64,000 nucleotides of DNA from Pseudomonas fulva (GTDB taxonomy: Bacteria; Pseudomonadota; Gammaproteobacteria; Pseudomonadales; Pseudomonadaceae), in NCBI RefSeq assembly GCF_023517795.1, contig NZ_CP082928.1, forward strand, positions 4,526,001 to 4,590,000. Reading direction: 5' to 3'. The notes beneath the pieces were generated by a model. The model saw only the letters and a list, made by a program, of their open reading frames with translations. It did no database searches and was not told the origin of the DNA. The position numbers and the translations under genes were made by a program. This document shows, piece by piece, positions 1 to 64,000 of the stretch. Each line of letters opens with the position of its first letter. Position 1 is the stretch's first letter.

Positions 1-350
1 GCGCTGACCGCCGCGTGGTACGGGGCGTTGATGTTGATGGCGAACAATCTGTCGATGGCATCGGCCGCCAGTTCCAGCGGGTCGCCGGCGATGAACAGGC
101 CGGCGTTGACCACCAGCACGTCGAGGGCACCCAGGCGTTCGATGGCCGAGCTCAGCGCCTCGCGCTCGGCGCTGTCCAGCTGCAGGGCGGTACTCCCGGT
201 TTGCTCGGCGAGTTCGAGGGCCGATGCGGCCGAGCTGGCATAGGTGAAGGTGACCTGGGCGCCCTCGCCGGCGAAACGGCGCACGATGGCGGCGCCGATG
301 CCGCGGCTGCCGCCGAGGACGAGAACGGATGGGCGAGTCGAGCGGGGCAT
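1..350 (-). CDS. SDR family oxidoreductase, C-terminus outside the window
   Basis: NAD(P)-dependent short-chain dehydrogenase, cut by the window start; about 116 N-terminal residues are visible. The Rossmann nucleotide-binding motif is seen near residue 12 as GGSRGIGAAIVRRF, followed by the strand LDVLVVNAG, the usual NAG motif. The catalytic Tyr-x3-Lys would lie outside the window. The ATG at 350 gives the expected short lead before the first beta strand. It lies 28 bases downstream of the MFS exporter gene on the same strand, so the two are probably one operon controlled by the divergent TetR regulator. The substrate cannot be inferred. Confidence 0.85.
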   Translation of the reverse strand, partial: MPRSTRPSVLVLGGSRGIGAAIVRRFAGEGAQVTFTYASSAASALELAEQTGSTALQLDSAEREALSSAIERLGALDVLVVNAGLFIAGDPLELAADAIDRLFAININAPYHAAVS

Positions 351-378
351 GGGGGTGTCTCCTGTGTGAAGGTTCGGG

Positions 379-1581
379 TCAATGGCCGGCGACCAGTACG
401 TCGCTGCGCCGCTGGCCGGCAGGAAAGCCGTGCTGGCTGGCCGCCGAGGCGATCCACAGGGCGATCAGCAGCAGCGCCAGCATTGCCCAGGGGAATAGGC
501 CGACGCCGAACTGGCCGAGCAGCAGGCCGCCAGCGAGGCCTGCGGCGGCGATGGCGCTGTTCCAGACCACCACGTTTAACGACATGGCCACGTCGGCACC
601 GGAGCCGGCAGCATCGGCCAGGGCGGTCTGCAACAGCGTGGCGGCGCCGCCAAAGGTCAGCCCCCAGACGAACACGCCGAGGTACAACACGGCAGCCGAT
701 TCGGCGTACAGGCCGAACAGCAGGGCGACCAGAGCAAAGGTGGCGAGGCTGGTGAGCACTGCCTGGCGCAGATGGCGGTCGACCAGCCGGCCGGTGATCC
801 AGATGCCGATCAGCGCGGCGACGCCGAAGGCCAGCAGCACGACATCCACCTGGCTGGCCAGCCCGGCTGGGGCGATAAAGGGCGCGATGTAGGTGTAGAG
901 CATGTTGTGGGCGAGCATCCAGGTCAGCACCACGGCCAGCACCGGGCGCACGCCGGGTGTCAGCAATACCCTGCGCAGGGGCACCCGCTGGGTACGCGCC
1001 TGGCCGGGGTAGTCGGGCACCTTGGCCAATACCCAGACGATCAGCACGATGCTCAGCAGCGACATCAGGCCGAATGCGCTGCGCCAGCCCACCACGCCGC
1101 CGAGCCAGGTGCCGATGGGCACGCCAAGGGACAAGGCGATGGGCGTACCGACCATGGCCAGCGCCAGGGCGCGACCTTGCTGGTGCGGGGCGACCATGCG
1201 CCGGGCGTAGCCGGCGATCAGACTCCAGGCCAGCCCTGCCGCCATGCCGGCGAAAAAGCGTGCGACCAGCGTCAGCACGTAGTCGGACGACCAGGCAGTG
1301 ATCGAGTTGAACAGCAGAAAGCCGACGATCGCCAGCAACAGCACGTTGCGTCGCCGCCAGCCCTGGGTGGCGATGGTCAGTGGAATGGCCGCCAGCAGCG
1401 AGCCCAGGGCGTAGAGGGTCACCAGCTGCCCGGCCAGGGCGGGCGACACGCCGAGACCGGCACTGATCTGCGGCAGCAGGCCCGCCGGCAGGGTTTCGGT
1501 GAGGATGCAGATAAAGCCGGTCATCGCCAGGGCGAGTAGGGCGGACACGGGGAGGGCGTCGGGTTTCGTAGCGGATGTCAT
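379..1581 (-). CDS. MFS drug/sugar-type efflux transporter
   Basis: Inner-membrane exporter of the major facilitator superfamily, 400 residues with about 12 hydrophobic segments. The N-terminus carries the DHA1-type signature ILTETLPAGLLPQIS and later LVTLYALGSLLAAIPL, as in AraJ/SotB-like exporters. An in-frame start exists further upstream at 1644, but it lies inside the operator repeats; the ATG at 1581 starts a normal MFS N-terminus (MTSATKPDALP). It is divergent from a TetR regulator and upstream of an SDR gene. It is strongly similar to the second MFS protein at 10050-11246. The exported compound is unknown. Confidence 0.88.
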   Translation of the reverse strand: MTSATKPDALPVSALLALAMTGFICILTETLPAGLLPQISAGLGVSPALAGQLVTLYALGSLLAAIPLTIATQGWRRRNVLLLAIVGFLLFNSITAWSSDYVLTLVARFFAGMAAGLAWSLIAGYARRMVAPHQQGRALALAMVGTPIALSLGVPIGTWLGGVVGWRSAFGLMSLLSIVLIVWVLAKVPDYPGQARTQRVPLRRVLLTPGVRPVLAVVLTWMLAHNMLYTYIAPFIAPAGLASQVDVVLLAFGVAALIGIWITGRLVDRHLRQAVLTSLATFALVALLFGLYAESAAVLYLGVFVWGLTFGGAATLLQTALADAAGSGADVAMSLNVVVWNSAIAAAGLAGGLLLGQFGVGLFPWAMLALLLIALWIASAASQHGFPAGQRRSDVLVAGH

Positions 1582-1598
1582 GGCGGATCGCTCATATA

Positions 1599-1668
1599 TG
1601 TATCGGTCGATACAAATGTAGGTCGATCGATACCTGGTGGTCAATGACTTTTGTATCGACTAGTATTT
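1599..1668. promoter_or_regulatory. TetR operator-like repeats in the divergent promoter
   Basis: Three related sites lie in the gap between the MFS and TetR genes. TGTATCGGTCGATACA at 1599-1614 is an inverted repeat with 7-base arms. GGTCGATCGATACC at 1621-1634 and TTGTATCGACTAGTATT near 1651-1667 are diverged copies of the same TATCGA core. The position between a TetR gene and its divergent exporter fits autoregulation plus exporter repression. That role is inferred from layout; the repeats are seen directly. Confidence 0.65.
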
Positions 1669-1692
1669 ATGTCGTCAGGCAGGAGGATGCAC

Positions 1693-2298
1693 ATGGCACA
1701 GATGGGGCGCCCACGCACATTCGATCGGCAAGCGGCACTGGTGCAGGCGATGCACCTGTTCTGGGAGCACGGCTACGAAGCCACCTCCCTGAGCCAGCTC
1801 AAGGCCGCCATCGCTGGCGGCATTTCCGCGCCGAGTTTCTACGCCGCGTTCGGCTCCAAGGAGGCGCTCTACAACGAAGTCATGGCGCTTTACATGGCGA
1901 CCCACGGGCGGGTAACCGAGAGCCTGTTCGACGATCAGCTACCGGCCCGCGAGGCCGTCGAGCTGGCGCTGCGGCGCTCGGCCAGGATGCAGTGTGAAGT
2001 CGGCCATCCGCGTGGCTGCATGGTGGCGCTCGGGGTGATCGGCGTGTGCACGCCGCCACAGGGGCTGACGCTGCCGGGTGAAAACCGCCAGCGCACGCGA
2101 GAGGGGATTCGGGCCTGCGTCGAGCGGGCAATCGCCGCCGGCGAGCTGGCCGGCGATACCGACGTCACGGCGCTGACCGCGGCGTTCGATAGCTTCCTGC
2201 TCGGGCTCTCGACCCTGGCGCGCGACGGCATCGAGCATGCCGCGATGGATAAGGCGGTCACTCAGGTCATGAAGCTCTGGGACGGCTGCCGCCGCTAG
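1693..2298 (+). CDS. TetR/AcrR family transcriptional regulator
   Basis: DNA-binding repressor of 201 residues. The N-terminal helix-turn-helix follows the typical start MGRPRTFD and contains GYEATSLSQLKAAIAGGISAP and SFYAAFGSKEALY. The C-terminal ligand domain has GHPRGCMVALG, a Cys-containing segment common in this TetR group. The ATG at 1693 is chosen because AGGAGG at 1681-1686 sits six bases before it; in-frame starts at 1651 and 1687 are badly spaced. It is divergent from the MFS-SDR pair and probably represses them and itself through the repeats at 1599-1668. Confidence 0.9.
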   Translation: MAQMGRPRTFDRQAALVQAMHLFWEHGYEATSLSQLKAAIAGGISAPSFYAAFGSKEALYNEVMALYMATHGRVTESLFDDQLPAREAVELALRRSARMQCEVGHPRGCMVALGVIGVCTPPQGLTLPGENRQRTREGIRACVERAIAAGELAGDTDVTALTAAFDSFLLGLSTLARDGIEHAAMDKAVTQVMKLWDGCRR

Positions 2299-2340
2299 CT
2301 GCGACTCCCGAACTGCCAACACGGATCTGCTGCCAGCCCC

Positions 2341-2646
2341 TTACTCGATGGTGCGGTCTATGCGAGCGATTTCCCGTGCGGACAGTGCGCGCCAGTCATC
2401 CTCGGTAATGCCGTGCTCGTCGAACAGACCTTGCTTGGCATCCTCTAGGGACAGCCACAGGTGATCGCCTTGCGCCAAGCCGTTGGCGTAGTCGATGTAG
2501 CGGATTGCCAGATACACCACGTCGTCGTTCTCGCAAAGCAGCGCGAACAGCACGATCGCCGTTACGTCCGGGCGCTCGGGGCAGGGTTTGCGGCACTCGG
2601 CGAACAGGTAGTGGAGAGTTGGGAGGTCGCTCATGGGCAGCTTCAT
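2341..2646 (-). CDS. Small conserved hypothetical protein
   Basis: About 101 residues, soluble and acidic; family not recognised. It contains a possible helical segment with ECRKPCPERPDVTAIVLFAL and a C-terminal SAREIARIDRTIE. The reading frame stays open upstream, but the start is taken at 2646 (MKLPMSDL) or 2634 (MSDL) because the upstream extension is low-complexity Arg/Ala. No good ribosome-binding site is visible for either. It stands alone between the TetR gene and the thiolase gene and may share a transcript with the latter. Confidence 0.55.
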   Translation of the reverse strand: MKLPMSDLPTLHYLFAECRKPCPERPDVTAIVLFALLCENDDVVYLAIRYIDYANGLAQGDHLWLSLEDAKQGLFDEHGITEDDWRALSAREIARIDRTIE

Positions 2647-2720
2647 CGGGAGGAAGCCTGATCGTATCGCGAACGAGGCCTGGAAGGGCAGGCCCAGCCA
2701 ATGGCTGGGCCGCCATGCGT

Positions 2721-3902
<1,182 letters not shown>

Positions 3903-4088
3903 GGCATTCTCCTGGCCGTGAGGGGCTATTGTTGTTGGCTGGGGTACGATCCTGACGCCGCCCCGGCCGCCATGCAAGTCCAGGCTTTTCGATCGATTGC
4001 ATCGATAATGGCGTGTGCAACGGCGAATGTCGGGTAACGAGGCGGCGTGCTAGATTTCCGGCATCGCCAATCCCTCAGGAGCACTGTC

Positions 4089-4370
4089 ATGCCTGAATCC
4101 CGAGCAACGGTCACCACCGAACAGGGGCAGCGCTGCCTGACCCGCCTGTGCCGGCACTGGAGCCACAAATTCCAGGTGAGCTTCGACGAGCAGCGTGGCG
4201 AGATCGTCTTCGACCCGGCGCGTCTTACCCTGACCCGTTTCGAAGGTGGCCTGACGGCGGTCATCGACGCGCCGGACGCCGCCACCCTCGATCGCCTCGA
4301 ACCGGTGGTGGCCGACCACATGCAACGCATGGTGGCCGACCAAACCCTGCAGATCGACTGGCAACGCTGA
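4089..4370 (+). CDS. DUF2218 domain-containing protein
   Basis: Small protein of 93 residues that looks like the DUF2218 family, whose members are about this size. Features seen are an N-terminal helix with CLTRLCRHWSHKF, the strand pattern FDPARLTLTRFEGGLTAVID and a C-terminal helix DHMQRMVADQTLQIDW. The ATG at 4089 has AGGAG at 4077-4081. Members are often near iron-uptake genes, but none is visible here and the function is unknown. It may be cotranscribed with the LpxL gene 65 bases downstream. Confidence 0.8.
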   Translation: MPESRATVTTEQGQRCLTRLCRHWSHKFQVSFDEQRGEIVFDPARLTLTRFEGGLTAVIDAPDAATLDRLEPVVADHMQRMVADQTLQIDWQR

Positions 4371-4435
4371 GCACTGCCGAGAGCGGCGAACCTGCTGGTA
4401 GACTAGGCGGCTTTGAACGCCATCCAGGATCGTCA

Positions 4436-5356
4436 ATGGATCGTCCCGTCTTTCGCCGCACCTTTCTTCACCCGCGGTTCTGGCCGCTGTGGGCCGGCCT
4501 CGGCCTGCTCTGGCTGACCGTGCAGTTGCCTTACGGTGCGCTGCTGCGCCTGGGCCGTGGCCTGGGCTGGCTGATGTATCACCTGGCCGGCTCGCGCCGG
4601 CGCATCGCCACGCGCAACCTGGAACTGTGCTTCCCGCACATGCCGGCAGACAAGCGCGAGCGTCTGCTCAAGGAGAATTTCGCTTCGACCGGCATCGCCT
4701 TCTTTGAGATGGCCATGAGCTGGTGGTGGCCGCGCCACAAGCTGGCGCGCCTGGCCCATATCGAGGGCATCGAGCACCTGCAGCAGGCTCAGGCACAGGG
4801 GCAGGGGGTGATTCTCATGGCCGTGCACTTCACCACCCTGGAGATCGGCGCCGCCTTGCTCGGCCAGGTGCACACCATCGACGGCATGTACCGCGAGCAT
4901 GGCAACCCGGTGTTCGACTTCGTGCAGCGCCGCGGCCGTGAACGCCATAACCTGGACGCCACCGCCATCGAGCGCGAGGACGTGCGCGCGATGATCAAGG
5001 TGCTGCGCGCCGGCCGGGCGATCTGGTACGCGCCGGACCAGGACTACGGTCGCAAGCAGAGCCTGTTCGCGCCGCTGTTCGGCATCCAGGCGGCGACCGT
5101 CACGGCGACCACCAAGTTCGCGCGCCTGGGGCGTGCCATCGTGCTGCCGTTCACCCAGATGCGCCTGCCCGATGGTGGCGGCTATCGGTTGACCATCCAC
5201 CCGCCGCTGACCGATTTCCCGGGTGAGAACGAAGAGGCCGATTGCCTGCGGGTCAACCAGTGGGTCGAGCAGGCCATCGTCACCTGCCCCGAGCAGTACC
5301 TGTGGGCGCACCGGCGCTTCAAGACCCGCCCGGAAGGCGAGCCTAAACTCTACTGA
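4436..5356 (+). CDS. lpxL: Lipid A biosynthesis acyltransferase (LpxL/HtrB family)
   Basis: Inner-membrane enzyme that transfers a secondary acyl chain from acyl-ACP to a lipid A precursor. The 306 residues match HtrB length. A hydrophobic N-terminal anchor is followed by the catalytic HX4E motif, HFTTLE at residues 131-136, then the conserved GMYREHGNPVFD and WYAPDQDYG segments. The start at 4436 gives MDRPVFRRTFLHPRFWP, the normal N-terminus. It ends 22 bases before the patatin gene, suggesting a two-gene operon. LpxM-type paralogues are possible, hence moderate certainty on the symbol. Confidence 0.88.
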   Translation: MDRPVFRRTFLHPRFWPLWAGLGLLWLTVQLPYGALLRLGRGLGWLMYHLAGSRRRIATRNLELCFPHMPADKRERLLKENFASTGIAFFEMAMSWWWPRHKLARLAHIEGIEHLQQAQAQGQGVILMAVHFTTLEIGAALLGQVHTIDGMYREHGNPVFDFVQRRGRERHNLDATAIEREDVRAMIKVLRAGRAIWYAPDQDYGRKQSLFAPLFGIQAATVTATTKFARLGRAIVLPFTQMRLPDGGGYRLTIHPPLTDFPGENEEADCLRVNQWVEQAIVTCPEQYLWAHRRFKTRPEGEPKLY

Positions 5357-5378
5357 CCCCCCGAAGCGGAATCGACCC

Positions 5379-6563
5379 ATGAAGCAGGACGCTAGCGGCA
5401 ACCCGGCCACCACCGGGCTCATCCTTTCCGGCGGTGGTGCACGGGCCGCGTATCAGGTCGGCGTGCTCTCGGCGATCGCCGAGTTGCTGCCCGAGGAGGG
5501 GGCGCACAATCCCTTTCCGGTCATCGTCGGCACCTCGGCCGGGGCCATCAACGCCGTCAGCCTGGCCTGTGGCGCGCTGCATTTTCGCGAGGCGGTCAAG
5601 CGCCTGAGCAGCGTGTGGCGCAGCTTCCATACCCACCAGGTGTACCGCAGCGACTGGCCCGGGGTGCTGCGCCAGGCCAGCCGCTTCATCGGCCACAGCA
5701 TGCTCGGCCTCGGCAAGCAGGTGCCGGTGGCGCTGCTCGACAGCTCGCCGCTGGCAGCGTTGCTCGAGCGTGAACTGGATTTTTCCGGCATCGCCGCCGC
5801 GGTTCGCCATCGCCAGTTGCGCGCCGTGGCGGTGACCGCGTTCGGCTACGAGTCGGCCCAGGCGGTGACCTTCTACCAGGGCCGCGCCGCCATCGATCCC
5901 TGGTTCCGCCATCGCCGGGTCGGCGTGCCGACGCGCCTGGCGCTGCCGCACCTGCTGGCCAGCACGGCGATTCCGCTGATCTTCGAGCCGGTGAAGATCA
6001 ACCGCGAGTACTTTGGCGACGGCGCGGTACGGCAGATGGCGCCGATCAGCCCGGCCCTGCACCTGGGCGCGACCAAGGTGCTGGTGGTGGGCGTCAGCGG
6101 CAACCCGGTCGGCAACCAGGGCGGCGGGGCGCCCGTGCCGGTGCCCGGCGGTGTGCAGCCGAGCCTGGCGCAGATTGCCGGACACATGCTCAACAGCACC
6201 TTTATCGACAACGTGGAAAGCGATATCGAGCTGCTCGAGCGCCTCAACCAGCTCGGCCGCCTGGTGCCCGCCGAACAGCGCAGCCGCACCTATGGGCTCA
6301 CCCCGGTGGAGGTGCTGGTGATTTCGCCGAGCCAGCCGCTGGACGTGATCGCCGCGCGCCATCGCCGGGAGATGCCAGCGGCGCTGCGCCTGTTCCTGCG
6401 CGGCCCCGGCGCGACCCGCGACGGCGGCGGCGGGGTGCTCAGCTACCTGTTGTTCGAGCCGGGTTATTGCAGCGAGCTGATCGAGCTGGGCTATCAGGAC
6501 GCCATCGCCAAGAAGGCGCAGATCCAGGCGTTTCTCGGGCTGACGCCTGCTGCTGTGGGCTGA
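5379..6563 (+). CDS. Patatin-like phospholipase family protein
   Basis: Predicted serine lipase or acyl hydrolase of 394 residues. The oxyanion-hole motif GGGARAAYQVGVL is near residues 18-30, the nucleophile is Ser53 in GTSAGA, and the catalytic Asp is in YFGDGAVRQ, so the Ser-Asp dyad is intact. No signal peptide is seen, so it is probably cytoplasmic or peripheral. The start at 5379 follows the LpxL stop closely; no strong ribosome-binding site is seen. Its placement after an acyltransferase suggests a role in membrane lipid turnover, which is inference. Confidence 0.88.
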   Translation: MKQDASGNPATTGLILSGGGARAAYQVGVLSAIAELLPEEGAHNPFPVIVGTSAGAINAVSLACGALHFREAVKRLSSVWRSFHTHQVYRSDWPGVLRQASRFIGHSMLGLGKQVPVALLDSSPLAALLERELDFSGIAAAVRHRQLRAVAVTAFGYESAQAVTFYQGRAAIDPWFRHRRVGVPTRLALPHLLASTAIPLIFEPVKINREYFGDGAVRQMAPISPALHLGATKVLVVGVSGNPVGNQGGGAPVPVPGGVQPSLAQIAGHMLNSTFIDNVESDIELLERLNQLGRLVPAEQRSRTYGLTPVEVLVISPSQPLDVIAARHRREMPAALRLFLRGPGATRDGGGGVLSYLLFEPGYCSELIELGYQDAIAKKAQIQAFLGLTPAAVG

Positions 6564-6572
6564 GCCGTCGAT

Positions 6573-6599
6573 CCTGGGTATCGCTGCGCTCAACCCAGG
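6573..6599. repeat. REP-like hairpin between convergent genes
   Basis: CCTGGGT and ACCCAGG form a 7-base stem around a 13-base loop (ATCGCTGCGCTCA). The sequence resembles the short repeat often found after Pseudomonas genes. It lies between the convergent patatin and ZapE genes and may act as a bidirectional terminator, although no T-tract follows. Confidence 0.55.
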
Positions 6600-6623
6600 C
6601 TACCTATTGGCTTGCGCGCGTCT

Positions 6624-7739
6624 TCAGCCAAACCGCTCCAGCTGCATCTCTTGCAGGCGGCTCAGGGTGCGGCGGAAGGCGAAGGCCAGGTAGCCCTCGG
6701 TGTACAGTTCGTCCAGGGGCACCGCGGCTTCCAGGTACAGCGGCACGCGGCGGTCGTAGCACTCGTCCACCAGGGCGATAAAGCGCCGTACGGCATTGTC
6801 GTGAATCGACAGCGCCGGCAGCTGGCGGTCGCCGGCCACCACCCGCTCGGCGGCGTCTTCGGTGCCGCGGGCGATCCTGGCCGGGCGCTGCTGCGCACTG
6901 AGCGCCGGCACGTCGCCCAGCACGATGGCCTTGAAGCGATCACAGAGCAGGATGAACTCCCCGGTCGCCAGCGGTTGCTCGCAAAGCTGTGCGAAGCTGC
7001 AATGCAGTACCCCTTCGCTGTGGCTGTGCACCTCAATCTGGCGGTGGCCGACCTGCAGCGGCTGGTGGCTGACGGGCTCAGCCCGGCGCAGTGCTTCCAG
7101 CAGCCCGGGCAGGGCACTCTGCTGGCCGGCCTGGCGTAGCCAATAGCGCTGGCGCCGTTGGCCGGGGTGCTGGCGATGATCCTGGCTGCCGTCCACCGCC
7201 ACCACCTGCATGTGCTGCAGCAGGGCGTCGATGGCAGGCAGGAAGCGCTCGCGGTTATGGCCGCCGGCGTACAACTGCTCCGGCGGCTGGTTGGAGGTGG
7301 CGACCAGCACCACGCCCTCGTCGAACAGCGAGCGGAACAGGCGCCCCAGCAGCATGGCGTCGCCGATATCGCTGACGAACAGCTCGTCGAAGCACAGCAC
7401 GCGAATCTCCGCCGCCAGTTCCCGGGCCAGTACCTGCAGGGGCTCGGCGGTGCCGGTCAGTTCGAACAGGCGGCGGTGCACCCAGCCCATGAAGTGATGG
7501 AAATGCTGGCGCCGGGCGGGCACCTGCAGCGCCCCATGGAAACTGTCCATCAGCCAGGTCTTGCCGCGCCCGACCGGGCCCCAGAGATAGACGCCCTGGG
7601 GCAAGTCACCGCGCTGCAGGGCTTCGTAGCAGCGCTGCAGGTGTTCGACCGCATGCTGCTGGGCGGCATCACTGACGAAGCCCTGCTGTTCGACGGCCAG
7701 ACGGTACGCCTCGAGCGGCGTGCGGGTGTGGATGTTCAT
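6624..7739 (-). CDS. zapE: Cell division protein ZapE (AFG1-like ATPase)
   Basis: P-loop ATPase of 371 residues, the normal length for ZapE, which binds FtsZ and affects the division ring. The Walker A motif GPVGRGKT is at residues 54-61 and Walker B LCFDEL at 115-120, followed by FVSDIGDAMLLGRLF, characteristic of the AFG1/ZapE family. The C-terminal half contains the RYDRRVPLY-like segment ECYDRRVPLYLEA. It begins four bases from the stop of the upstream XRE gene, so the two overlap and are probably cotranscribed, although the functions appear unrelated. Confidence 0.92.
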   Translation of the reverse strand: MNIHTRTPLEAYRLAVEQQGFVSDAAQQHAVEHLQRCYEALQRGDLPQGVYLWGPVGRGKTWLMDSFHGALQVPARRQHFHHFMGWVHRRLFELTGTAEPLQVLARELAAEIRVLCFDELFVSDIGDAMLLGRLFRSLFDEGVVLVATSNQPPEQLYAGGHNRERFLPAIDALLQHMQVVAVDGSQDHRQHPGQRRQRYWLRQAGQQSALPGLLEALRRAEPVSHQPLQVGHRQIEVHSHSEGVLHCSFAQLCEQPLATGEFILLCDRFKAIVLGDVPALSAQQRPARIARGTEDAAERVVAGDRQLPALSIHDNAVRRFIALVDECYDRRVPLYLEAAVPLDELYTEGYLAFAFRRTLSRLQEMQLERFG

Positions 7740-7933
7740 GCCTCGGGCGCCTGGAAGATGGCTTCGATAGGGCGTTCGAACAGTCGAGCGATCTTGAAGG
7801 CCAACGGCAGGCTGGGATCATAGCGGCCGGTTTCGATGGCATTCACCGTCTGCCGGGAGACGCCCAGGCGTTCGCCCAGCTCGGCCTGGGACCAGCCGCG
7901 CTGGCTGCGCAACTCGCGTATCTGGTTGATCAC
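7736..7933 (-). CDS. Small XRE-family HTH regulator
   Basis: Regulator of 65 residues made almost only of a helix-turn-helix: LRSQRGWSQAELGERLGVSR then QTVNAIETGRYDPSLPLAFK. The GTG start at 7933 is supported by a GGAGG eight bases upstream and by a GTGA overlap with the stop of the membrane-protein gene, a sign of translational coupling. Short regulators of this type are usually paired with a small membrane protein, as here. The likely targets are the direct repeats at 8332-8381. Confidence 0.88.
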   Translation of the reverse strand: MINQIRELRSQRGWSQAELGERLGVSRQTVNAIETGRYDPSLPLAFKIARLFERPIEAIFQAPEA

Positions 7934-8313
7934 CGGTAGCGCCTCCAGCTGAACCAGGACCCCAAGCCCCACAAGGTGCCCAGCACCGGCCAGACGAAGA
8001 ACATCGACAGGCGCGGAAAGCCGGCGGTTTCCAGAAAACCGTAGCTGAAGGTGAGCAGTGCCGTACCGACGAAGGCGATGGCCAGGGCTTCCAGGTGAAT
8101 GGTGCGGGCCAGTTCGTCCAGCTGGCGCACCTGGCGAATCACCGTGAGCGCCACGAGGATCATCGGCACGACGGGAATCAGTGCGCAAAGGGTACGCAAC
8201 GAGCCATCGGGAAGGTTGGCGAGCAGCATACTGCTGACGACCACGGCGGCAACGTAGGCGATCATCGCCACGGCAAACTGAACGAGAAAGGGGCGGGTAC
8301 GGGTCATGGTCAT
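7930..8313 (-). CDS. Small membrane protein paired with an XRE regulator
   Basis: About 127 residues with four predicted membrane segments (for example VQFAVAMIAYVAAVVVSSML and LSMFFVWPVLGTLWGLGSW). No enzymatic motif is seen. It resembles small membrane proteins encoded with compact XRE regulators; the overlap with the regulator gene supports a common job. Starts at 8313 and 8307 are both possible, with no strong ribosome-binding site. The function is unknown. Confidence 0.75.
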   Translation of the reverse strand: MTMTRTRPFLVQFAVAMIAYVAAVVVSSMLLANLPDGSLRTLCALIPVVPMILVALTVIRQVRQLDELARTIHLEALAIAFVGTALLTFSYGFLETAGFPRLSMFFVWPVLGTLWGLGSWFSWRRYR

Positions 8314-8331
8314 GGCTCGATATGGAAAGCG

Positions 8332-8381
8332 TGCTTTACATTGTCGCATCTGTCGTGCGTAGTCAAGCTTGCTTTACATTG
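8332..8381. promoter_or_regulatory. Direct-repeat operator candidate for the XRE gene pair
   Basis: TGCTTTACATTG occurs twice in the same orientation, at 8332-8343 and 8370-8381, 38 bases apart, just upstream of the membrane-protein gene. On the minus strand a TTGACT box lies between the two copies. This arrangement suggests that a regulator covers the promoter, probably the XRE protein encoded by the operon itself. Confidence 0.55.
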
Positions 8382-8443
8382 GGGTGATGCGCCGCTCCGT
8401 CCTTTTCTCTAGCATGCACCTGTTTCCAGCAGCAGAGATCAGT

Positions 8444-8941
8444 ATGCAGCCACGCAGAATACGCCCGAGCGACCTCGATGGCTTTCACGCCCTGTTCAGT
8501 GCAGTGGCGGCGGAGGGACTGTTCTCCACCCGGCCCTGCGCGCCGCCCAAGGCGGTGATCGCCCGTGCCCTGGAGAAGGCCGAGCACAATGGCTGGGCGG
8601 TGTATGTGATCGAGCATGACGGCCGCATCATCGCCACGGCCGAAGCCTACCCGGACAGCTATTGCCGGCCTGAAGGCGACCCCAGGGTGGGGATTCTCGG
8701 CATGCAGGTGCAGGCGCAGTGGCGCCGGCAGGGGTTGGGCCGCGTGTTGCTGGAAGCGCTGATCGGCCATTGCCGGCAGCAGGGCATGGAGCGCATCGAG
8801 CTGCAGGTGCTCAAATCCAACCACGGGGCGCTGGCGTTGTATGGCCGCTACGGTTTTGCCTGGGTCGCCGACCTGCCGCCTTGCCGATTGCCTGCCGGGC
8901 ATCAGGATCAGGCCCAGAGGATGCGCCTGGACCTGACGTAG
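8444..8941 (+). CDS. GNAT family N-acetyltransferase
   Basis: Acetyl-CoA-dependent transferase of about 165 residues. Motif A, which binds the pyrophosphate of CoA, is seen as VQAQWRRQGLGRVLLEALIG, and motif B as NHGALALYGRYGF. The first part, RRIRPSDLDGFHALFSAV, is the usual GNAT N-terminus, so the ATG at 8444 is preferred over in-frame ATGs at 8369 and 8414. The substrate is unknown. It is a single gene divergent from the XRE/membrane pair. Confidence 0.87.
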   Translation: MQPRRIRPSDLDGFHALFSAVAAEGLFSTRPCAPPKAVIARALEKAEHNGWAVYVIEHDGRIIATAEAYPDSYCRPEGDPRVGILGMQVQAQWRRQGLGRVLLEALIGHCRQQGMERIELQVLKSNHGALALYGRYGFAWVADLPPCRLPAGHQDQAQRMRLDLT

Positions 8942-9010
8942 CGGCCGCGTATACACGCCAATCGGCTGGGCCGCGCTTGGCGCGCAGCTGCCGGCCCGTG
9001 GCCGGTTGAT

Positions 9011-9901
9011 TCATATGGCGCTGTGAGCGAGCAGCCGACTGCTCATGTGATCGATAAAGACCCTGAGTTTCGGCAACGCGTATTTGCTGTTGGGCCAGAG
9101 CAGCCACAACGCACCGCTGTGGCTCAGGTGGTTGGCCAGGATGGATTGCAGCCGGCCGTCGCTTATCGCCGCATCGACCATGAAGTCCGGCAGGCAGGCG
9201 ATGCCCTGACCGGCGCAGGCGATCTGCAGCAGGCTGTCGATGCTGTTGCAGATGGCGCGCGGCCTGAGCGTGTTCTCCAGCTCGGGGCTTTGCAGGGGCC
9301 AGCGTTCCAGTTTGCCGCTGGCATGGAAACGGTGCATCAGGCAGGCGTGCTCACGCAGTTCGGTCGGCGTGGCGGGTGTGCCGTGCTGGCGCAGGTAATC
9401 GGCAGTGGCCACCAGGCGCTGGCGGAAGTGGCCGAGCTGGCGCGCGGTCAGCCGTGAGTCCTGCAGGGTGCCGGTGCGTATCACCGCGTCGAAGCCTTCC
9501 TCGAAGAGGTCGACCATGCGGTTCGAGAGGTCGATATCCAGCTCGATCTGCGGATAGCGCTGCATGAAGTCGATCAGCACCGGCATCACCCATTCGCCCA
9601 CCCGTGGCAGGCTGATACGCAGGCGTCCGCTGGGCGTGGCGGCGGCACTGGATATTTCCAGCTGGGCGGCCTCCAGTTCGCAGAGCACCTTGCGGCAGCG
9701 CTCCAGAAAGCGCTGGCCCTCGGCGGTCAGGGTCATGCTGCGGGTGCTGCGATGCAGCAGGCGCACACCGAGGCGCTGCTCCAGGCGGGCGATGCTTTTA
9801 CCCACCGCCGAAGCAGATATGCCGAGCAGTCGGGCGCAGTCGGTAAAGCTGCAGGTGTTGGCGACCTGTACGAAAACGGCGATGCCGCTGAGATTATCCA
9901 T
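9011..9901 (-). CDS. LysR-type transcriptional regulator
   Basis: 296 residues, the typical LTTR length. The N-terminal winged HTH contains FTDCARLLGISASAVGKSIA and RLEQRLGVRLLHRSTRSMTL. The C-terminal effector domain of the PBP2 type includes SGRLRISLPRVGEWV. It resembles the group of LTTRs that lie next to exporters and SDR genes. It is divergent from the MFS gene at 10050, with an inverted repeat at 9927-9942 in between, so it most likely controls that exporter. The inducer is unknown. Confidence 0.92.
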   Translation of the reverse strand: MDNLSGIAVFVQVANTCSFTDCARLLGISASAVGKSIARLEQRLGVRLLHRSTRSMTLTAEGQRFLERCRKVLCELEAAQLEISSAAATPSGRLRISLPRVGEWVMPVLIDFMQRYPQIELDIDLSNRMVDLFEEGFDAVIRTGTLQDSRLTARQLGHFRQRLVATADYLRQHGTPATPTELREHACLMHRFHASGKLERWPLQSPELENTLRPRAICNSIDSLLQIACAGQGIACLPDFMVDAAISDGRLQSILANHLSHSGALWLLWPNSKYALPKLRVFIDHMSSRLLAHSAI

Positions 9902-9926
9902 GATGAGCCGTGTACCCGAAAGATTC

Positions 9927-9942
9927 AGGACACAAGTGTCCT
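9927..9942. promoter_or_regulatory. Inverted-repeat operator between LysR and MFS genes
   Basis: AGGACACAAGTGTCCT is an inverted repeat with 7-base arms around AA. It lies 26 bases upstream of the LysR start and about 108 bases before the MFS start. The dyad symmetry fits a LysR recognition site, which usually has a T-N11-A core. Binding is inferred. Confidence 0.55.
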
Positions 9943-10049
9943 ATAAGTTGAGAATAATGGCCTGTTTTTCTTGATGGTGCGGCTGCCTAACCTGGGGGCG
10001 CTCGATCGGCTGCACCTTGCAGGACCGAGAGCTGCCAGGCGTATTTTGG

Positions 10050-11246
10050 ATGCAGAACGACAATTCCAGGCTTATCACGGACCCGGTGGCTGGGCCCGCT
10101 ACCGCGCGATTGCCGCTCAGCGGGCTGCTGGTGCTGGCCGCTGCGGGCTTCATCACCATTCTCACCGAGGCGTTGCCGGCTGGCCTGCTGCCGCAGTTGA
10201 GCACCGATCTTGGCGTCAGCCAGGCCATGGCCGGGCAGATGGTCACCCTGTATGCACTGGGCTCGCTGCTGGCTGCCATCCCCCTGGTGATGGCCACGCG
10301 CAGCTGGCGGCGGCGGCCGTTACTGCTGATCGCCATTGGCGGCTTTGCGCTGGTCAATGGTGTCACCGCGTTGTCGAGCGTCTACGGGGTGAATCTGCTC
10401 GCGCGGTTTTTTGCCGGCGTGTTTGCCGGGCTGTTGTGGGCACTGGCCGCCGGCCTGGCCGCACGCATGGTGCCGCCGCACCTGGCTGGTCGCGCCATTG
10501 CCGTGGCGATGCTCGGCGCGCCGCTGGCGCTGTCGTTGGGCATCCCGGCGGGCACCTGGTTGGGCGGGGTATTCGGGTGGCGCCATACCTTTGCGCTGAT
10601 GAGCGTGCTGACCCTTCTGTTGCTGGCCTGGGGGCGCTTCGCCCTGGCAGATTTTCCGGGCCAGCGCGGCGCCGCACCACTGTCGCTGGGCCGGGTATTC
10701 AGGCTGCCGGGCGTGCGGTCGGTACTGCTGGCCATTCTGCTGTACGTACTGGCCCATAACCTGTTCTACACCTACATCGCCGCCTATCTCTCGCCATCGG
10801 GCTTGGCTGCACAGGTGGACCGGGTACTGCTGGTATTCGGCCTGGCCGCGCTGGCGGGCATCTGGCTGACCAGTCTTCTGATAGATCGCCGCCTACGTTC
10901 GCTCAGCCTGTTCAGCACCGCGCTGCTGGCCGCTGCCTGCCTGTTGCTCGGGCTCTGCAATACCTCGGCCTGGCTGGTGTATGCCGGCGTGGCGGCCTGG
11001 GGGCTGGCGTTCGGCGGCGTGCCGGCGTTGTTCCAAACGGCATCGATGCGCGCTGCCGGCGAGGAGGCCGATGTGGCGCAGTCGATGTGCGTGACCGCCT
11101 GGAATCTGGGCATCGCCGGTGGCGGTATCGGTGGCGGTTTGCTGCTCGACGGCGTGGGCGCGCAGGGGCTGCCCTGGGCGGCGGCCGGGCTGGCGCTGAT
11201 CACCCTAGGCGTGGTTTATCGCGCACGTCGCTACGGCTTCGCCTGA
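10050..11246 (+). CDS. MFS efflux transporter, paralogue of the one at 379-1581
   Basis: Inner-membrane exporter of about 398 residues with 12 hydrophobic segments. The N-terminal signature ILTEALPAGLLPQLS and the segment MVTLYALGSLLAAIPL are nearly the same as in the protein at 379-1581, as is the internal AHNLFYTYIAAYLSPSGLA versus AHNMLYTYIAPFIAPAGLA. The start at 10050 gives MQNDNSRLI; a longer frame begins at 10017. It is divergent from the LysR gene, which probably regulates it. The exported compound is not predictable. Confidence 0.88.
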   Translation: MQNDNSRLITDPVAGPATARLPLSGLLVLAAAGFITILTEALPAGLLPQLSTDLGVSQAMAGQMVTLYALGSLLAAIPLVMATRSWRRRPLLLIAIGGFALVNGVTALSSVYGVNLLARFFAGVFAGLLWALAAGLAARMVPPHLAGRAIAVAMLGAPLALSLGIPAGTWLGGVFGWRHTFALMSVLTLLLLAWGRFALADFPGQRGAAPLSLGRVFRLPGVRSVLLAILLYVLAHNLFYTYIAAYLSPSGLAAQVDRVLLVFGLAALAGIWLTSLLIDRRLRSLSLFSTALLAAACLLLGLCNTSAWLVYAGVAAWGLAFGGVPALFQTASMRAAGEEADVAQSMCVTAWNLGIAGGGIGGGLLLDGVGAQGLPWAAAGLALITLGVVYRARRYGFA

Positions 11247-11417
11247 TACCTATCGCCGGTCGTAGGAAGGTTGATCCTCGCCCGCGGCAGGCGGATGCGG
11301 GCCAGCCAGGGTGGTAGGCGTTATAAGCAAATGCACATTCGGTATAAGTCCTTGCCCTTCAAGTGGTTATCCTGCGCGGCTGGCGAAAATGAGCCGACGA
11401 CGGCAATTGGGGCAGGT

Positions 11418-12203
11418 ATGGATTTTGGCGGTTTGGGCTTCGTTGTCGCGGGGCTGGTGGTTGGCTTTATCGTGGGCATGACGGGCGTGGGCGGCGGTTC
11501 GCTGATGACGCCCATCCTGCTGTGGTTCGGCATCAGCCCTGCGGCGGCGGTGGGCACCGACCTGCTGTATGCGGCGATCACCAAGGCTGGCGGGGTGTTC
11601 GTCCACCAGCGCAACCGCAATATTGACTGGTCGGTGACCGCCTGGCTGGCCGCCGGCAGCGTGCCGGCGGCCCTGCTGACCCTGCTGGCGCTGACCCTGA
11701 TGCCAGGCGATCAGCACGCCACCAATCAATTGATCAAGCATTCGCTGGGCATCGTGCTGCTGCTCACCGCCACGGCGATCCTGTTCAAGAAACAGCTGTT
11801 CGCCTTCGCCAGCCGCCATGCCGGGGACGGTTTCCACTTCAGCCCCGGACGCCTCAATGCGCTGACCGTGGTGGTCGGCCTGGTGCTGGGTTTCATGGTC
11901 ACCCTGACCTCCATCGGTGCCGGCGCCCTCGGTACCGTGGCGCTGTTCCTGCTCTATCCGCTGATGGCCACGCGCCGCCTGGTGGGCACCGAGATCGCCC
12001 ACGCCGTGCCCCTGACCCTGGTGGCCGGCCTGGGCCATGCCGGGCTCGGCAACCTGGACTGGGGAGTGCTGGGCTACCTGCTGCTGGGCTCGTTGCCGGG
12101 CATCTTCTTCGGCAGCCACCTGTCGGGGCGTGTGTCCGACAACGTGCTGCGTCCGTTCCTGGCGATCATGCTGATGGTGATCGGCTACAAACTGGCGTTC
12201 TGA
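11418..12203 (+). CDS. TauE/SafE family sulfite/organic-anion exporter-like protein
   Basis: Membrane protein of 261 residues with about eight hydrophobic segments. It opens with the TauE motif GFIVGMTGVGGGSLMTPILL and repeats it in the second half as LGFMVTLTSIGAGALGTVAL, the two-repeat build of DUF81 transporters. The ATG at 11418 is chosen because it puts the first helix at the N-terminus; a frame opening at 11271 is much longer than the family. The substrate is unknown: sulfite, sulfoacetate and other anions are known for relatives. Confidence 0.88.
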   Translation: MDFGGLGFVVAGLVVGFIVGMTGVGGGSLMTPILLWFGISPAAAVGTDLLYAAITKAGGVFVHQRNRNIDWSVTAWLAAGSVPAALLTLLALTLMPGDQHATNQLIKHSLGIVLLLTATAILFKKQLFAFASRHAGDGFHFSPGRLNALTVVVGLVLGFMVTLTSIGAGALGTVALFLLYPLMATRRLVGTEIAHAVPLTLVAGLGHAGLGNLDWGVLGYLLLGSLPGIFFGSHLSGRVSDNVLRPFLAIMLMVIGYKLAF

Positions 12204-12498
12204 TCACCGCAACCTGAGCGGCCCGTGGCACGTCCATGGGACGAGTCGCGTTCGCGGCAGCCCATGGCGATGTCCGCTTCGTTAGCAAGGTGGCTGATGA
12301 TGGCTAGCAGCGTCTGATATCTCGGGCGATGTGCTGCGCAGGCGTCTGTCGCGGCTGCCCAGCTCCGTACGCTGGGCGCGCATCGGCGGAGCGCTAGCGA
12401 AGCGTATTTACCCAACTCAGGCGGCTGGCGGATAATGCGCCGGTGCAAGCGTTCGCGGCGGGCCATCACGGCTCGTCGATGTGGGATCAGGGGAAGAG
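12204..12498. other. Intergenic gap before the GntR gene
   Basis: About 295 bases between the TauE gene and the GntR gene. Open frames on both strands have unusual composition and no recognisable motif. A ribosome-binding site (GGGGAAGAG) for the GntR gene lies at its end. No repeat or RNA gene was recognised. Confidence 0.5.
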
Positions 12499-13194
12499 AT
12501 GGCCGCCAAGACCGCCACCAGCAAGCAAGTCGAAGTGCAGCGCATCGTCGATGTGCTGTTCAAGGCCATCGCCCAGCATCGCTTGCCACCGGGAACGCGG
12601 CTGATCGAAGCGCAGATCGTCGAGACCCTGCAGGCCAACCGCAACCACGTCCAGGCGGCGCTGCAGCGGCTGGCCCTGCAGCGGGTCGTGACCATCGAGC
12701 CGAACCGTGGCGCCATGGTCGCTCAGCCCAGTGCCAAGGAAGCGCGGGAGATATTCGCGGCGAGGCGCGCCATCGAGCGGGCGATCGTCGAAAGCATCAC
12801 GCCGGCGATCATGCACAAGCAGCGCCAGCGGGTGGCCACCCACATGAGCAACGAGCGCAAGGCCACCAGCGCTACCGATCGCCGCGCCATCGTCCGTGAG
12901 TTGAGCGAGTTTCACCTGATGCTCGGCGAGATCAGCGGCAACTCGGTGCTCAGTGAGATCCTCGCCAACCTGATGGTGCGCAGCTCACTGATCGTCGCCC
13001 TCTACCAGCGCAACGACGTGCCGTCCTGCGCCTCCGACGAGCATCAGCAAATCATCACCGCCCTGGAGAAGGGCGACCACGAGCGGGCCGCGGCGGTGAT
13101 GCTCGAGCACCTGGGCGAGCTCGAAGCCCAGTTGGACCTGGATGACCAGGCCGCGCCCGAGATCAACCTGCGCCAGGCCCTGGCGGGGCTGTAA
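12499..13194 (+). CDS. GntR family regulator, FCD type
   Basis: 231 residues. The N-terminal winged HTH contains LPPGTRLIEAQIVETLQANR, then a stretch NHVQAALQRLALQRVV. The C-terminal all-helical FCD ligand domain includes REIFAARRAIERAIVES and the metal-ligand-like FHLMLGEISGN, with a later ASDEHQQIITALEKGD. The ATG at 12499 has a GGGGAAGAG ribosome-binding site; a frame start at 12481 does not. It ends 23 bases from the convergent ABC operon. It is a plausible regulator of the uptake genes at 13218-21814, which is inference. Confidence 0.9.
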   Translation: MAAKTATSKQVEVQRIVDVLFKAIAQHRLPPGTRLIEAQIVETLQANRNHVQAALQRLALQRVVTIEPNRGAMVAQPSAKEAREIFAARRAIERAIVESITPAIMHKQRQRVATHMSNERKATSATDRRAIVRELSEFHLMLGEISGNSVLSEILANLMVRSSLIVALYQRNDVPSCASDEHQQIITALEKGDHERAAAVMLEHLGELEAQLDLDDQAAPEINLRQALAGL

Positions 13195-13217
13195 CGCGGC
13201 GGGGGCTGCCAACGCCC

Positions 13218-14039
13218 TCAGAGCGCCATCTCCCGCCTGAACACCTCCAGCGTATGGGCCTTGACCCGCACGAACTCCGGGTGGCTCATGATCTCCGCGC
13301 CCCGAGGCCGGGGCAGATCGAAGGGGACGATTTCGGCTACCCGGGTGGGGCGCCGGGTCAGCAGCAGAATCTCGTCGGCCAGGAATACCGCGTCTTCCAG
13401 GTCGTGAGACACGATCAGCATGGTGACGCCGGTGGCCAGCTGCACTTCCTGCAATTTGTCGCGGATGAACAAGGTCATCTCGAAGTCCAGCGCGGAAAAC
13501 GGCTCGTCGAGGAACATCACCTCCGGACGCGGCGCCAGCGCCCGCATGATGCACACGGTCTGCTGCTGGCCGCCCGAAAGCTCATAGGGATAACGATCCA
13601 GATCGAAGCGGATGTCGAACATCTGCGTCAGCTCATCGATCCGCGTCTTCACATCCGCCTTGGCCATGCCCTGACGCACCAGGGGGTAGGCGATGTTGGC
13701 GCGGGCCGTCATCCACGGGAACAGCGCATCGCGGTAGTTCTGGAACACGTAGCCGATCCTGGTCTGGGCGAGCGTCTTGCCATCGAACAGGATCTCGCCC
13801 TTATCCATCGGCAGCAGCCCGGCGATCATGTTCATCAGGGTCGACTTGCCGCAACCGTTGGGCCCGAAGGTCGAGACGATCTTGCCACGGGGCAGGTCGA
13901 GGTCCAGGTCGGTGTACAGCGGCTGGCCGGCAAAGGCCTTGCTCAGGCCGCGAATGGTGACATGGGTGTCGGCGTGCGGTGCAACGCCGGGTAACTGTGG
14001 CTTGTCGAGGGCTGTGGTGAGGGAAAGCGCGTGCGTCAT
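13218..14039 (-). CDS. ABC transporter ATP-binding protein (SsuB/TauB-like)
   Basis: 273 residues. Walker A GPNGCGKST at 59-67, signature LSGGQ at 154-158 and Walker B MFLDE at 175-179 are intact, followed by the H-loop LIVSHDLEDAV. This type energises nitrate, sulfonate or pyrimidine-precursor uptake. It overlaps the upstream permease gene by four bases (ATGA), so it belongs to a three-gene operon SBP-permease-ATPase. It has a longer N-terminal lead (about 25 residues) than usual. Confidence 0.92.
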   Translation of the reverse strand: MTHALSLTTALDKPQLPGVAPHADTHVTIRGLSKAFAGQPLYTDLDLDLPRGKIVSTFGPNGCGKSTLMNMIAGLLPMDKGEILFDGKTLAQTRIGYVFQNYRDALFPWMTARANIAYPLVRQGMAKADVKTRIDELTQMFDIRFDLDRYPYELSGGQQQTVCIMRALAPRPEVMFLDEPFSALDFEMTLFIRDKLQEVQLATGVTMLIVSHDLEDAVFLADEILLLTRRPTRVAEIVPFDLPRPRGAEIMSHPEFVRVKAHTLEVFRREMAL

Positions 14040-14800
14040 GCCTGGCTACTCCAGTGAACGGTTTTTTTCTCGATGAGCAGGAACGCCAGGTTGAGCAGGT
14101 AGCCCAGGGCGCCGGTGATCAGGATCGAGGCGTACATGTCCTTGATGTTGAATACCTGCTGGGCATCGATGATGCGGTGGCCCAGGCCGTTTTCCGAGCC
14201 GATGAACATTTCCGCGACGATCACGATGACCAGGGCGATGGACACCCCGGTACGCAGGCCGACGAAGGTCTGCGCGAGGCTCTCCATCAGCAGGATGTCC
14301 TTGAAAATGTGCCAGCGGGAAATGCCCATCACCTTGGCGGCCATCAGCCGGGTCTTCTTGGCGTTCATCACGCCGTAGGCGCTGTTGAACAGGATCACCA
14401 GCACGGCGGCGAAGGCGGCGATGGCGATCTTGTTGGCATCGCTGATGCCGAAGATCAGCATGAACAGCGGGATCAGCGCCGAGGAGGGCGTCGAGCGAAA
14501 GAAGTCGATCAGAAATTCCAGGCTGCGGTAGACCTTTTCGCTGCTGCCCAGAATCACTCCCAGGGGCACGCCCACCGCGGCCGCGAATGCGAAGGCGGCC
14601 AGGGTTCGGTACAGCGTCGAGGCGATATCGGTACGCATGGACGGTTCGCCGAACGACTGGAACAGGAAACCCAGGGTTTCCAGCGGCGAGGGCAGCAGGA
14701 CCGGATTCAACCACTGCGCACTGACCGCCACTTGCCAGAGTACGAACAGCAGCAGCGGGCCGATCAGTGGCAACAGGCGCGAAGACCAGTTTGACGTCAT
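14036..14800 (-). CDS. ABC transporter permease (SsuC/TauC-like)
   Basis: Inner-membrane subunit of 254 residues with about six membrane segments. The EAA-type loop that contacts the ATPase appears near LMAAKVMGISRWHIFKDIL. FFRSTPSSALIPLFMLIFGI is typical of permeases of the nitrate/sulfonate/taurine class. It starts 11 bases after the SBP gene and overlaps the ATPase gene by four bases. Confidence 0.92.
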   Translation of the reverse strand: MTSNWSSRLLPLIGPLLLFVLWQVAVSAQWLNPVLLPSPLETLGFLFQSFGEPSMRTDIASTLYRTLAAFAFAAAVGVPLGVILGSSEKVYRSLEFLIDFFRSTPSSALIPLFMLIFGISDANKIAIAAFAAVLVILFNSAYGVMNAKKTRLMAAKVMGISRWHIFKDILLMESLAQTFVGLRTGVSIALVIVIVAEMFIGSENGLGHRIIDAQQVFNIKDMYASILITGALGYLLNLAFLLIEKKTVHWSSQA

Positions 14801-14811
14801 GACGATTCTCC

Positions 14812-15834
14812 TCAGCCCTGATAGATCAGCGCAGCCACGTCGATCGGTTTGCTGAAGATCTTGCGCTCGGTGAACACGTCATAGAACTTCTGGAACCATT
14901 GCAGGTTGTCGCCTTGCAGCTCGGAATACATGACGAAGCCCGGCAGCGGCACCTCGTTGACCAGGTCCGCTTCGATGCTGGTGTAGCCGACGATGTTCTC
15001 CCGAGCCTGCTGCGGCTGCGCGGCGATGAATTCCACGGCCTTCTGGTAGGCGGCGATAAAGGCCTTCGCCTGCTCTGGCTTGCGCTCGATAAAGCTGCTG
15101 TTCAGCGCGGCTGCGCCACCGAACCAGGGGGCGTCGGCATTGCCGAGCACGTATCTGGAGATGACGCCGGTTTCCAGGGTGCGGGACAACTTCTTCATGC
15201 GCCCCACGGTGCCGGTCGGCTCCAGGGTATAGACCCCGTCGATCTGGCCGGCCGCCAGGGCTGGCGCATGCTGGCCGACAGGCAGTTCGATGACCGACGG
15301 ATCGCTGAAGCCATTCTTTTCCAGAATGATCTTGGCCATGGTGACGTTCTGGATGCCGGGGCCGCAGGCGATCCGCTTGCCTTGCAGGTCGCCGATGCTT
15401 TGCGCGGTGCTATCGAGCGGCACCAGAAACTCGTCCAGAACCAGGCGATGGTTCGACGGGTTGGAGCAGATGATCTTGAACAGCCCCGGCATGGTGATCG
15501 CCCCCAGGCCGAGGGCGCCGGTCGCGGTGCCGTTGGCGCAACCATGGATTCGCCCGGTGATCATGCCCTCGACGATTTGCTGCGGGCTGGAGAACTTGAC
15601 GCCTTTGACGTTGAGCCCGGCCTCCCTGAAAAAACCTCGCTCCAGGGCGACATACAGCGGCAGGCCGCCGACGATGGGCCAATAGCCGATACGGATTTCC
15701 TCGTCATCGGCGGCAAACGCGCCAGCGGGGAGCAGGCTGCCAAGCGTCACTGCGCTTCCCGCCACGGCCAGCCACTTCATCAATTGGCGACGATCCAGCT
15801 TGAGTGGCGGGTTTTCAGGTTTGTGGTCTTTCAT
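14812..15834 (-). CDS. ABC transporter substrate-binding protein, NMT1/SsuA type, Tat-exported
   Basis: 340 residues. The N-terminus has a twin-arginine-like signal, DRRQLMKWLAVAGSAVTLG, cleaved near AFA-ADD. The mature part begins EIRIGYWPIVGGLPLYVALE and continues GFFREAGLNV, the NMT1/THI5-like fold. Such proteins bind sulfonates, nitrate, pyrimidine precursors or aromatic compounds. It is the first gene of a three-gene importer operon; its neighbour upstream is an amidohydrolase, which hints at a nitrogen-containing ring or amide as ligand. That is inference. Confidence 0.9.
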   Translation of the reverse strand: MKDHKPENPPLKLDRRQLMKWLAVAGSAVTLGSLLPAGAFAADDEEIRIGYWPIVGGLPLYVALERGFFREAGLNVKGVKFSSPQQIVEGMITGRIHGCANGTATGALGLGAITMPGLFKIICSNPSNHRLVLDEFLVPLDSTAQSIGDLQGKRIACGPGIQNVTMAKIILEKNGFSDPSVIELPVGQHAPALAAGQIDGVYTLEPTGTVGRMKKLSRTLETGVISRYVLGNADAPWFGGAAALNSSFIERKPEQAKAFIAAYQKAVEFIAAQPQQARENIVGYTSIEADLVNEVPLPGFVMYSELQGDNLQWFQKFYDVFTERKIFSKPIDVAALIYQG

Positions 15835-16015
15835 CGGTTTTCCCTGTTTTCAGATGGGCAATATGGCGTGTACATGGCGGTAAGCACGTGCCGTTCCAGG
15901 TTGATAAATCTATGAAATTCAGGTGGTTACGTTGCTGTGTGGACGGCGGCAGGGGCGATATCTGCGCAGCGTCGACAAACAGGCCCCAGGTTGGCGCGTG
16001 CGGTGATCGGCGCCG

Positions 16016-17233
16016 TCACGGCCTGAGCAGCCGTGGCTGCGCCCGTTCGAAGGTCTTGCGGCCGGCCTTGTAGCCCATCAGCGGCGGGCTGATCTCCGCC
16101 ACCACGGCGGCCGGTGAGGGCGCATCGAAGACGATGAAGTCGGCGCGGCAGCCGGGGGTCAGGCCGTAGTCGGGCAGGCGCAGCAGGCGTGCCGATTCGC
16201 TCGATACCCAGCTCAGGCAGCGCAGCAGTTCGGCCTCGGTAGCCAGTTGGCTGACGTTGGCGAACAGGTTGGCCTGGCGCACCAGCGAGGCGTCTCCGTA
16301 GGGCGTGAAGGGGTTGCCGATGTTGTTGGTCGACAGCGAGCAGGTCACCCCACAGGCGTGCAGGTGCTGCAAGGGCGCCAGGCCGCGTGGCCGGTTGTGG
16401 AAGTGCTCGCGGCCGGTGAGGAACAGGTCGGTACTCGGCAGGCAGGTGACCTGCACGCCGGCCTCGGCCAGCGACTCGGCAACCGCCAGCAGGGTGTCCC
16501 TGGGCAGTGCCGACAGCTTGGTCACATGGCCGATGGTCACCCGGCCGCCCCAGCCGTGCTGGCGGGTGCAGCGGATCACCTCGCCGATGGTCATGCCTTC
16601 CGGGTTCAGGTCGAAGTCCAGATGCAAGTCCAGATCACGGTCGAACTCTACCGCCAGCTCGAACAGCCGGCGGATCTGTGCGCTCGGCTCGGCATCGGTA
16701 TAAGGGCAACCGCCCAGCACCTCGGCGCCCAGGGCCAGCGCCTCGCATAACAGGGCTTCGGTGCCGGGGTTGTTGAGCAGGCCTTCCTGGGGAAACACGC
16801 AGATTTCCAGGCTGATGGCCCAGGCGTAATCGGCCTGCAGGCGGCGCACCGCGTTGAAGCCGGTCAGGCCGATCTGCGGGTCGATCTCGACGTGGGTGCG
16901 CATGTGCGTGGTGCCCTGGGCGATGGCCTTGTCGAGCACCTGGGCGCCGCGTTTATAGACGTCCGCTTCGCTGAAGTTGGCCTTGGCCGCGCGGGTCTGG
17001 GCGATGGCCTCGGCCAGGGTGCCTTCGCTGAGCTGGCAGCGCTGCATGATGCAGGCCTTGTCGAGATGGATATGGCTTTCCACCAGGCCGGGCAGCAGCA
17101 GCTTGCCCTGCAGGTCGAGGGTCTCTGCGCCGGCACCTGGCGCACTGGCGAAGCGGCCGTTTTCCACGTACAGGGTCTGCAGCGCCCTGGCGTCGGCGCC
17201 GAGGCGGGCGTTGATGAGGGTCAGGGCGCTCAT
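16016..17233 (-). CDS. Cytosine-deaminase-like amidohydrolase
   Basis: Metal-dependent amidohydrolase of 405 residues. Metal-ligand motifs are seen as ESHIHLDK (first His-x-His), HLDFDLNP and TIGHVTKLS, and the C-terminal ADFIVFDA is typical. At the position where CodA-type enzymes have the metal Asp in SDN, this protein has STNNIGNPFTPYG. Relatives act on cytosine, triazines and other N-heterocycles. The ATG overlaps the stop of the fused ABC gene by four bases, so it is the last gene of the branched-chain-type transporter operon, which suggests that it acts on the imported compound. Confidence 0.85.
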   Translation of the reverse strand: MSALTLINARLGADARALQTLYVENGRFASAPGAGAETLDLQGKLLLPGLVESHIHLDKACIMQRCQLSEGTLAEAIAQTRAAKANFSEADVYKRGAQVLDKAIAQGTTHMRTHVEIDPQIGLTGFNAVRRLQADYAWAISLEICVFPQEGLLNNPGTEALLCEALALGAEVLGGCPYTDAEPSAQIRRLFELAVEFDRDLDLHLDFDLNPEGMTIGEVIRCTRQHGWGGRVTIGHVTKLSALPRDTLLAVAESLAEAGVQVTCLPSTDLFLTGREHFHNRPRGLAPLQHLHACGVTCSLSTNNIGNPFTPYGDASLVRQANLFANVSQLATEAELLRCLSWVSSESARLLRLPDYGLTPGCRADFIVFDAPSPAAVVAEISPPLMGYKAGRKTFERAQPRLLRP

Positions 17234-19719
17234 GCTGCCGCGCCTCCCAGGTAGGCCGCTTCCAGTTGCGGGTCGCCGCGCAACGCCTCGGCACTGCCGG
17301 ATTTGACGATGCGCCCGGTTTCCAGCACATAGGCGCGGTCGGCCACCTGCAGGGCGAGGTTGGCCATCTGGTCGACCAGCAGCAGGGTCACGCCTTCGTC
17401 GCGCAGGGCCGCCAGGGCGTCGTACAGCTCGCCGATCATGGCCGGCGACAGGCCCAGGGAAGGCTCGTCGAGCAAGAGGATCTTCGGCTTGGCCATCAGC
17501 CCGCGGCCGACCGCCACCATCTGCTGTTCGCCGCCCGAGAGCAGGCCGGCGGGACTGTCGATACGCTCACGCAGGCGTGGGAAACGGCGCAGGATGGCTT
17601 CGATTTCCGCCTCGGCATCGAAGGCTCCCTTGCGTGAGTAGCCGCCGAGCAGCAGGTTGTCACGCACGCTGAGCTGGCCGAACATCTGCCGGCCTTCCGG
17701 CACCAGGGCCAGGCCCCGGGCGGCGATGGTGCTGGCATCGGCATGTTCGATGTTTTCGTTGTCGAGCAGGATGCTGCCGCCACTGGCCTGGTGCAGCCCG
17801 GCCAGGCACTGCAGGATGCTCGACTTGCCGGCGCCGTTGGCGCCGAGAATGGCGATCAGCTCGCCAGGGTTGACCACGATATTGACCTTGTCGACCACCG
17901 GCGCGGCACCGTAGTCGATGACCAGATCCTTGATGTACAGGCGTGCATCGCGCGAGCCGTCCCAGGCTTCGGCCCGCGGCGTGGCCTGGTAGCTGGTGCC
18001 GCCCAGATAGGCGGCGATGACCCGTTGATCCTTGCGCACGTCGTCCGGCACGCCCCAGGCGATGGGCTTGCCGGCGTCGAGCACCAGCAGGCGCTCGGAC
18101 ACGGCCATCACCAGGCCCATGTCGTGCTCGACCAGGATCACCGCGATGCCGAACCCGGCCAGGGTCCTGAACAGGCCCGCCAGGCGGTCGGTGTCGCTGC
18201 GGCTGAGGCCGGCTGCCGGCTCGTCGAGCAGCAGTACGCTGGGACGGCTGGCCAGGGCGCGGGCGATTTCCACCAGGCGCCGGTCGACGTGGGCCAGGTC
18301 ATCGGCCGGGGTGTTCACCGAGCCCTGATAGCCGACCAGCGTCAGCAACTGCAGGGCCAGCTGGCGCCGGCTATCGCTGGCGCAACTGAAGGGCAGGCCG
18401 AGGCGCCCCCGTTGCATGGCCACCAGCAGATTTTCCAGCACCGACAGCTCACCGAACAGCTGGGTGGTCTGGTAGGTGCGGGCGATACCGGCACGGGCGA
18501 TTTTCCAGGCGGGCAGGCCAGCCAGGGGGCGGCCCAGGTCGATGCTGCCGCTGTCCGGTGCGTAGAAGCCGCTGATCATGTTCAGCACCGTGGTCTTGCC
18601 CGCGCCATTGGGGCCGATGATGCTGGTGATGCTGCCCGGTGACGCCTGCAGGCTGACGTTCTGCGCCGCCTGGACGCCGCCGAAACGAATGCCGATATCC
18701 CTGACCTGCAGGCCGTCGCGGGCGCCGTGCTGCTGGAAGAATGCCCTCAGCTGCGCCTGATCTAAGGCCGCCGGGGCGCCCTGGTGAACTGGCCGCAGCC
18801 ACAGGCTGGCCAGGGTGCCGAGCAGGCCCCGAGGCGCTGCCCAGAGCACGCCGAGCAGCAGCACCGAGAAGATCAGCAGGCGGTATTCGGCGAAATCCGA
18901 GAGCATTTCCGGCAGCAGCACGATCAACAGGGCGCCGAGCAGCGGGCCGAACAGGGTGCCGCTGCCGCCGACGATCACCGCCAGCACGAACAGGATCGAC
19001 TGCGAGAAGGGAAAGGAGGCCGGGTTGATGAACATCATCAGCGGCGCCACCAGCGAACCGGCCAGACCGGTGAGCAGGGCGGACAGGGCGAAGGCCAGGG
19101 TCTTGGTCTGCACCGGGTTGAAACCGAGGGAGCGGGCAGCTATCTCGGTGGATTTCACCGCGCGCATCGCCATGCCCCAGCCGCTGCGGCGCAGGCGCTG
19201 GAACAGGGCCAGGGCGGCGATCATCAGGCCGGTGGCGATCAAGGCCAGGCTCACGCTCGGATCGAGGCTGCCGATTTCCGGCAGGGGGATGCCCATCAGG
19301 CCGTTGGCCCCGCCGGTCAGCGAGCGCCATTCGATCAGGCCGTGGTGCACCACCAGGGCGAAGGCGATGGTGATCATCGCCAGGTAAGGGCCGCTGACCC
19401 GCAGCGCCGGGATCGCCAACAGCGCGCCGATGGCGCCACAGGCCAGGCCGGCGGCGAGCATCGCCAGGCCGAGGGGCAGGCCGGCCATGGTCAGCAGCGC
19501 CGAGACATAGGCGCCGATGGCGTAGAAGGCGATATGGCCGAAGGAGATCTGCCCGCTCAGGCCGATGAGGATATTCAGGCCCACGCCGACCACCACGGCC
19601 AGGGCGCAGAATGTGAAAACCAGCAGCGAGTAGCTGTCGAGCAGCAGCGCGGCCGCGATGCAGGCCAGCGTCAGCAGGGCGAGGGAAGCGGGGGCGAACA
19701 GGGAATTCTTCAGGGTCAT
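17230..19719 (-). CDS. Fused branched-chain-type ABC transporter: LivM permease plus LivG and LivF ATPases
   Basis: An 829-residue protein that joins three subunits normally made separately. Residues 1-300 are a LivM-like permease with ILIGLSGQISFGHIAFYAI and an EAA-like AARSLGFNPVQTKTLAFA. Residues 335-575 are a LivG-like ATPase with Walker A GPNGAGKT at 369-376 and Walker B LLLDE at 496-500, but the usual LSYGQ signature reads LAHVD at 475-479. Residues 590-829 are a LivF-like ATPase with GANGAGKS at 626-633, intact LSGGE at 727-731 and ILLLDE at 747-752. It overlaps the LivH gene and the amidohydrolase gene by four bases each. The ligand may be an amide, urea derivative or heterocycle. Confidence 0.9.
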   Translation of the reverse strand: MTLKNSLFAPASLALLTLACIAAALLLDSYSLLVFTFCALAVVVGVGLNILIGLSGQISFGHIAFYAIGAYVSALLTMAGLPLGLAMLAAGLACGAIGALLAIPALRVSGPYLAMITIAFALVVHHGLIEWRSLTGGANGLMGIPLPEIGSLDPSVSLALIATGLMIAALALFQRLRRSGWGMAMRAVKSTEIAARSLGFNPVQTKTLAFALSALLTGLAGSLVAPLMMFINPASFPFSQSILFVLAVIVGGSGTLFGPLLGALLIVLLPEMLSDFAEYRLLIFSVLLLGVLWAAPRGLLGTLASLWLRPVHQGAPAALDQAQLRAFFQQHGARDGLQVRDIGIRFGGVQAAQNVSLQASPGSITSIIGPNGAGKTTVLNMISGFYAPDSGSIDLGRPLAGLPAWKIARAGIARTYQTTQLFGELSVLENLLVAMQRGRLGLPFSCASDSRRQLALQLLTLVGYQGSVNTPADDLAHVDRRLVEIARALASRPSVLLLDEPAAGLSRSDTDRLAGLFRTLAGFGIAVILVEHDMGLVMAVSERLLVLDAGKPIAWGVPDDVRKDQRVIAAYLGGTSYQATPRAEAWDGSRDARLYIKDLVIDYGAAPVVDKVNIVVNPGELIAILGANGAGKSSILQCLAGLHQASGGSILLDNENIEHADASTIAARGLALVPEGRQMFGQLSVRDNLLLGGYSRKGAFDAEAEIEAILRRFPRLRERIDSPAGLLSGGEQQMVAVGRGLMAKPKILLLDEPSLGLSPAMIGELYDALAALRDEGVTLLLVDQMANLALQVADRAYVLETGRIVKSGSAEALRGDPQLEAAYLGGAAA

Positions 19720-20585
19720 ACTTTCACCAGGGTCTTGCTGCCGAACAGGCCGTTGGGGCGCAGCGCCAGGGCCAGAATGACCAGGGCGAAGGTGAACAAC
19801 TGCGTGAAGGCCGAACCGAAATAGAGGGTCACAAGCGCCTCCACCAAACCGAACAGCAGACCGGCGGCGAATACCCCGCCAGCGCTAGCGATACCGCCGA
19901 GAATCGCCACGGCGAAGGCCTTGAGGCCGAACAACATGCCCATCTCGGCATTCACGCTGAACAGCGGCGCGATCAACAGGCCGGCGATCGCGGCGAACAC
20001 GGTCGACACGGCAAAGGCCACGGCGACCACGCGGTTGACGCGGATGCCCATCAGCATGGCGGCCCTGGGGTTCTGCACGCAGGCTTCCAGCACCTTGCCC
20101 AGGCGGGTGTAGCGACGCACCAGAAACAGCGCCAGGGCGATGCCGCCGCCAACCATGGGAATCAGCAACTGCAGCACGCCGACGTTGTTGCCGAACAGCG
20201 CCAGGTGCTGGTTGGCCAGGGCGGAAGTGAACTGCCGCGGCTCCTTGCCAAAGGTGAACAGCGCCAGGTTGTCGACCAGGATGCCCGCTGCCACCGTCGC
20301 CATCAGCCAGGCTTCGGAGCCCCGCGAATGGAAGGGACGCACCAGAAAACGCTCGATGATCAGCCCGTAGACGGCACACAGCGCCAGGGTCGCCGGAACC
20401 GCCAGCCACAGTGGCCAGCCCCAGGTGATGGCGAAGCTGTAGCCGAGTACGGCGCCCACCATCATGGCGCTGCCCTGGGCGAAATTGACCGTGCGCGAAA
20501 CCACGTAGGTGATATGGAAACCCAGGGCCAGCAGGGCATACATGCTGCCCAGTCCGAGCCCGGTGATGATGGCGGCGGTGATCAT
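19716..20585 (-). CDS. Branched-chain-type ABC transporter permease (LivH-like)
   Basis: Inner-membrane permease of 289 residues with about eight membrane segments. LGLGSMYALLALGFHITYVV at the start and VNFAQGSAMMVGAVLGYSF shortly after are typical of LivH. The EAA-like loop holds ENPRAA-type sequence, here VQNPRAAMLMGIRVNRVV. A GGAGGA ribosome-binding site precedes the ATG at 20585. It lies between the SBP gene (47 bases upstream) and the fused LivMGF gene (four-base overlap). Confidence 0.92.
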   Translation of the reverse strand: MITAAIITGLGLGSMYALLALGFHITYVVSRTVNFAQGSAMMVGAVLGYSFAITWGWPLWLAVPATLALCAVYGLIIERFLVRPFHSRGSEAWLMATVAAGILVDNLALFTFGKEPRQFTSALANQHLALFGNNVGVLQLLIPMVGGGIALALFLVRRYTRLGKVLEACVQNPRAAMLMGIRVNRVVAVAFAVSTVFAAIAGLLIAPLFSVNAEMGMLFGLKAFAVAILGGIASAGGVFAAGLLFGLVEALVTLYFGSAFTQLFTFALVILALALRPNGLFGSKTLVKV

Positions 20586-20632
20586 GACGATAATCCTCCG
20601 GGCGGGCCGCCAGGGCCTGCCCGTTCACGGCT

Positions 20633-21814
20633 TCAGGGGGCGAGCGGAACGATGCGGCCGTCGACGAAGTGGGTGAAGACGTAGTCGTCCGGGCCCAGGG
20701 CGTCGTGCTTGGTCGGGGTAAAGGGCCTGGTGTAGTCCTTGATCAGGCCCTGGTAGCTGTCGATCCCGTAGAAGCCATCGCGCACTTTGCTGCCCTGGGT
20801 ATCGCCGGCCTTCTCGATGGCCGCGGCGGCCAGGTGCATGGCGTCGTAGGCGTTGGCGATGCCCACGGCCGGGGTCACGTCGGCCAGGCTCTTGATCTCC
20901 GGATAGCGCTGCTTGAGGGCAGCCAGCACGCTGTCGCCCTTGGCGCTGTTGTGCTCGGTGAACACGTAGGTCTGGATGAAGTGCACGCGGCTGGCATTCG
21001 GGCCGGCCAGCTCGCTGAAGCGGCCGCCTGCCGGGCCCCAGTGGGACACCACCGGCACGTCCCAGCCCATGCGATCGAGGGACTTGACCACCTGGGCCGA
21101 GGGGCCGACGTTGCCGACCATCAGCAGGGTGTCGGTGCCGGCATTCTTCAGGCGGGTGAGCTGCGGCACCACGTCGAGGTCACTGTCTTCGATACGCTCG
21201 ACGCCGGCGTAATCCATACCGCGTTTGGCCAGGGCGTCCTTGAAGCCGATTTCGTTGGATTCGCCCCAGGGATTGTTGATCAGGATCATCCCAGGTTTCT
21301 TCATGCCTTTCTTCACGCCGTACTCGACCAGCGCTTCATCGACCAGCTCGTCCACCGCCGACACGCGGAACACGTAATTGTCCGCTGCGCCGTTCTCGGT
21401 GATCTTGGTGCCCGCGGCCCAGATGCCCATGAACGGTACCTTCAGCTGGTTGGCCAGCGGCACGATGGCCAGGGACACCGGCGTATCGAGGCCGCCGAAC
21501 AGCACGCTGACCTTTTCCCGCTGGGCCAGTTCGCGGGCGGCCAGCATGCCTTTGGCCGGGTTGCTCTCGTCGTCACGACGGATCAGCTGCACCGGGCGGC
21601 CGAGGACGCCGCCCTTGGCGTTGATCTCGTCGATCGCCACCGTCAGCCCGCGGGTAAGCGCCTCGCCGGATTTCGCCGACTGCCCGGAGAGGGCAGCCAC
21701 CAGACCGACCTTGATCGGTTCCTCGGCGTGCGCCGCCGTGCTCAGTGCCATGGCAAGGCCGGCAGCCGCCGCGCTGGGCAGCAGGCGGCGTAATGGGGGA
21801 AACGGGTTGCGCAT
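20633..21814 (-). CDS. ABC transporter substrate-binding protein, Leu/Ile/Val-binding type
   Basis: 393 residues with a Sec signal peptide ending near AHA-EEP. The mature part starts IKVGLVAALSGQSAKSGEAL, the type I periplasmic-binding fold of the branched-chain amino acid family, and includes AIDEINAKGGVLGRPV and RRDDESNP. The ATG at 21814 follows AGGAGAAAGG; the frame extends upstream to 21979 but without a signal. It is the first gene of the operon SBP-LivH-LivMGF-amidohydrolase. Relatives bind amino acids, urea, amides or aromatics; the true ligand is unknown. Confidence 0.92.
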   Translation of the reverse strand: MRNPFPPLRRLLPSAAAAGLAMALSTAAHAEEPIKVGLVAALSGQSAKSGEALTRGLTVAIDEINAKGGVLGRPVQLIRRDDESNPAKGMLAARELAQREKVSVLFGGLDTPVSLAIVPLANQLKVPFMGIWAAGTKITENGAADNYVFRVSAVDELVDEALVEYGVKKGMKKPGMILINNPWGESNEIGFKDALAKRGMDYAGVERIEDSDLDVVPQLTRLKNAGTDTLLMVGNVGPSAQVVKSLDRMGWDVPVVSHWGPAGGRFSELAGPNASRVHFIQTYVFTEHNSAKGDSVLAALKQRYPEIKSLADVTPAVGIANAYDAMHLAAAAIEKAGDTQGSKVRDGFYGIDSYQGLIKDYTRPFTPTKHDALGPDDYVFTHFVDGRIVPLAP

Positions 21815-21829
21815 GTCCTTTCTCCTGAT

Positions 21830-21858
21830 TGCTAGCATTCGTATATAATTTGCTAGCA
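21830..21858. promoter_or_regulatory. Paired TGCTAGCA operator-like sites
   Basis: TGCTAGCA, itself a palindrome, occurs at 21830-21837 and 21851-21858, 21 bases (two helical turns) apart, with the AT-rich core GTATATAATT in between. The second copy is the longer palindrome TTGCTAGCAA. They lie just upstream of the SBP start and probably mark a repressor site over its promoter. The regulator could be the GntR protein at 12499, which is inference. Confidence 0.55.
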
Positions 21859-21965
21859 AGCCTGGTGCCATAACGCGCAGACTGGTCCTAGGGCGGTTAT
21901 CCCGCACAGACCACAGCAGATATGCACGAATAGCGTGCGTGTCGCACCACTTACAGGCACACCTG

Positions 21966-21977
21966 GTGCCTAGGCAC
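21966..21977. promoter_or_regulatory. Palindrome upstream of the NTF2-like gene
   Basis: GTGCCTAGGCAC is a perfect 12-base palindrome 25 bases before the NTF2-like gene. It is flanked by TG and ACCA, and could be an operator in the divergent promoter region. It differs from the TGCTAGCA pair, although both share a central CTAG. The role is inferred from position only. Confidence 0.4.
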
Positions 21978-22002
21978 AACCAATGAAGCAGGAGAGCAGG
22001 TC

Positions 22003-22401
22003 ATGAGCGAGATGAACGAGGCGGTGCAGATTGTTAGCGATTTTCTGGCAGCGTCCATGGCGCCAGATCCGGTCAAGGCCGCCACCTATATGAGTGATGA
22101 CGTGCGCATCACCTTTACCGGCGGGCGCCACATGCCCACGCCCCAGCACATCACCGCCTTCAACGGCTCGCGTTACGCCTGGGTGAAAAAGGCCCTCGGC
22201 CAGTTCGACTGGACCGAGCGCGATGACCATACCGTCGTCTATTCCAACGGCACGCTGTATGGCGAGTGGCCGGATGGCAGCAGCTTTTCCGGCAACCGCT
22301 ATCTGGATCGTTTCGAGGTGCGCAACGGCAAGATCACCCGCATGGACGTCTGGAACGACAGCGCCGAGTGGCTGCTGACGCCGGAGATCGCCAAGGCCTG
22401 A
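22003..22401 (+). CDS. NTF2-like/SnoaL-like domain protein
   Basis: 132 residues with the NTF2-like cone-fold pattern: N-terminal helix AVQIVSDFLAASMAPDPVKA, then YMSDDVRITFTGG and a C-terminal sheet including NRYLDRFEVRNGKITRMDV and WND. Enzymes of this fold act as isomerases, dehydratases or hydrolases; no certain catalytic Asp/His pair could be assigned. A ribosome-binding site AGGAGAGCAGG precedes the ATG. It is divergent from the branched-chain-type transporter operon and upstream of an aldo/keto reductase, which suggests a shared catabolic pathway. Confidence 0.82.
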   Translation: MSEMNEAVQIVSDFLAASMAPDPVKAATYMSDDVRITFTGGRHMPTPQHITAFNGSRYAWVKKALGQFDWTERDDHTVVYSNGTLYGEWPDGSSFSGNRYLDRFEVRNGKITRMDVWNDSAEWLLTPEIAKA

Positions 22402-22520
22402 CCGCACCGCTGGCTGAATCAAGCGCGTGCGCGTCCGAAAGGCCGCTGCCGGGCGGAAAGGCCGAACGAATGGCCGTGGGTGTCTGTCCCCAACAGACAC
22501 ACCCACGATCAGGAGGCAGC

Positions 22521-23492
22521 ATGCGTATCCAGCTCCCAACCCTCGGTTTCGGTGGCGCACCGCTCGGCAACATGTTCAAGGCGGTGCCCGACGATCAGGC
22601 CCAGGCCACCCTGGACGCCGCCTGGCAGGCCGGCATTCGCTATTACGACACCTCTCCCCATTACGGCGCGGGGTTGTCGGAACAACGCTTCGGAAAATTC
22701 CTCGCCGGCAAGCCGCGCGACGAATTCGTACTGAGCAGCAAGGTCGGCCGGCTGTTGCAGCCAGCCGAACAGCCCGAGAACGCCAAGCCGTTCACCCATG
22801 AGTTGCCCAACCGCCGGGTGATCGATTACTCGGCAGACGGTGCCCGGCGCTCGATCGAGAGCAGCCTGGAACGCCTCGGCGTGGACCGGCTCGATGTGGT
22901 GTTCATCCACGACGTTTCCGAAGACCAGCATGGCCCCAAGTGGCGCGACTACTTCGCCGAGGCCATGCAGGGCGCCGCGGTGGCGCTCACGCGCATGCGC
23001 GAGGAGGGCATGATCGGTGGCTGGGGGCTGGGCGTGAATCTGGTCGAGCCCTGTCGCCTGGCCCTGGAGCAGTCCGACCCGGACCTGTTCCTGCTGGCGG
23101 GCCGCTATACGCTGCTCGACCATCGCCAAGCGCTGGAAACCCTGTTCCCCGAATGCGCCGCGCGTGACGTCGGCATCGTGGTCGGCGGGCCGTTCAACTC
23201 GGGGGTGCTGGCCGGCGGTGACCACTTCGAATATGACCGCATCCCTGATGAGGTGCGCCGCAAGACCGAGCGACTGCGCCTGCTGGGCGAGCGATTCGGG
23301 GTCGATATCCGCGCGGCGGCGCTGCAATTCTGCCTGGCCCATCCGGTGGTGCAGTCGGTCATTCCCGGCAGCGCCACACCGGCTCGCCCCGCACAGTACG
23401 TGGCTCAGCTTCAGGCCGGTATTCCGGCAGACTTCTGGCAGGCGCTGCGTGAACAGGGCATCGTGCCGGAGGAGGCGCCACTGCCGCGCTGA
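22521..23492 (+). CDS. Aldo/keto reductase
   Basis: NAD(P)-linked oxidoreductase of 323 residues with an AKR barrel. Catalytic residues are recognisable: Asp and Tyr in YYDTSPHYGAG, Lys in LSSKVGR and His in VVFIHDV. The C-terminal cofactor site is SVIPGSATP. It resembles D-threo-aldose 1-dehydrogenase, L-fucose dehydrogenase and pyridoxal 4-dehydrogenase relatives rather than the classical AKR1 group. AGGAGG lies six bases before the ATG at 22521. It follows the NTF2-like gene by about 120 bases and is tail-to-tail with the macro-domain gene. Confidence 0.88.
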   Translation: MRIQLPTLGFGGAPLGNMFKAVPDDQAQATLDAAWQAGIRYYDTSPHYGAGLSEQRFGKFLAGKPRDEFVLSSKVGRLLQPAEQPENAKPFTHELPNRRVIDYSADGARRSIESSLERLGVDRLDVVFIHDVSEDQHGPKWRDYFAEAMQGAAVALTRMREEGMIGGWGLGVNLVEPCRLALEQSDPDLFLLAGRYTLLDHRQALETLFPECAARDVGIVVGGPFNSGVLAGGDHFEYDRIPDEVRRKTERLRLLGERFGVDIRAAALQFCLAHPVVQSVIPGSATPARPAQYVAQLQAGIPADFWQALREQGIVPEEAPLPR

Positions 23493-23493
23493 T

Positions 23494-24012
23494 TCAGCGC
23501 GGCAGTTCGGCCAGGGCTTGTTGGTAAACCGCCAGGTCGCTGGCCGAGAAGCAGCAGAACAGCACGCTGTCGATCCCCGGATGCCGAGCCAGCGCTTCAC
23601 GAACGGTGGCCACCGCCAGGCGCGCAGCCGCTTCGATCGGGTAGCCGTAGATGCCGGTGCTGATGCTGGGAAAGGCGATGGAACGGGCGCCGCTTTGCTC
23701 GGCTACGCGCAGCGAGTTGCGGTAGCAGGCGCCGAGCAGGGCGGCTTCACCCTGATCGCCGCCACGCCAGACCGGCCCCACGGTATGAATGATGGACGAG
23801 GCCGGCAATCGGTAGCCCCCCGTACGCTTGGCCTCGCCCGTCTGGCAGCCACCGAGCAGCCGGCATTCATGCAGCAGTTCGCTGCCCGCGGCGCGGTGAA
23901 TGGCGCCGTCCACGCCGCCGCCGCCAAGCAGCGAGGAGTTGGCGGCATTGACGATGGCATCGACCTGCAGCGTGGTGATATCGGCCTGGATGGCGTGTAT
24001 GTCGGCGGTCAT
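23494..24012 (-). CDS. Macro domain protein (O-acetyl-ADP-ribose deacetylase-like)
   Basis: 172 residues, nearly the whole length being one macro domain. ADP-ribose-binding motifs are seen: [20 protein letters not shown] near residues 17-36 and [10 protein letters not shown] in the second half. The family removes acyl or ADP-ribose groups and includes YmdB. The ATG at 24012 is preceded by GAGGAG with eight-base spacing; the frame continues to 25020 but that part lies over pdxY and is not real. It is divergent from pdxY. Confidence 0.9.
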
Positions 24013-24129
24013 TGGTAGCACTCCTCGACGAGTCGCATGGGCATTCCGTTTGCCGTGGAATCTCTGGGGGGATTGGCGAATAATGCCGGCACTGGCCTCG
24101 CGCCGTCCATGACAGGATCCCGCCTTCCC

Positions 24130-25008
24130 ATGAGCGCTACCACCCCACCTCTGGTGCTGTCCATCCAGTCCCACGTCGCCCTCGGTCATGTCGGCAATGA
24201 CGCCGCCGTGTTCCCGTTGCAGCGCCTGGGCTTCGAAGTATTGCCGGTGCATACGGTGCAGTTTTCCAACCACACCGGCTATGGCCAGTTCCGCGGCCAG
24301 GTATTCGATGCCGAGCATATCCGTGAAGTGCTTGCCGGCTTGCGTGATCGCGGTGCGCTGTCCCGGGTTTCGGCAGTGCTGTCCGGCTACCTGGGGGATG
24401 CGGCCATCGGTGCGGTGATTCTCGAGGCGGTGGACGAGATCCGCCGTGACAACCCGGGCGTGCGCTACCTGTGCGATCCGGTGATGGGCGATGTCGGCCG
24501 TGGCGTGTTCGTCAACGCGGCGATTCCGGACTTCCTGCGCAACCTGGCGATTCCCTGCGCCAACATCATCACCCCCAACCAGTTCGAGTTCGAGCTGCTG
24601 ACCGGCAGCAAGCTGGGCAGCGTCGACGAAGCGGTGCGGGTGGCCCGTCAGCTGCGTGGCCGCGGGCCGGACGTGGTGGTGATCACCAGCCTGGCCACCC
24701 CGGACATTCCAGCCGATCAGCTGTGCACTCTGGCGGTCAATGGCGAGGGCGCCTGGCTGGTCAACACACCGCGGCTGGCGCTGCATCCGCTGCCCAACGG
24801 CATGGGCGACGTGTTCTCGGCCACCCTGCTGGCGCGCTTGCTGTCCGGCCATGCCTTGCCCCAGGCCCTGGAGCTGGCGACTGCAACGCTGTACGCCCTG
24901 GTAGGCGCCACCGCTGAAGGTTCCCGTGATCTGCCGCTGGTGAGCGCCCAGGAGCAGATCGTCGAGCCGGCGCAGCGCTATGAAGCCAGCGAAGTGGTGA
25001 GCCCATGA
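24130..25008 (+). CDS. pdxY: Pyridoxal kinase PdxY
   Basis: Salvage kinase that makes pyridoxal 5'-phosphate, 292 residues. N-terminal [20 protein letters not shown] and then [13 protein letters not shown] are the family hallmarks; [12 protein letters not shown] and the catalytic Asp in NGMGDVFSA follow. The ATG at 24130 is used; an in-frame ATG at 24109 is possible and neither has a clear ribosome-binding site. The stop overlaps the start of a small exported protein gene by four bases. Confidence 0.92.
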
Positions 25009-25406
25009 AGCGCTCTGCATGCTGCGCAGCGGCGCTGCTGTCGATCAGCCTGCAGAGCATGGCCTGTGAGGTGGATACCGCGGCGGCGGTTCGCGACCAG
25101 ACCCATGGCAATTTCGTCATCCCGGTGCGGGTCAAGCCCGGCGAGCGCTGCGTGATCCTCGATCACCTCAGCGAAGAGGGTCGCAGGACGCGCATGAACC
25201 TCTGGGTGCCAGTGGAGAAAATGGGTAACAGCACGCCCAGGCTGGGCCGCTGGAAGCGTGAGTACGAGGTCGACGGGGATATTGCCAAGGTGGACCGCTT
25301 CGTCTATCTGGCGGGCCACAAGGCGGGGGAGGACTCGGTGGTGTTTTCCTCTTCCCATGGTGGGAAAGAGCGGCGGGCCGTGGAATACCGCATCGGTATC
25401 GAATGA
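25005..25406 (+). CDS. Small exported protein of unknown function
   Basis: 133 residues with a short N-terminal signal, [20 protein letters not shown], followed by CEVDTAAAV, so the mature protein may start at or near Cys21. No family was recognised. The mature part is hydrophilic and beta-rich ([25 protein letters not shown]). It overlaps pdxY by four bases (ATGA) and is probably translated from the same message, although a link to vitamin B6 is not evident. Confidence 0.7.
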
Positions 25407-25422
25407 CCCACCGCGTTGCCCA

Positions 25423-25677
25423 TCAGCACTTGTACGGGCTTTCGCTCTTCAGCTCTTCGCCGCTCTTGAGATCCCGGATGATCACCGTGGCCCCAGGGTG
25501 GGCCGAGCACATCGCGTTGCGCACGGTGTAGATACCACTGCCTTGGGCTGTAATGTTGATGTTTTGGGACAGCGGCTGGCCTTTGGCATCCTGCAGCGAA
25601 AGCTGGTAAGTGCCGGACAAGGTCATGCAGCCGGTGAGCAGGGTGACGGCGCCGAGCAATGCGATCAGGTGTTTCAT
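25423..25677 (-). CDS. Small lipoprotein
   Basis: 84 residues. The N-terminus MKHLIALLGAVTLLTGC is a lipoprotein signal with lipobox LLTGC and lipid-bearing Cys17. The mature part is beta-rich, with two further Cys residues (RNAMC and the C-terminal YKC), possibly a disulfide. ATG 25677 has AAGGA eight bases upstream; a second ATG at 25686 is too close to it. It lies 60 bases downstream of another lipoprotein gene on the same strand. Family not recognised. Confidence 0.75.
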   Translation of the reverse strand: MKHLIALLGAVTLLTGCMTLSGTYQLSLQDAKGQPLSQNINITAQGSGIYTVRNAMCSAHPGATVIIRDLKSGEELKSESPYKC

Positions 25678-25737
25678 GGCTTTCATCCTTGAAGTGAGGT
25701 GGGGCACTGCCGACATGGGCCGGTAGCGCCCGGCATT

Positions 25738-26148
25738 TCAGCGACCGACGCGGTGCTCGGTAAAGCGGTAGTCGGCCTGACAATCGGCGGTCGGGTCGGC
25801 GTTGATGTTGACGTACTCGACGGTGTCCGCATCGACGAAGCGATAGTCGTACACCTCGGTGGTCTTCACGCCGTCGGTGGTCAGGTGGTTCTTGCCGTCG
25901 TGGGCCGTCCAGGTGCCTTGTTCGGTCTGGATCAGGCGCGTTCTCTGCTCATCGGCAAAGAAACTGATCTTGAAGCGGCCGTCGGCAGCGAAGCTCGAAT
26001 TCCAGACAAAGAACTGGCAGGGCCCATGCTTGTCGCGCATGCCTTGCCAATCGCCAAGCAGGCGCTGGTCCAGCGGTCGGGTGGGGTTACTGGAGCAGCC
26101 GGCGAGCAGGGCAGCGAGGCCGACGCCCAGCAGAAGGGGGTTGAGCAC
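25738..26148 (-). CDS. Putative lipoprotein
   Basis: 136 residues from a GTG start at 26148, which is chosen because AAGGAA sits seven bases upstream and gives a clean signal, LNPLLLGVGLAALLAGC, with lipobox LLAGC. An ATG at 26178 is in frame but adds charged residues. The mature part contains LLGDWQGMRDKHGPCQFFVW and GKNHLTTDGVKTTEVYDYRF, a pattern like small beta-barrel lipocalin-type lipoproteins. The function is unknown. It is next to the smaller lipoprotein gene, probably one operon. Confidence 0.72.
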   Translation of the reverse strand: MLNPLLLGVGLAALLAGCSSNPTRPLDQRLLGDWQGMRDKHGPCQFFVWNSSFAADGRFKISFFADEQRTRLIQTEQGTWTAHDGKNHLTTDGVKTTEVYDYRFVDADTVEYVNINADPTADCQADYRFTEHRVGR

Positions 26149-26330
26149 GATGATATTCCTTGATCGAGACACATCCATGGAGGGCGGTGCTACGCCCCAA
26201 CTTTGCAGCCACAGTGGCGGCGTCAGTTGACGGCCATGGTAGCGAAAAGTTCGCCATGCAAGCCAGCTTGCGGAGCACTTGTGGTTTTTCGATGAAGCGG
26301 GCTCAGGTCACATTCGCGCTGAGCGAAAAT

Positions 26331-26381
26331 TTGACAATCCATCGGCCATTTCATAATTTTATGCCCACGCAAACGTTTGCG
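26331..26381 (+). promoter_or_regulatory. rbs promoter and RbsR operator
   Basis: TTGACA at 26331-26336 is followed after 17 bases by TAATTT (26354-26359), with CATAAT two bases earlier as an alternative -10. Immediately downstream, CGCAAACGTTTGCG at 26368-26381 is a perfect 14-base palindrome with the central CpG of LacI-family sites. Binding there would block the transcription start. The regulator is most likely the LacI-type protein encoded in the operon at 29923. The rbsB start is 37 bases further on. Confidence 0.8.
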
Positions 26382-26417
26382 CATTTATAACAACGACAAT
26401 AACCACGGAGTTCGCCC

Positions 26418-27374
26418 ATGTCCGGTTTCCGTCCTGCCCGTCTCTGCGCCGCCATTGCCCTCGGCGCCGCTGCCCTCGTCAGTCTCTCCAGTGCCCATGC
26501 CGCCGAAGGCGAACCGCCTCGCGTTGCGCTGGTCATGAAGTCCCTCGCCAACGAGTTCTTCCGCACCATGGAAGATGGCGCCAAGGCCTACCAGAAAGAA
26601 AACCCCGCTCAGTTCGAATTGATCGCCAACGGCATCAAGGACGAAACCGATACCTCGGCGCAGATCCGTATCGTCGAGCAGATGATCGTTGCCAAGGTCG
26701 ATGCCCTGGTTATCGCCCCGGCCGACTCCAAGGCCTTGGTGCCGGTGATCAAGAAGGCCAGCGATGCCGGTATCAAGGTCGTCAACATCGACAACCGCCT
26801 CGACCCTGAAGTGGTGAAGAGCAAAGGCCTGGACGTGCCGTTCGTAGGCCCGGACAACCGCAAGGGCGCACGCCTGGTCGGAGAATACCTGGCGCAGAAC
26901 AAGCTCAAGGCCGGTGACGAAGTCGGCATCATCGAAGGCGTTTCCACCACCACCAACGCTCAGCAGCGCACCGCAGGCTTCAAGGACGCGATGGAAGCGG
27001 CCGGCATGAAGATCGTCGGCGTGCAGTCGGGCAACTGGGAAATCGACCGTGGCAACGCCGTGGCCTCGGCCATGCTCAACGAATACCCGGATCTGAAAGC
27101 GCTGCTGGCCGGCAACGACAGCATGGCACTCGGCGCGGTCTCGGCCGTGCGTGCCGCTGGCAAGAAGGATCAGGTGCAGGTGGTCGGCTACGACAACATC
27201 AACGCCATCAAGCCGATGCTCAAGGACGGTCGCGTACTCGCCACCGCCGACCAGTTCGCGGCGCGCCAGGCGGTGTTCGGCATCGAAGCGGCGCTCAAGT
27301 TGGTCAAGGGTGAGCCCACCGGCGCCAAAGACGGCGTGATCGAAACCCCGGTCGAACTCGTGACCAAACCGTGA
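26418..27374 (+). CDS. rbsB: Ribose ABC transporter substrate-binding protein
   Basis: Periplasmic sugar-binding protein of 318 residues. The signal peptide ends near AHA-AEG, and the mature part starts RVALVMKSLANEFFRTMEDG, typical of RbsB-like type I binding proteins, with IDNRLDPEV and AGNDSMALGA later. It is the first gene of rbsBACRKD. The stop overlaps the GTG start of rbsA. Ribose as ligand is supported by the ribokinase and pyranase genes in the operon. Confidence 0.93.
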   Translation: MSGFRPARLCAAIALGAAALVSLSSAHAAEGEPPRVALVMKSLANEFFRTMEDGAKAYQKENPAQFELIANGIKDETDTSAQIRIVEQMIVAKVDALVIAPADSKALVPVIKKASDAGIKVVNIDNRLDPEVVKSKGLDVPFVGPDNRKGARLVGEYLAQNKLKAGDEVGIIEGVSTTTNAQQRTAGFKDAMEAAGMKIVGVQSGNWEIDRGNAVASAMLNEYPDLKALLAGNDSMALGAVSAVRAAGKKDQVQVVGYDNINAIKPMLKDGRVLATADQFAARQAVFGIEAALKLVKGEPTGAKDGVIETPVELVTKP

Positions 27375-28939
27375 CCCAAGCAGCAGTGGCCGGCGAGACC
27401 GTTCTCGCCGCCCGCAATATCGGCAAGACCTATGTCCAGCCTGTGCTGGGCGGGGTCGAGCTGGAGTTGCGCGCCGGTGAAGTGCTGGCGCTGACCGGCG
27501 AGAACGGCGCCGGCAAAAGTACCCTTTCGAAGATTTTCTGTGGGCTGGAACAACCGACTACCGGCTCCCTGAGCTTTCTCGGCCAGCCCTATGCGCCGGC
27601 CAGCCGCCGCGAGGCCGAGCGCCTCGGTGTGCGCATGGTGTTGCAGGAGCTCAACCTGCTGCCGACGCTGACCGTGGCCGAGAACCTGTTTCTCGACAAC
27701 TTGCCCAGCCGTGGCGGCTGGATTTCCCGTGGCCGCCTGCGCGAGATGGCGCGCGAGGCCATGGCGCGGGTCGGCCTGGAGGCCATCGACCCGGATACCC
27801 CGGTGGCAGCGCTGGGCGTTGGCCATCAGCAGATGGTCGAGATCGCCCGTAACCTGATTGGCGACTGCCGCGTGCTGGTGCTCGACGAGCCAACGGCGAT
27901 GCTCACCGCCCGCGAGGTCGATCTGCTGTTCGAGCAGATCCAGCGCCTGCGCGACGCCGGTGTGGCCATCGTGTACATCTCCCACCGCCTGGAAGAGCTG
28001 GCGAAAGTGGCGCAGCGCGTTGCCGTGCTGCGTGACGGCCAACTGGTGGCGGTGGAGCCTATCGACCGCTACTCAAGCGACGAGCTGGTGACCCTGATGG
28101 TCGGCCGCGATGTCGGCGAAGCCATCGACCTGGGCGAGCGCAAGATTGGTGCGCCGCTGTTGCAGGTCAGCCATCTGTGCCGCCGCGGCAAGGTCGACGA
28201 CGTGTCGTTCAGCGTGCGGGCAGGGGAGATCTACGGCATTTCCGGGTTGATCGGCGCTGGCCGTACCGAACTGCTGCGGCTGATCTATGGCGCCGACCCG
28301 GCTGACAGCGGCCAGGTAGCCATCGGCAATCCGCCGGTGCCGGTGCGCGTGCGTTCGCCTGCCGAAGCGGTGGGCCATGGCATTGCCTTGATCACCGAAG
28401 ACCGCAAGGGCGAAGGCCTGCTGCTCGGCCAGCCGATTGCCGCCAACCTGGCACTGGGCAATATGCCGGCGGTGTCCATGCATGGCGTGATGCGCCCGGC
28501 GGCGGAGCAGGCCCTGGCGCAGCGGCAGATCGATGCCATGCGCATTCGCTGCAACGGGGCCCATCAGGCGGTTGCCGAGTTGTCCGGCGGCAACCAGCAG
28601 AAGGTGGTCATCGGCCGCTGGCTGGAGCGCGACTGCCAGGTGCTGCTGTTCGACGAGCCGACCCGCGGCATCGACGTTGGCGCCAAGTTCGAAATCTATG
28701 GCCTGCTCGGTGAGCTGGCGCGCCAGGGCAAGGCTCTGGTGGTGGTCTCCAGCGACCTGCGTGAGCTGATGCTGATCTGCGACCGTATCGGCGTGCTGTC
28801 CGCTGGCCGCCTTATCGAAACATTCGACCGCGACGACTGGAGCCAGGATCGTCTGCTGGCTGCCGCCTTTGCCGGCTACCGCAGCCGCGAAGCCCTGATC
28901 GGCGATGTCGCACCACCGTTACAGGAGCTTTGCCAATGA
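27371..28939 (+). CDS. rbsA: Ribose ABC transporter ATP-binding protein
   Basis: 522 residues with two ATPase halves. The first has Walker A GENGAGKST at 43-51 and Walker B LVLDEPTAML. The second has the degenerate P-loop GLIGAGRTELLR that is normal for RbsA, signature LSGGNQQK and Walker B LLFDEPTRGID. It starts with GTG at 27371, overlapping the rbsB stop (GTGA). The rbsC ATG overlaps its stop, so translation is coupled throughout. Confidence 0.94.
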   Translation: MTQAAVAGETVLAARNIGKTYVQPVLGGVELELRAGEVLALTGENGAGKSTLSKIFCGLEQPTTGSLSFLGQPYAPASRREAERLGVRMVLQELNLLPTLTVAENLFLDNLPSRGGWISRGRLREMAREAMARVGLEAIDPDTPVAALGVGHQQMVEIARNLIGDCRVLVLDEPTAMLTAREVDLLFEQIQRLRDAGVAIVYISHRLEELAKVAQRVAVLRDGQLVAVEPIDRYSSDELVTLMVGRDVGEAIDLGERKIGAPLLQVSHLCRRGKVDDVSFSVRAGEIYGISGLIGAGRTELLRLIYGADPADSGQVAIGNPPVPVRVRSPAEAVGHGIALITEDRKGEGLLLGQPIAANLALGNMPAVSMHGVMRPAAEQALAQRQIDAMRIRCNGAHQAVAELSGGNQQKVVIGRWLERDCQVLLFDEPTRGIDVGAKFEIYGLLGELARQGKALVVVSSDLRELMLICDRIGVLSAGRLIETFDRDDWSQDRLLAAAFAGYRSREALIGDVAPPLQELCQ

Positions 28940-29916
28940 CCACTCCGTCCGCCACGCCCACCAAGCGCAGTGGCACGCACCAGGGCCTGGGCACCTACCT
29001 CGGCCTGGCTGGCGCGTTGCTGGCGATGATCGTGCTGTTCTCATCGCTGAGCAGCCATTTCCTGTCCTACTCGACCTTCACCACCCTGGCCAACCAGATC
29101 CCCGATCTTATGGTGCTGGCGGTGGGCATGACGCTGATTTTGATCATCGGCGGCATCGACCTGTCCGTCGGCTCGGTGCTGGCGCTGGCCGCTGCCGTGG
29201 TCAGCGTGGCGACCCTTGGCTTTGGTTGGGGCATCCTGCCCGCGGCGCTGCTGGGTATGGCCTGCGCGGCGTTGGCCGGCAGCGTCACCGGGATCATCAC
29301 CGTGGCCTGGGGCATTCCGTCGTTCATCGTGTCCCTCGGCGTGCTGGAGATGGCCCGTGGCCTGGCCTACCAGCTCACCGACTCGCGCACCGCCTATATC
29401 GGCGACGCCTACGCCTGGCTGTCGACGCCGTTCGCCGCCGGTATCTCGCCGTCGTTCGTGATCGCCCTGCTGGTGATCGCTGCCGCGCACCTGCTGCTGA
29501 CCCGCACCGTGTTCGGTCGCTACCTGGTGGCCATCGGCACCAACGAGGAAGCGGTACGCCTGGCCGGTATCAACCCGAAGCCGTACAAGATCTCGGTGTT
29601 CGCCCTGATGGGCCTGCTCGCCGGCCTGGCGGCGCTGTTCCAGATTTCCCGTCTGGAAGCCGCCGACCCGAATGCCGGCTCCGGCCTGGAGCTGCAGGTG
29701 ATTGCCGCGGTGGTCATCGGCGGCACCAGCCTGATGGGCGGCCGTGGTTCGGTGATCAGCACCTTCTTCGGTGTGCTGATCATTTCCGTGCTGGCTGCCG
29801 GCCTGGCGCAGATCGGCGCCAGCGAGCCGACCAAGCGCATCATCACCGGTGCGGTGATCGTCATCGCGGTGATTCTCGACACCTACCGCAGCTACCGCGC
29901 CAAGCGCCGGGGCTGA
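28936..29916 (+). CDS. rbsC: Ribose ABC transporter permease
   Basis: Inner-membrane permease of 326 residues with eight or more hydrophobic segments. LILIIGGIDLSVGSVLALAA and AIGTNEEAVRLAGINPKPYK are diagnostic of RbsC/AraH permeases. The ATG at 28936 follows AGGAG by eight bases and overlaps the rbsA stop; a TTG six bases earlier is possible. It is followed after six bases by rbsR. Confidence 0.94.
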   Translation: MTTPSATPTKRSGTHQGLGTYLGLAGALLAMIVLFSSLSSHFLSYSTFTTLANQIPDLMVLAVGMTLILIIGGIDLSVGSVLALAAAVVSVATLGFGWGILPAALLGMACAALAGSVTGIITVAWGIPSFIVSLGVLEMARGLAYQLTDSRTAYIGDAYAWLSTPFAAGISPSFVIALLVIAAAHLLLTRTVFGRYLVAIGTNEEAVRLAGINPKPYKISVFALMGLLAGLAALFQISRLEAADPNAGSGLELQVIAAVVIGGTSLMGGRGSVISTFFGVLIISVLAAGLAQIGASEPTKRIITGAVIVIAVILDTYRSYRAKRRG

Positions 29917-29922
29917 CCGCTC

Positions 29923-30954
29923 ATGGCCACCATCAAGGACGTCGCTGCCCGGGCCGGTATTTCCTACACCACTGTGTCCCACGTGGTGAACGGCACCCGG
30001 CCGGTCAGCGAGCCGGTGCGTAGCAAGGTCGAGGCGGCCATCGCCGAGCTGGGTTATGTGCCCAGCGGCGTGGCCCGCTCGCTGCGCGCCCGCGCCACCG
30101 GCACCATCGGCTTGCTGGTACCGAACGCCAGCAACCCGTACTTCGCCGAGCTGGCCCGCGGCATCGAGGACCACGCCGAGCGCAACGGCTATAGCGTGAT
30201 CCTGTGCAATTCCGACGATGACATCGACAAGCAGCTGCGCTACCTGCGCGTGCTGCTGGAGCGGCGCATCGACGGGCTGATCGTCGCCACCGTGGCCAGC
30301 GACGCGGCATTTGCGCAGGCGCTGGCGGGTTTGAAAGTGCCGCTGATGCTGGTCGACCGCTCCCTCGATGGCGTGACGGCCGATCGCGTGCAGGTCGACC
30401 ACGAACGCGGCGCCTACCTGGCGACGCGACACCTGCTCGACCTTGGCCATCGGCGTATCGCCTGTATCGGTGGGCCGGCCAGCACCCAGGTGGTTCAGCT
30501 ACGCGCGGCCGGTTATCGGCGCGCGCTGGCCGAAGCCCGAGTCGAGGCGCAACCAGTAGCCGACTGCGCTTTTACCAGCCCGGCCGGGCATGCGGCGGCG
30601 CAGGTGCTGCTGGGCGGTGATGACGTGCCAACGGCGATTTTCGCCGGTAACGACATGATCGCCCTGGGCGTGCTGCGCGCCGCTGCCGAGCGCAAGGTGA
30701 GCGTGCCGCAGCAGCTTTCGGTGGTGGGTTTCGATGACATCGAAGTCAGCCGCTACCTGCACCCGGCATTGACCACCGTCGGCCAATCCATCGGCCAGCT
30801 CGGTGAAACCGCCGCCGCCCGGTTGCTGGAGCGTATCCGTACGCCCGGCCTGAGCGCCGAACAGCGACTCATCGAACCCACCCTCGTGCTGCGCGAATCC
30901 AGCGCAGCCCCCTGTTTGAACGGGCCTGAGCGCGCGAGCGTTCTGGCGGATTGA
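29923..30954 (+). CDS. rbsR: LacI-family ribose operon repressor
   Basis: 343 residues. The N-terminal HTH and hinge are ATIKDVAARAGISYTTVSHV then VNGTRPVSEPVRSKVEAAI. The sugar-binding domain follows, with IGLLVPNASNPYFAELARGI and later FAGNDMIALGVLRAA. It lies inside the rbs operon and is the likely ligand of the CGCAAACGTTTGCG palindrome at 26368-26381, so the operon should be induced by ribose through this protein. Confidence 0.92.
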   Translation: MATIKDVAARAGISYTTVSHVVNGTRPVSEPVRSKVEAAIAELGYVPSGVARSLRARATGTIGLLVPNASNPYFAELARGIEDHAERNGYSVILCNSDDDIDKQLRYLRVLLERRIDGLIVATVASDAAFAQALAGLKVPLMLVDRSLDGVTADRVQVDHERGAYLATRHLLDLGHRRIACIGGPASTQVVQLRAAGYRRALAEARVEAQPVADCAFTSPAGHAAAQVLLGGDDVPTAIFAGNDMIALGVLRAAAERKVSVPQQLSVVGFDDIEVSRYLHPALTTVGQSIGQLGETAAARLLERIRTPGLSAEQRLIEPTLVLRESSAAPCLNGPERASVLAD

Positions 30955-30968
30955 GAGGAAAACCGGTA

Positions 30969-31877
30969 ATGCACGCGAAGGTAGTGGTGGTGGGCAGCTT
31001 GAACATGGACCTGATCGTGCGCACGCCGCGTTTCCCGGTTGGCGGCGAAACGCTGGCCGGCCACGGCTTTGCCACGGCCGCCGGCGGCAAGGGTGCCAAC
31101 CAGGCCGTGGCTGCGGCGCGACTCGGCGCCAGGGTGGCGATGGTCGGCTGCTTGGGCGACGACGGCAATGGCGCCGAGCTGCGCGCCGGTCTGGCTGCCG
31201 AAGGCATAGACTGCAGCGGCGTGGCGACGGTGCCCGGTGTGGCCACCGGCATCGCGACGATCCTGGTCGACGACGCTGGCCAGAACGCCATCGTCATCGC
31301 GGCTGGCGGCAACGGCGAAATGACCGCCGAGCGCCTGGCCGACCATGATGGGTTGCTGGAGAAAGCCGATATCGTCATCGCCCAGCTGGAAGTGCCCATG
31401 GCCACGGTCGAGGCCACCTTGGCCCGCGCTCACGCGCTGGGCCGCACGGTGATCCTCAACCCGGCGCCCGCTGTTGGACCGCTGCCGGAGAACTGGTACG
31501 GCCTGATCGACTACCTGATTCCCAACGAGAGCGAAGCCGCGCTGTTGACCGGTATCGCCGTCGACTCGCCGGAAAGCGCGCTGCAGGCCGCGGAAAAACT
31601 GCTGGCCAATGGCGCCCGTCGCGTGCTGATCACCCTCGGCAGCCAGGGCGTTTTCTACGCCGATGGCGAGCGCCATCTGCACCTGCCGGTCGAGCCTGTG
31701 GTAGCGGTCGATACCACCGCCGCCGGTGACACCTTCGTAGGGGGCTTCGCTGCCGGTCTGGCCGAAGGCCTGCCGCTGGAAAGCGCCATCCGCCTCGGCC
31801 AGCAGGCTGCCGCCCTGGCCGTCACCCGACCAGGTGCACAGCCATCCATCCCCCATCGCCACGAGTTGCCCGCATGA
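30969..31877 (+). CDS. rbsK: Ribokinase
   Basis: Cytoplasmic PfkB-family kinase of 302 residues that makes ribose 5-phosphate. The N-terminal [20 protein letters not shown] and the substrate motif [17 protein letters not shown] are typical; the catalytic Asp is in [17 protein letters not shown]. The ATG at 30969 follows GAGAGGA; a TTG at 30951 is also in frame. It overlaps rbsD by four bases. Confidence 0.94.
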
Positions 31878-32278
31878 AGAAGACCCCGCTGCTCAACGCC
31901 GAACTGTCCGCCGCCATCGCTCGCCTGGGCCATGGCGACATCATCGTCATTGGCGACGCCGGCATGCCGGTACCTGCAGGTACACCCTGCATCGACCTGG
32001 CCCTGACCGCCGGTGTGCCGGACTTCGTCACCACCCTCAAGGTGGTGCTCAGCGAGATGCAGGTGCAGGGCCATCTGCTGGCCCGGGAAACCCTGGAGGT
32101 AGCGCCACTGGCGCTCGAAGCCATCGAGAAACTGAGCGCAGAAGGCGAGCTGGGCGAGCGGCAACTGGTCAGCCACGACGAACTCAAGGCCGCCTGTGCC
32201 AAGGCTCGTGTGCAGATCCGCACCGGTGAGTGCCGGCCGTACAGCAATATTGCGCTGATTGCTGGAGTGACTTTCTAA
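31874..32278 (+). CDS. rbsD: D-ribose pyranase
   Basis: 134 residues, the normal RbsD length. It converts beta-pyranose and beta-furanose forms of ribose so that ribokinase gets its substrate. His20 in [20 protein letters not shown] matches the catalytic His. The C-terminus [19 protein letters not shown] is conserved. Its ATG overlaps the rbsK stop (ATGA). It is the last gene of the operon, and the hairpin at 32285-32303 follows. Confidence 0.95.
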
Positions 32279-32284
32279 GAAGCT

Positions 32285-32303
32285 GTTCAGGATCTTCCTG
32301 AAC
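32285..32303 (+). terminator. Hairpin after the rbs operon
   Basis: GTTCAGGA and TCCTGAAC form a perfect 8-base stem with a TCT loop, seven bases after the rbsD stop. No run of T follows, so it may be a weak terminator or a mRNA 3'-end stabiliser. Behind it is a stretch resembling common pseudomonad intergenic sequence (CAGCTACCGGCCAGAAGC near 32349). Confidence 0.5.
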
Positions 32304-32420
32304 GTGTCACTTGGCCGCTTCAAGGCAGTTGCAGCCGCTGAACGGGCAGCTACCGGCCAGAAGCGGACGGGCCTCTATAGCTTGGGGGATCTACGAAACC
32401 TGGGGCGAGACACAGGGCTG

Positions 32421-35400
32421 CTAGAAGCTCTCTTTTCTGAGGTTGGCTTCTATATCTTCATATTTCCCATGGCGCTCGTAGCTTTTAGCAATTCCCTCCA
32501 ACATTGTTGCAACATTGGGATGAGAGAATTGGACTCGCCTCGCTTGATCACGGAAGTATGTTGCCAACGTCCGTTCTTGATCCCCCCCATCCCAAGGTGA
32601 TCGGCTGGTAACACCCCGCTTATTCGATGTACCAATGCAGAATCCGCTCCTCATTTCCTCTAGTTCAGGACTATCAAGTAGCTCTCTTACGAGAGTAAAA
32701 GGCCAAGTACCGTCTTCATCTGTAGGGGCATGAGCAAGGATTTGTCCCAGTGTTTGATCGCACATGGTTGGTCGATCAGCATGGCTGCACAAATCACGCG
32801 TTTCTTTAATGAACTTTAAAAAAATATCCCCGTTAATACTTCCATCCGGCTGAGTTCCTGGTAGGCGCTTGCAAGAGTGCAGGATATTCCATGCTCGTTC
32901 TGCAGCCGCCTTAGATGCTTCAGTCGGCTCTTCTCTGTCTCCATGTTCTGGTTTGTACAGTAAACAAATTAACTCTTTGAAGAGTTCTGGCTCTGACATG
33001 ATTCCTTCGTACAAAGCATTGGCTTTGACCTCACCTCCGTATTGAAGAAACGGAAACAACCCAAACTCAAGATGTATTAGTGCCATCTTGTCAATTTCAC
33101 CGGAATCCTCCAGCCGTTCTAACATGTCCTCTAGGTGCCAAGACTCCAGTTTTAAGTCCTCCTCCAACTCTCCATGTAGTAGTTGCTGAAGAGCTGAAAA
33201 AAGCTGGGTAGGGGCAGTTTGTTCGAGGGAGTATTGGCAGTATTTAAGCGCGCTCAGTGGTCGTTTGGCCTCCAAGAGGCGCTCCAACACAAACTCCAGA
33301 TCCGTTTCGTTACCTCGGTGATAAAGGCGCACAGCCTGCCAGTAGGCTGCAGAAACCTCCGGGCCACATGCCTCGACTAGCTGCCAGGTTTCCTGATTTG
33401 GTATCGCCAAAGTCAAGAACCGGGCTAACTTTTCAGGCCGCCATCCGTCCTGTTTACTTAGTCCAATTACCGCTTGAAGAAGCTCACCCGAAGCCGGGGC
33501 AGGGAGTGTCTGAAGAAAGCCTGCAATACATAGCCCCATGGGCATGCCAGTAGAGAAATATTCGCCCTTCGTTGTAATCCACTCTGGCCAGAAAATATCG
33601 TCCCAGACAACCTGGGCCAATGTGGCCCCGACAGTGCTGGGATCAGCGCACACCTCAACTAGGTTCTCAATGCCTACCATGCGTTGAGCCTGATAAATCT
33701 CGGTTAATGCCGAAACTCGCCTTTGAGTTATGGCATTACCGCGCTCGCAAGGGTCGTCGTCACGATCGCGGCTAGGTAACTCCGGCCAATAGCTGTCGAA
33801 AAGCCAGCGATGGCGAGCGACCAAGCCCTGTGGGGCAAGTAGCTCGTAGCATTCTTCTGCGGGCGACAACCATTCATTCAACTCGTTAGCTGGTGCGTCG
33901 TCGTAGTTACGATGCCAATGAACAATCTGTCGAAGCGCAAGCCGTATAATTTCCCGATCTTCATCTCTCGCTGTTGGCAGGGTGAAGGGCTCAATCAGCG
34001 CCAGCACCCTGGGTAGCTCCTCTCTATCTCTAAGTGTGGTTTTTTGCAGCAAAGAGACGATTCGAGGAGCGTTGCCTTCACTCAGTTGAAGTAGCTTTCC
34101 TCTGGCGAAATCCAACATTTCATGCATTTCATCGTAAGTAACGCCACGGCCGGCCCCGGCATCGTCTTCACGCCACTTTGGTCGGTGGGCGGGGAAGGCC
34201 ATCTGTGGGCCGCCTGCAGCAATCTTTCTCAAAACCCGAAAAGCGGCTTCAGCATCCCTATCAATCAGTAAATTGAGCACTTTGATACGCTCCGGCAAGC
34301 TAGCCGCGGTTTGCGGCAGCCAGGAGCGAAAAAGACCGAACAAACTCCCGCTAGGCTTATTACCCCAGTTTCCTTTTATTGGGACATGGCTCAGCTGGGC
34401 CAGAATGAGGGCCACTGGGACCAAACGTCGCGGAGCCCAGCCGAGGGTTTCCAATGCCCAAAGCAAGCCGGAGTGCCAGCAGCGTCCGCCAAACCCAGAA
34501 TCACTAGTTTCGGTAATAAGTCTTGTCACTGGTCTATCGGGCATCCGCAAACTGTTCTGTGCGGCACGCAGAAACGCATCTGGGGCAGCTTCTGCAAGGG
34601 TGGGCAGATAGGAGGCTAACGAGAGCCAGCGTTGGCCATCGGCCTTATCAAGCAACTCATGAATCAACCCTGATACGTGCTCTTCTATGTGTAGTGCCTG
34701 GAGTCCCACTTGTTCTGAGCCGCGCACAGCTAGTTTCATGAGTGAGTCGCAAACTGACTCAAACAACAGTTCCGAGTAGGGATGAACCTTGCCGTGGACT
34801 TGTGCCATCCATCGTTCTTCTTCTGGTAACTCCAGCTGAGGATCGGGTGCCGAGAGCATTTCTCGCGCAATGGCAAAAAAACGATTCAGTTGGCTGCTAG
34901 TGATTCGACCACCACATTGGTCAAGCAATTCCAGCGGTGATTTTGCTTTCCATACTGAGCCAATATTCAGCAGCGGGGCATCATCAAGTCGGGCTAGTTG
35001 GCGTAAGTCGCACTCGATTTCTTCATAGGTGCGGGCGGCCAGCCGCTCGACTACTTGTCGATCTGCAGCATTGCCTGCATGCCATGCTCCAAGCAGGCAA
35101 AGCAGGGGCAGGCTGACCGACTGTGAGGTAACCAGCCAAGCGGGCTGCTGGATTGCCGGGTTTATGGCTCTTTGTCTACGAAGTACGGTCCAGGAGCGTC
35201 CGGTGCTTAGGGCATAACGTTTGGCATCGGATTCCTCCATGCCGATAGCGATGAGGGCTTTCTCGAACTCGTAGATGTTCGGTCTCTCCAAGACCAGTTC
35301 ATCACCCTCCGGCTTGCCGACTAAGTCGCCCGTGGCGTGGGGCACGATCACCCGCAAATTTTCGCGCAATATTGGATTAAGGGCTGTCTCAGTCCTTGCC

Positions 35401-36194
35401 GCGATGGCAATGCGCAGTTGCGTATTCGCTTCAACATAACGCCATCCCTGAGGTTCGGTCACTACAATGGCATGGTCTTGCGAGGCCATTAATACCGCCA
35501 CCGCAAAGGCTACGGCTTCTTCCACGCTGTCAGCACGTATCACCAGCGGAGGGATTGATCCCGACGAGGTATTTGTCTTCTGGATTTTTTCACCCAGAGC
35601 GTCAAACACTTGAGTGCGGTCCATAAATAGGGCTTGGGGAGTGATGGGCGGGCTGCATTGTCGTGCCCACGAATCCCAGTAACGGGATAGGCTTACAACA
35701 CCCCCACCACTCAATCCCAGCTCTTCGGCAAACTGCAAAGCCACTGCCGGGCTTTGCTCCAGCCACTGCTCCAGATCGTCTGCATCATAGGCCCGGACAC
35801 CCGCCCATTCGCCTTTGCTGCACTTTTCTGCTATCCAGTCGAGTTTTTTTGTCCAGCGTCGAGGAGTGACAAAGACAAATGTGCATGCCAAGCGTTCTGC
35901 TTCGCATATTTGATCAGTCCGTTTTTGGTAGTCGCTGTTAGCTTTGCCGAGCACATTTTGATCGCAACCGATTTCCCAACGGGATGCGCCTGACGGCACC
36001 CAGGCATTACCCCTCTCACTGAAAAGAGCACCGTCCCAGCCAGGTACATAGGTGGAATCACCTGCGGGGAATGAAAGTTGGCGGGTCGTTTCGGGCTCGA
36101 AGCAAAGCCGCCTGACCCAGCGCGGCAGATCAGTTTGCGCTTCCTTGGTCTGAGTACTTGCCCAGTTGACAATATGGGAGGCTGTAACTCGCAT
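32421..36194 (-). CDS. Large uncharacterised protein, nuclease-like N-terminus and STAND-like middle, defence candidate
   Basis: 1257 residues; I know no named family with certainty. Residues 51-151 hold GWDG (Asp54), WEIG (Glu74), Lys84, DYQKR, then the strand FVFVTPRRW and VRAYDADDLEQWLEQSPAV. This could be a PD-(D/E)xK-like fold, although the E-x-K is not canonical. Residues about 185-370 resemble a STAND/AAA module ending in YALSTGRSWTVLRRQ, but no Walker A was found. The remaining 880 residues look helical, as in TPR or HEAT sensor regions. GAGGTGA precedes the ATG at 36194. GC is lower than in its neighbours. It stands alone, convergent to rbsD, as recently acquired genes often do. Confidence 0.7.
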   Translation of the reverse strand: MRVTASHIVNWASTQTKEAQTDLPRWVRRLCFEPETTRQLSFPAGDSTYVPGWDGALFSERGNAWVPSGASRWEIGCDQNVLGKANSDYQKRTDQICEAERLACTFVFVTPRRWTKKLDWIAEKCSKGEWAGVRAYDADDLEQWLEQSPAVALQFAEELGLSGGGVVSLSRYWDSWARQCSPPITPQALFMDRTQVFDALGEKIQKTNTSSGSIPPLVIRADSVEEAVAFAVAVLMASQDHAIVVTEPQGWRYVEANTQLRIAIAARTETALNPILRENLRVIVPHATGDLVGKPEGDELVLERPNIYEFEKALIAIGMEESDAKRYALSTGRSWTVLRRQRAINPAIQQPAWLVTSQSVSLPLLCLLGAWHAGNAADRQVVERLAARTYEEIECDLRQLARLDDAPLLNIGSVWKAKSPLELLDQCGGRITSSQLNRFFAIAREMLSAPDPQLELPEEERWMAQVHGKVHPYSELLFESVCDSLMKLAVRGSEQVGLQALHIEEHVSGLIHELLDKADGQRWLSLASYLPTLAEAAPDAFLRAAQNSLRMPDRPVTRLITETSDSGFGGRCWHSGLLWALETLGWAPRRLVPVALILAQLSHVPIKGNWGNKPSGSLFGLFRSWLPQTAASLPERIKVLNLLIDRDAEAAFRVLRKIAAGGPQMAFPAHRPKWREDDAGAGRGVTYDEMHEMLDFARGKLLQLSEGNAPRIVSLLQKTTLRDREELPRVLALIEPFTLPTARDEDREIIRLALRQIVHWHRNYDDAPANELNEWLSPAEECYELLAPQGLVARHRWLFDSYWPELPSRDRDDDPCERGNAITQRRVSALTEIYQAQRMVGIENLVEVCADPSTVGATLAQVVWDDIFWPEWITTKGEYFSTGMPMGLCIAGFLQTLPAPASGELLQAVIGLSKQDGWRPEKLARFLTLAIPNQETWQLVEACGPEVSAAYWQAVRLYHRGNETDLEFVLERLLEAKRPLSALKYCQYSLEQTAPTQLFSALQQLLHGELEEDLKLESWHLEDMLERLEDSGEIDKMALIHLEFGLFPFLQYGGEVKANALYEGIMSEPELFKELICLLYKPEHGDREEPTEASKAAAERAWNILHSCKRLPGTQPDGSINGDIFLKFIKETRDLCSHADRPTMCDQTLGQILAHAPTDEDGTWPFTLVRELLDSPELEEMRSGFCIGTSNKRGVTSRSPWDGGDQERTLATYFRDQARRVQFSHPNVATMLEGIAKSYERHGKYEDIEANLRKESF

Positions 36195-36621
36195 ACTTCA
36201 CCTCAGAAAAATGGAGCTCCGTCATCCCAACCGACTCATGATTGGGGAAAGGCTAATTGATGGCTTATTTATGGAATAAAAGCATTGTAAAAGCCAAGGC
36301 GTCGCCCGGAAACGCGACCCTCAATTACGGTAAGCCGGGATGGAGAGTTACGATGCGGATAGAGGTCTGATCATGGGGCCCGCGTTACAGCCTTGTACCG
36401 CTGATCGGCCCCGCGGAACAGCATTGTCTTGGACAGAGTTCGATGAATATATCTGGCTCCGCCGAAAGCGGAAGGTGAACGAAGCTTTTGTGGAGGAGGC
36501 CGGGTGGCGATCTGCTTTAGCCTCGATCTTTGCCTGGCTAGGCGCAAGAGCTTGGGCTAAAGCCCCTCCCACGATCGTGAACGGCCCGCTACCGCCACAT
36601 TGGCGGCTATCGACCTCTGCC
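36195..36621. other. Intergenic gap with REP-like remnant
   Basis: 427 bases upstream of the 1257-residue protein gene. The promoter-proximal part is AT-rich (GGCTTATTTATGGAATAAAA near 36262). The rest has no believable gene. A copy of the pseudomonad REP-type sequence GGGCTAAAGCCCCTCCCAC is at 36554-36572, and CCGCCA/TGGCGG forms a small hairpin at 36592-36606. Confidence 0.6.
36554..36572. repeat. REP-like repeat copy
   Basis: GGGCTAAAGCCCCTCCCAC is the reverse complement of a sequence found in many copies between Pseudomonas genes (GTGGGAGGGGCTTTAGCCC). The core GGGCTAAAGCCC is almost palindromic. Only one copy is seen in this window. It separates the acquired-looking gene from the HAD gene. 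Confidence 0.6.
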
Positions 36622-37275
36622 TCAACTCCAACTCAGGATCGGCCAACCCTCGCGCTCGGCATGTTCGCGCAGCACCGGGTCGGGGTTCACCGCGTGGGGT
36701 TTGTCGACCCGCTGCAGCAGCGGCAGGTCGTTGCGCGAGTCGGAGTAGAAGTAGGCGCCGTCCAGGCTTTCGCCTTGTTCTTCCAGCCAGGCATGCAGGC
36801 GGGTGACCTTGCCTTCGCGGTAGGTCAGCACGCCCTCGGTCTTACCGCTGTAATGGCCGTATTCCTCGTGCAGGTCGATGGCCAGCACCTCATCGACTTT
36901 CAGGCGTTCGGCGATGGCGCTGACCAGAAAATGCGCCGAGGCGGAGATGATCAGGATGCGGTCGCCGGCCTCTCGGTGGGTGGCCAGGCAGCGGGTGGCG
37001 TCGCTGAAGAAGATCGGCTCGATCACGTCTTCCACGAACGGCTCGACCACGAAGGCGACTTCCTCCGGCGTGCGGCCCACCAGCGGCGACAGGCTGAAGG
37101 TCATGTAGTCCTCCATGGCCAGCTTGCCTTCGGCGTACGCCGCCATCAGCTGGTGATCCTTGGCGATAAAGCTCTCGCCGTCGACCCAGCCCAGTGTGGC
37201 CATGTGCTCGCTCCACAGGCTGGCGCAGTCGCCGTTGATCAGGGTTTCGTCGAGATCGAAAATTGCCAAAGCCAT
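36622..37275 (-). CDS. HAD-IB family phosphatase
   Basis: About 217 residues, similar in build to phosphoserine phosphatase. HAD motif I is FDLDETLINGD (nucleophile Asp8-type), motif II ISASAHFL, and the acidic motif IV YSDSRNDLPLL. The ATG at 37275 shares one base with the stop of the ABC ATPase gene, so the enzyme belongs to the transport operon. It may dephosphorylate a product of the imported compound. SerB is possible but the operon context argues for a specialised substrate. Confidence 0.85.
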   Translation of the reverse strand: MALAIFDLDETLINGDCASLWSEHMATLGWVDGESFIAKDHQLMAAYAEGKLAMEDYMTFSLSPLVGRTPEEVAFVVEPFVEDVIEPIFFSDATRCLATHREAGDRILIISASAHFLVSAIAERLKVDEVLAIDLHEEYGHYSGKTEGVLTYREGKVTRLHAWLEEQGESLDGAYFYSDSRNDLPLLQRVDKPHAVNPDPVLREHAEREGWPILSWS

Positions 37276-38261
37276 CAAGCTACCTCTTTTACGGCGCTAG
37301 CCGCGATATCCAGTGAGATGGGGTGGCCGTTGGCGTGCAGGTCGTCGGCGCTGCGGTTGAGCACGTCGACCAGCAGTTTCACGCCGCCGGCGTCCACCCG
37401 GTAGCGGATGATATTACCGAGCAGGGCGTGGCTGCGAATGATTGCGCTGATCGGGCCCTGGCCGAGCACGATGGCTTCCGGGCGAATCGCCACCTGGCTG
37501 CTCACCGGGCGGCCGAGCAGGCGGCTGGCGGTGGGCGCGTCGAGCAGGTTGTAGTTGCCGATGAAACCGGCGGCGAAGGCGTCGGCCGGCGCGGTGTAAA
37601 GGGTTTCCGCGTCGCCGCTCTGGACGATGCGCCCGGCGTTCATCAGAAAGATGCGGTCGCTCATCACCAGCGCTTCTTCCTGATCGTGGGTGACGAAAAT
37701 CGTCGTCAGGCCAAGCTCCTGCTGGATGCTGCGGATCTGCTCGCGCAGGTGCTTGCGGATGCGCGCATCGAGGGCCGACAGCGGCTCGTCGAGCAGCAGC
37801 AGGCGCGGGCGGGTGACCAGCGAGCGGGCAAGGGCTACGCGCTGGCACTGGCCGCCGGACAGCTGATGCGGGTAGCGCCCGGCGAAGTCGCCCAGCTCGA
37901 CCATCGCCAGGGCTTCCTGCACGCGGGCGGCGGATTCTTCCTTGCCGACCTTCTGCATGCGCAGGCCGAAGGCGACGTTCTGCGCGGCGGTCATGTTGGG
38001 GAACAGCGCGTAGCTCTGGAACACCATGCCGATGCCGCGCTTCTGTGGCGCGAGCGGCACCAGGTCTTCGCCGCCGAGCAGGATCCTGCCGCCGTTGACC
38101 TCGGTAAGGCCGGCGATGCAGCGCAGCAGGGTGGATTTGCCGCAGCCCGACGGGCCGAGCAGGGTGACGAATTCGCCTTGCTGAATCTCGGCGTTGATGT
38201 CGCTGAAGATCGCGGTGCCGCCGTAGCTTTTGTGCAGGTTCTGGATGCTCAGGAAACTCAT
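37275..38261 (-). CDS. ABC transporter ATP-binding protein (PhnT/PotA/FbpC-like)
   Basis: 328 residues. Walker A GPSGCGKST, signature LSGGQCQRVALARSL and Walker B LLLLDEPLSALDARI are intact. The C-terminal TOBE-like part has VAIRPEAIVLGQGP. The signature carries Cys in place of the usual second Gln (LSGGQCQ). The ATG at 38261 overlaps the permease stop by four bases. The set SBP-permease-permease-ATPase matches 2-aminoethylphosphonate (PhnSTUV) or iron-type transporters. Confidence 0.9.
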   Translation of the reverse strand: MSFLSIQNLHKSYGGTAIFSDINAEIQQGEFVTLLGPSGCGKSTLLRCIAGLTEVNGGRILLGGEDLVPLAPQKRGIGMVFQSYALFPNMTAAQNVAFGLRMQKVGKEESAARVQEALAMVELGDFAGRYPHQLSGGQCQRVALARSLVTRPRLLLLDEPLSALDARIRKHLREQIRSIQQELGLTTIFVTHDQEEALVMSDRIFLMNAGRIVQSGDAETLYTAPADAFAAGFIGNYNLLDAPTASRLLGRPVSSQVAIRPEAIVLGQGPISAIIRSHALLGNIIRYRVDAGGVKLLVDVLNRSADDLHANGHPISLDIAASAVKEVA

Positions 38262-39055
38262 GCCTTGTCCCTGTTCAGTCGATTGGCCGCCCAGGTGAAC
38301 ACCAGGACGAAAAAGAAGTAGGAGATCACCAGGGCGCTGTTGAAGTGGCCGCTGCTGTTCTTCATGTTGTTGAGGTACACCTGCAGGGTTTCGTAGCGCG
38401 TGCCGACCAAGAGGTTGGCGAACACGAATTCGCCGAACAGGAAGCTGAACGACAGGAACAGCGAGACCATCAGGCCCTTGCGCAGGTTGGGCAGCACCAC
38501 CAGAAAGGCGGCCTTCCAGGTGCTGGCGCCAAGCAGGTGGGCGGCGTCCATCAGGTCGCGCAGGTTGATGGCCTGCAGGTTGTTGGTGATTGCCCGGTAC
38601 ATGAATGGCAGGGCGATGGTGAAGTAGCAGCCGATCAGGATCCACGGCGTGCCGACCATCGCCAGCGGGCCGGAGCCATACAGCTGCAACAGGCCAACGG
38701 CGGACACCACCGGCGGCACGGCGAACGGCAGCAGGATCAGCACGTTCATCACCGCGTCGAGTTTCGGGAAGTGGTAATGCACCACGAACAGCAGCGGCAG
38801 GATCAGCAGCACCGACAGTGCCAGGGCGCCGAAGCAGACCAGCAGCGACTGGCCGAACGCTTTTAGAAAGCGCGGCTCGCCCCACAGCTGCAGGTACCAC
38901 TTGAAGGTCAGGCCATCCGGCAGGATGGTCGCCGACCAGCTGGTGGCCAGGGAGTAGAGCAGGGTGCCGGCCAGGGGCAGCAGCAGAATCAGGAACAGCA
39001 GCCAGACCACAAGGCGGTGGTAAAGGCTTGCTGCTGGAGCGTCAGCGCGGGACAT
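38258..39055 (-). CDS. ABC transporter permease, second subunit
   Basis: 265 residues with about six membrane segments. The EAA loop contacting the ATPase is seen near LMDAAHLLGASTWKAAFLVV. N-terminal SLYHRLVVWLLFLILLLPLA is typical of the second permease of PotC/PhnV type. It overlaps the first permease gene by 14 bases and the ATPase gene by four. Confidence 0.9.
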   Translation of the reverse strand: MSRADAPAASLYHRLVVWLLFLILLLPLAGTLLYSLATSWSATILPDGLTFKWYLQLWGEPRFLKAFGQSLLVCFGALALSVLLILPLLFVVHYHFPKLDAVMNVLILLPFAVPPVVSAVGLLQLYGSGPLAMVGTPWILIGCYFTIALPFMYRAITNNLQAINLRDLMDAAHLLGASTWKAAFLVVLPNLRKGLMVSLFLSFSFLFGEFVFANLLVGTRYETLQVYLNNMKNSSGHFNSALVISYFFFVLVFTWAANRLNRDKA

Positions 39056-39890
39056 GGTAGCTCCTCCTCAGCAGCAACTGATGGACGAGGGTGATCGCCG
39101 CCATCAGACCGACCAGAATCATCGCCAGGGCGCTGGCCATGTGCGGGTCGAGGGAAATGTCCCCGGAAATCATCGCGGCGATACGGATCGGCAGCACGTT
39201 GAAGTTGCCGGTGGTCAGGTAATACACCGTGGCGTAGGCGCCCAGGGCATTGGCCAGCAGGATCACGAAGGTGCCGAGCAGCGCCGGCGTGAGTACCGGC
39301 AGGCCGATATGCCGCCAGAACGCCCAGGTGCCGGCGCCGAGCAGCGCGGCCGACTCGCGCCAGTCCTGGCGCAGGGCATCGAAGGCCGGGTAGAGCAGCA
39401 GCACGCCGAGGGGAATCTGGAAGTAGGTGTAGAGCACGATCAGGCCGTTCTTGGAATACAGGTTGAAGCTGTCGATCAGCCCGGCCTGGATCAGCAGCAG
39501 GGTCAGCGCGCCGTTGAAACCGAGCAGGATGATGAAGGCGAAGGCCAGGGGCACGCCGGCGAAGTTGCTGGTCATGTTGGAAAAGGCGATCACGAAGTCG
39601 CGCAGTTTCGAGTCCACCTGGCGCAGCGAGTAGCTGCCGATGATGGCGATGAGCATGCCGAACACGCTCGACCAGAAGGCGATCTGCAGGCTGTGCTTGA
39701 CCGCCTGCATGTAGAACTTGGAGGCGAAGGCCTTCTCGAAATTGCCCAGGCCCCAGCCATCCGGCGTGTTCAGGCTGTTGAGCGCGACCCACGCCAATGG
39801 CGCGATCTGAAAGGCGATAAAGAACACCGCGAAGGGCAGCAGGCACAGCAGGGCCAGCCATTTGCCCCTGGGTCTGTGGGTGGCGCTCAT
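39042..39890 (-). CDS. ABC transporter permease, first subunit
   Basis: 282 residues with about six membrane segments. WLALLCLLPFAVFFIAFQIA is the first segment, and the EAA-like loop is near ALLGAGTWAFWRHIGLPVLT. It resembles PotB/PhnU permeases. ATG 39890 overlaps the stop of the phosphodiesterase gene by four bases; an in-frame ATG at 39908 is less likely. Confidence 0.9.
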   Translation of the reverse strand: MSATHRPRGKWLALLCLLPFAVFFIAFQIAPLAWVALNSLNTPDGWGLGNFEKAFASKFYMQAVKHSLQIAFWSSVFGMLIAIIGSYSLRQVDSKLRDFVIAFSNMTSNFAGVPLAFAFIILLGFNGALTLLLIQAGLIDSFNLYSKNGLIVLYTYFQIPLGVLLLYPAFDALRQDWRESAALLGAGTWAFWRHIGLPVLTPALLGTFVILLANALGAYATVYYLTTGNFNVLPIRIAAMISGDISLDPHMASALAMILVGLMAAITLVHQLLLRRSYHVPR

Positions 39891-40693
39891 CGCAGCAGCT
39901 CCCGGCACGAGGGTTTGTCATGGGGCACGCCGAGCAGCTCGCAGACCGTGCCGCACAGCTCCAGTTGCTTCGGCGCGGCAGCCTCGCTGAGGCTGAAGGC
40001 CTCGCCGAGCACGAACAGCGGCACTTCGCGCTCTTCGGCCAGCAGGCCGTTGTGGGAGCGGTCGTCGTTCATGCCGTGGTCGGCGGTCACCAGCACCTGG
40101 TAGCCGGCGTCCAGCCAGCCTTGCAGGTAGTTGGCGAGCAGAATGTCGGCGACCCGCGCGGCATTGCGGTAACCGCTGCTGTTCAGCCCGTGCTTGTGGC
40201 CGGCATCGTCGATGTTCATCGGGTGCACCAGCAGAAAATCCGGCGCATGCGCCAGGCGCAGGCTCTCGGCATCGTCGAACAGGTGCGAATCCGGATAATG
40301 ATCGGCGTAGTAGAAGTGCCCGTGCTGGATCGGCAGTTCGGCATCGCTGGTATGCCGGTCGCGTGCCGCCACGAAGGGCGCGCGGTTGTACAGCTCACTT
40401 ATCCAGTGGTAGGCAGCCGCCGCCGTGCTCAGCCCGGCGGCGCGGGCGTAATGGAACACGCTGCGCTCGCTGCTCAGGCGCACCACGTTGTTGTGCACCA
40501 CGCCGCTGTCGATGGGCGTCACGCCGGTAAGAATGCACTCGTAGAGCGGCCGCGACAGTGACGGCAGTTCGCACTCGAGTTTGTACAGCGCAGCACGGCC
40601 AGCGGCGCGATAGGCCTGCAGGTGGCCGAGTGCATGCCGGGCGACCTCGAAATTGAGGCCGTCGAGAATGACGAGGATGACCTTGGACGGCAT
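39887..40693 (-). CDS. Alkaline-phosphatase-superfamily phosphodiesterase/phosphatase
   Basis: 268 residues, related to nucleotide pyrophosphatase/phosphodiesterases and phosphonoacetate hydrolase. Metal ligands are seen at ILDGLN (Asp), MNIDDAGHKHG (Asp and His) and TADHGMNDD (Asp-His); the nucleophile is probably Ser in PSLSRPLYECILTG. No signal peptide is seen, so it works in the cytoplasm, likely on the imported phosphorus compound. AGGA lies close to the ATG at 40693. It overlaps the first permease gene and follows the SBP gene across a REP element. Confidence 0.85.
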   Translation of the reverse strand: MPSKVILVILDGLNFEVARHALGHLQAYRAAGRAALYKLECELPSLSRPLYECILTGVTPIDSGVVHNNVVRLSSERSVFHYARAAGLSTAAAAYHWISELYNRAPFVAARDRHTSDAELPIQHGHFYYADHYPDSHLFDDAESLRLAHAPDFLLVHPMNIDDAGHKHGLNSSGYRNAARVADILLANYLQGWLDAGYQVLVTADHGMNDDRSHNGLLAEEREVPLFVLGEAFSLSEAAAPKQLELCGTVCELLGVPHDKPSCRELLR

Positions 40694-40709
40694 GGGTGAT
40701 CCTGGAGGA

Positions 40710-40795
40710 GTAGGGTGGATGACGCTCTTTTCATCCACCGCTGGGATATCAAAATGGTGGACGGAGCGTCAGCTACGCGCCCCGATCCACCCTAC
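40710..40795. repeat. Bipartite REP-like element, copy 1
   Basis: Two inverted units separated by about 16 bases: GTAGGGTGGATGACGCTCTT continuing to 40739, and a unit at 40756-40795 that starts GGTGGACGGAGCGTC and ends CCACCCTAC. The first unit is a hairpin with GGTGGATGA/TCATCCACC arms. Its 30 bases occur again, reverse complemented, at 42977-43006. It lies between the SBP gene and the phosphodiesterase gene and could lower downstream expression. Confidence 0.75.
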
Positions 40796-40811
40796 GAGGC
40801 TGCAGGCTGGA

Positions 40812-41870
40812 TCACTCCATATTGATGATCACGTTTTCCTGCCACTGCTGCGGCAATGCCTTGGAGGTCGCTTCCCAGGCGGCGGCATCCTTGATCGGCT
40901 TGACCTTGGCGTACTGCTCGTTGGGCAGCAGCTTGGCCTGCACGTCGGCCGGCAGGGTCAGGTGCTCGGCGCGGATCGGCCGGGCATTGCCCTTGGCCAG
41001 GTTGATCTGCCCGGCGTCGCTGAAGATGTACTCGCGGGCCAGCTTGGCGGCGTTGGGGTGCTTGGCGTATTTGTTGATGATGGTGGTGTAGCCGGAGATC
41101 ACCGAGCCATCGGAGGGGATCAGCACCTCGAAGCGGCTCGGGTCGATCTGGTCGCGGTAGGAAAGGCCGTTGAAGTCCCAGACGATGCCGACTTCCACTT
41201 CGCCTTTTTCCAGGGTCTGGATGGTCGGGTTGGCCAGCGACAGGCGACCCTGCTCGGCGATCTCGGCGAAGAAGTCCAGGCCCGGCTGGATGTTCTTCTC
41301 GTCGCCGCCATTGGCGATGGCCGCCGCCAGCACCCCATTGACCGCCTGGGCGGCCGCGCTGACGTCGCCGATGGCCACGCGGTACTTGCCGGTTTTCAGG
41401 TCGGCCCAACTTTTCGGCACGTCCTTGACCAGTTGCTTGTTGACGATAAAGGCGATCGAGCCGGTGTAGGCGAGCGCCCAGTGGCCGTCCTTGTCCTTGG
41501 CCCACTCGGGAATCTGCTCCCAGGTGCTGGGCTTGTAGGGCTGGGTCACGCCCTGTTGCACGGCGATGGGGCCGAAGGCGGCACCGACGTCACCGATGTC
41601 GGCGCTGGCGTTGTCCTTCTCGGCGGCGAACTTGGCGATTTCCTGGGCCGAACTCATGTCGGTGTCCATGTGCTTGAGGCCGTACTTGTCGCTCAGGTCC
41701 TGCCAGGTGTCCTTCCAGTTGGCCCAACTGTCCGGCATGCCGACGCTGTTCACGGCGCCTTCTTTGCGTGCGGCCTGTTCCAGTGCAGTCAAATCCGTGT
41801 TGGCGGCCATGGCGTGGGAAGCCAGAGCGATGGCGCTGCCCATCAGCGATGCCAGTAGCAGTTGTTTCAT
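40812..41870 (-). CDS. Extracellular solute-binding protein for phosphorus- or metal-type ABC importer
   Basis: 352 residues with signal peptide MKQLLLASLMGSAIALASHA then MAAN. The mature protein has the type II binding-protein pattern of PotD/FbpA (ALEQAARKEGAVNSVGMPDS, TQPYKPSTWEQIPEWAKDKD, YTGSIAFIVNKQLVKDVPKS). AAGGAG is seven bases before the ATG at 41870. It is the first gene of the operon, with an operator-like site at 41896-41907. The partner enzymes suggest an organophosphate or phosphonate ligand; iron is a less likely alternative. Confidence 0.88.
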   Translation of the reverse strand: MKQLLLASLMGSAIALASHAMAANTDLTALEQAARKEGAVNSVGMPDSWANWKDTWQDLSDKYGLKHMDTDMSSAQEIAKFAAEKDNASADIGDVGAAFGPIAVQQGVTQPYKPSTWEQIPEWAKDKDGHWALAYTGSIAFIVNKQLVKDVPKSWADLKTGKYRVAIGDVSAAAQAVNGVLAAAIANGGDEKNIQPGLDFFAEIAEQGRLSLANPTIQTLEKGEVEVGIVWDFNGLSYRDQIDPSRFEVLIPSDGSVISGYTTIINKYAKHPNAAKLAREYIFSDAGQINLAKGNARPIRAEHLTLPADVQAKLLPNEQYAKVKPIKDAAAWEATSKALPQQWQENVIINME

Positions 41871-41895
41871 TGGAAACTCCTTTGCGATGCGAGGT

Positions 41896-42148
41896 TGGTC
41901 TAGATCAGCAAGAGCCAAGCCAATGTAGGCGCTGCCAATGACAGTTTTGTGTCGACGAGGTCGGTTACCTATCACTGGCGTTGCGCTTAGAGAGCGTAGA
42001 CCAGCCCAAGGCATTGAATTGCCTGGCATGGCCCCTGCTTGCAGCCTGGCTGTCATCTGCCGGTCATGGTGCTTGCCTAGCCTGGGCGGCAAGAGGTGCG
42101 GCGTAGAGATGGCCGCAACATGCCCCGTGATGGGGCTGGTCTAGTCCA
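41896..42148. promoter_or_regulatory. Two matching GntR/UTRA operator-like sites
   Basis: TGGTCTAGATCA at 41896-41907 and TGGTCTAGTCCA at 42137-42148 are near-perfect copies of the dyad TGGTCTAGACCA, the class of site bound by HutC/UTRA GntR regulators such as PhnF. The first lies just before the SBP gene, the second 16 bases before the GntR gene. One regulator probably controls both directions. Binding is inferred. Confidence 0.72.
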
Positions 42149-42163
42149 AAAGGAATCAGGGTG

Positions 42164-42880
42164 ATGCGCGATGACACGCCGCGGGCCGTTACCACCATCT
42201 GCCGCGCGTTGCAGGAACAGATCGAACACGGCCTGCTGCCCGCCGGCTGCAAGCTGCCGGCCGAGCGCCGCCTGAGCGATCTGTTCGACACCACGCGGAT
42301 CACCCTGCGCGAGGCACTGGGGCAGCTGGAAGCCCAGGGGCTGGTGTACCGCGAGGAACGCCGCGGCTGGTTCGTGTCGCCGGCGCGGGTGGCCTACAAC
42401 CCGTCGGTGCGCACCCACTTCCACGCCATGGTCGCCGAGCAGGGGCGGGTGCCGGCCACCGAGGTGCTGAGCGCCCGGCTGATCCCCGCCAACGCGCAGA
42501 TCTGCCAGGTGCTGGGCCTGTCGGGGCTGTCGAGCGTCTACCAGATCCGCCGTGCGCGGCGCATCGACGGGCGCCTGGTGCTGTACGTCGAGCATTACCT
42601 CAACCCGAGTTACTTTCCCGGCATTCTCGACTATGACCTGACCCGCTCGCTCACCGAGTTGTACGCCAGCGCATACGACATACGCTACGGCCGCGTGCGC
42701 TTCGACATGGTGCCCACGGCGCTGCACGCCGATGCCGCCGCCGCGCTCAAGGTCGCCGCCGGCAGCCCGGCGCTGAGCATCACCCGGGTCAACCGCGATC
42801 AGCACGGCCGGCTGATCGACTGCGACCTCGAGTACTGGCGCCATGATGCGATTCATATCAGCGTGGAGGTACCGGAGTAA
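42164..42880 (+). CDS. GntR family regulator, UTRA (HutC/PhnF) type
   Basis: About 238 residues. The N-terminal winged HTH is EHGLLPAGCKLPAERRLSDL then FDTTRITLREALGQLEAQGL. The C-terminal UTRA domain includes YQIRRARRIDGRLVLYVEHY and LTELYASAYDIRYGRVRFDM. The ATG at 42164 is next to a GTG at 42161; AAAGGA is upstream. It is divergent from the phosphorus-type importer operon and very likely its regulator through the TGGTCTAG sites. Confidence 0.9.
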   Translation: MRDDTPRAVTTICRALQEQIEHGLLPAGCKLPAERRLSDLFDTTRITLREALGQLEAQGLVYREERRGWFVSPARVAYNPSVRTHFHAMVAEQGRVPATEVLSARLIPANAQICQVLGLSGLSSVYQIRRARRIDGRLVLYVEHYLNPSYFPGILDYDLTRSLTELYASAYDIRYGRVRFDMVPTALHADAAAALKVAAGSPALSITRVNRDQHGRLIDCDLEYWRHDAIHISVEVPE

Positions 42881-43362
42881 GGGCGGTAAGTGGCGGAGCA
42901 GAGACCGGCGCAGTTCGTAGGGTGGACGACGCTTCACCTACGCGGCCCGACCCGTCCACCGCTCTGCGATTGCAATGGTGGATGAAAAGAGCGTCATCCA
43001 CCCTACGTAGCGAACGGCCGCTTCTGCCTTGAAGCTGCCGCTACCCACGTTCGTAAACAGCAATCGCTGATCGCTCTGAAGACCGGCCGTCGCCCATCCA
43101 GCCAGCACCTTTCCGGGCATATTGTTCAGCCGCCAGGCCGTGCGTAGAATCGCCGCCGCAGGCCATCCCATACCTATAATTTTCCGCTCTCCGCATCCGC
43201 CACTCCCCGCTTTCATCGCTTCGGGAGTGCGAGCTGCCGTGTGCGTGTTCGTCGTGTATGGGTTCTACATTTTCTTGTTCGCTTCTACCGCGCTCGTTGC
43301 CATCCGGCCTCGGGCGAATGGCCGTTGTAGTCAGCGTTCCCCCAAAGGCGGATATCAGCCGA
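42881..43362. other. Intergenic gap with REP-like element, no gene seen
   Basis: 482 bases between the GntR gene and the SotB-like gene. The first third is the REP-like element at 42918-43006. The rest contains overlapping open frames on both strands with no recognised motif, and a possible -10 TATAAT at 43175-43180 on the plus strand. Confidence 0.55.
42918..43006. repeat. Bipartite REP-like element, copy 2
   Basis: Mirror-image partner of 40710-40795. Unit one runs from GTAGGGTGGACGACGCTTCA at 42918 to 42960 with GGTGGACG/CGTCCACC ends. Unit two at 42977-43006 is the exact reverse complement, 30 of 30 bases, of 40710-40739. The SBP and GntR genes lie between the two copies. Confidence 0.78.
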
Positions 43363-44553
43363 ATGAACACACCGGAAAGAGCGCACGGCGGCAGCTGGCT
43401 GAGCGTGATCGCCTTGGCGCTCGGCGCCTTCATCTTTAATACCACCGAGTTCGTGCCGGTCGGCTTGCTGAGCCAGATCGGCCATAGCTTCGAGATGACC
43501 ACCGCCAGCGTCGGCCTGATGCTGACCATCTACGCCTGGGTGGTGGCCCTGGCTTCGCTGCCGCTGATGCTGCTGACCCGCAATATCGAGCGGCGCAAGC
43601 TGCTGGCCTTCGTGTTCGTGCTGTTCATCGCCAGCCATGTGCTGTCCGGCGTCGCCTGGAACTTTACCGTGCTGGTGGTCAGCCGCATCGGCATCGCCCT
43701 GGCCCATGCGCTGTTCTGGGCGATCACCGCGTCCCTGGCGGTGCGGGTGGCGCCTGAAGGCAAGCAGGCCCAGGCCCTCGGCCTGCTGGCGACCGGCAGC
43801 GCCCTGGCCATGGTGCTGGGTATTCCCCTGGGCCGGGTGATCGGCGAGGTGCTGGGCTGGCGCACCACCTTCACCACCATCGCCGTGGTGGCCGGTGTGG
43901 TGGTGCTCTGTCTGATCAAGAGCCTGCCACTGCTGCCGAGCCAGAACTCCGGTTCGCTGCGCAGCCTGCCGGTGCTGTTCAAGCGCCCGGCGCTCGTCAC
44001 CGTGTACGTGCTGACCGCCCTGGTGATCACCGCCCACTTCACCGCGTACACCTACATCGAGCCGTTCGCGCTGGAAGTCGCCGGCATCGCGGCGGATATG
44101 GTCACCGTGCTGCTGTTGCTGTTCGGCTGTGCGGGGATCATCGGTTCGATCCTGTTCAGCCGCTACAGCACGCGCTTCCCACGTGGGTTCGTGATCACTG
44201 CGATCGGCACCCTGAGCCTGTGCATGCTGCTCCTGCTGCCAGTGGCCCGCGAGCACGCCTTGCTGGCCACTCTGAGCGTGATCTGGGGAGTTGCGATGAT
44301 GTGTTTCGGGCTGGCACTGCAGGCCAAGGTGCTGAACCTGGCATCGGACGCCACCGACGTGGCCATGGCGCTGTTCTCGGGCATCTTCAACGTCGGTATC
44401 GGCGGTGGCGCCTTGCTCGGCAGCCTGGTGAGCAGCCAATTGGGCGTGGCCCATGTGGGCATCGTCGGCGGCCTGCTGGGCATCGCCGGCCTGCTGCTGT
44501 GCGGGGTGACCACCTACCGCTTTTCCCGGCCGCTCAAGCCGCAGCCGCTGTAA
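43363..44553 (+). CDS. Sugar efflux MFS transporter (SotB-like)
   Basis: 396 residues with 12 membrane segments. The N-terminus after the ATG at 43363 has [20 protein letters not shown], the hallmark of SotB/YdeA exporters (export of arabinose, IPTG-like sugars or drugs). Motif A-like IERRKLL and [20 protein letters not shown] follow. The frame is open from 43258, but that lead is unlike the family. It is tail-to-tail with the GNAT gene. Confidence 0.87.
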
Positions 44554-44571
44554 TTGCAACAGCAGCAGATT

Positions 44572-45117
44572 TCAGGTCTGCCGGTTTAGCCATTCTTCGC
44601 GGCTGAGCGCCCAGGTCTGGGAAGGCAACCGTCCGCACACGTAATGGCTCTCGCCGGTTGCCACCAGGCGCATACCTTCACGCTCGGAGAGGCGCCGCGA
44701 GGCGATGTTTTCCACCGCCTTGGGCACCTGCATTTCCGGCCGTTGCAGCACCTCGAACCAGTAGCGGTTGACCGCCACGCAGGCCTCGCTCATCAGGCCA
44801 TGACGCTGCCAGGCTGGCGCTATCCAGAAGCCGCGATTGTTGCCGGGCGTATCCATCAGGCTGACCACGCCGATCACCCGCTCGGGCTCGGCAATGGGCC
44901 GCAGCGTCCAGTGCCATTCCCGGCCGGCGGCCATGGCGGGCAGGGCGACATCGCGCAGGTAGCCTAGCGCACCGTCGGCCGGGTAGGGCCAGGGCACCTG
45001 GGCATTGAGGTAGCGCACCACCTCCCATTTGCCGAACAGCGGCTGGATCTGCTCGGCGTCGGCCAGTTGCAGGGGCTGCAACAGCAGGCGCGGAGTATGG
45101 AGGCTGGGAAGGGGCAT
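44572..45117 (-). CDS. GNAT acetyltransferase, RimJ/RimL type
   Basis: 181 residues. N-terminal LHTPRLLLQPLQLADAEQIQ is typical for the RimJ/RimL subgroup, and motif A is GFWIAPAWQRHGLMSEACVA followed by VNRYWF. The substrate is unknown; ribosomal protein or amino acid N-termini are common in relatives. No clear ribosome-binding site. The gene lies downstream of mdaB-like gene, 67 bases apart, on the same strand. Confidence 0.85.
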   Translation of the reverse strand: MPLPSLHTPRLLLQPLQLADAEQIQPLFGKWEVVRYLNAQVPWPYPADGALGYLRDVALPAMAAGREWHWTLRPIAEPERVIGVVSLMDTPGNNRGFWIAPAWQRHGLMSEACVAVNRYWFEVLQRPEMQVPKAVENIASRRLSEREGMRLVATGESHYVCGRLPSQTWALSREEWLNRQT

Positions 45118-45184
45118 CGGGGGCAGTCCATGGCGAGGCGGAGCGACCGATAGTGCCGGTCGCGGCCCCGTTTGTCATGCCGTG

Positions 45185-45772
45185 TCAGGCGTTCTGCAGC
45201 ACGCGGGCCAGGTGCTCGCGATAGCGCTGCACGTCGCGCTCGACATCCGGGCGCTTCATCACGTCCACGCACAGGAAGGTCGGCAGGGCGCGCATGCCCA
45301 GGAACTGCTGGGACTTGTGGAAGGGGAAGTAGACCGCGTCCACGCCCTTGCCCTCGAAGAAATCGCTGGGGTCGTCGAAGGCCTGCTGCGGGGCGTTCCA
45401 GGTCAGCGACAGCATGTACTGCTTGCCGTGGATCAGGCCGCCGCTGCCGTACTTCTGCGAGGCGTCGGAGCGGGTGCGGCCATCGTTGGCGTACAGGCTG
45501 CCGTGGCCTTCGGTGAACACTTCGTCGATGTACTTCTTGACGATCCACGGCGCGCCCATCCACCAGCCCGGCATCTGGTAGATCACCACATCGGCCCAGA
45601 GGAATTTCTGCACTTCCTCAGCAACGTCGTAGCCGGCGTCGATCTCGGTGGTCTTGAACGCGATACCGGCCTGATCGAGAAAAGCAGCGGCGCTTTCGTG
45701 CAGGGTGCGGTTGAGGCGGCCATCGGAGTGGGCGAATTGCTTGCCGCCGTTGAGGAGCAGGATGTTTTTCAT
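45185..45772 (-). CDS. NAD(P)H-dependent flavin oxidoreductase, MdaB-like
   Basis: Cytoplasmic flavodoxin-fold quinone reductase of 195 residues. MKNILLLNGGKQFAHSDGRL is the FMN/FAD phosphate-binding start, and IYQMPGWWMGAPWIVKKYID the conserved active-site part of the MdaB/KefF group. It probably reduces quinones by two electrons to protect against oxidative stress. The frame is open to 45847, but ATG 45772 matches the family start. It is divergent from the ABM gene. Confidence 0.9.
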   Translation of the reverse strand: MKNILLLNGGKQFAHSDGRLNRTLHESAAAFLDQAGIAFKTTEIDAGYDVAEEVQKFLWADVVIYQMPGWWMGAPWIVKKYIDEVFTEGHGSLYANDGRTRSDASQKYGSGGLIHGKQYMLSLTWNAPQQAFDDPSDFFEGKGVDAVYFPFHKSQQFLGMRALPTFLCVDVMKRPDVERDVQRYREHLARVLQNA

Positions 45773-45924
45773 GGAGGTTCTCGGTAACTGATTGAATGGG
45801 CTCAGGTTACGGCCTCGCGCGCAGACGAAAAATGCCGGCAAGGGCAAATTACCTTTGACTGAAATGCATGAATGCTCCGTATTTGCCTGCGGTACGGTGC
45901 AGCAGTACCCAACAGGAGACGCCC

Positions 45925-46242
45925 ATGTACGGTTTCATTCTTCACGCCCATACCCGCCCGGAACGCGCCGACGACTTCGAACAGCTGTTTCGCGCCTATG
46001 TCGAACCCAGTCGCGCCGAGCCTGGCTGCATCGAGTACCACATGCTGCGCGATGCCAAGGACCCTGCGCTGTTCATCTTCTTCGAGGTCTGGCAGTCCCG
46101 CGAGCACCTGGCGGTGCACACCGCCTTGCCGCATATGCGCGACTTCCATGAGCGGCGCATGGAGTATCTGCTGCGGGATTTCGAGATCCGCGAGATCGAG
46201 ATGCTCAGCCCTTCGTCGGCTGCCTTGTCGTCTGGCAAGTAG
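45925..46242 (+). CDS. Antibiotic biosynthesis monooxygenase (ABM) domain protein
   Basis: 105 residues with one ABM ferredoxin-like domain: MYGFILHAHTRPERADDFEQ at the start and EPGCIEYHMLRDAKDPALFI then FFEVWQSREHLAVH. AGGAG precedes ATG 45925, so the frame from 45868 is too long. Relatives are quinol or small-molecule monooxygenases. Being divergent from the MdaB-like gene suggests a joint quinone metabolism role like YgiN/MdaB in E. coli; this is inference. Confidence 0.87.
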   Translation: MYGFILHAHTRPERADDFEQLFRAYVEPSRAEPGCIEYHMLRDAKDPALFIFFEVWQSREHLAVHTALPHMRDFHERRMEYLLRDFEIREIEMLSPSSAALSSGK

Positions 46243-46340
46243 GCCTGGTAGCCCTTCGCTAAGCTGCGCTGATCCGCCGGGGCTGGACAACTGCAACGGC
46301 TAACGCCATGGTCGCGTCTTTGTCTGATCGAGAGCGATAG

Positions 46341-46925
46341 ATGTCGAGACGGGTTGTGCTGTACGTGCTGCTGACGGTTTTTCCGCTGCCTGCCGCCTTG
46401 GCCTGCGCGCCGGGCGAAACCCGGGTGTGCCTGGGCGGCTGCATCTGCGTGCCGGACCCCAACGGCGTGCTCGGGCCGATGCAGGAGCGCGCCGGCACCA
46501 TCACCGCCGCCGCGCTGGAAGGCTGGATCCTGCGTTCGCGCGAATCGGCGGCGCGCCAGGGCACCCTGCCGATTCCGCCATCGATCCGCCAACAGCTGCT
46601 GCCGTTCTACGCCGCCGAACTGCTCGATGCGGTGCGCTACAAGGTGGGTGATCTGGACGAGCTGAGCGCCGCCCGCAACGTGATGCAGAACCCGGATATC
46701 CAGGCGGTCACCCTGATCGACATCATCGTGTTTCGCGATGCGCGGATGGCCGAGCAGGATGCCGCGCTGTGGGCCCACGAACTGCTGCACGTGCAGCAGT
46801 ACCGGGAATGGGGCACGGCGGGCTTTGCGGCGCGCTACAGCCGCGATTTCAATGCCGTCGAGGCGCCGGCCTATCGGCGTCAGGCCGAGATCGCGCGCAT
46901 CTTGCGCGAGCAGACGGGCCGTTAA
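46341..46925 (+). CDS. Exported DUF4157-like protein with HExxH motif
   Basis: 194 residues. The N-terminal signal MSRRVVLYVLLTVFPLPAAL ends near ALA-CAP, followed by a Cys-rich piece (CAPGETRVCLGGCICVPD). The C-terminal half holds AHELLHVQQYREWG, a zinc-protease-like HExxH (His-Glu-Leu-Leu-His) of the DUF4157 or eCIS-core type. The combination suggests a periplasmic, disulfide-bonded protein. No toxin, eCIS or secretion gene is next to it. It is tail-to-tail with the DoxX-like gene, with a four-base overlap. Confidence 0.8.
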   Translation: MSRRVVLYVLLTVFPLPAALACAPGETRVCLGGCICVPDPNGVLGPMQERAGTITAAALEGWILRSRESAARQGTLPIPPSIRQQLLPFYAAELLDAVRYKVGDLDELSAARNVMQNPDIQAVTLIDIIVFRDARMAEQDAALWAHELLHVQQYREWGTAGFAARYSRDFNAVEAPAYRRQAEIARILREQTGR

Positions 46926-47290
46926 CGCGGCATCGGCTGCGCCGGCTGTCCGCGCAGGGCGATCACGCCGAGCACCAGGCCGGCCAGGCTCAAGGTCAGC
47001 GGGTTGAACGCCTGGGTCAGCAATGCGGGCGCGAAGACTGCCACATCCACCAGCAGCACCAGCAATGCCACCTGCGCCATGTAGAGCGGCCAGCGCTGCC
47101 GGTGCAACAGCACGATGAGCAGCCCCAGCAGCATCTCGCCCACACCCGCCAGCACAAGCAGGCCGTGGGGCAAGCCATGGGCGTCGAGCAGCTGCAGTTC
47201 GGTGGCGTCCCGCAGCAGCAGCTTGGGCACCAGCCCGTGGTAGATGAAGATCACGGCCAACGTCAGGCGCGCCAGCCGGGCGTCAGTCAT
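46922..47290 (-). CDS. DoxX-like membrane protein
   Basis: 122 residues with four membrane segments. LARLTLAVIFIYHGLVPKLL and GLLVLAGVGEMLLGLLIVLL are the DoxX-like pattern. It overlaps the DCC oxidoreductase gene by eight bases, a pairing seen elsewhere for thiol-redox and DoxX proteins. The function is unknown; a membrane redox or quinone-associated role is possible. Confidence 0.8.
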   Translation of the reverse strand: MTDARLARLTLAVIFIYHGLVPKLLLRDATELQLLDAHGLPHGLLVLAGVGEMLLGLLIVLLHRQRWPLYMAQVALLVLLVDVAVFAPALLTQAFNPLTLSLAGLVLGVIALRGQPAQPMPR

Positions 47291-47708
47291 GCAGGAATCG
47301 CTCGCGGTCTTCCGGGCGCGGCACCGGGCAGTGGTCGTGGCGGCCGAACAGGCGGTAGCGATTGCGGGCGATGGGGTCGTAGGCCCAGTCGCGTAGGCGG
47401 CGTGGTATCACGCGCGCCACCGTCGCCCAGCGCCAGGGTGCCGGCAGCTGACCCAGGATGGCCAGAATGGCGTCGCTGCGCTGCAGGGCCCGGTCGCCCT
47501 CGACATACACAAGGGTGTCGAAGTGATCCAGCGGCATGCCGAACCAGGCCAGAATCGCCTGGCCCTGTGGCGACTGCACGCTGCACAGCTTGAGCTTGCC
47601 GGCGCGGTCGTGGCGAATCAGAAAGCGGCTCCAGCCGTTACACAGCTTGCACACGCCATCGAACAGCACGACGCGATCACCGGCCTGCAGATGGGGTGGG
47701 TAAGCCAT
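47283..47708 (-). CDS. DCC-family thiol-disulfide oxidoreductase-like protein (YuxK-like)
   Basis: 141 residues. The name-giving motif is VLFDGVCKLCNGWSRF near residue 14, with the C-x2-C pair, followed by IRHDRAGKLKLCSVQSPQGQ. The C-terminus RDWAYDPIARNRYRLFGRHD is conserved in the family. Start at 47708 gives MAYPPHLQ; the frame extends to 47831 without a motif. It is operon partner of the DoxX-like gene. Confidence 0.87.
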   Translation of the reverse strand: MAYPPHLQAGDRVVLFDGVCKLCNGWSRFLIRHDRAGKLKLCSVQSPQGQAILAWFGMPLDHFDTLVYVEGDRALQRSDAILAILGQLPAPWRWATVARVIPRRLRDWAYDPIARNRYRLFGRHDHCPVPRPEDRERFLHD

Positions 47709-48062
47709 GGATGTGCTCCGTGCGGGTGATTGAGCCAGGGTAACGCAACCGGGTCCGTAGAGCCGGTATTTTGTCGACGTGCCACGATGCGGGCGCTGCG
47801 TGATCAGGGCTAGGCCGGGGAACCCGAGCACCGGCAGCCTCGCCGTGAAGCCTGCACTTTACCTGAGCAGCACTGCCCGTTTGACTTCGGATCCGCCCGG
47901 TCTTGCGAGCGGCATATTTTTGCTTTGCAAACTCCCGATAACCCGCTACCTACCTTCTATGCTTGATGGCAGAGCGGCCTGCAATCTTGCGGCTGGACGG
48001 CCCTCAATAAATCGGCAGGGCAGCCGATGAATTTCAACGTGATTGCCTTTTGGAGAAAGCGC
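47709..48062. other. Intergenic gap with the chemoreceptor promoter
   Basis: 354 bases between divergent genes. No believable gene was seen. The end of the gap carries the FliA-type promoter at 48004-48030. The part near 47923 (GCATATTTTTGCTTTGCAAA) is AT-rich, and may hold another promoter. Confidence 0.55.
48004..48030 (+). promoter_or_regulatory. FliA (sigma-28) type promoter of the chemoreceptor gene
   Basis: TCAA at 48004-48007, a 15-base spacer and GCCGATGA at 48023-48030 match the flagellar sigma-28 promoter pattern of pseudomonads (TCAAG-like, then GCCGATAA-like). The first in-frame ATG (48027) lies within the -10 element, so translation from it would be impossible from this promoter, which supports the start at 48063. 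Confidence 0.65.
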
Positions 48063-49376
48063 ATGTTCGGTAACCAGTGGAAAAAAGAATTGCAGGCCAA
48101 GGATGCCGAACTGTCGTTGCTCCGACAGCTGTATCAGGGCATCCAGACCGAGATGATCATGCTGACCATCGATGCCGATTTTCGGATCATCGATTCCAAT
48201 GCCAACTTCTCGCGGTTCGTGGGCTATGGGCCCGAGCAGCTGGTCAATCGGCCGATGAGCGACATCGTGCCGGCGTACGTGAAGAACCTGCCGTGTTTCA
48301 AGAACTTGAGCGAGGCCATTCGCACCGGGCACTCGGTGCGTGATCGCTATCGGTTTCTGCGTGCCGACGGCGCACTGGTGTGGCTGCAGGCCTGCTGGCA
48401 GCCGGTGGTCGATGAGCGTGGTGCGATACGCCGCGTTCAGTGCTTCGGTAGCGAGATCACCGAAACCATGAACCGCGCCCGGGAAAACGAGGATTTCATC
48501 AACGCCCTGCTGCGTTCCACCGCGGTGATCGAGTTCGATCTCAGTGGCCACGTGCTGACCGCCAATGACCAGTTCCTGCACGGCATGGGCTACAGCCTGG
48601 AGCGCATCAAGGGCAAGCACCACAGCATGTTCTGCGACCCGCAGGAAACCCACTCGCCCGACTACAAGCAGTTCTGGGAACGCCTGAACCGTGGCGAGTT
48701 CGTGGCCGGCCGCTTCAAGCGCGTCGACAGCCACGGCCACGTGGTGTGGCTGGAGGCGACCTACAACCCGGTGCACGACACCCAGGACAAACTCTACAAG
48801 GTGGTGAAGTTCGCCACCGTGATCACCGACCAGGTCAACCGCGAAGACGAGGTCAACGAGGCAGCGGGAATCGCCTACGGCATTTCCCAGCAGACCGACA
48901 CCACCGCCCAGCGCGGTGCCCAGGTGGTCACCGATACGGTGCAGACCATGCAGCGCATCTCCGAACAGATGGGCTCGGCCTCCGAGGGTATCGAGGCACT
49001 GGGCAAGCAATCGGTATTGATCAGCACCATGGTGCAGACCATCGGCAGCATCGCCCAGCAGACCAACCTGCTGGCGCTCAACGCGGCGATCGAGGCCGCC
49101 CGTGCCGGTGAGCAGGGGCGCGGTTTCGCGGTGGTCGCCGACGAGGTCCGGCAGTTGGCCAGCCGCACCAGCAAGGCCACCGAGGAGATCGTCGGCGTGG
49201 TGCAGGAAAACCAGAAGCTGGTCGACGCTGCGGTGCGCGACATGGCCAGCAGCCGCCAGCAGGCCGAGGCGGGCCTGGAGCTGGCCAACCAGGCCGGCGA
49301 CGTGATCGTCGAGATTCGTCAGGGCGCCAAGCAGGTGCTCGGCGCCGTGGAGCGCTTCGCCAGCCAGTTGAAATGA
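48063..49376 (+). CDS. Cytoplasmic PAS-PAS methyl-accepting chemotaxis protein, BdlA/Aer-like
   Basis: 437 residues without membrane segments. Two PAS domains come first ([20 protein letters not shown] and [20 protein letters not shown]), each followed by a PAC-like [14 protein letters not shown] or [20 protein letters not shown]. The C-terminal signalling hairpin holds [20 protein letters not shown], contacting CheA/CheW. The ATG at 48063 has GGAGAAA upstream and follows the FliA-type promoter. BdlA of P. aeruginosa has the same order and triggers biofilm dispersal; orthology is not proven. Confidence 0.88.
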
Positions 49377-49412
49377 GGCCGGGTACGATGGCGGGTCGGC
49401 TCGCCATCGCGA

Positions 49413-49850
49413 TCACCCCATGGGCGGCAGTCGTCGCTTCACCGTGGTCTTCTTGACGATGGCGGTGTTGGTCAGGGCATAGACGTTGATGTGGTCGAGT
49501 ATCTCGTCCAGCTGTTCCATCGAGCGCACATGCAGCCGGGCGATAAAGCAGTCCTCGCCGGTGACCTTGTCGCACTCGGTGAACTGCGGCGTGGCCTGGA
49601 TCTGTCGTTCCACTTCGTGCAACTGGCCGGGTAGCGGGCGAATGCGCACGATGGCCTGCAGCTGGTAGCCGAATGCGCGCGGGTCGACCTCTACGCCATA
49701 GCCTTTGAGTACCCCTTTTTCCTCAAGCTTGCGCAGCCGCTCCGCCACGCTCGGCGAGGACAGGCCGCTGATCTGCGCCAGTGCCTTGAGCGAGCGGCGC
49801 GAGTCCTCGGTCAGGGCCGCGATCAGGTGTTGGTCGATTTCATCGATCAT
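49413..49850 (-). CDS. Lrp/AsnC family transcriptional regulator
   Basis: 145 residues. The HTH is SLKALAQISGLSSPSVAERL followed by RKLEEKGVLKGYGVEVDP; the C-terminal RAM ligand domain has AIVRIRPLPGQLHEVERQI and CDKVTGEDCFIARLHVRS. It is divergent from the EamA exporter gene, a common arrangement in which the Lrp-type protein controls export of an amino acid. Confidence 0.92.
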   Translation of the reverse strand: MIDEIDQHLIAALTEDSRRSLKALAQISGLSSPSVAERLRKLEEKGVLKGYGVEVDPRAFGYQLQAIVRIRPLPGQLHEVERQIQATPQFTECDKVTGEDCFIARLHVRSMEQLDEILDHINVYALTNTAIVKKTTVKRRLPPMG

Positions 49851-49980
49851 ATTGGCTCCGAAGGTAATTTCGATTTTCTGCCTTGATAGTAAAGCCAGAA
49901 CGCCTTTCCTGCCTCTCCTTTGCCATGGAGTGCCATCGCGCCGCTTGCCATAATTCGTGCCTCACTGAGGGAGCACGATG

Positions 49981-50892
49981 ATGGACAAGCAAATCCACAG
50001 AGGCACGCTGGAAATGGTCGCCGCCATGCTGATTTCCGGCACCATCGGCTGGTTCGTGCTGCTGTCCGGCCTGCCGGTTCTGGAGGTGGTGTTCTGGCGC
50101 TGCGTGTTCGGCGCCCTGACGCTGCTGGTGGTCTGCGCCATGCTGGGCTTTCTGCGCCCAGGCCTGCTCAGCCGCTATACCGCGACGCTGGCCATGGTCA
50201 GTGGGGTGGCCATCGTCGGCAACTGGTTGTTGCTGTTCGCGTCCTATTCCCGCGCCTCGATCGCCATCGGCACCGCGGTCTACAACGTGCAGCCGTTCAT
50301 GCTGGTGATCCTGGCGGCGCTGTTTCTCGGCGAAAAACTGACCCTGCAGAAGCTCGCCTGGTTGTCGATCTCGTTTCTCGGCATGCTGGCCATCGTCAGC
50401 GCCCACGGCAGTACGGGGCAGGGCGGTGGCGACTACCTGGCAGGCATCGCCCTCGCCCTTGGCGCCGCCTTTCTGTACGCCGTGGCCGCCCTGATCATCA
50501 AGAAGCTCAAGGGCGTGCCACCGCATCTGATCGCGCTGATCCAGGTCAGCGTTGGCGTGCTGATGCTGGCGCCGCTGGCCGATTTCACCACGCTGCCCCA
50601 GGGCCAGCAGACCTGGGCGATCCTGCTCACTCTGGGTGTGGTGCATACCGGCGGCATGTATGTGCTGCTGTACGGCGCCATCCAGAAGCTGCCCACGGCG
50701 CTGACCGGCGCGCTGTCGTTCATCTACCCGATCGCGGCGATTGCCGTGGACTGGGTCGCCTTTGACCACCAGCTCGGTGCGTTGCAGTGGCTGGGCGTGG
50801 CGGCGATTCTGCTGGCGGCTGCGGGGATGCAGCAGGGATGGAGCTTGCGTGTGCGCTGGAGTACTGCAAGCCGGCTCAATCCGAAGCCTTGA
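49981..50892 (+). CDS. EamA/DMT family exporter
   Basis: Inner-membrane protein of 303 residues with ten membrane segments in two EamA repeats. VFWRCVFGALTLLVV in the first and GGMYVLLYGAIQKLPTALTG then ALSFIYPIAAIAVDW in the second repeat are typical. ATG 49981 is preferred over 49978 because the AGGGAG at 49968-49973 is better spaced. It probably exports an amino acid or metabolite under control of the divergent Lrp protein. The 3' end overlaps the next gene on the other strand by 17 bases. Confidence 0.88.
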   Translation: MDKQIHRGTLEMVAAMLISGTIGWFVLLSGLPVLEVVFWRCVFGALTLLVVCAMLGFLRPGLLSRYTATLAMVSGVAIVGNWLLLFASYSRASIAIGTAVYNVQPFMLVILAALFLGEKLTLQKLAWLSISFLGMLAIVSAHGSTGQGGGDYLAGIALALGAAFLYAVAALIIKKLKGVPPHLIALIQVSVGVLMLAPLADFTTLPQGQQTWAILLTLGVVHTGGMYVLLYGAIQKLPTALTGALSFIYPIAAIAVDWVAFDHQLGALQWLGVAAILLAAAGMQQGWSLRVRWSTASRLNPKP

Positions 50893-51934
50893 TCACCATC
50901 TTGATAAAGCGCGACGGCACCTGGATCAGTTGCTTGCCTTCCTTGTCGAGCTTGAACAGCAGGCTGTCGCCCATCAGCCAGACCACATGGACGTCTGTCA
51001 GGGAACACTGGTTATCGAAGGCCAGGGCCTTTTGCGCATCGCTGTCGCAATAGCTGCTATCCAGAATGATGCGCTCGGCCTTGTAGTTGCCCAGGCCGAT
51101 GGCGCGTACGGTTTTGTCTGGCAGGGTGGTTAGCAGACCGCTGTAGAAGGCGATCAAGAGGGCGAAGAAGGTGGAGATATGTAGGGTAAAGCTCCACCCG
51201 GCCACAAAGCCTATTGCGCAAATTCCGGTAATCACACTGATCAGGATCGGTGTTCCGTAAACGACACAAGCTCTTAGCAAGTCGTTGTCCATTTGGTCGA
51301 TGCCAGTGGCCGCATCACGAATGATCAGGAAGCTGGCTAACGCGACGATGGCGGTTGGGAGATAAGCCGACCACATATAGCGCAAAAAACTGTAAGTCCT
51401 CAGCTCCAGCAGCTTCTGTAATAGGAGGCCTGCGATCAGCGTGATCAGCGCAGGCATCAGAAACATCGCGTGTTGAAAGAGCGAGGTGTATGCGAATGTC
51501 ACGTACATCACACAGAGCGCGCTCGCAGCGAACGGGGCGACGTACACCAGGCCAATCAGGATGCCGACGAAGCGGTAGCTCTGTTTGTCATTGGCCGGCC
51601 TGATATAACGCAGCTCTTCCTTGATGGCCGGCGAATTGACGAAGCCGTAGTGCAGCCAGGCGCCGGGCACCACTAGCAGAAGCACATAGGTGCCCACCAG
51701 TATGAAACCGAGCACCGCGGCCGCCAGCAATAACGACGAGAACTGGAACAGATCGAAGGTCGGGTAGAAACCGTGCCGGTTGAAATAGAGCAGAAAGATC
51801 GCGAAGCCGAATAACGGTGGACAGAATTTGGCAACGGGGGACGCGTAGCGGCTAAGAAAACGCTGCGAGTGATCGATCACCTGATCGATCAGCTCGTCGC
51901 TGTCCATCGAGGGTTTATCCAGCCAGCGGGTCAT
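50876..51934 (-). CDS. Multi-pass membrane protein of unknown function
   Basis: 352 residues with about eight hydrophobic segments (for example FGFAIFLLYFNRHGFYPTFD, LLLAAAVLGFILVGTYVLLL, YVAPFAASALCVMYVTFAYT). A soluble C-terminal part has YKAERIILDSSYCDSDAQKA and QLIQVPSRFIKMVIKASD. No family was recognised. Codon use is a little richer in AT than in adjacent genes. It stands alone, tail-to-tail with the EamA gene. Confidence 0.7.
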   Translation of the reverse strand: MTRWLDKPSMDSDELIDQVIDHSQRFLSRYASPVAKFCPPLFGFAIFLLYFNRHGFYPTFDLFQFSSLLLAAAVLGFILVGTYVLLLVVPGAWLHYGFVNSPAIKEELRYIRPANDKQSYRFVGILIGLVYVAPFAASALCVMYVTFAYTSLFQHAMFLMPALITLIAGLLLQKLLELRTYSFLRYMWSAYLPTAIVALASFLIIRDAATGIDQMDNDLLRACVVYGTPILISVITGICAIGFVAGWSFTLHISTFFALLIAFYSGLLTTLPDKTVRAIGLGNYKAERIILDSSYCDSDAQKALAFDNQCSLTDVHVVWLMGDSLLFKLDKEGKQLIQVPSRFIKMVIKASD

Positions 51935-52011
51935 GCGGCTACTTCCTTGTAGGCGAGGGGAGCGGGCCCGTCTGCTGCGGTTTTAGCTGAAACGCTGAGT
52001 GCGAGGTGGGC

Positions 52012-54015
52012 TCAGTGCGGCGCCTGCCGGCGTGCCGTTTTCAGCAGGTCTTCCGGGCTGATATGGCCGACCACCTGGGTGGCGGCGCTGCCCGGCTGGG
52101 GCAGGTCGAGGATATGGCCTTTCATCTTGCCGATCACGTGCATCTCGCACGGCTTGCAGTCGAACTTCAGGGTCAATACCTCGTCGCCATGCACCAGCTG
52201 CATCGGCGCCACCTTGGTCTTCACGCCGGTGACGCCCTTGGCCTGCTTGGGGCACAGGTTGAAGGAGAAGCGCAGGCAGTGCTTGGTGATCATCACCGGC
52301 ACTTCGCCTTCTTCTTCGTGGGCCTCGTAGGCGGCGTCGATCAGCTGCACGCCATGGCGGTGGTAGAACTCGCGGGCCTTGTGGTTGTACACGTTGGCCA
52401 GGAACGACAGGTGCGACTCGGGGTACACCGGCGGCGGGTTGCTCTCGGCCTTGCGCCCGCCACGCGGGTGCGCGGCGACCCGGGCTTCGGTCAGTGCCTC
52501 GATGGCTTCGCGGCGCAGGCTTTTCAGCTGCGAGTTGGGCACGAAGAACGCCTGGGGCGCGTCCAGCTGCACGCCCTGGGCGTGGTAGATGGTGGTGCCC
52601 AGCTGAGTGAGCAGGTCGCGCAGGCCATCGAGGGCCTGTTCCGGCTTGTTGGCGGGGCCGAAGGGGCCGGCCAGGCTGACGCTGGTGCTGATGCCTTCCT
52701 CGCTGGTGGCGGTCAGCTTCAGGCGCTCTTCACGCAGCTCGGCCTTCCACTGGATGCCGATGCGCCGCTCTGCCGAGGTCTTCTGCAGGGCCTGCTGCCA
52801 GTTGTGATCCAGGTTGCGGCTCAGTGGGTGGTTGGGGCGCAGGCGGAACATGCCGGCCGGCATTTCGTTGGGCTCGACGCGGTAGCGGTAGCGCTTCTCG
52901 CCGTCTTCCTCGAACTCTGCCTTCAGCTCGGCGATGTTGGCGCGGAAACCGACCACCTCGCGCTTGACCAGCACGTTGAGGCCGTCGCCGTTGGACAGCG
53001 GCTCATGGGTGACGGCGATCAGGTCGCGCTTGTTCACCTTCTCGACATGGCCGACGGAAAGCCCGGTAAAGGTCGGCGAGTCGAAGGCGCCGATATCCAC
53101 CTTGCGCTCGGTGACGAAGTAGTCGGTGCTGCCGCGGTGGAAGGTCTTGTCCGGGTCGGGCACGAAGAAGTGCGCGGTACGGCCGCTGGAGGCACGCGCC
53201 AGGTCCGGGCGGTCTTCGAGGATGGCATCGAGCTCGCGGCGGTAATGGGCGGTGATGTTCTTCACGTAGGCCACGTCCTTGTAGCGCCCCTCGATCTTGA
53301 ACGAGCGCACGCCGGCCTCGACCAGCGCGCGCAGGTTGGCGCTCTGGTTGTTGTCCTTCATGGACAGCAGGTGTTTCTCGTAGGCGATCACGCCGCCTTT
53401 CTCATCCTTGAGGGTGTAGGGCAGGCGGCACGCCTGGGAGCAGTCGCCGCGGTTGGCGCTGCGCCCGGTCTGCGCGTGGGAGATGTTGCACTGGCCGGAG
53501 AAGGCCACGCAGAGCGCGCCGTGGATGAAGAACTCGATGGCGGCATCGGTTTCATCGGCGATGGCGCGGATTTCCTGCAGGTTCAGCTCGCGGGCCAGCA
53601 CCAGCTGGGAGAAGCCGGCCTGGTCGAGAAACCTGGCGCGGCCCAGGGTGCGGATGTCGGTCTGGGTGCTGGCATGCAGCTCGATGGGCGGAATGTCCAA
53701 GTCCAGCACGCCCAGGTCCTGCACGATCAGCGCGTCCACGCCCGCGTCGTAGAGCTGGTGGATCAGCGCGCGCGCCGGCTCCAGTTCGTCGTCATGCAGG
53801 ATGGTGTTGATGGTGGTGAAGATGCGCGCGTGGTAGCGGTGGGCGAACTCCACCAGCTTGGCGATATCGCTCACCTCGTTGCAGGCGTTGTGCCGGGCAC
53901 CGAAGCTCGGGCCACCGATATAGACGGCGTCGGCGCCATGCAGGATGGCCTCGCGGGCGATCTCGACATCGCGGGCAGGGCTGAGCAGTTCCAGGTGGTT
54001 CTTGGGCAAGGACAT
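52012..54015 (-). CDS. rlhA: Peptidase U32 family protein, RlhA-like 23S rRNA hydroxylase
   Basis: 667 residues, the size of RlhA (YdcP, about 650) rather than TrhP/YegQ (about 450). The U32 core has HGALCVAFSGQCNISHAQTG and RSANRGDCSQACRLPY, with the conserved Cys residues that ligate a metal or cluster. C-terminal DUF3656-like region ends with HCLRFSFNLCPKQ and CKPCEMHV. RlhA hydroxylates C2501 of 23S rRNA using a prephenate-derived factor. ATG 54015 gives MSLPKNHLELLSPARDVE. The gene stands alone. Confidence 0.82.
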   Translation of the reverse strand: MSLPKNHLELLSPARDVEIAREAILHGADAVYIGGPSFGARHNACNEVSDIAKLVEFAHRYHARIFTTINTILHDDELEPARALIHQLYDAGVDALIVQDLGVLDLDIPPIELHASTQTDIRTLGRARFLDQAGFSQLVLARELNLQEIRAIADETDAAIEFFIHGALCVAFSGQCNISHAQTGRSANRGDCSQACRLPYTLKDEKGGVIAYEKHLLSMKDNNQSANLRALVEAGVRSFKIEGRYKDVAYVKNITAHYRRELDAILEDRPDLARASSGRTAHFFVPDPDKTFHRGSTDYFVTERKVDIGAFDSPTFTGLSVGHVEKVNKRDLIAVTHEPLSNGDGLNVLVKREVVGFRANIAELKAEFEEDGEKRYRYRVEPNEMPAGMFRLRPNHPLSRNLDHNWQQALQKTSAERRIGIQWKAELREERLKLTATSEEGISTSVSLAGPFGPANKPEQALDGLRDLLTQLGTTIYHAQGVQLDAPQAFFVPNSQLKSLRREAIEALTEARVAAHPRGGRKAESNPPPVYPESHLSFLANVYNHKAREFYHRHGVQLIDAAYEAHEEEGEVPVMITKHCLRFSFNLCPKQAKGVTGVKTKVAPMQLVHGDEVLTLKFDCKPCEMHVIGKMKGHILDLPQPGSAATQVVGHISPEDLLKTARRQAPH

Positions 54016-54199
54016 GGTTTTTCTTTATAGGCAGCGAGGGGCTGCAGGCGCTGCAGCGGCCCTCTGGGGCACGGTTAGGCGCGCATTGTAGCGGGCCGCC
54101 GCCGCCTCGGCACCCGTGATGTGCCGGACGGCTGGCGAGGCTGTCGGCGGCCGGCCATCTGTGGGAAAGTAGCGGCCTTTTTTCAGAGGGGTGTTTGCG

Positions 54200-54847
54200 A
54201 TGGATAACAGAGGGCTCGAGAAGCTCGATCAGTTGTTGCTCAAGTATGGCAACGACGACTCGATTCTTTCTGCCAGCGAACTGGACGGCTATTTCGCGGC
54301 CATCGTGTCCGGGCCTCGGCAGATCGACCCCGGCACCTGGTATCCGCACATCTGGGCCGAGCAGTTGCCCAAATGGGCCAACGACAAGGAAGGCGAGCGC
54401 TTTACCAAGCTGGCCGTCGAGCTGATGAGCGAAGCCGCCTATATGCTCGGCGAGGAGCCGGACGACTACGAGGCCATCTTCCTGGCCGACGACAATGGCA
54501 AGGGTGAGAAGCTCATCGTCTCGCAGTGGTGCGCCGGTTACCTGCGTGGTGCCCAGGTGGCTGGCTGGATCGATGCAGAGCTGCCCGAGGAGCTGGAGGC
54601 TGCGCTGGCGAGCATTACGCTGCACGGCAGCGAGGAGGGCGTGGACGCGCTCAATGCCATGTCCGATGAGGCGTACGACGCCTCGGTCGCCACGGTCGAG
54701 CCCGCCGCCGTGGCGCTCTATCAGTACTGGCAGGAGCATCTGGAGCCTGTGCTGCCGGTACGCCGAGAAGAGACCAAGGTCGGCCGCAACGACCCCTGCA
54801 CCTGCGGCAGCGGCAAGAAGTACAAGCAGTGCTGCCTGCGTGGCTGA
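54200..54847 (+). CDS. YecA/UPF0149 family protein with C-terminal SEC-C motif
   Basis: 215 residues. The N-terminal UPF0149 part contains [20 protein letters not shown] and [14 protein letters not shown]; the C-terminus [20 protein letters not shown] is the SEC-C zinc motif (C-x-C-x8-C-C) also found on SecA. It may bind the ribosome or SecA. ATG 54200 follows GAGGGG; a GTG at 54191 is too near. A single gene, divergent from rlhA. Confidence 0.87.
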
Positions 54848-54853
54848 AACCGC

Positions 54854-55306
54854 TCATTCAGGATGAACGGGGCGCGGCAGGGGCTGATTACCACTGCCGA
54901 ACAACTCCACCGCATCCTGCATCTCCAGCCACCAGCTGTCCTGCCAGCGCAATACCTGCAACTGCTGGTCATTGGTGGTGAGCTGATGGCGTTGCGGCTT
55001 GCCCGGGTGACCCAGCTGCGACGCCAGCACGGAATGGCACAGCCAGTCGTAGACGCGGGCCGCGCGGCTTGGCGGGCTGTGATGGCTGAGCTGCAGCACG
55101 TTGCGCAGGTCGATCATCGCCTGGGGTGATGCCTCGCTACCGAACAGGATGCCGCTGGGCTTGCAGTGATGGAGCAGCGCCGCCTGGCTGTCGGAAAAGC
55201 ACAGCAGCGCGCAGATGGCGTCTGCACAGAACCACAGGCGCCCATCAGCGCTGGCGCGGACATCGACTTGCCGTCCCTCTACCTGAAATGACCGTGCGTA
55301 GTTCAT
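54854..55306 (-). CDS. BRO-N-like domain protein
   Basis: 150 residues. The N-terminal part FQVEGRQVDVRASADGRLWF then CADAICALLCFSDSQAALLH resembles the BRO-N DNA-binding domain of phage antirepressor-like proteins. The C-terminal half (LRWQDSWWLEMQDAVELFGS) is not recognised. GGGAGG is well placed before ATG 55306. It is divergent from a phage-repressor-like gene, with a palindrome at 55359-55375 in between; no other prophage gene is visible. Confidence 0.65.
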   Translation of the reverse strand: MNYARSFQVEGRQVDVRASADGRLWFCADAICALLCFSDSQAALLHHCKPSGILFGSEASPQAMIDLRNVLQLSHHSPPSRAARVYDWLCHSVLASQLGHPGKPQRHQLTTNDQQLQVLRWQDSWWLEMQDAVELFGSGNQPLPRPVHPE

Positions 55307-55358
55307 GGCACCTCCCTGTACATCACCAGCGCCACCGTGCTCGTGATGAAACCATGAA

Positions 55359-55375
55359 TTTAATTTACAATTAAA
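55359..55375. promoter_or_regulatory. Perfect palindrome between BRO-N-like and repressor genes
   Basis: TTTAATT-TAC-AATTAAA is an inverted repeat with 7-base arms in an AT-rich divergent promoter of an otherwise GC-rich region. It lies 53 bases before the BRO-N-like start and 44 bases before the regulator start. It is a likely operator for the regulator at 55420. Confidence 0.55.
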
Positions 55376-55419
55376 CCGTATGTTCAATCTAGCATGGAAG
55401 CGGAATTTAACGTCCGCCC

Positions 55420-55827
55420 ATGACCGAAAAAACCGAATTTGCCCAGCGCCTGCGCGATGCCATGCTCGCTGCCGGCTACCCTGATCGTCCTGCCGTGTTG
55501 GAACGGGAATTCAACTCCCGTTACTGGGGGCGTTCGGTGACATTCCAGGCCGTGTCGCGATGGCTGCGCGGCCAGGCCATTCCCTCCCAGGACAAACTGC
55601 AGGTGCTGGCCGACTGGCTGCGCGTCGAACCGCAGGCGCTGCGTTTCGGCGAACGCGCGGCCATGGCGGTGCGTGAGCAGCGCGGCCGCTGGGAAGACCC
55701 CGCGTTCTACCCCGAGCGGGAGGCCATCGAAGCCTTTCTCGCCCTGCCTGCCGCCCAGCGCAAGGTGGTGCGCGATGTGATCATGACCTTCGCGCAGACT
55801 GCCAAGCAGCCGGGCGCGTCCAAGTAA
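55420..55827 (+). CDS. Phage-repressor-like XRE/CI HTH regulator
   Basis: 135 residues. An N-terminal HTH-like region TEKTEFAQRLRDAMLAAGYP with FQAVSRWLRGQAIPSQDKLQ and VLADWLRVEPQALRFGE is typical of CI/CII-type repressors with a weak XRE fold. The C-terminal helix has PEREAIEAFLALPAAQRKVV. No S24 peptidase domain is present. It is divergent from the BRO-N-like gene and probably binds the palindrome at 55359-55375. Confidence 0.75.
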   Translation: MTEKTEFAQRLRDAMLAAGYPDRPAVLEREFNSRYWGRSVTFQAVSRWLRGQAIPSQDKLQVLADWLRVEPQALRFGERAAMAVREQRGRWEDPAFYPEREAIEAFLALPAAQRKVVRDVIMTFAQTAKQPGASK

Positions 55828-56058
55828 GGCATTCGCCAGCGGGCAGCGAACGCCGACCTTACTGAGGGGCTCGCAGACCGATCCGCCAGGCGAACACTAC
55901 CGGAGGCATGGCGCCAGCGACGGCAGCGATGGCACCATCGGTTGGACTGGCAGCGCCACCGGATGGCGCACTGCGGGGATGGAGCCGGGCCGCGGGCGTC
56001 ATGACCGGCGCCCGGCTGATCGTCCTGACGGAGTGGGCGACTCCGGCGGCCTGATGGC

Positions 56059-56880
56059 CTAGTTCAGCAACTCGCCAAACGCCTTGTCCGCTTCCAGCAC
56101 GGCGGGCAGCGCCTCGAACAGCTTGGCCAGGTCCACGCCCTCGAACAGCGGGCCTTCCAGGTCCTGTTTGGCTTCATCGGTCAACCCATGGGCCTCCAGG
56201 CTCTCCTCGACGTGGATCGCCTGCGCCACCAGGCGCGCATACTGGCTGTCGCCCGGCGCCTGGGCCGGTTTGTTCTGGTAGGCGATGGCGTTCTGGATCA
56301 GCGCCGGCAACTGCCAGCGGCGCGCCAGCTCGGCGCCGACTTCCGGGTAGCCGAAGCCCAGTTGCAGGGTTTCCTCGGCGGCCTGGGCCGCGGCCTCGCG
56401 TTGCGGGTGGCGGTTCAGGCGGCGGGCGAAGTCCGGGGCGCCGGTCTGGATCAGCAGTTCGCCGATGTTGTGCATCATTCCACAGGTGAAGGCGGCATCC
56501 GCGTCGAGCTTCGACTGTTTGGCCAGGGCGCGGGCGATGCTCGCCACGCGGAAACTGCGCAGCCAGAACTTTTTCAGGTTGTAGCCGGTATCGACCTTGA
56601 AGGCGCCGGTCATGGCCGAGGCCAGCACCAGGGTGCGCAGGGTGTTGAAGCCCAGGCGCATGGCGGCATCTTCCACGCTGCTGGCGTCGCGCGAGCCGCG
56701 AAAGCGCGCCGAGTTGGCCAGGCGCAGCACCTTGGCGGCGACCACCGGGTCGCGCTCGATATTGCGCGCCACGCTTTCCAGGTTGGTGGAGGGGTTGTCG
56801 AATTGCTGGATCAGGTCCTGGGCGACCTTGGGGACGGTGGGCAGGGTGTGCAGTTCGGCGAACAGGCTGGCGATATCCAT
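56059..56880 (-). CDS. HDOD domain protein
   Basis: 273 residues, mostly one HDOD domain, a non-catalytic relative of HD phosphohydrolases in signalling proteins. ELHTLPTVPKVAQDLIQQFD and VEDAAMRLGFNTLRTLVLAS are the family signature; MMHNIGELLI replaces the HD-motif segment. It lies 150 bases downstream of a GGDEF gene on the same strand, consistent with a c-di-GMP or motility signalling role. Exact function unknown. Confidence 0.88.
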   Translation of the reverse strand: MDIASLFAELHTLPTVPKVAQDLIQQFDNPSTNLESVARNIERDPVVAAKVLRLANSARFRGSRDASSVEDAAMRLGFNTLRTLVLASAMTGAFKVDTGYNLKKFWLRSFRVASIARALAKQSKLDADAAFTCGMMHNIGELLIQTGAPDFARRLNRHPQREAAAQAAEETLQLGFGYPEVGAELARRWQLPALIQNAIAYQNKPAQAPGDSQYARLVAQAIHVEESLEAHGLTDEAKQDLEGPLFEGVDLAKLFEALPAVLEADKAFGELLN

Positions 56881-57029
56881 ATGATGCTCCTGGGGAAAAA
56901 CCGGCGGACTCTATGGAGTTTCAGCATAGCCGCGCTGATGGCGGGTGCCAGGCCTCGAGCCGGGTTTTTCGCAGTGCCGAATGCCCGTGCCGACGACGAA
57001 AAGCGCGGCCTTTCAACGCCAACCCATGG

Positions 57030-58064
<1,035 letters not shown>

Positions 58065-58369
58065 CGAATCGTCCTTCCGGGCGCCTTGGCGCACGCGGTG
58101 GCCGGCGTGTCCCGGGGGCTACGCCGTCTGGTCAGAGAGGGGTGAAACCGACAATTCTGCACGAAGATGGCCCTGTGCTACCAGGGGTATTTCGTCATCG
58201 GCGACTCGTCGTTTTCTGGGGGGAGGGCCGGCTGCGCAGCGGCCCTGGCCGCCGGCGGTTCCATCGTCAGCGGCGTATCGGCCTGGCAGCCCGGCCTGCC
58301 TGCCAGACGGCCTCTGGCTGCAATGACCCGTTGCTGGAACACGATCAGGCCGGGCCTGATCGGCGGCGT
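58065..58369. other. Intergenic gap, nothing recognised
   Basis: 305 bases between the GGDEF gene and the end of the SMP-30-like gene, both on the minus strand. Open frames run through it on both strands, but they have no recognised motif. GCAGCGGCC and GGCCGCTGC-like pieces can form local hairpins near 58234 that may end transcription of the SMP-30-like gene. Confidence 0.45.
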
Positions 58370-59458
58370 TCACACCAGGGTCGCGCCTCGCGCGTTCACG
58401 AAGATCGAGTAGAGCGCATGGCTGCTGGCCATGAACAGGCGGTTGCCTTTCTCGCCGCCAAAGCACAGGTTGGCGCAGCGCTCCGGCAGTGAGATATGGC
58501 CGATGGCCTTGCCCTGCGGGTTGAACACGCGCACGCCATCGAGCTTTTCCGGATCGCTCCCGGCCGAGCCGTTGCTGCCCCAGCCGCACCACAGGTTGCC
58601 GAACTCGTCGCACTTGATGCCATCCAGATCGCCAGTGTCGGTGGCTTCGATGTGTTTGCGGCGCTGGCCGAGGCTGCCGTCATCGTTCACCGGGTAAGCC
58701 CACACCAGGCGATACGGCTTGGCCAGGCTCTCGACGATGTACAGGGTCTTCTCGTCGGGCGAGAAGCACAGGCCGTTGGGGCCACCCAGGTCGTCGGCCA
58801 CGCGGGTGACCTGCTGCGTTTCGCCGTCGATGCGATAGACGCCATGGGGCAGCTCGGGCTCGATCTTGTAGCCCTCGTAGAAATTGCCGGCCTGGAAAGG
58901 GGGGTCGGTGAACCACACCGAGCCGTCGCGTTTGACCACCGCGTCGTTCGGCGAGTTGAAGCGCTTGCCGTCGAATCGATCGGCCAGCACGGTGATGCGC
59001 CCGTCGTGTTCGGTACGGGTGATGCGCCGGCCCAGCTCCTGGGTGGTGGAACCTTCACAGGCGATCAGCCGGCCCTGGGTGTCGCGCACCAGGCCGTTGG
59101 CATAGTTCGAGGGTTGGCGGTAGACGCCCAGGGTCTGGCTGATCTCGTCCCAGCGCATGATGCGATTATTGGGAATATCGCTGACCAGCAGGTAACGGCC
59201 GTCGCCGAACCACACCGGGCCTTCCGCCCAGCGCAGGCCATCAGCGAGTTTTTCCACGCTGGCGTTGAACAGACGCAGTTGCAGGAAGCTGTCATCGAGC
59301 ACCTGCACGGCGCTATCCGGATAGCGCAGGCCGAGCGGCTGTGCCGCGCTAGCCAGTTGCGGCAGTAATGAGCCGGCGCTGGCGGCAGCGGCGGAGCAGA
59401 TCAGCGAATGCTTGAGAAAGTGGCGGCGCGAGTGGCCAGGTTGCAGGCTGTCATTCAT
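58370..59458 (-). CDS. SMP-30/gluconolactonase family protein, Tat-exported
   Basis: 362 residues. The twin-arginine signal HSRRHFLKHSLICSAAAASA ends near ASA-AQP, so it should reach the periplasm folded. The beta-propeller follows: ADGLRWAEGPVWFGDGRYLL, CEGSTTQELGRRITRTEHDG, then FNSPNDAVVKRDGSVWFTDP and DDLGGPNGLCFSPDEKTLYI, with metal-ligand Glu, Asn and Asp. It probably hydrolyses a sugar lactone. ATG 59458 is preferred because AAGGGA is eight bases upstream; 59464 is possible. Confidence 0.9.
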   Translation of the reverse strand: MNDSLQPGHSRRHFLKHSLICSAAAASAGSLLPQLASAAQPLGLRYPDSAVQVLDDSFLQLRLFNASVEKLADGLRWAEGPVWFGDGRYLLVSDIPNNRIMRWDEISQTLGVYRQPSNYANGLVRDTQGRLIACEGSTTQELGRRITRTEHDGRITVLADRFDGKRFNSPNDAVVKRDGSVWFTDPPFQAGNFYEGYKIEPELPHGVYRIDGETQQVTRVADDLGGPNGLCFSPDEKTLYIVESLAKPYRLVWAYPVNDDGSLGQRRKHIEATDTGDLDGIKCDEFGNLWCGWGSNGSAGSDPEKLDGVRVFNPQGKAIGHISLPERCANLCFGGEKGNRLFMASSHALYSIFVNARGATLV

Positions 59459-59699
59459 GTCCATGTCCCTTCTTGTCATTGTCGGGCCGAAACGGCGTTA
59501 ACAACCTAAAAGATGTATCACAAGCATGAAAGGTTTGTCGCGCCTGAATAAAGGCGCTGACCAAGTTGTTTTTTATTCAATTGATTTACAAGAGCTTTAA
59601 TTAAATTCTTGCTGGGTTTTTTGCGCTGCCAGTCTCGTGGTTATCTGATGACTAGCGAGCAGCCACTGCATGCTCGCGATGGCTGCACAGGCGGCAGGG

Positions 59700-60047
59700 T
59701 CAGGCGAACACGAAGTACTTGCGCACCGTCTCGACCACTTCCCAGGTGCCTTTCATGCCTGGCTCGACGACGAAGATATCGCCGGCCTTGAGGTGGATCG
59801 GCGCCATGCCGTCCGGGGTGATGATGCAGTAGCCTTCCTGGAAGTGGCAGTACTCCCACTTCACGTACTCGACCCGCCATTTACCCGGCGTGCAGATCCA
59901 GGTGCCCATGATCTTGCTGCCGTCATCGCTGGTGTAGGCGTTGAGGTTGACCGTGTGCGGCTCGCCCTCGATGCGTTCCCATTTGCAGGCGTCGACGACG
60001 GGCATCGGCTGGGTATCGCGCAGTACGGTAATCGGTTTGTTGGCCAT
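59700..60047 (-). CDS. Cupin domain protein (DUF861 type)
   Basis: 115 residues, one cupin barrel. WICTPGKWRVEYVKWEYCHF and QEGYCIITPDGMAPIHLKAG then DIFVVEPGMKGTWEV are the Cupin_3/DUF861 pattern, seen in (S)-ureidoglycine aminohydrolase relatives and in many small proteins of unknown role. The metal site is degenerate. AGGAG precedes ATG 60047. The gene stands alone beside the MITE-like element. Confidence 0.87.
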   Translation of the reverse strand: MANKPITVLRDTQPMPVVDACKWERIEGEPHTVNLNAYTSDDGSKIMGTWICTPGKWRVEYVKWEYCHFQEGYCIITPDGMAPIHLKAGDIFVVEPGMKGTWEVVETVRKYFVFA

Positions 60048-60083
60048 GAAGGGCTCCTGGTGTTGGACAAAGTGGGTTTACCT

Positions 60084-60351
60084 TAGGGTCTGTTGCCGTT
60101 TCACGCACGGCCGCGCCGGAGCCCGTTTTGCCGCGAGGCAAGGCACGAGCCGCGAAGTTTAGCTAGCTAAATGAGCCGGCGAGAAACGCAGCATCGCGGC
60201 AAAACGGGCCCGGCCCTTCGGGTTGCGCGAGAAATCTCGCCATGCGTTGTTGGAGGACTTGAAAAGGGAACGCCATTCCCTGCGTCCTCCGCCTAGCCTG
60301 GCGAGATTTCTCGCGGCAACGCGGCTCGCGTTGAAACGGCAACAGACCCTA
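60084..60351. repeat. MITE-like element with 20-base terminal inverted repeats and nested hairpins
   Basis: A 268-base element with perfect terminal inverted repeats, TAGGGTCTGTTGCCGTTTCA at 60084-60103 and its complement at 60332-60351. Inside are two long arms. Arm one is GCCCGTTTTGCCGCGA at 60121-60136 pairing with 60194-60209, enclosing the palindrome TTTAGCTAGCTAAA at 60158-60171. Arm two is CGCGAGAAATCTCGCC at 60226-60241 pairing with 60300-60315, enclosing GGAGGAC/GTCCTCC and AGGGAA/TTCCCT stems. No coding gene lies inside. It may be a non-autonomous mobile element or a structured RNA/DNA repeat. Confidence 0.8.
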
Positions 60352-60407
60352 CGGCGCTCGGCCGGCGCCTGGTTGTCTGGGGTCGACATGGGCGTGCGCA
60401 TTTGCGC

Positions 60408-61265
60408 TCAGGCCGGCAGCGCAGGACGGGCGCGCAGGGTGCAGCCGGCATGCACCACCAGCGTGGCGATCACCAGCGCACCGCCGTACAGCGTGGCCGT
60501 GGCCGGCACCTCGTTGAGGACGTACCAGACCCACAGGGTGCCGAGCACGCTTTCCAGCAGGTAGAACAGCGCCACCTCGGCGGACGGCAGGTAGCGCGTC
60601 GCGCTGTTGATCAGCAAGGTGGCCAGCGGCATCTGCACCAGCCCCATGATGCCCAGCGCCAGGTAGCTGGCCGAATCCAGGCCGAAGGGCTGCGCCTTGG
60701 GCAGGGCGATCAGCGCGGCGACCAGGCCGCCGAGGGCGATCAGCGGCATGCGGGCCAGGCTGGAATGACGGCGCAGCAGGGTAAGGTTGGCGCCCAGCGC
60801 CGCCGAAGACAGCAGTGCATAGCCGTTGCCCAGCAGGTCGCTGGCGCTGAAGGAGCCGGCGAATACCAGCACGATGCCCAGCGTCGCCACGCCGATCGCC
60901 AGCCAGGTGCGCAGTGCCACCGCCTCGCGCAGCAAGAAGCGCGTGAACAGCGCGGCGAACAGCGGCGCGGTACTGAGGATGACCACCACATTGGCCACCG
61001 TGGTATGCACGATCGCCAGCACGAAGAAGATCGAGATCAGCGCCAGCAGCACCGCCGACGCGGCCCCCGGCAGTGGCTTGGCGCGCAGGCTCGCGCGGCT
61101 GCTGGCCGACAGCGAGAAGGCGCCCAGGGCGATGAACATCAGCAAGCCGCGCCAGAACACGATGCTCCAGCCGTCCGCCTGTACCAGGCGCACCAGCAGC
61201 CCATCGAAGCTGAGCAGCACGATGCCGCTGATGACCAGCAGCAGGCCGCGCGCCGAGTCTTTCAT
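60408..61265 (-). CDS. EamA/DMT family transporter
   Basis: 285 residues, ten membrane segments in two EamA repeats. LLVISGIVLLSFDGLLVRLV and WSIVFWRGLLMFIALGAF start the first repeat; PSAEVALFYLLESVLGTLWV ends the second. Probably a metabolite exporter. ATG 61265 gives MKDSARG. The gene ends about 56 bases from the MITE-like element, which therefore lies behind its 3' end. Confidence 0.88.
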   Translation of the reverse strand: MKDSARGLLLVISGIVLLSFDGLLVRLVQADGWSIVFWRGLLMFIALGAFSLSASSRASLRAKPLPGAASAVLLALISIFFVLAIVHTTVANVVVILSTAPLFAALFTRFLLREAVALRTWLAIGVATLGIVLVFAGSFSASDLLGNGYALLSSAALGANLTLLRRHSSLARMPLIALGGLVAALIALPKAQPFGLDSASYLALGIMGLVQMPLATLLINSATRYLPSAEVALFYLLESVLGTLWVWYVLNEVPATATLYGGALVIATLVVHAGCTLRARPALPA

Positions 61266-61435
61266 GGGGCCTTCCTTGTTGTGATGGGAACTGCCCCGAT
61301 CATCGCGCCATCTTGGTGCGTCGGCCTGCCCAGATGCGCCGCCGGTAGAGGCGTTCGCGACCTGGTGACTGGCTGCCTAGACGCCTATTTTCCTGCGCGC
61401 TGCCGTGAATCGCTGGCGCTGATCGAGCAGGTTGT

Positions 61436-62215
61436 TCAGGCCTTGAGCTGACGCAGCCACTCCAGGCCTTCGCTGGTATCGCCCTTTGGGCGGTACTCGC
61501 AGCCGATCCAGCCGGTGTACCCCAATTCATCGATCACCTCGAACAGCTGCGCGTAGTTCAGTTCGCCCATGTCCGGTTCATGGCGGTCCGGTACGCCAGC
61601 GATCTGGATGTGGCCGATGCCAGAGAAATCACGGCGCAGCTTCATGGTCAGGTCGCCTTCGACGATCTGGCAGTGGTAGCAGTCGAACTGCACCTTGAGA
61701 TTATCGGCACCCACTTGGCGGACGATGGCCTGGGCCTGGTCCTGGCGGTTGAGGAAGAAGCCCGGCATGTCACGGGTATTGATCGGCTCGATCAGCACCG
61801 TTACACCAGCGCCACGGGCCTGCTCGGCGGCATAGGCGAGGTTTTCCAGGTACACCGCCTGATGCGCTGCACGCAGGTTTTCGCTCGGCAGCAGGCCGGC
61901 CATCACATGGATGCGGTCGTTGCCCAGTACCTGGGCGTACTCCAGCGCCTTGGCCACGCCGACGCGGAATTGCGCCTCGCGGCCCGGCAGGCTGGCGATA
62001 CCGCGCTCGCCGGCTGCCCAGTCGCCTGGCGGGGTGTTGAACAGTGCCTGCACCAGGCCATTGTCGCTCAGGCGCTGTTTCAGCTCTGGGGCGCTGTAGT
62101 CGTAGGGGAACAGATACTCAACCGCCGCGAAGCCATCGGCGGCAGCCGCAGCGAAGCGGTCCAGAAAGTCATGCTGCGGGTACAGCATGCTGAGGTTGGC
62201 GGCGAAACGAGGCAT
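61436..62215 (-). CDS. otnI: 2-oxo-tetronate isomerase (hydroxypyruvate isomerase family)
   Basis: TIM-barrel isomerase of 259 residues. [20 protein letters not shown] is the Hyi/OtnI start, and the metal-site residues are in [11 protein letters not shown] (Glu), [12 protein letters not shown] (Asp, His) and the late GCEYRPKG (Glu). OtnI converts 2-oxo-tetronate to 3-oxo-tetronate in the threonate/erythronate pathway. The class II aldolase OtnC next door and the acid permease between them support this over plain hydroxypyruvate isomerase. GAGAGATC precedes ATG 62215. Confidence 0.85.
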
Positions 62216-62280
62216 GGGGATCTCTCTTTTCAAATCGGCGAAGGGATTGAGAGGGCGAGCGCGCTAGCACTCGCCGCGCA

Positions 62281-63738
62281 TCAAACGAATGGCCACAGGA
62301 TGAGGGTCATCACGAAGCCCAAGGTGCCCAGGATGGTGACCAGCACGGTCCAGGTGCGCAGGCCGTCGGCGACGTTCAGGCCGGCCAGCTTGGTGAACAT
62401 CCAGTAGCCGGCGTCGTTGATGTGCGACATCGCCAGGCCGCCACCGCCCATGGCCAGGCACAGCAGCGCGAGATGGTTGGCCGATAGATCGAGGGTGGCG
62501 ATCAGCGGGCTGAGGATACCGGCGGTGGTCACCAGTGCCACGGTGGTCGAACCCTGCACTGCGCGCAGCAGCATGGTCAGGATGAAGCCCAGGGCCAGTA
62601 CAGGCAGCCCGGTGTGGCGCAGCGCCTCGGAGACAACCGCTCCGATACCGGTGTCGACCAGCACCTTGCCGAACACGCCACCAGCACCGGCAATGAGGAT
62701 CACCATCGCTACGCCCGGTAGCGCCGAGCCGAGCACGTCGGAGACCTGCGAACTGCTCCAGCCACGGCGCGAACCCAGCAGCCAGGCGCATAGCAGCGTG
62801 TCGATCAGCAGCGCTACCAGCGGCGCACCCAGTACGGTCAGCACGTCACGCAGCATCGAACCGGCTGGCAGCAGGGTGGTGGCCAGAGTGCCGAGCAGGA
62901 TCAGCACGATCGGCAGCAGGATCAACGTAATGATCAGGCCGAAACCCGGGGCAGGGGCCGGCGGCAGGCTTTTGGCCAGGCTGCCGGCATTGGCCTCGGC
63001 GCCGAATTCCTTGCTCTCGGCCACTTCACGCACGGTGGAGTGGTCGTTGCGCGCCCAGGCTTCCAGGTCGGCGTTGGTTACGTGGGGGCCATACACCTCG
63101 GCACGAATGTCGTCGGTCATCGGGTAGGTTTTGCGGGTCATGCGCCCGGCGATGAAGTAGCCGACCATGCACACCACCGCGACCAGCGGAATGCCCAGCA
63201 GCAATACGCGACCCAGGTCAGCGCCTAGCTGGCTGGCAGCCGCCACGGCACCCGGGTGCGGTGGCAGGAAGGCATGCACCGCCAGCAGGGCGGCGCACAT
63301 CGGCAAAGCGAAGATCAGCAGCGGTTTGCGCGCAGCACGCGCCACACCGTAAGCCAGCGGCATGAGGATGATCACGCCGACCTCGAAGAACACCGGGATA
63401 CCGACCATGAAGCCGGCCACGGTCAACGCCAGTGGCGTGCGCCGGTTGCCGAAGCGCTCGATGAGCGTCTTGGCCAGCGCCTCGGCGCCGCCGGACAACT
63501 CGATGATGCGCCCGATCATCGCGCCCAGGGCGATGATGATCGCGATATGGCCGAGGGTTTTACCCATGCCACCTTCGATGGTGGCCACCAGGTCGGCAGG
63601 TTTCACACCTGCCACCAGGGCGACGATGATGCTGACCAGCATCAGCGCCACGAAGGGCTGGAATTTGTATTTGAGGACCAGAAACAGCAGCAGTGCGATA
63701 CCGGCACCGGCGATCAGCATCAACATGAGTGGTGTCAT
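62281..63738 (-). CDS. GntP family sugar-acid permease
   Basis: 485 residues, about 12-14 membrane segments. LGHIAIIIALGAMIGRIIEL and GIPVFFEVGVIILMPLAYGV, then HAFLPPHPGAVAAASQLGAD are conserved in gluconate:H+ symporters. The C-terminal half has RAVQGSTTVALVTTAGIL and SHINDAGYWMFTKL. It lies between otnC and otnI and so most likely takes up L-threonate or D-erythronate. Confidence 0.9.
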   Translation of the reverse strand: MTPLMLMLIAGAGIALLLFLVLKYKFQPFVALMLVSIIVALVAGVKPADLVATIEGGMGKTLGHIAIIIALGAMIGRIIELSGGAEALAKTLIERFGNRRTPLALTVAGFMVGIPVFFEVGVIILMPLAYGVARAARKPLLIFALPMCAALLAVHAFLPPHPGAVAAASQLGADLGRVLLLGIPLVAVVCMVGYFIAGRMTRKTYPMTDDIRAEVYGPHVTNADLEAWARNDHSTVREVAESKEFGAEANAGSLAKSLPPAPAPGFGLIITLILLPIVLILLGTLATTLLPAGSMLRDVLTVLGAPLVALLIDTLLCAWLLGSRRGWSSSQVSDVLGSALPGVAMVILIAGAGGVFGKVLVDTGIGAVVSEALRHTGLPVLALGFILTMLLRAVQGSTTVALVTTAGILSPLIATLDLSANHLALLCLAMGGGGLAMSHINDAGYWMFTKLAGLNVADGLRTWTVLVTILGTLGFVMTLILWPFV

Positions 63739-63782
63739 TGCAATTCTCGTTTTTTATTGTTGTCCGGAATTTCCGGCTGTTC

Positions 63783-63803
63783 GGGCGCCGCAGGGCGGCG
63801 CCC
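63783..63803. terminator. GC-rich hairpin between otnC-like and gntP-like genes
   Basis: GGGCGCCGC-AGG-GCGGCGCCC is a perfect 9-base stem with a three-base loop in the 77-base gap between the two genes. No T-run follows on the minus strand, so it is more likely a partial attenuator or mRNA-stabilising structure than a full terminator. Confidence 0.5.
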
Positions 63804-63815
63804 TGCCGTGGGGCG

Positions 63816-64000
63816 TTACCAGTTCGCGCCGAAGACCTGATTGAGTTCTTCCAGCGCCTGTTGGGGCAGCGGAGCGGGTTTGGGGTCGCTCATCAGCCAC
63901 AGTCGGGCGGTTTCCTCGAGCTCTTCGAGGGCGTAGCAGGCCTTGGCCACCGAGCTTTCCCAGATCACCGGGCCGAGCCGCTCGAGCATCACGCCACGCA
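63816..64000 (-). CDS. otnC: Class II aldolase/3-oxo-tetronate 4-phosphate decarboxylase, C-terminal part
   Basis: The last 61 residues of a gene that continues beyond the window. The sequence RGVMLERLGPVIWESSVAKA then CYALEELEETARLWLM matches the C-terminus of class II aldolases of the OtnC/YgbL group (GxxxGxG site would be upstream). In the pathway the enzyme decarboxylates 3-oxo-tetronate 4-phosphate to dihydroxyacetone phosphate. The neighbours otnI and a GntP permease support this. Confidence 0.75.
   Translation of the reverse strand, partial: RGVMLERLGPVIWESSVAKACYALEELEETARLWLMSDPKPAPLPQQALEELNQVFGANW

What the first reader, a model, noticed from the sequence alone, without database searches (positions are those of the whole stretch)
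32421..36194. Single 1257-residue protein with nuclease-like N-terminus and P-loop-less STAND-like core
The protein has Asp54 in GWDG, Glu74 in WEIG and Lys84 with DYQKR, then a strand FVFVTPRRW and an Asp-rich DADDLEQW, a pattern like a PD-(D/E)xK effector. A middle module resembling STAND/AAA lacks any Walker A, and the long helical C-terminus could sense a ligand. It is one lone low-GC gene at the end of a core operon. I recall similar N-termini in large unnamed proteins of defence islands, but cannot confirm this here.
Basis: partly seen in the sequence, partly recalled or inferred. Interest (0 to 1): 0.78.

Follow-up and report, generated by a model that had tools for sequence, protein, structure and literature searches.

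The report
P-loop-less NLR-like nuclease defence protein
A single mobile bacterial gene encodes a large protein that looks like an immune receptor, a predicted DNA-cutting tip joined to a long helical sensing arm, but whose usual ATP-binding switch has been lost; relatives of its sensing arm carry other effector modules.

The parts
32421..36194 (-). single gene, 1257 aa, ATG start
   Evidence: ORF list; full-length homologues and purifying selection
32367..36460 (.). single-gene mobile cassette: gene, about 50 bp behind it and up to about 250 bp in front
   Evidence: sister genome matches only up to 32366 and from 36461; L004 shares 32370-36442 and L091 shares 32370-36362 in unrelated contexts
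35715..36194 (-). residues 1-160: predicted PD-(D/E)xK-like nuclease domain
   Evidence: topology of the model; invariant D54, E74, K84, D137; colinear with the N-terminus of PD-lambda-4_A relatives
36033..36035 (-). D54 codon, predicted catalytic Asp
   Evidence: 36 of 36 identical
35973..35975 (-). E74 codon, predicted catalytic Glu
   Evidence: 36 of 36 identical
35943..35945 (-). K84 codon, predicted catalytic Lys on the following helix (G76 stands where E-x-K would have Lys)
   Evidence: 36 of 36 identical; helix 81-95
35163..35708 (-). residues 163-344: AAA+/STAND-fold module without Walker A
35505..35546 (-). residues 217-230: place of the lost Walker A, here mostly A-[DE]-S-x-[ED]-E-A-x-A-F
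   Evidence: no GK at this place in 36 of 36 rows
34944..35126 (-). residues 357-417: winged-helix-like segment (helices and a beta hairpin)
   Evidence: secondary structure of the model only
32424..34937 (-). residues 420-1257: long alpha-solenoid, proposed sensor
36195..36442 (-). conserved upstream region, probable regulatory DNA
   Evidence: aligned with L004 and L091; no sigma-70-like site found by the consensus scan

Best explanation
A single-gene, mobile anti-phage immune protein of NLR-like build: an N-terminal PD-(D/E)xK-type nuclease, a STAND/AAA+ module that has lost its nucleotide-binding motifs, a winged-helix-like segment and a long alpha-solenoid. Shown here by computation: the architecture, the invariant catalytic candidates, the absence of Walker A in the aligned family, distant homology to the defence protein PD-lambda-4_A, mobile and partly defence-rich contexts, and exchange of the N-terminal module. 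Inferred: the solenoid binds a phage product; binding rearranges or assembles the protein without an ATP switch and releases the nuclease, which cuts phage and/or host DNA and stops the infection, probably by abortive infection. In 17 of 36 aligned sequences an extra N-terminal helix-turn-helix probably represses the gene's own promoter or holds the protein on DNA.
For: D54, E74, K84 and D137 identical in 36 of 36. AAA+ fold and solenoid. PADLOC PD-Lambda-4_A (PDLC03991) hits 9 of 22 family members, best E 9.8e-8. Profile-profile with 3 PD-lambda-4_A relatives: E 2.9e-16 and 1.5e-16 over about 960 columns; C-terminal part alone 7.8e-13, nuclease part alone 6.5e-5; reversed 0.28, five column shuffles 0.05-0.76, four unrelated proteins 0.045-0.57. 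PADLOC neighbours CAP12-TIR effector, DRT UG5-nitrilase, DSR1, AbiEi/AbiEii in 4 of 8 loci scanned. 23 plasmid records; 24 IMG/VR loci in one scan. Module exchange: body with another N-terminus (L042-L046, L052) or beside a HetE-N gene (L011, L050, L136).
Against: No phage assay of this family was found in the papers searched. The window protein itself has no PADLOC hit. The nuclease domain was not matched to a solved nuclease, since AAA+ chains filled the lists; with another alignment its match to PD-lambda-4_A was weaker (E 0.0018, probability 14.7%). The middle module alone aligns to PD-lambda-4_A no better than controls (E 0.055 against a best control of 0.045). 4 of 8 scanned loci showed no PADLOC neighbour at E 0.001 or 1e-5, ORFs were chosen by eye, and no random control was run. 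Neighbours of the window gene were not scanned for defence genes.
Confidence: 0.68

Rival explanations
1. The protein acts against incoming plasmids or other mobile DNA (or excludes rival elements) rather than phages, cutting invading DNA directly.
For: 23 plasmid records carry relatives, 12 predicted conjugative; a nuclease effector is predicted; one Pseudomonas relative lies beside genes that I read by eye as conjugation-type (L132).
Against: Relatives are also in phage-like contigs and beside DSR1, DRT and AbiE genes; the related PD-lambda-4 is named for selection with phage lambda (naming rule seen in a passage of PMC9519451).
Confidence: 0.15
2. A DNA-binding regulator or addiction module: helix-turn-helix plus nuclease-like domain acting as an antitoxin-like repressor or a plasmid-stabilising toxin.
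For: 17 of 36 aligned sequences have an N-terminal HTH; one is annotated as HigA family antitoxin, others as HTH regulators.
Against: The window protein and its near kin L002-L006, L019 and L023 lack the HTH; the shared cassette holds no partner gene; invariant nuclease-like residues and a long solenoid are not expected of an antitoxin.
Confidence: 0.08
3. The AAA+ module still binds nucleotide through non-canonical residues, so it is an ordinary STAND switch with an eroded motif. (This concerns the switch and can hold together with the best explanation's defence role.)
For: The AAA+ fold is kept; the Walker A place carries its own fairly conserved motif.
Against: No GK at that place in 36 of 36 rows, and no shared acidic pair at the end of the third strand, only scattered Asp/Glu (by eye).
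Confidence: 0.15
4. A decaying or neutral insertion without function.
For: Low GC and patchy distribution.
Against: dN/dS 0.15-0.16 against the two nearest homologues and residues invariant over relatives down to about 23-30% identity.
Confidence: 0.02

Closest known systems
PD-lambda-4 protein A (PADLOC PDLC03991/PDLC03990)
   Same: Order nuclease-like N-terminus, AAA+/STAND module, helical C-terminus (by eye); colinear profile alignment over about 960 columns, E about 1e-16; similar length.
   Different: Its relatives L062, L063 and L068 keep a Walker A and L062/L063 have Q-V-K where this family has E-x-G with an invariant Lys on the next helix; the window protein has no PADLOC hit.
STAND/NLR-type defence proteins such as AVAST
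   Same: Effector, AAA+-fold core and repeat sensor in one chain; exchangeable N-terminal effectors (general knowledge for AVAST).
phrog_18693 (unknown function)
   Same: Full-length match, residues 3-1252, E 1.3e-138; the window protein fits this family.
   Different: The family has no assigned function.
HetE-N proteins and amyloid-signalling NLR pairs (PF20701; BASS motifs)
   Same: Three body-only relatives follow a small HetE-N gene whose C-terminal motif resembles the receptor's N-terminal motif.
   Different: The window protein has no such motif and carries its predicted nuclease in the same chain; no motif model was run.
DSR1 (SIR2 defence protein)
   Same: Single large protein with N-terminal effector and no AAA+ switch (general knowledge); its gene lies next to a relative in L130.
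   Different: SIR2 in place of a nuclease; no profile similarity (E 0.35).

Membership tests
PD-lambda-4_A | significant match to the PADLOC PD-Lambda-4_A models | tested here: inconclusive
   window: none; 9 of 22 members hit PDLC03991, best 9.8e-8
PD-lambda-4_A | P-loop NTPase with Walker A | tested here: not met
   absent in the window protein and at its place in 36 of 36 rows; present in L062, L063, L068
PD-lambda-4_A | whole-length profile homology | tested here: met
   E about 1e-16 over about 960 columns, with controls; the middle module alone is not above controls
PD-lambda-4_A | second system component (implied by the model name ending in _A) | not tested
   the shared cassette holds one gene, but a B component was not sought
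STAND/NLR | AAA+/STAND nucleotide-binding fold | tested here: met
STAND/NLR | Walker A and Walker B motifs | tested here: not met
   Walker A place without GK in 36 of 36; no shared acidic pair on the third strand, by eye
STAND/NLR | repeat sensor C-terminal to the core | tested here: met
   alpha-solenoid model
PD-(D/E)xK nuclease | alpha-beta-beta-beta-alpha-beta core with D and (D/E)xK in place | tested here: inconclusive
   topology, D54 and E74 fit; E-x-G with Lys on the next helix; no fold match to a solved nuclease in the lists shown
PD-(D/E)xK nuclease | nuclease activity | not testable with these tools
   needs purified protein
phrog_18693 | full-length profile match | tested here: met
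   residues 3-1252 of 1257, E 1.3e-138
anti-phage defence system | protection against phage | not testable with these tools
   no experiment
anti-phage defence system | mobile contexts and defence-gene neighbours of homologues | tested here: met
   plasmids, phage-like contigs, 4 of 8 scanned loci with a PADLOC neighbour; no random control

The most novel reading that the evidence does not exclude
A widespread family of NLR-like bacterial immune receptors that has discarded nucleotide switching altogether (pseudo-NBD) and works by ligand-driven rearrangement alone, with one conserved sensor body coupled to different killers: a nuclease with or without HTH in the same chain, another N-terminal module, or a separate HetE-N protein recruited through matching amyloid-type motifs.
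Probability: 0.4. Interest if true: 0.77.

Novelty: new variant of a known kind. Interest (0 to 1): 0.62.

Why it matters
STAND/NLR receptors are generally thought to need a nucleotide switch. A natural family that keeps the AAA+ fold, lacks Walker A in every aligned member and stays under purifying selection would let one ask directly what the switch is for. It also links a curated defence protein (PD-lambda-4_A), an unnamed phage protein family (phrog_18693) and HetE-N partners through one shared sensor body, which current defence models miss: none of the 5027 PADLOC models hits the window protein.

Tried and rejected
Rejected: a core metabolic gene (no family hit; sporadic); part of the rbs operon (opposite strand); neutral or broken gene (dN/dS).

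Led nowhere: no E. coli match at DNA level; PDB sequence searches gave only weak, unrelated hits or none; Foldseek and VIA lists for residues 1-375 are filled by AAA+ chains, so the nuclease fold was barely tested there; in the viral library no match passes E 0.001 and the only row named as a nuclease is rank 44, E 0.11; solenoid matches are generic. A short sequence at the left edge of the cassette has only 3 copies in the genome with 1 mismatch allowed, so I do not claim repeat-driven insertion. Repeat and tRNA scans gave no insertion signature. Paper searches for a named description of this family found none: 'pd-lambda-4', nuclease/HEAT/STAND/NLR terms, HetE-N; most subscription papers are not in that library, and I read titles and abstract starts of the listings only, apart from passages of PMC9519451, PMC10952713 and PMC8086366.

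Rows dropped: L016 (homologue broken into two pieces), L011, L012, L020, L021 (no nuclease part or partial) were left out of A1, A2 and the 36-row count; L042-L046, L050, L052 (no such nuclease) likewise; L053, L071-L073, L075, L076 repeat other loci; L055-L061 are partial; the relatives found (L108-L121) were not added. The 36 include the window, three contig-truncated rows (L039, L048, L054) and near copies (L005/L006/L019 at 98-99%, L029/L030 at 94%). Two rows (L047, L049) hold a chance Walker-A-like string, but in the nuclease region (residues 76 and 64), not at the Walker A place. Plasmid hits H6-H10, H12, H13, H15, H19, H22 were not fetched. Of loci fetched, L092-L097 were not examined further. 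Neighbourhoods: ORFs of 13 loci were listed; selected ORFs of 8 were scanned; L002, L128, L131, L135, L136 were not scanned with PADLOC. The ORFs were picked by eye, partly because I recognised them, so 4 of 8 is not an unbiased rate.

Error corrected: eight loci (L023, L024, L026-L031) were read on the wrong strand and counted as gaps; re-oriented them and gives the counts used here.

Full report
What is there. The ORF of 1257 codons is real and lies on the minus strand, 36194 to 32421. It faces genes that I read by eye as the ribose genes rbsBACRKD, on the plus strand and ending at 32278; on its other side lies a HAD-phosphatase-like gene (36622-37278). GC is 52-55% in the gene against mostly 60-69% elsewhere in the window. 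It is single-copy in its genome. Two genomes counted as same-genus have the contig lengths of Pseudomonas sp. TH15 and Pseudomonas sp. ok272, so the window is most likely Pseudomonas.

A mobile cassette. Against a sister genome (G001, locus L090) the DNA matches up to 32366 (91% identity) and again from 36461 (94%); between them the sister has about 2.4 kb of other DNA, with ORFs that I read by eye as a DUF805-like membrane protein and a MORN-repeat protein. A Stutzerimonas stutzeri contig (L004) shares 32370-36442 at 91% DNA identity, and a same-genus genome (L091) shares 32370-36362 at 88%, each in an unrelated neighbourhood. None of 6 homologue loci tested (L002-L006, L091) carries the window's flanking genes within the DNA held, which is short on one side for L002 and L003; the sister L090 has the flanks and not the gene; 8 further congeneric loci (L100-L107) have rbs genes but not the HAD gene within 12-13 kb. 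So the unit of transfer is this one gene with about 50 bp behind it and up to 250 bp in front.

Selection and distribution. dN/dS is 0.159 against L004 and 0.147 against L023, which is the locus also held as L091. Among same-genus genomes 21 of 398, own genome included, have a match: 16 strong (E at most 1e-140; one is split into two frames and two cover only the C-terminal body) and 5 weak (about 1e-7 to 1e-9). With the single protein only the own genome of 57 matched; 13 of 398 genomes of the phylum matched the alignment, own included. Relatives lie on 23 plasmid records, 18 with at least 80% of the query in one place, all below 60% identity, 12 predicted conjugative, and in IMG/VR contigs (19 loci, 24, 6, overlapping sets); one phage record gives a partial, 21.9% match. 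phrog_18693, function unknown, matches residues 3-1252 with E 1.3e-138.

Relation to PD-lambda-4. No PADLOC model hits the window protein, but 9 of 22 family members hit PD-Lambda-4_A, best E 9.8e-8. Three relatives fetched with that model (8 of 274 class genomes matched) have a Walker A and, by eye, a nuclease-like N-terminus and helical C-terminus. Profile against profile the families align nearly end to end: E 2.9e-16 and 1.5e-16. Part by part: nuclease 6.5e-5, middle 0.055, C-terminus 7.8e-13; with another alignment the N-terminal part gives 0.0018. Controls: reversed 0.28, five column shuffles 0.05-0.76, DSR1 0.35, an AAA_16 protein 0.11, an 864-aa neighbour 0.045, a reverse transcriptase 0.57. 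So homology is firm for the whole and the C-terminus, moderate for the nuclease and not shown by sequence for the middle module alone. PD-lambda-4 belongs to a set of systems found by phage selection in E. coli (PMC9519451; abstract and passages seen; PD-lambda-4 itself is not named in the passages shown), and a review table lists a P-loop NTPase for it (PMC10952713, one passage).

Neighbours. Of 13 loci whose ORFs I listed selected ORFs of 8 were scanned with PADLOC. Four have a defence gene nearby: L004, a DRT UG5-nitrilase reverse transcriptase (E 0) and, by Pfam, an Abi_C protein; L091, a CAP12-TIR effector and, by Pfam, a DUF927 protein; L130, DSR1 next to it (E 0); L134, AbiEii (7.2e-91) and AbiEi (1.2e-58), with a further partial RT-associated NERD hit (1.2e-13). 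L005, L129, L132 and L133 gave none. The ORFs were picked by eye and no random control was run, so this is support, not a rate.

Exchange of modules. 17 of 36 sequences have an additional N-terminal helix-turn-helix by sequence; Pfam was run on six of them and confirms it above cut-off in five (L007, L008, L010, L013, L038) and not in L017. L042-L046 and L052 match only from about residue 336-353 on; the five of them that I read or that repeat one another begin with another N-terminus (NPFSTGGGG; read in L042, L043, L044 and L046; L045 and L052 not read). The L042 body matches the family profile with E 3e-121. L011, L050 and L136 have the body without a nuclease, preceded by a HetE-N protein of 106-115 aa (PF20701, E 1.5e-40, 5.6e-33, 8e-27). 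In all three pairs the tail of the small protein (QNHSG-x-GDN) and the head of the receptor (Q-x-H-x-G-x-GHN) carry a similar motif. That this resembles the bacterial amyloid signalling motif BASS3 is recalled; PMC8086366 (passages) calls BASS3 RHIM-like and describes such motifs in neighbouring gene pairs, but I saw no consensus letters and ran no motif model.

Mechanism. I propose that the solenoid senses a phage product, that the AAA+ module is a structural joint or assembly platform without nucleotide switching, and that the nuclease is released or assembled to cut DNA, ending the infection. Predicted fold, conservation, homology and context are as stated above; ligand, activation, target and outcome are inference. 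Confidence 0.68 that it is an anti-phage protein of this general kind.

Novelty. It is not a PD-lambda-4_A by the Walker A criterion but a distant sister family; it is built like an NLR but lacks the defining nucleotide motifs. I rate it a new variant of a known kind, interest 0.62.

Noticed in passing
L136:6683-9922, L050:7555-10688, L011:7570-10664: Two-gene pairs: a small HetE-N protein with a QNHSGxGDN tail next to a receptor body with a similar N-terminal motif; possible amyloid-coupled immune pairs.
   Followed up: partly
L042:7203-10742 (also L043, L044, L046; apparently split in L135:5598-9168): Body with an N-terminal module beginning NPFSTGGGG that has no Pfam hit above cut-off; unidentified effector.
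   Followed up: partly
L090:4995-7384: Sister genome carries different cargo (DUF805-like and MORN-repeat ORFs, by eye) at the same rbsD/HAD spot: a variable site.
   Followed up: partly
L091:5534-8125: 864-aa protein next to the homologue, same strand, no Pfam or PADLOC hit at E 0.001, in a stretch with a DUF927 protein and a CAP12-TIR gene.
   Followed up: partly
L068:544-4623: PD-lambda-4_A-like protein with its own N-terminal HTH_37 and an intact Walker A; HTH fusion occurs in both families.
   Followed up: no
L009:11882-13123, L017:16387-17274, L021:5581-6387: Genes annotated DUF4238 lie near three plasmid relatives.
   Followed up: no
window:32345-32371: The left edge of the cassette lies in a short CCGCTTCTGGCC-type intergenic sequence, seen with variation at the same edge in L004, L091 and the sister genome.
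   Followed up: partly
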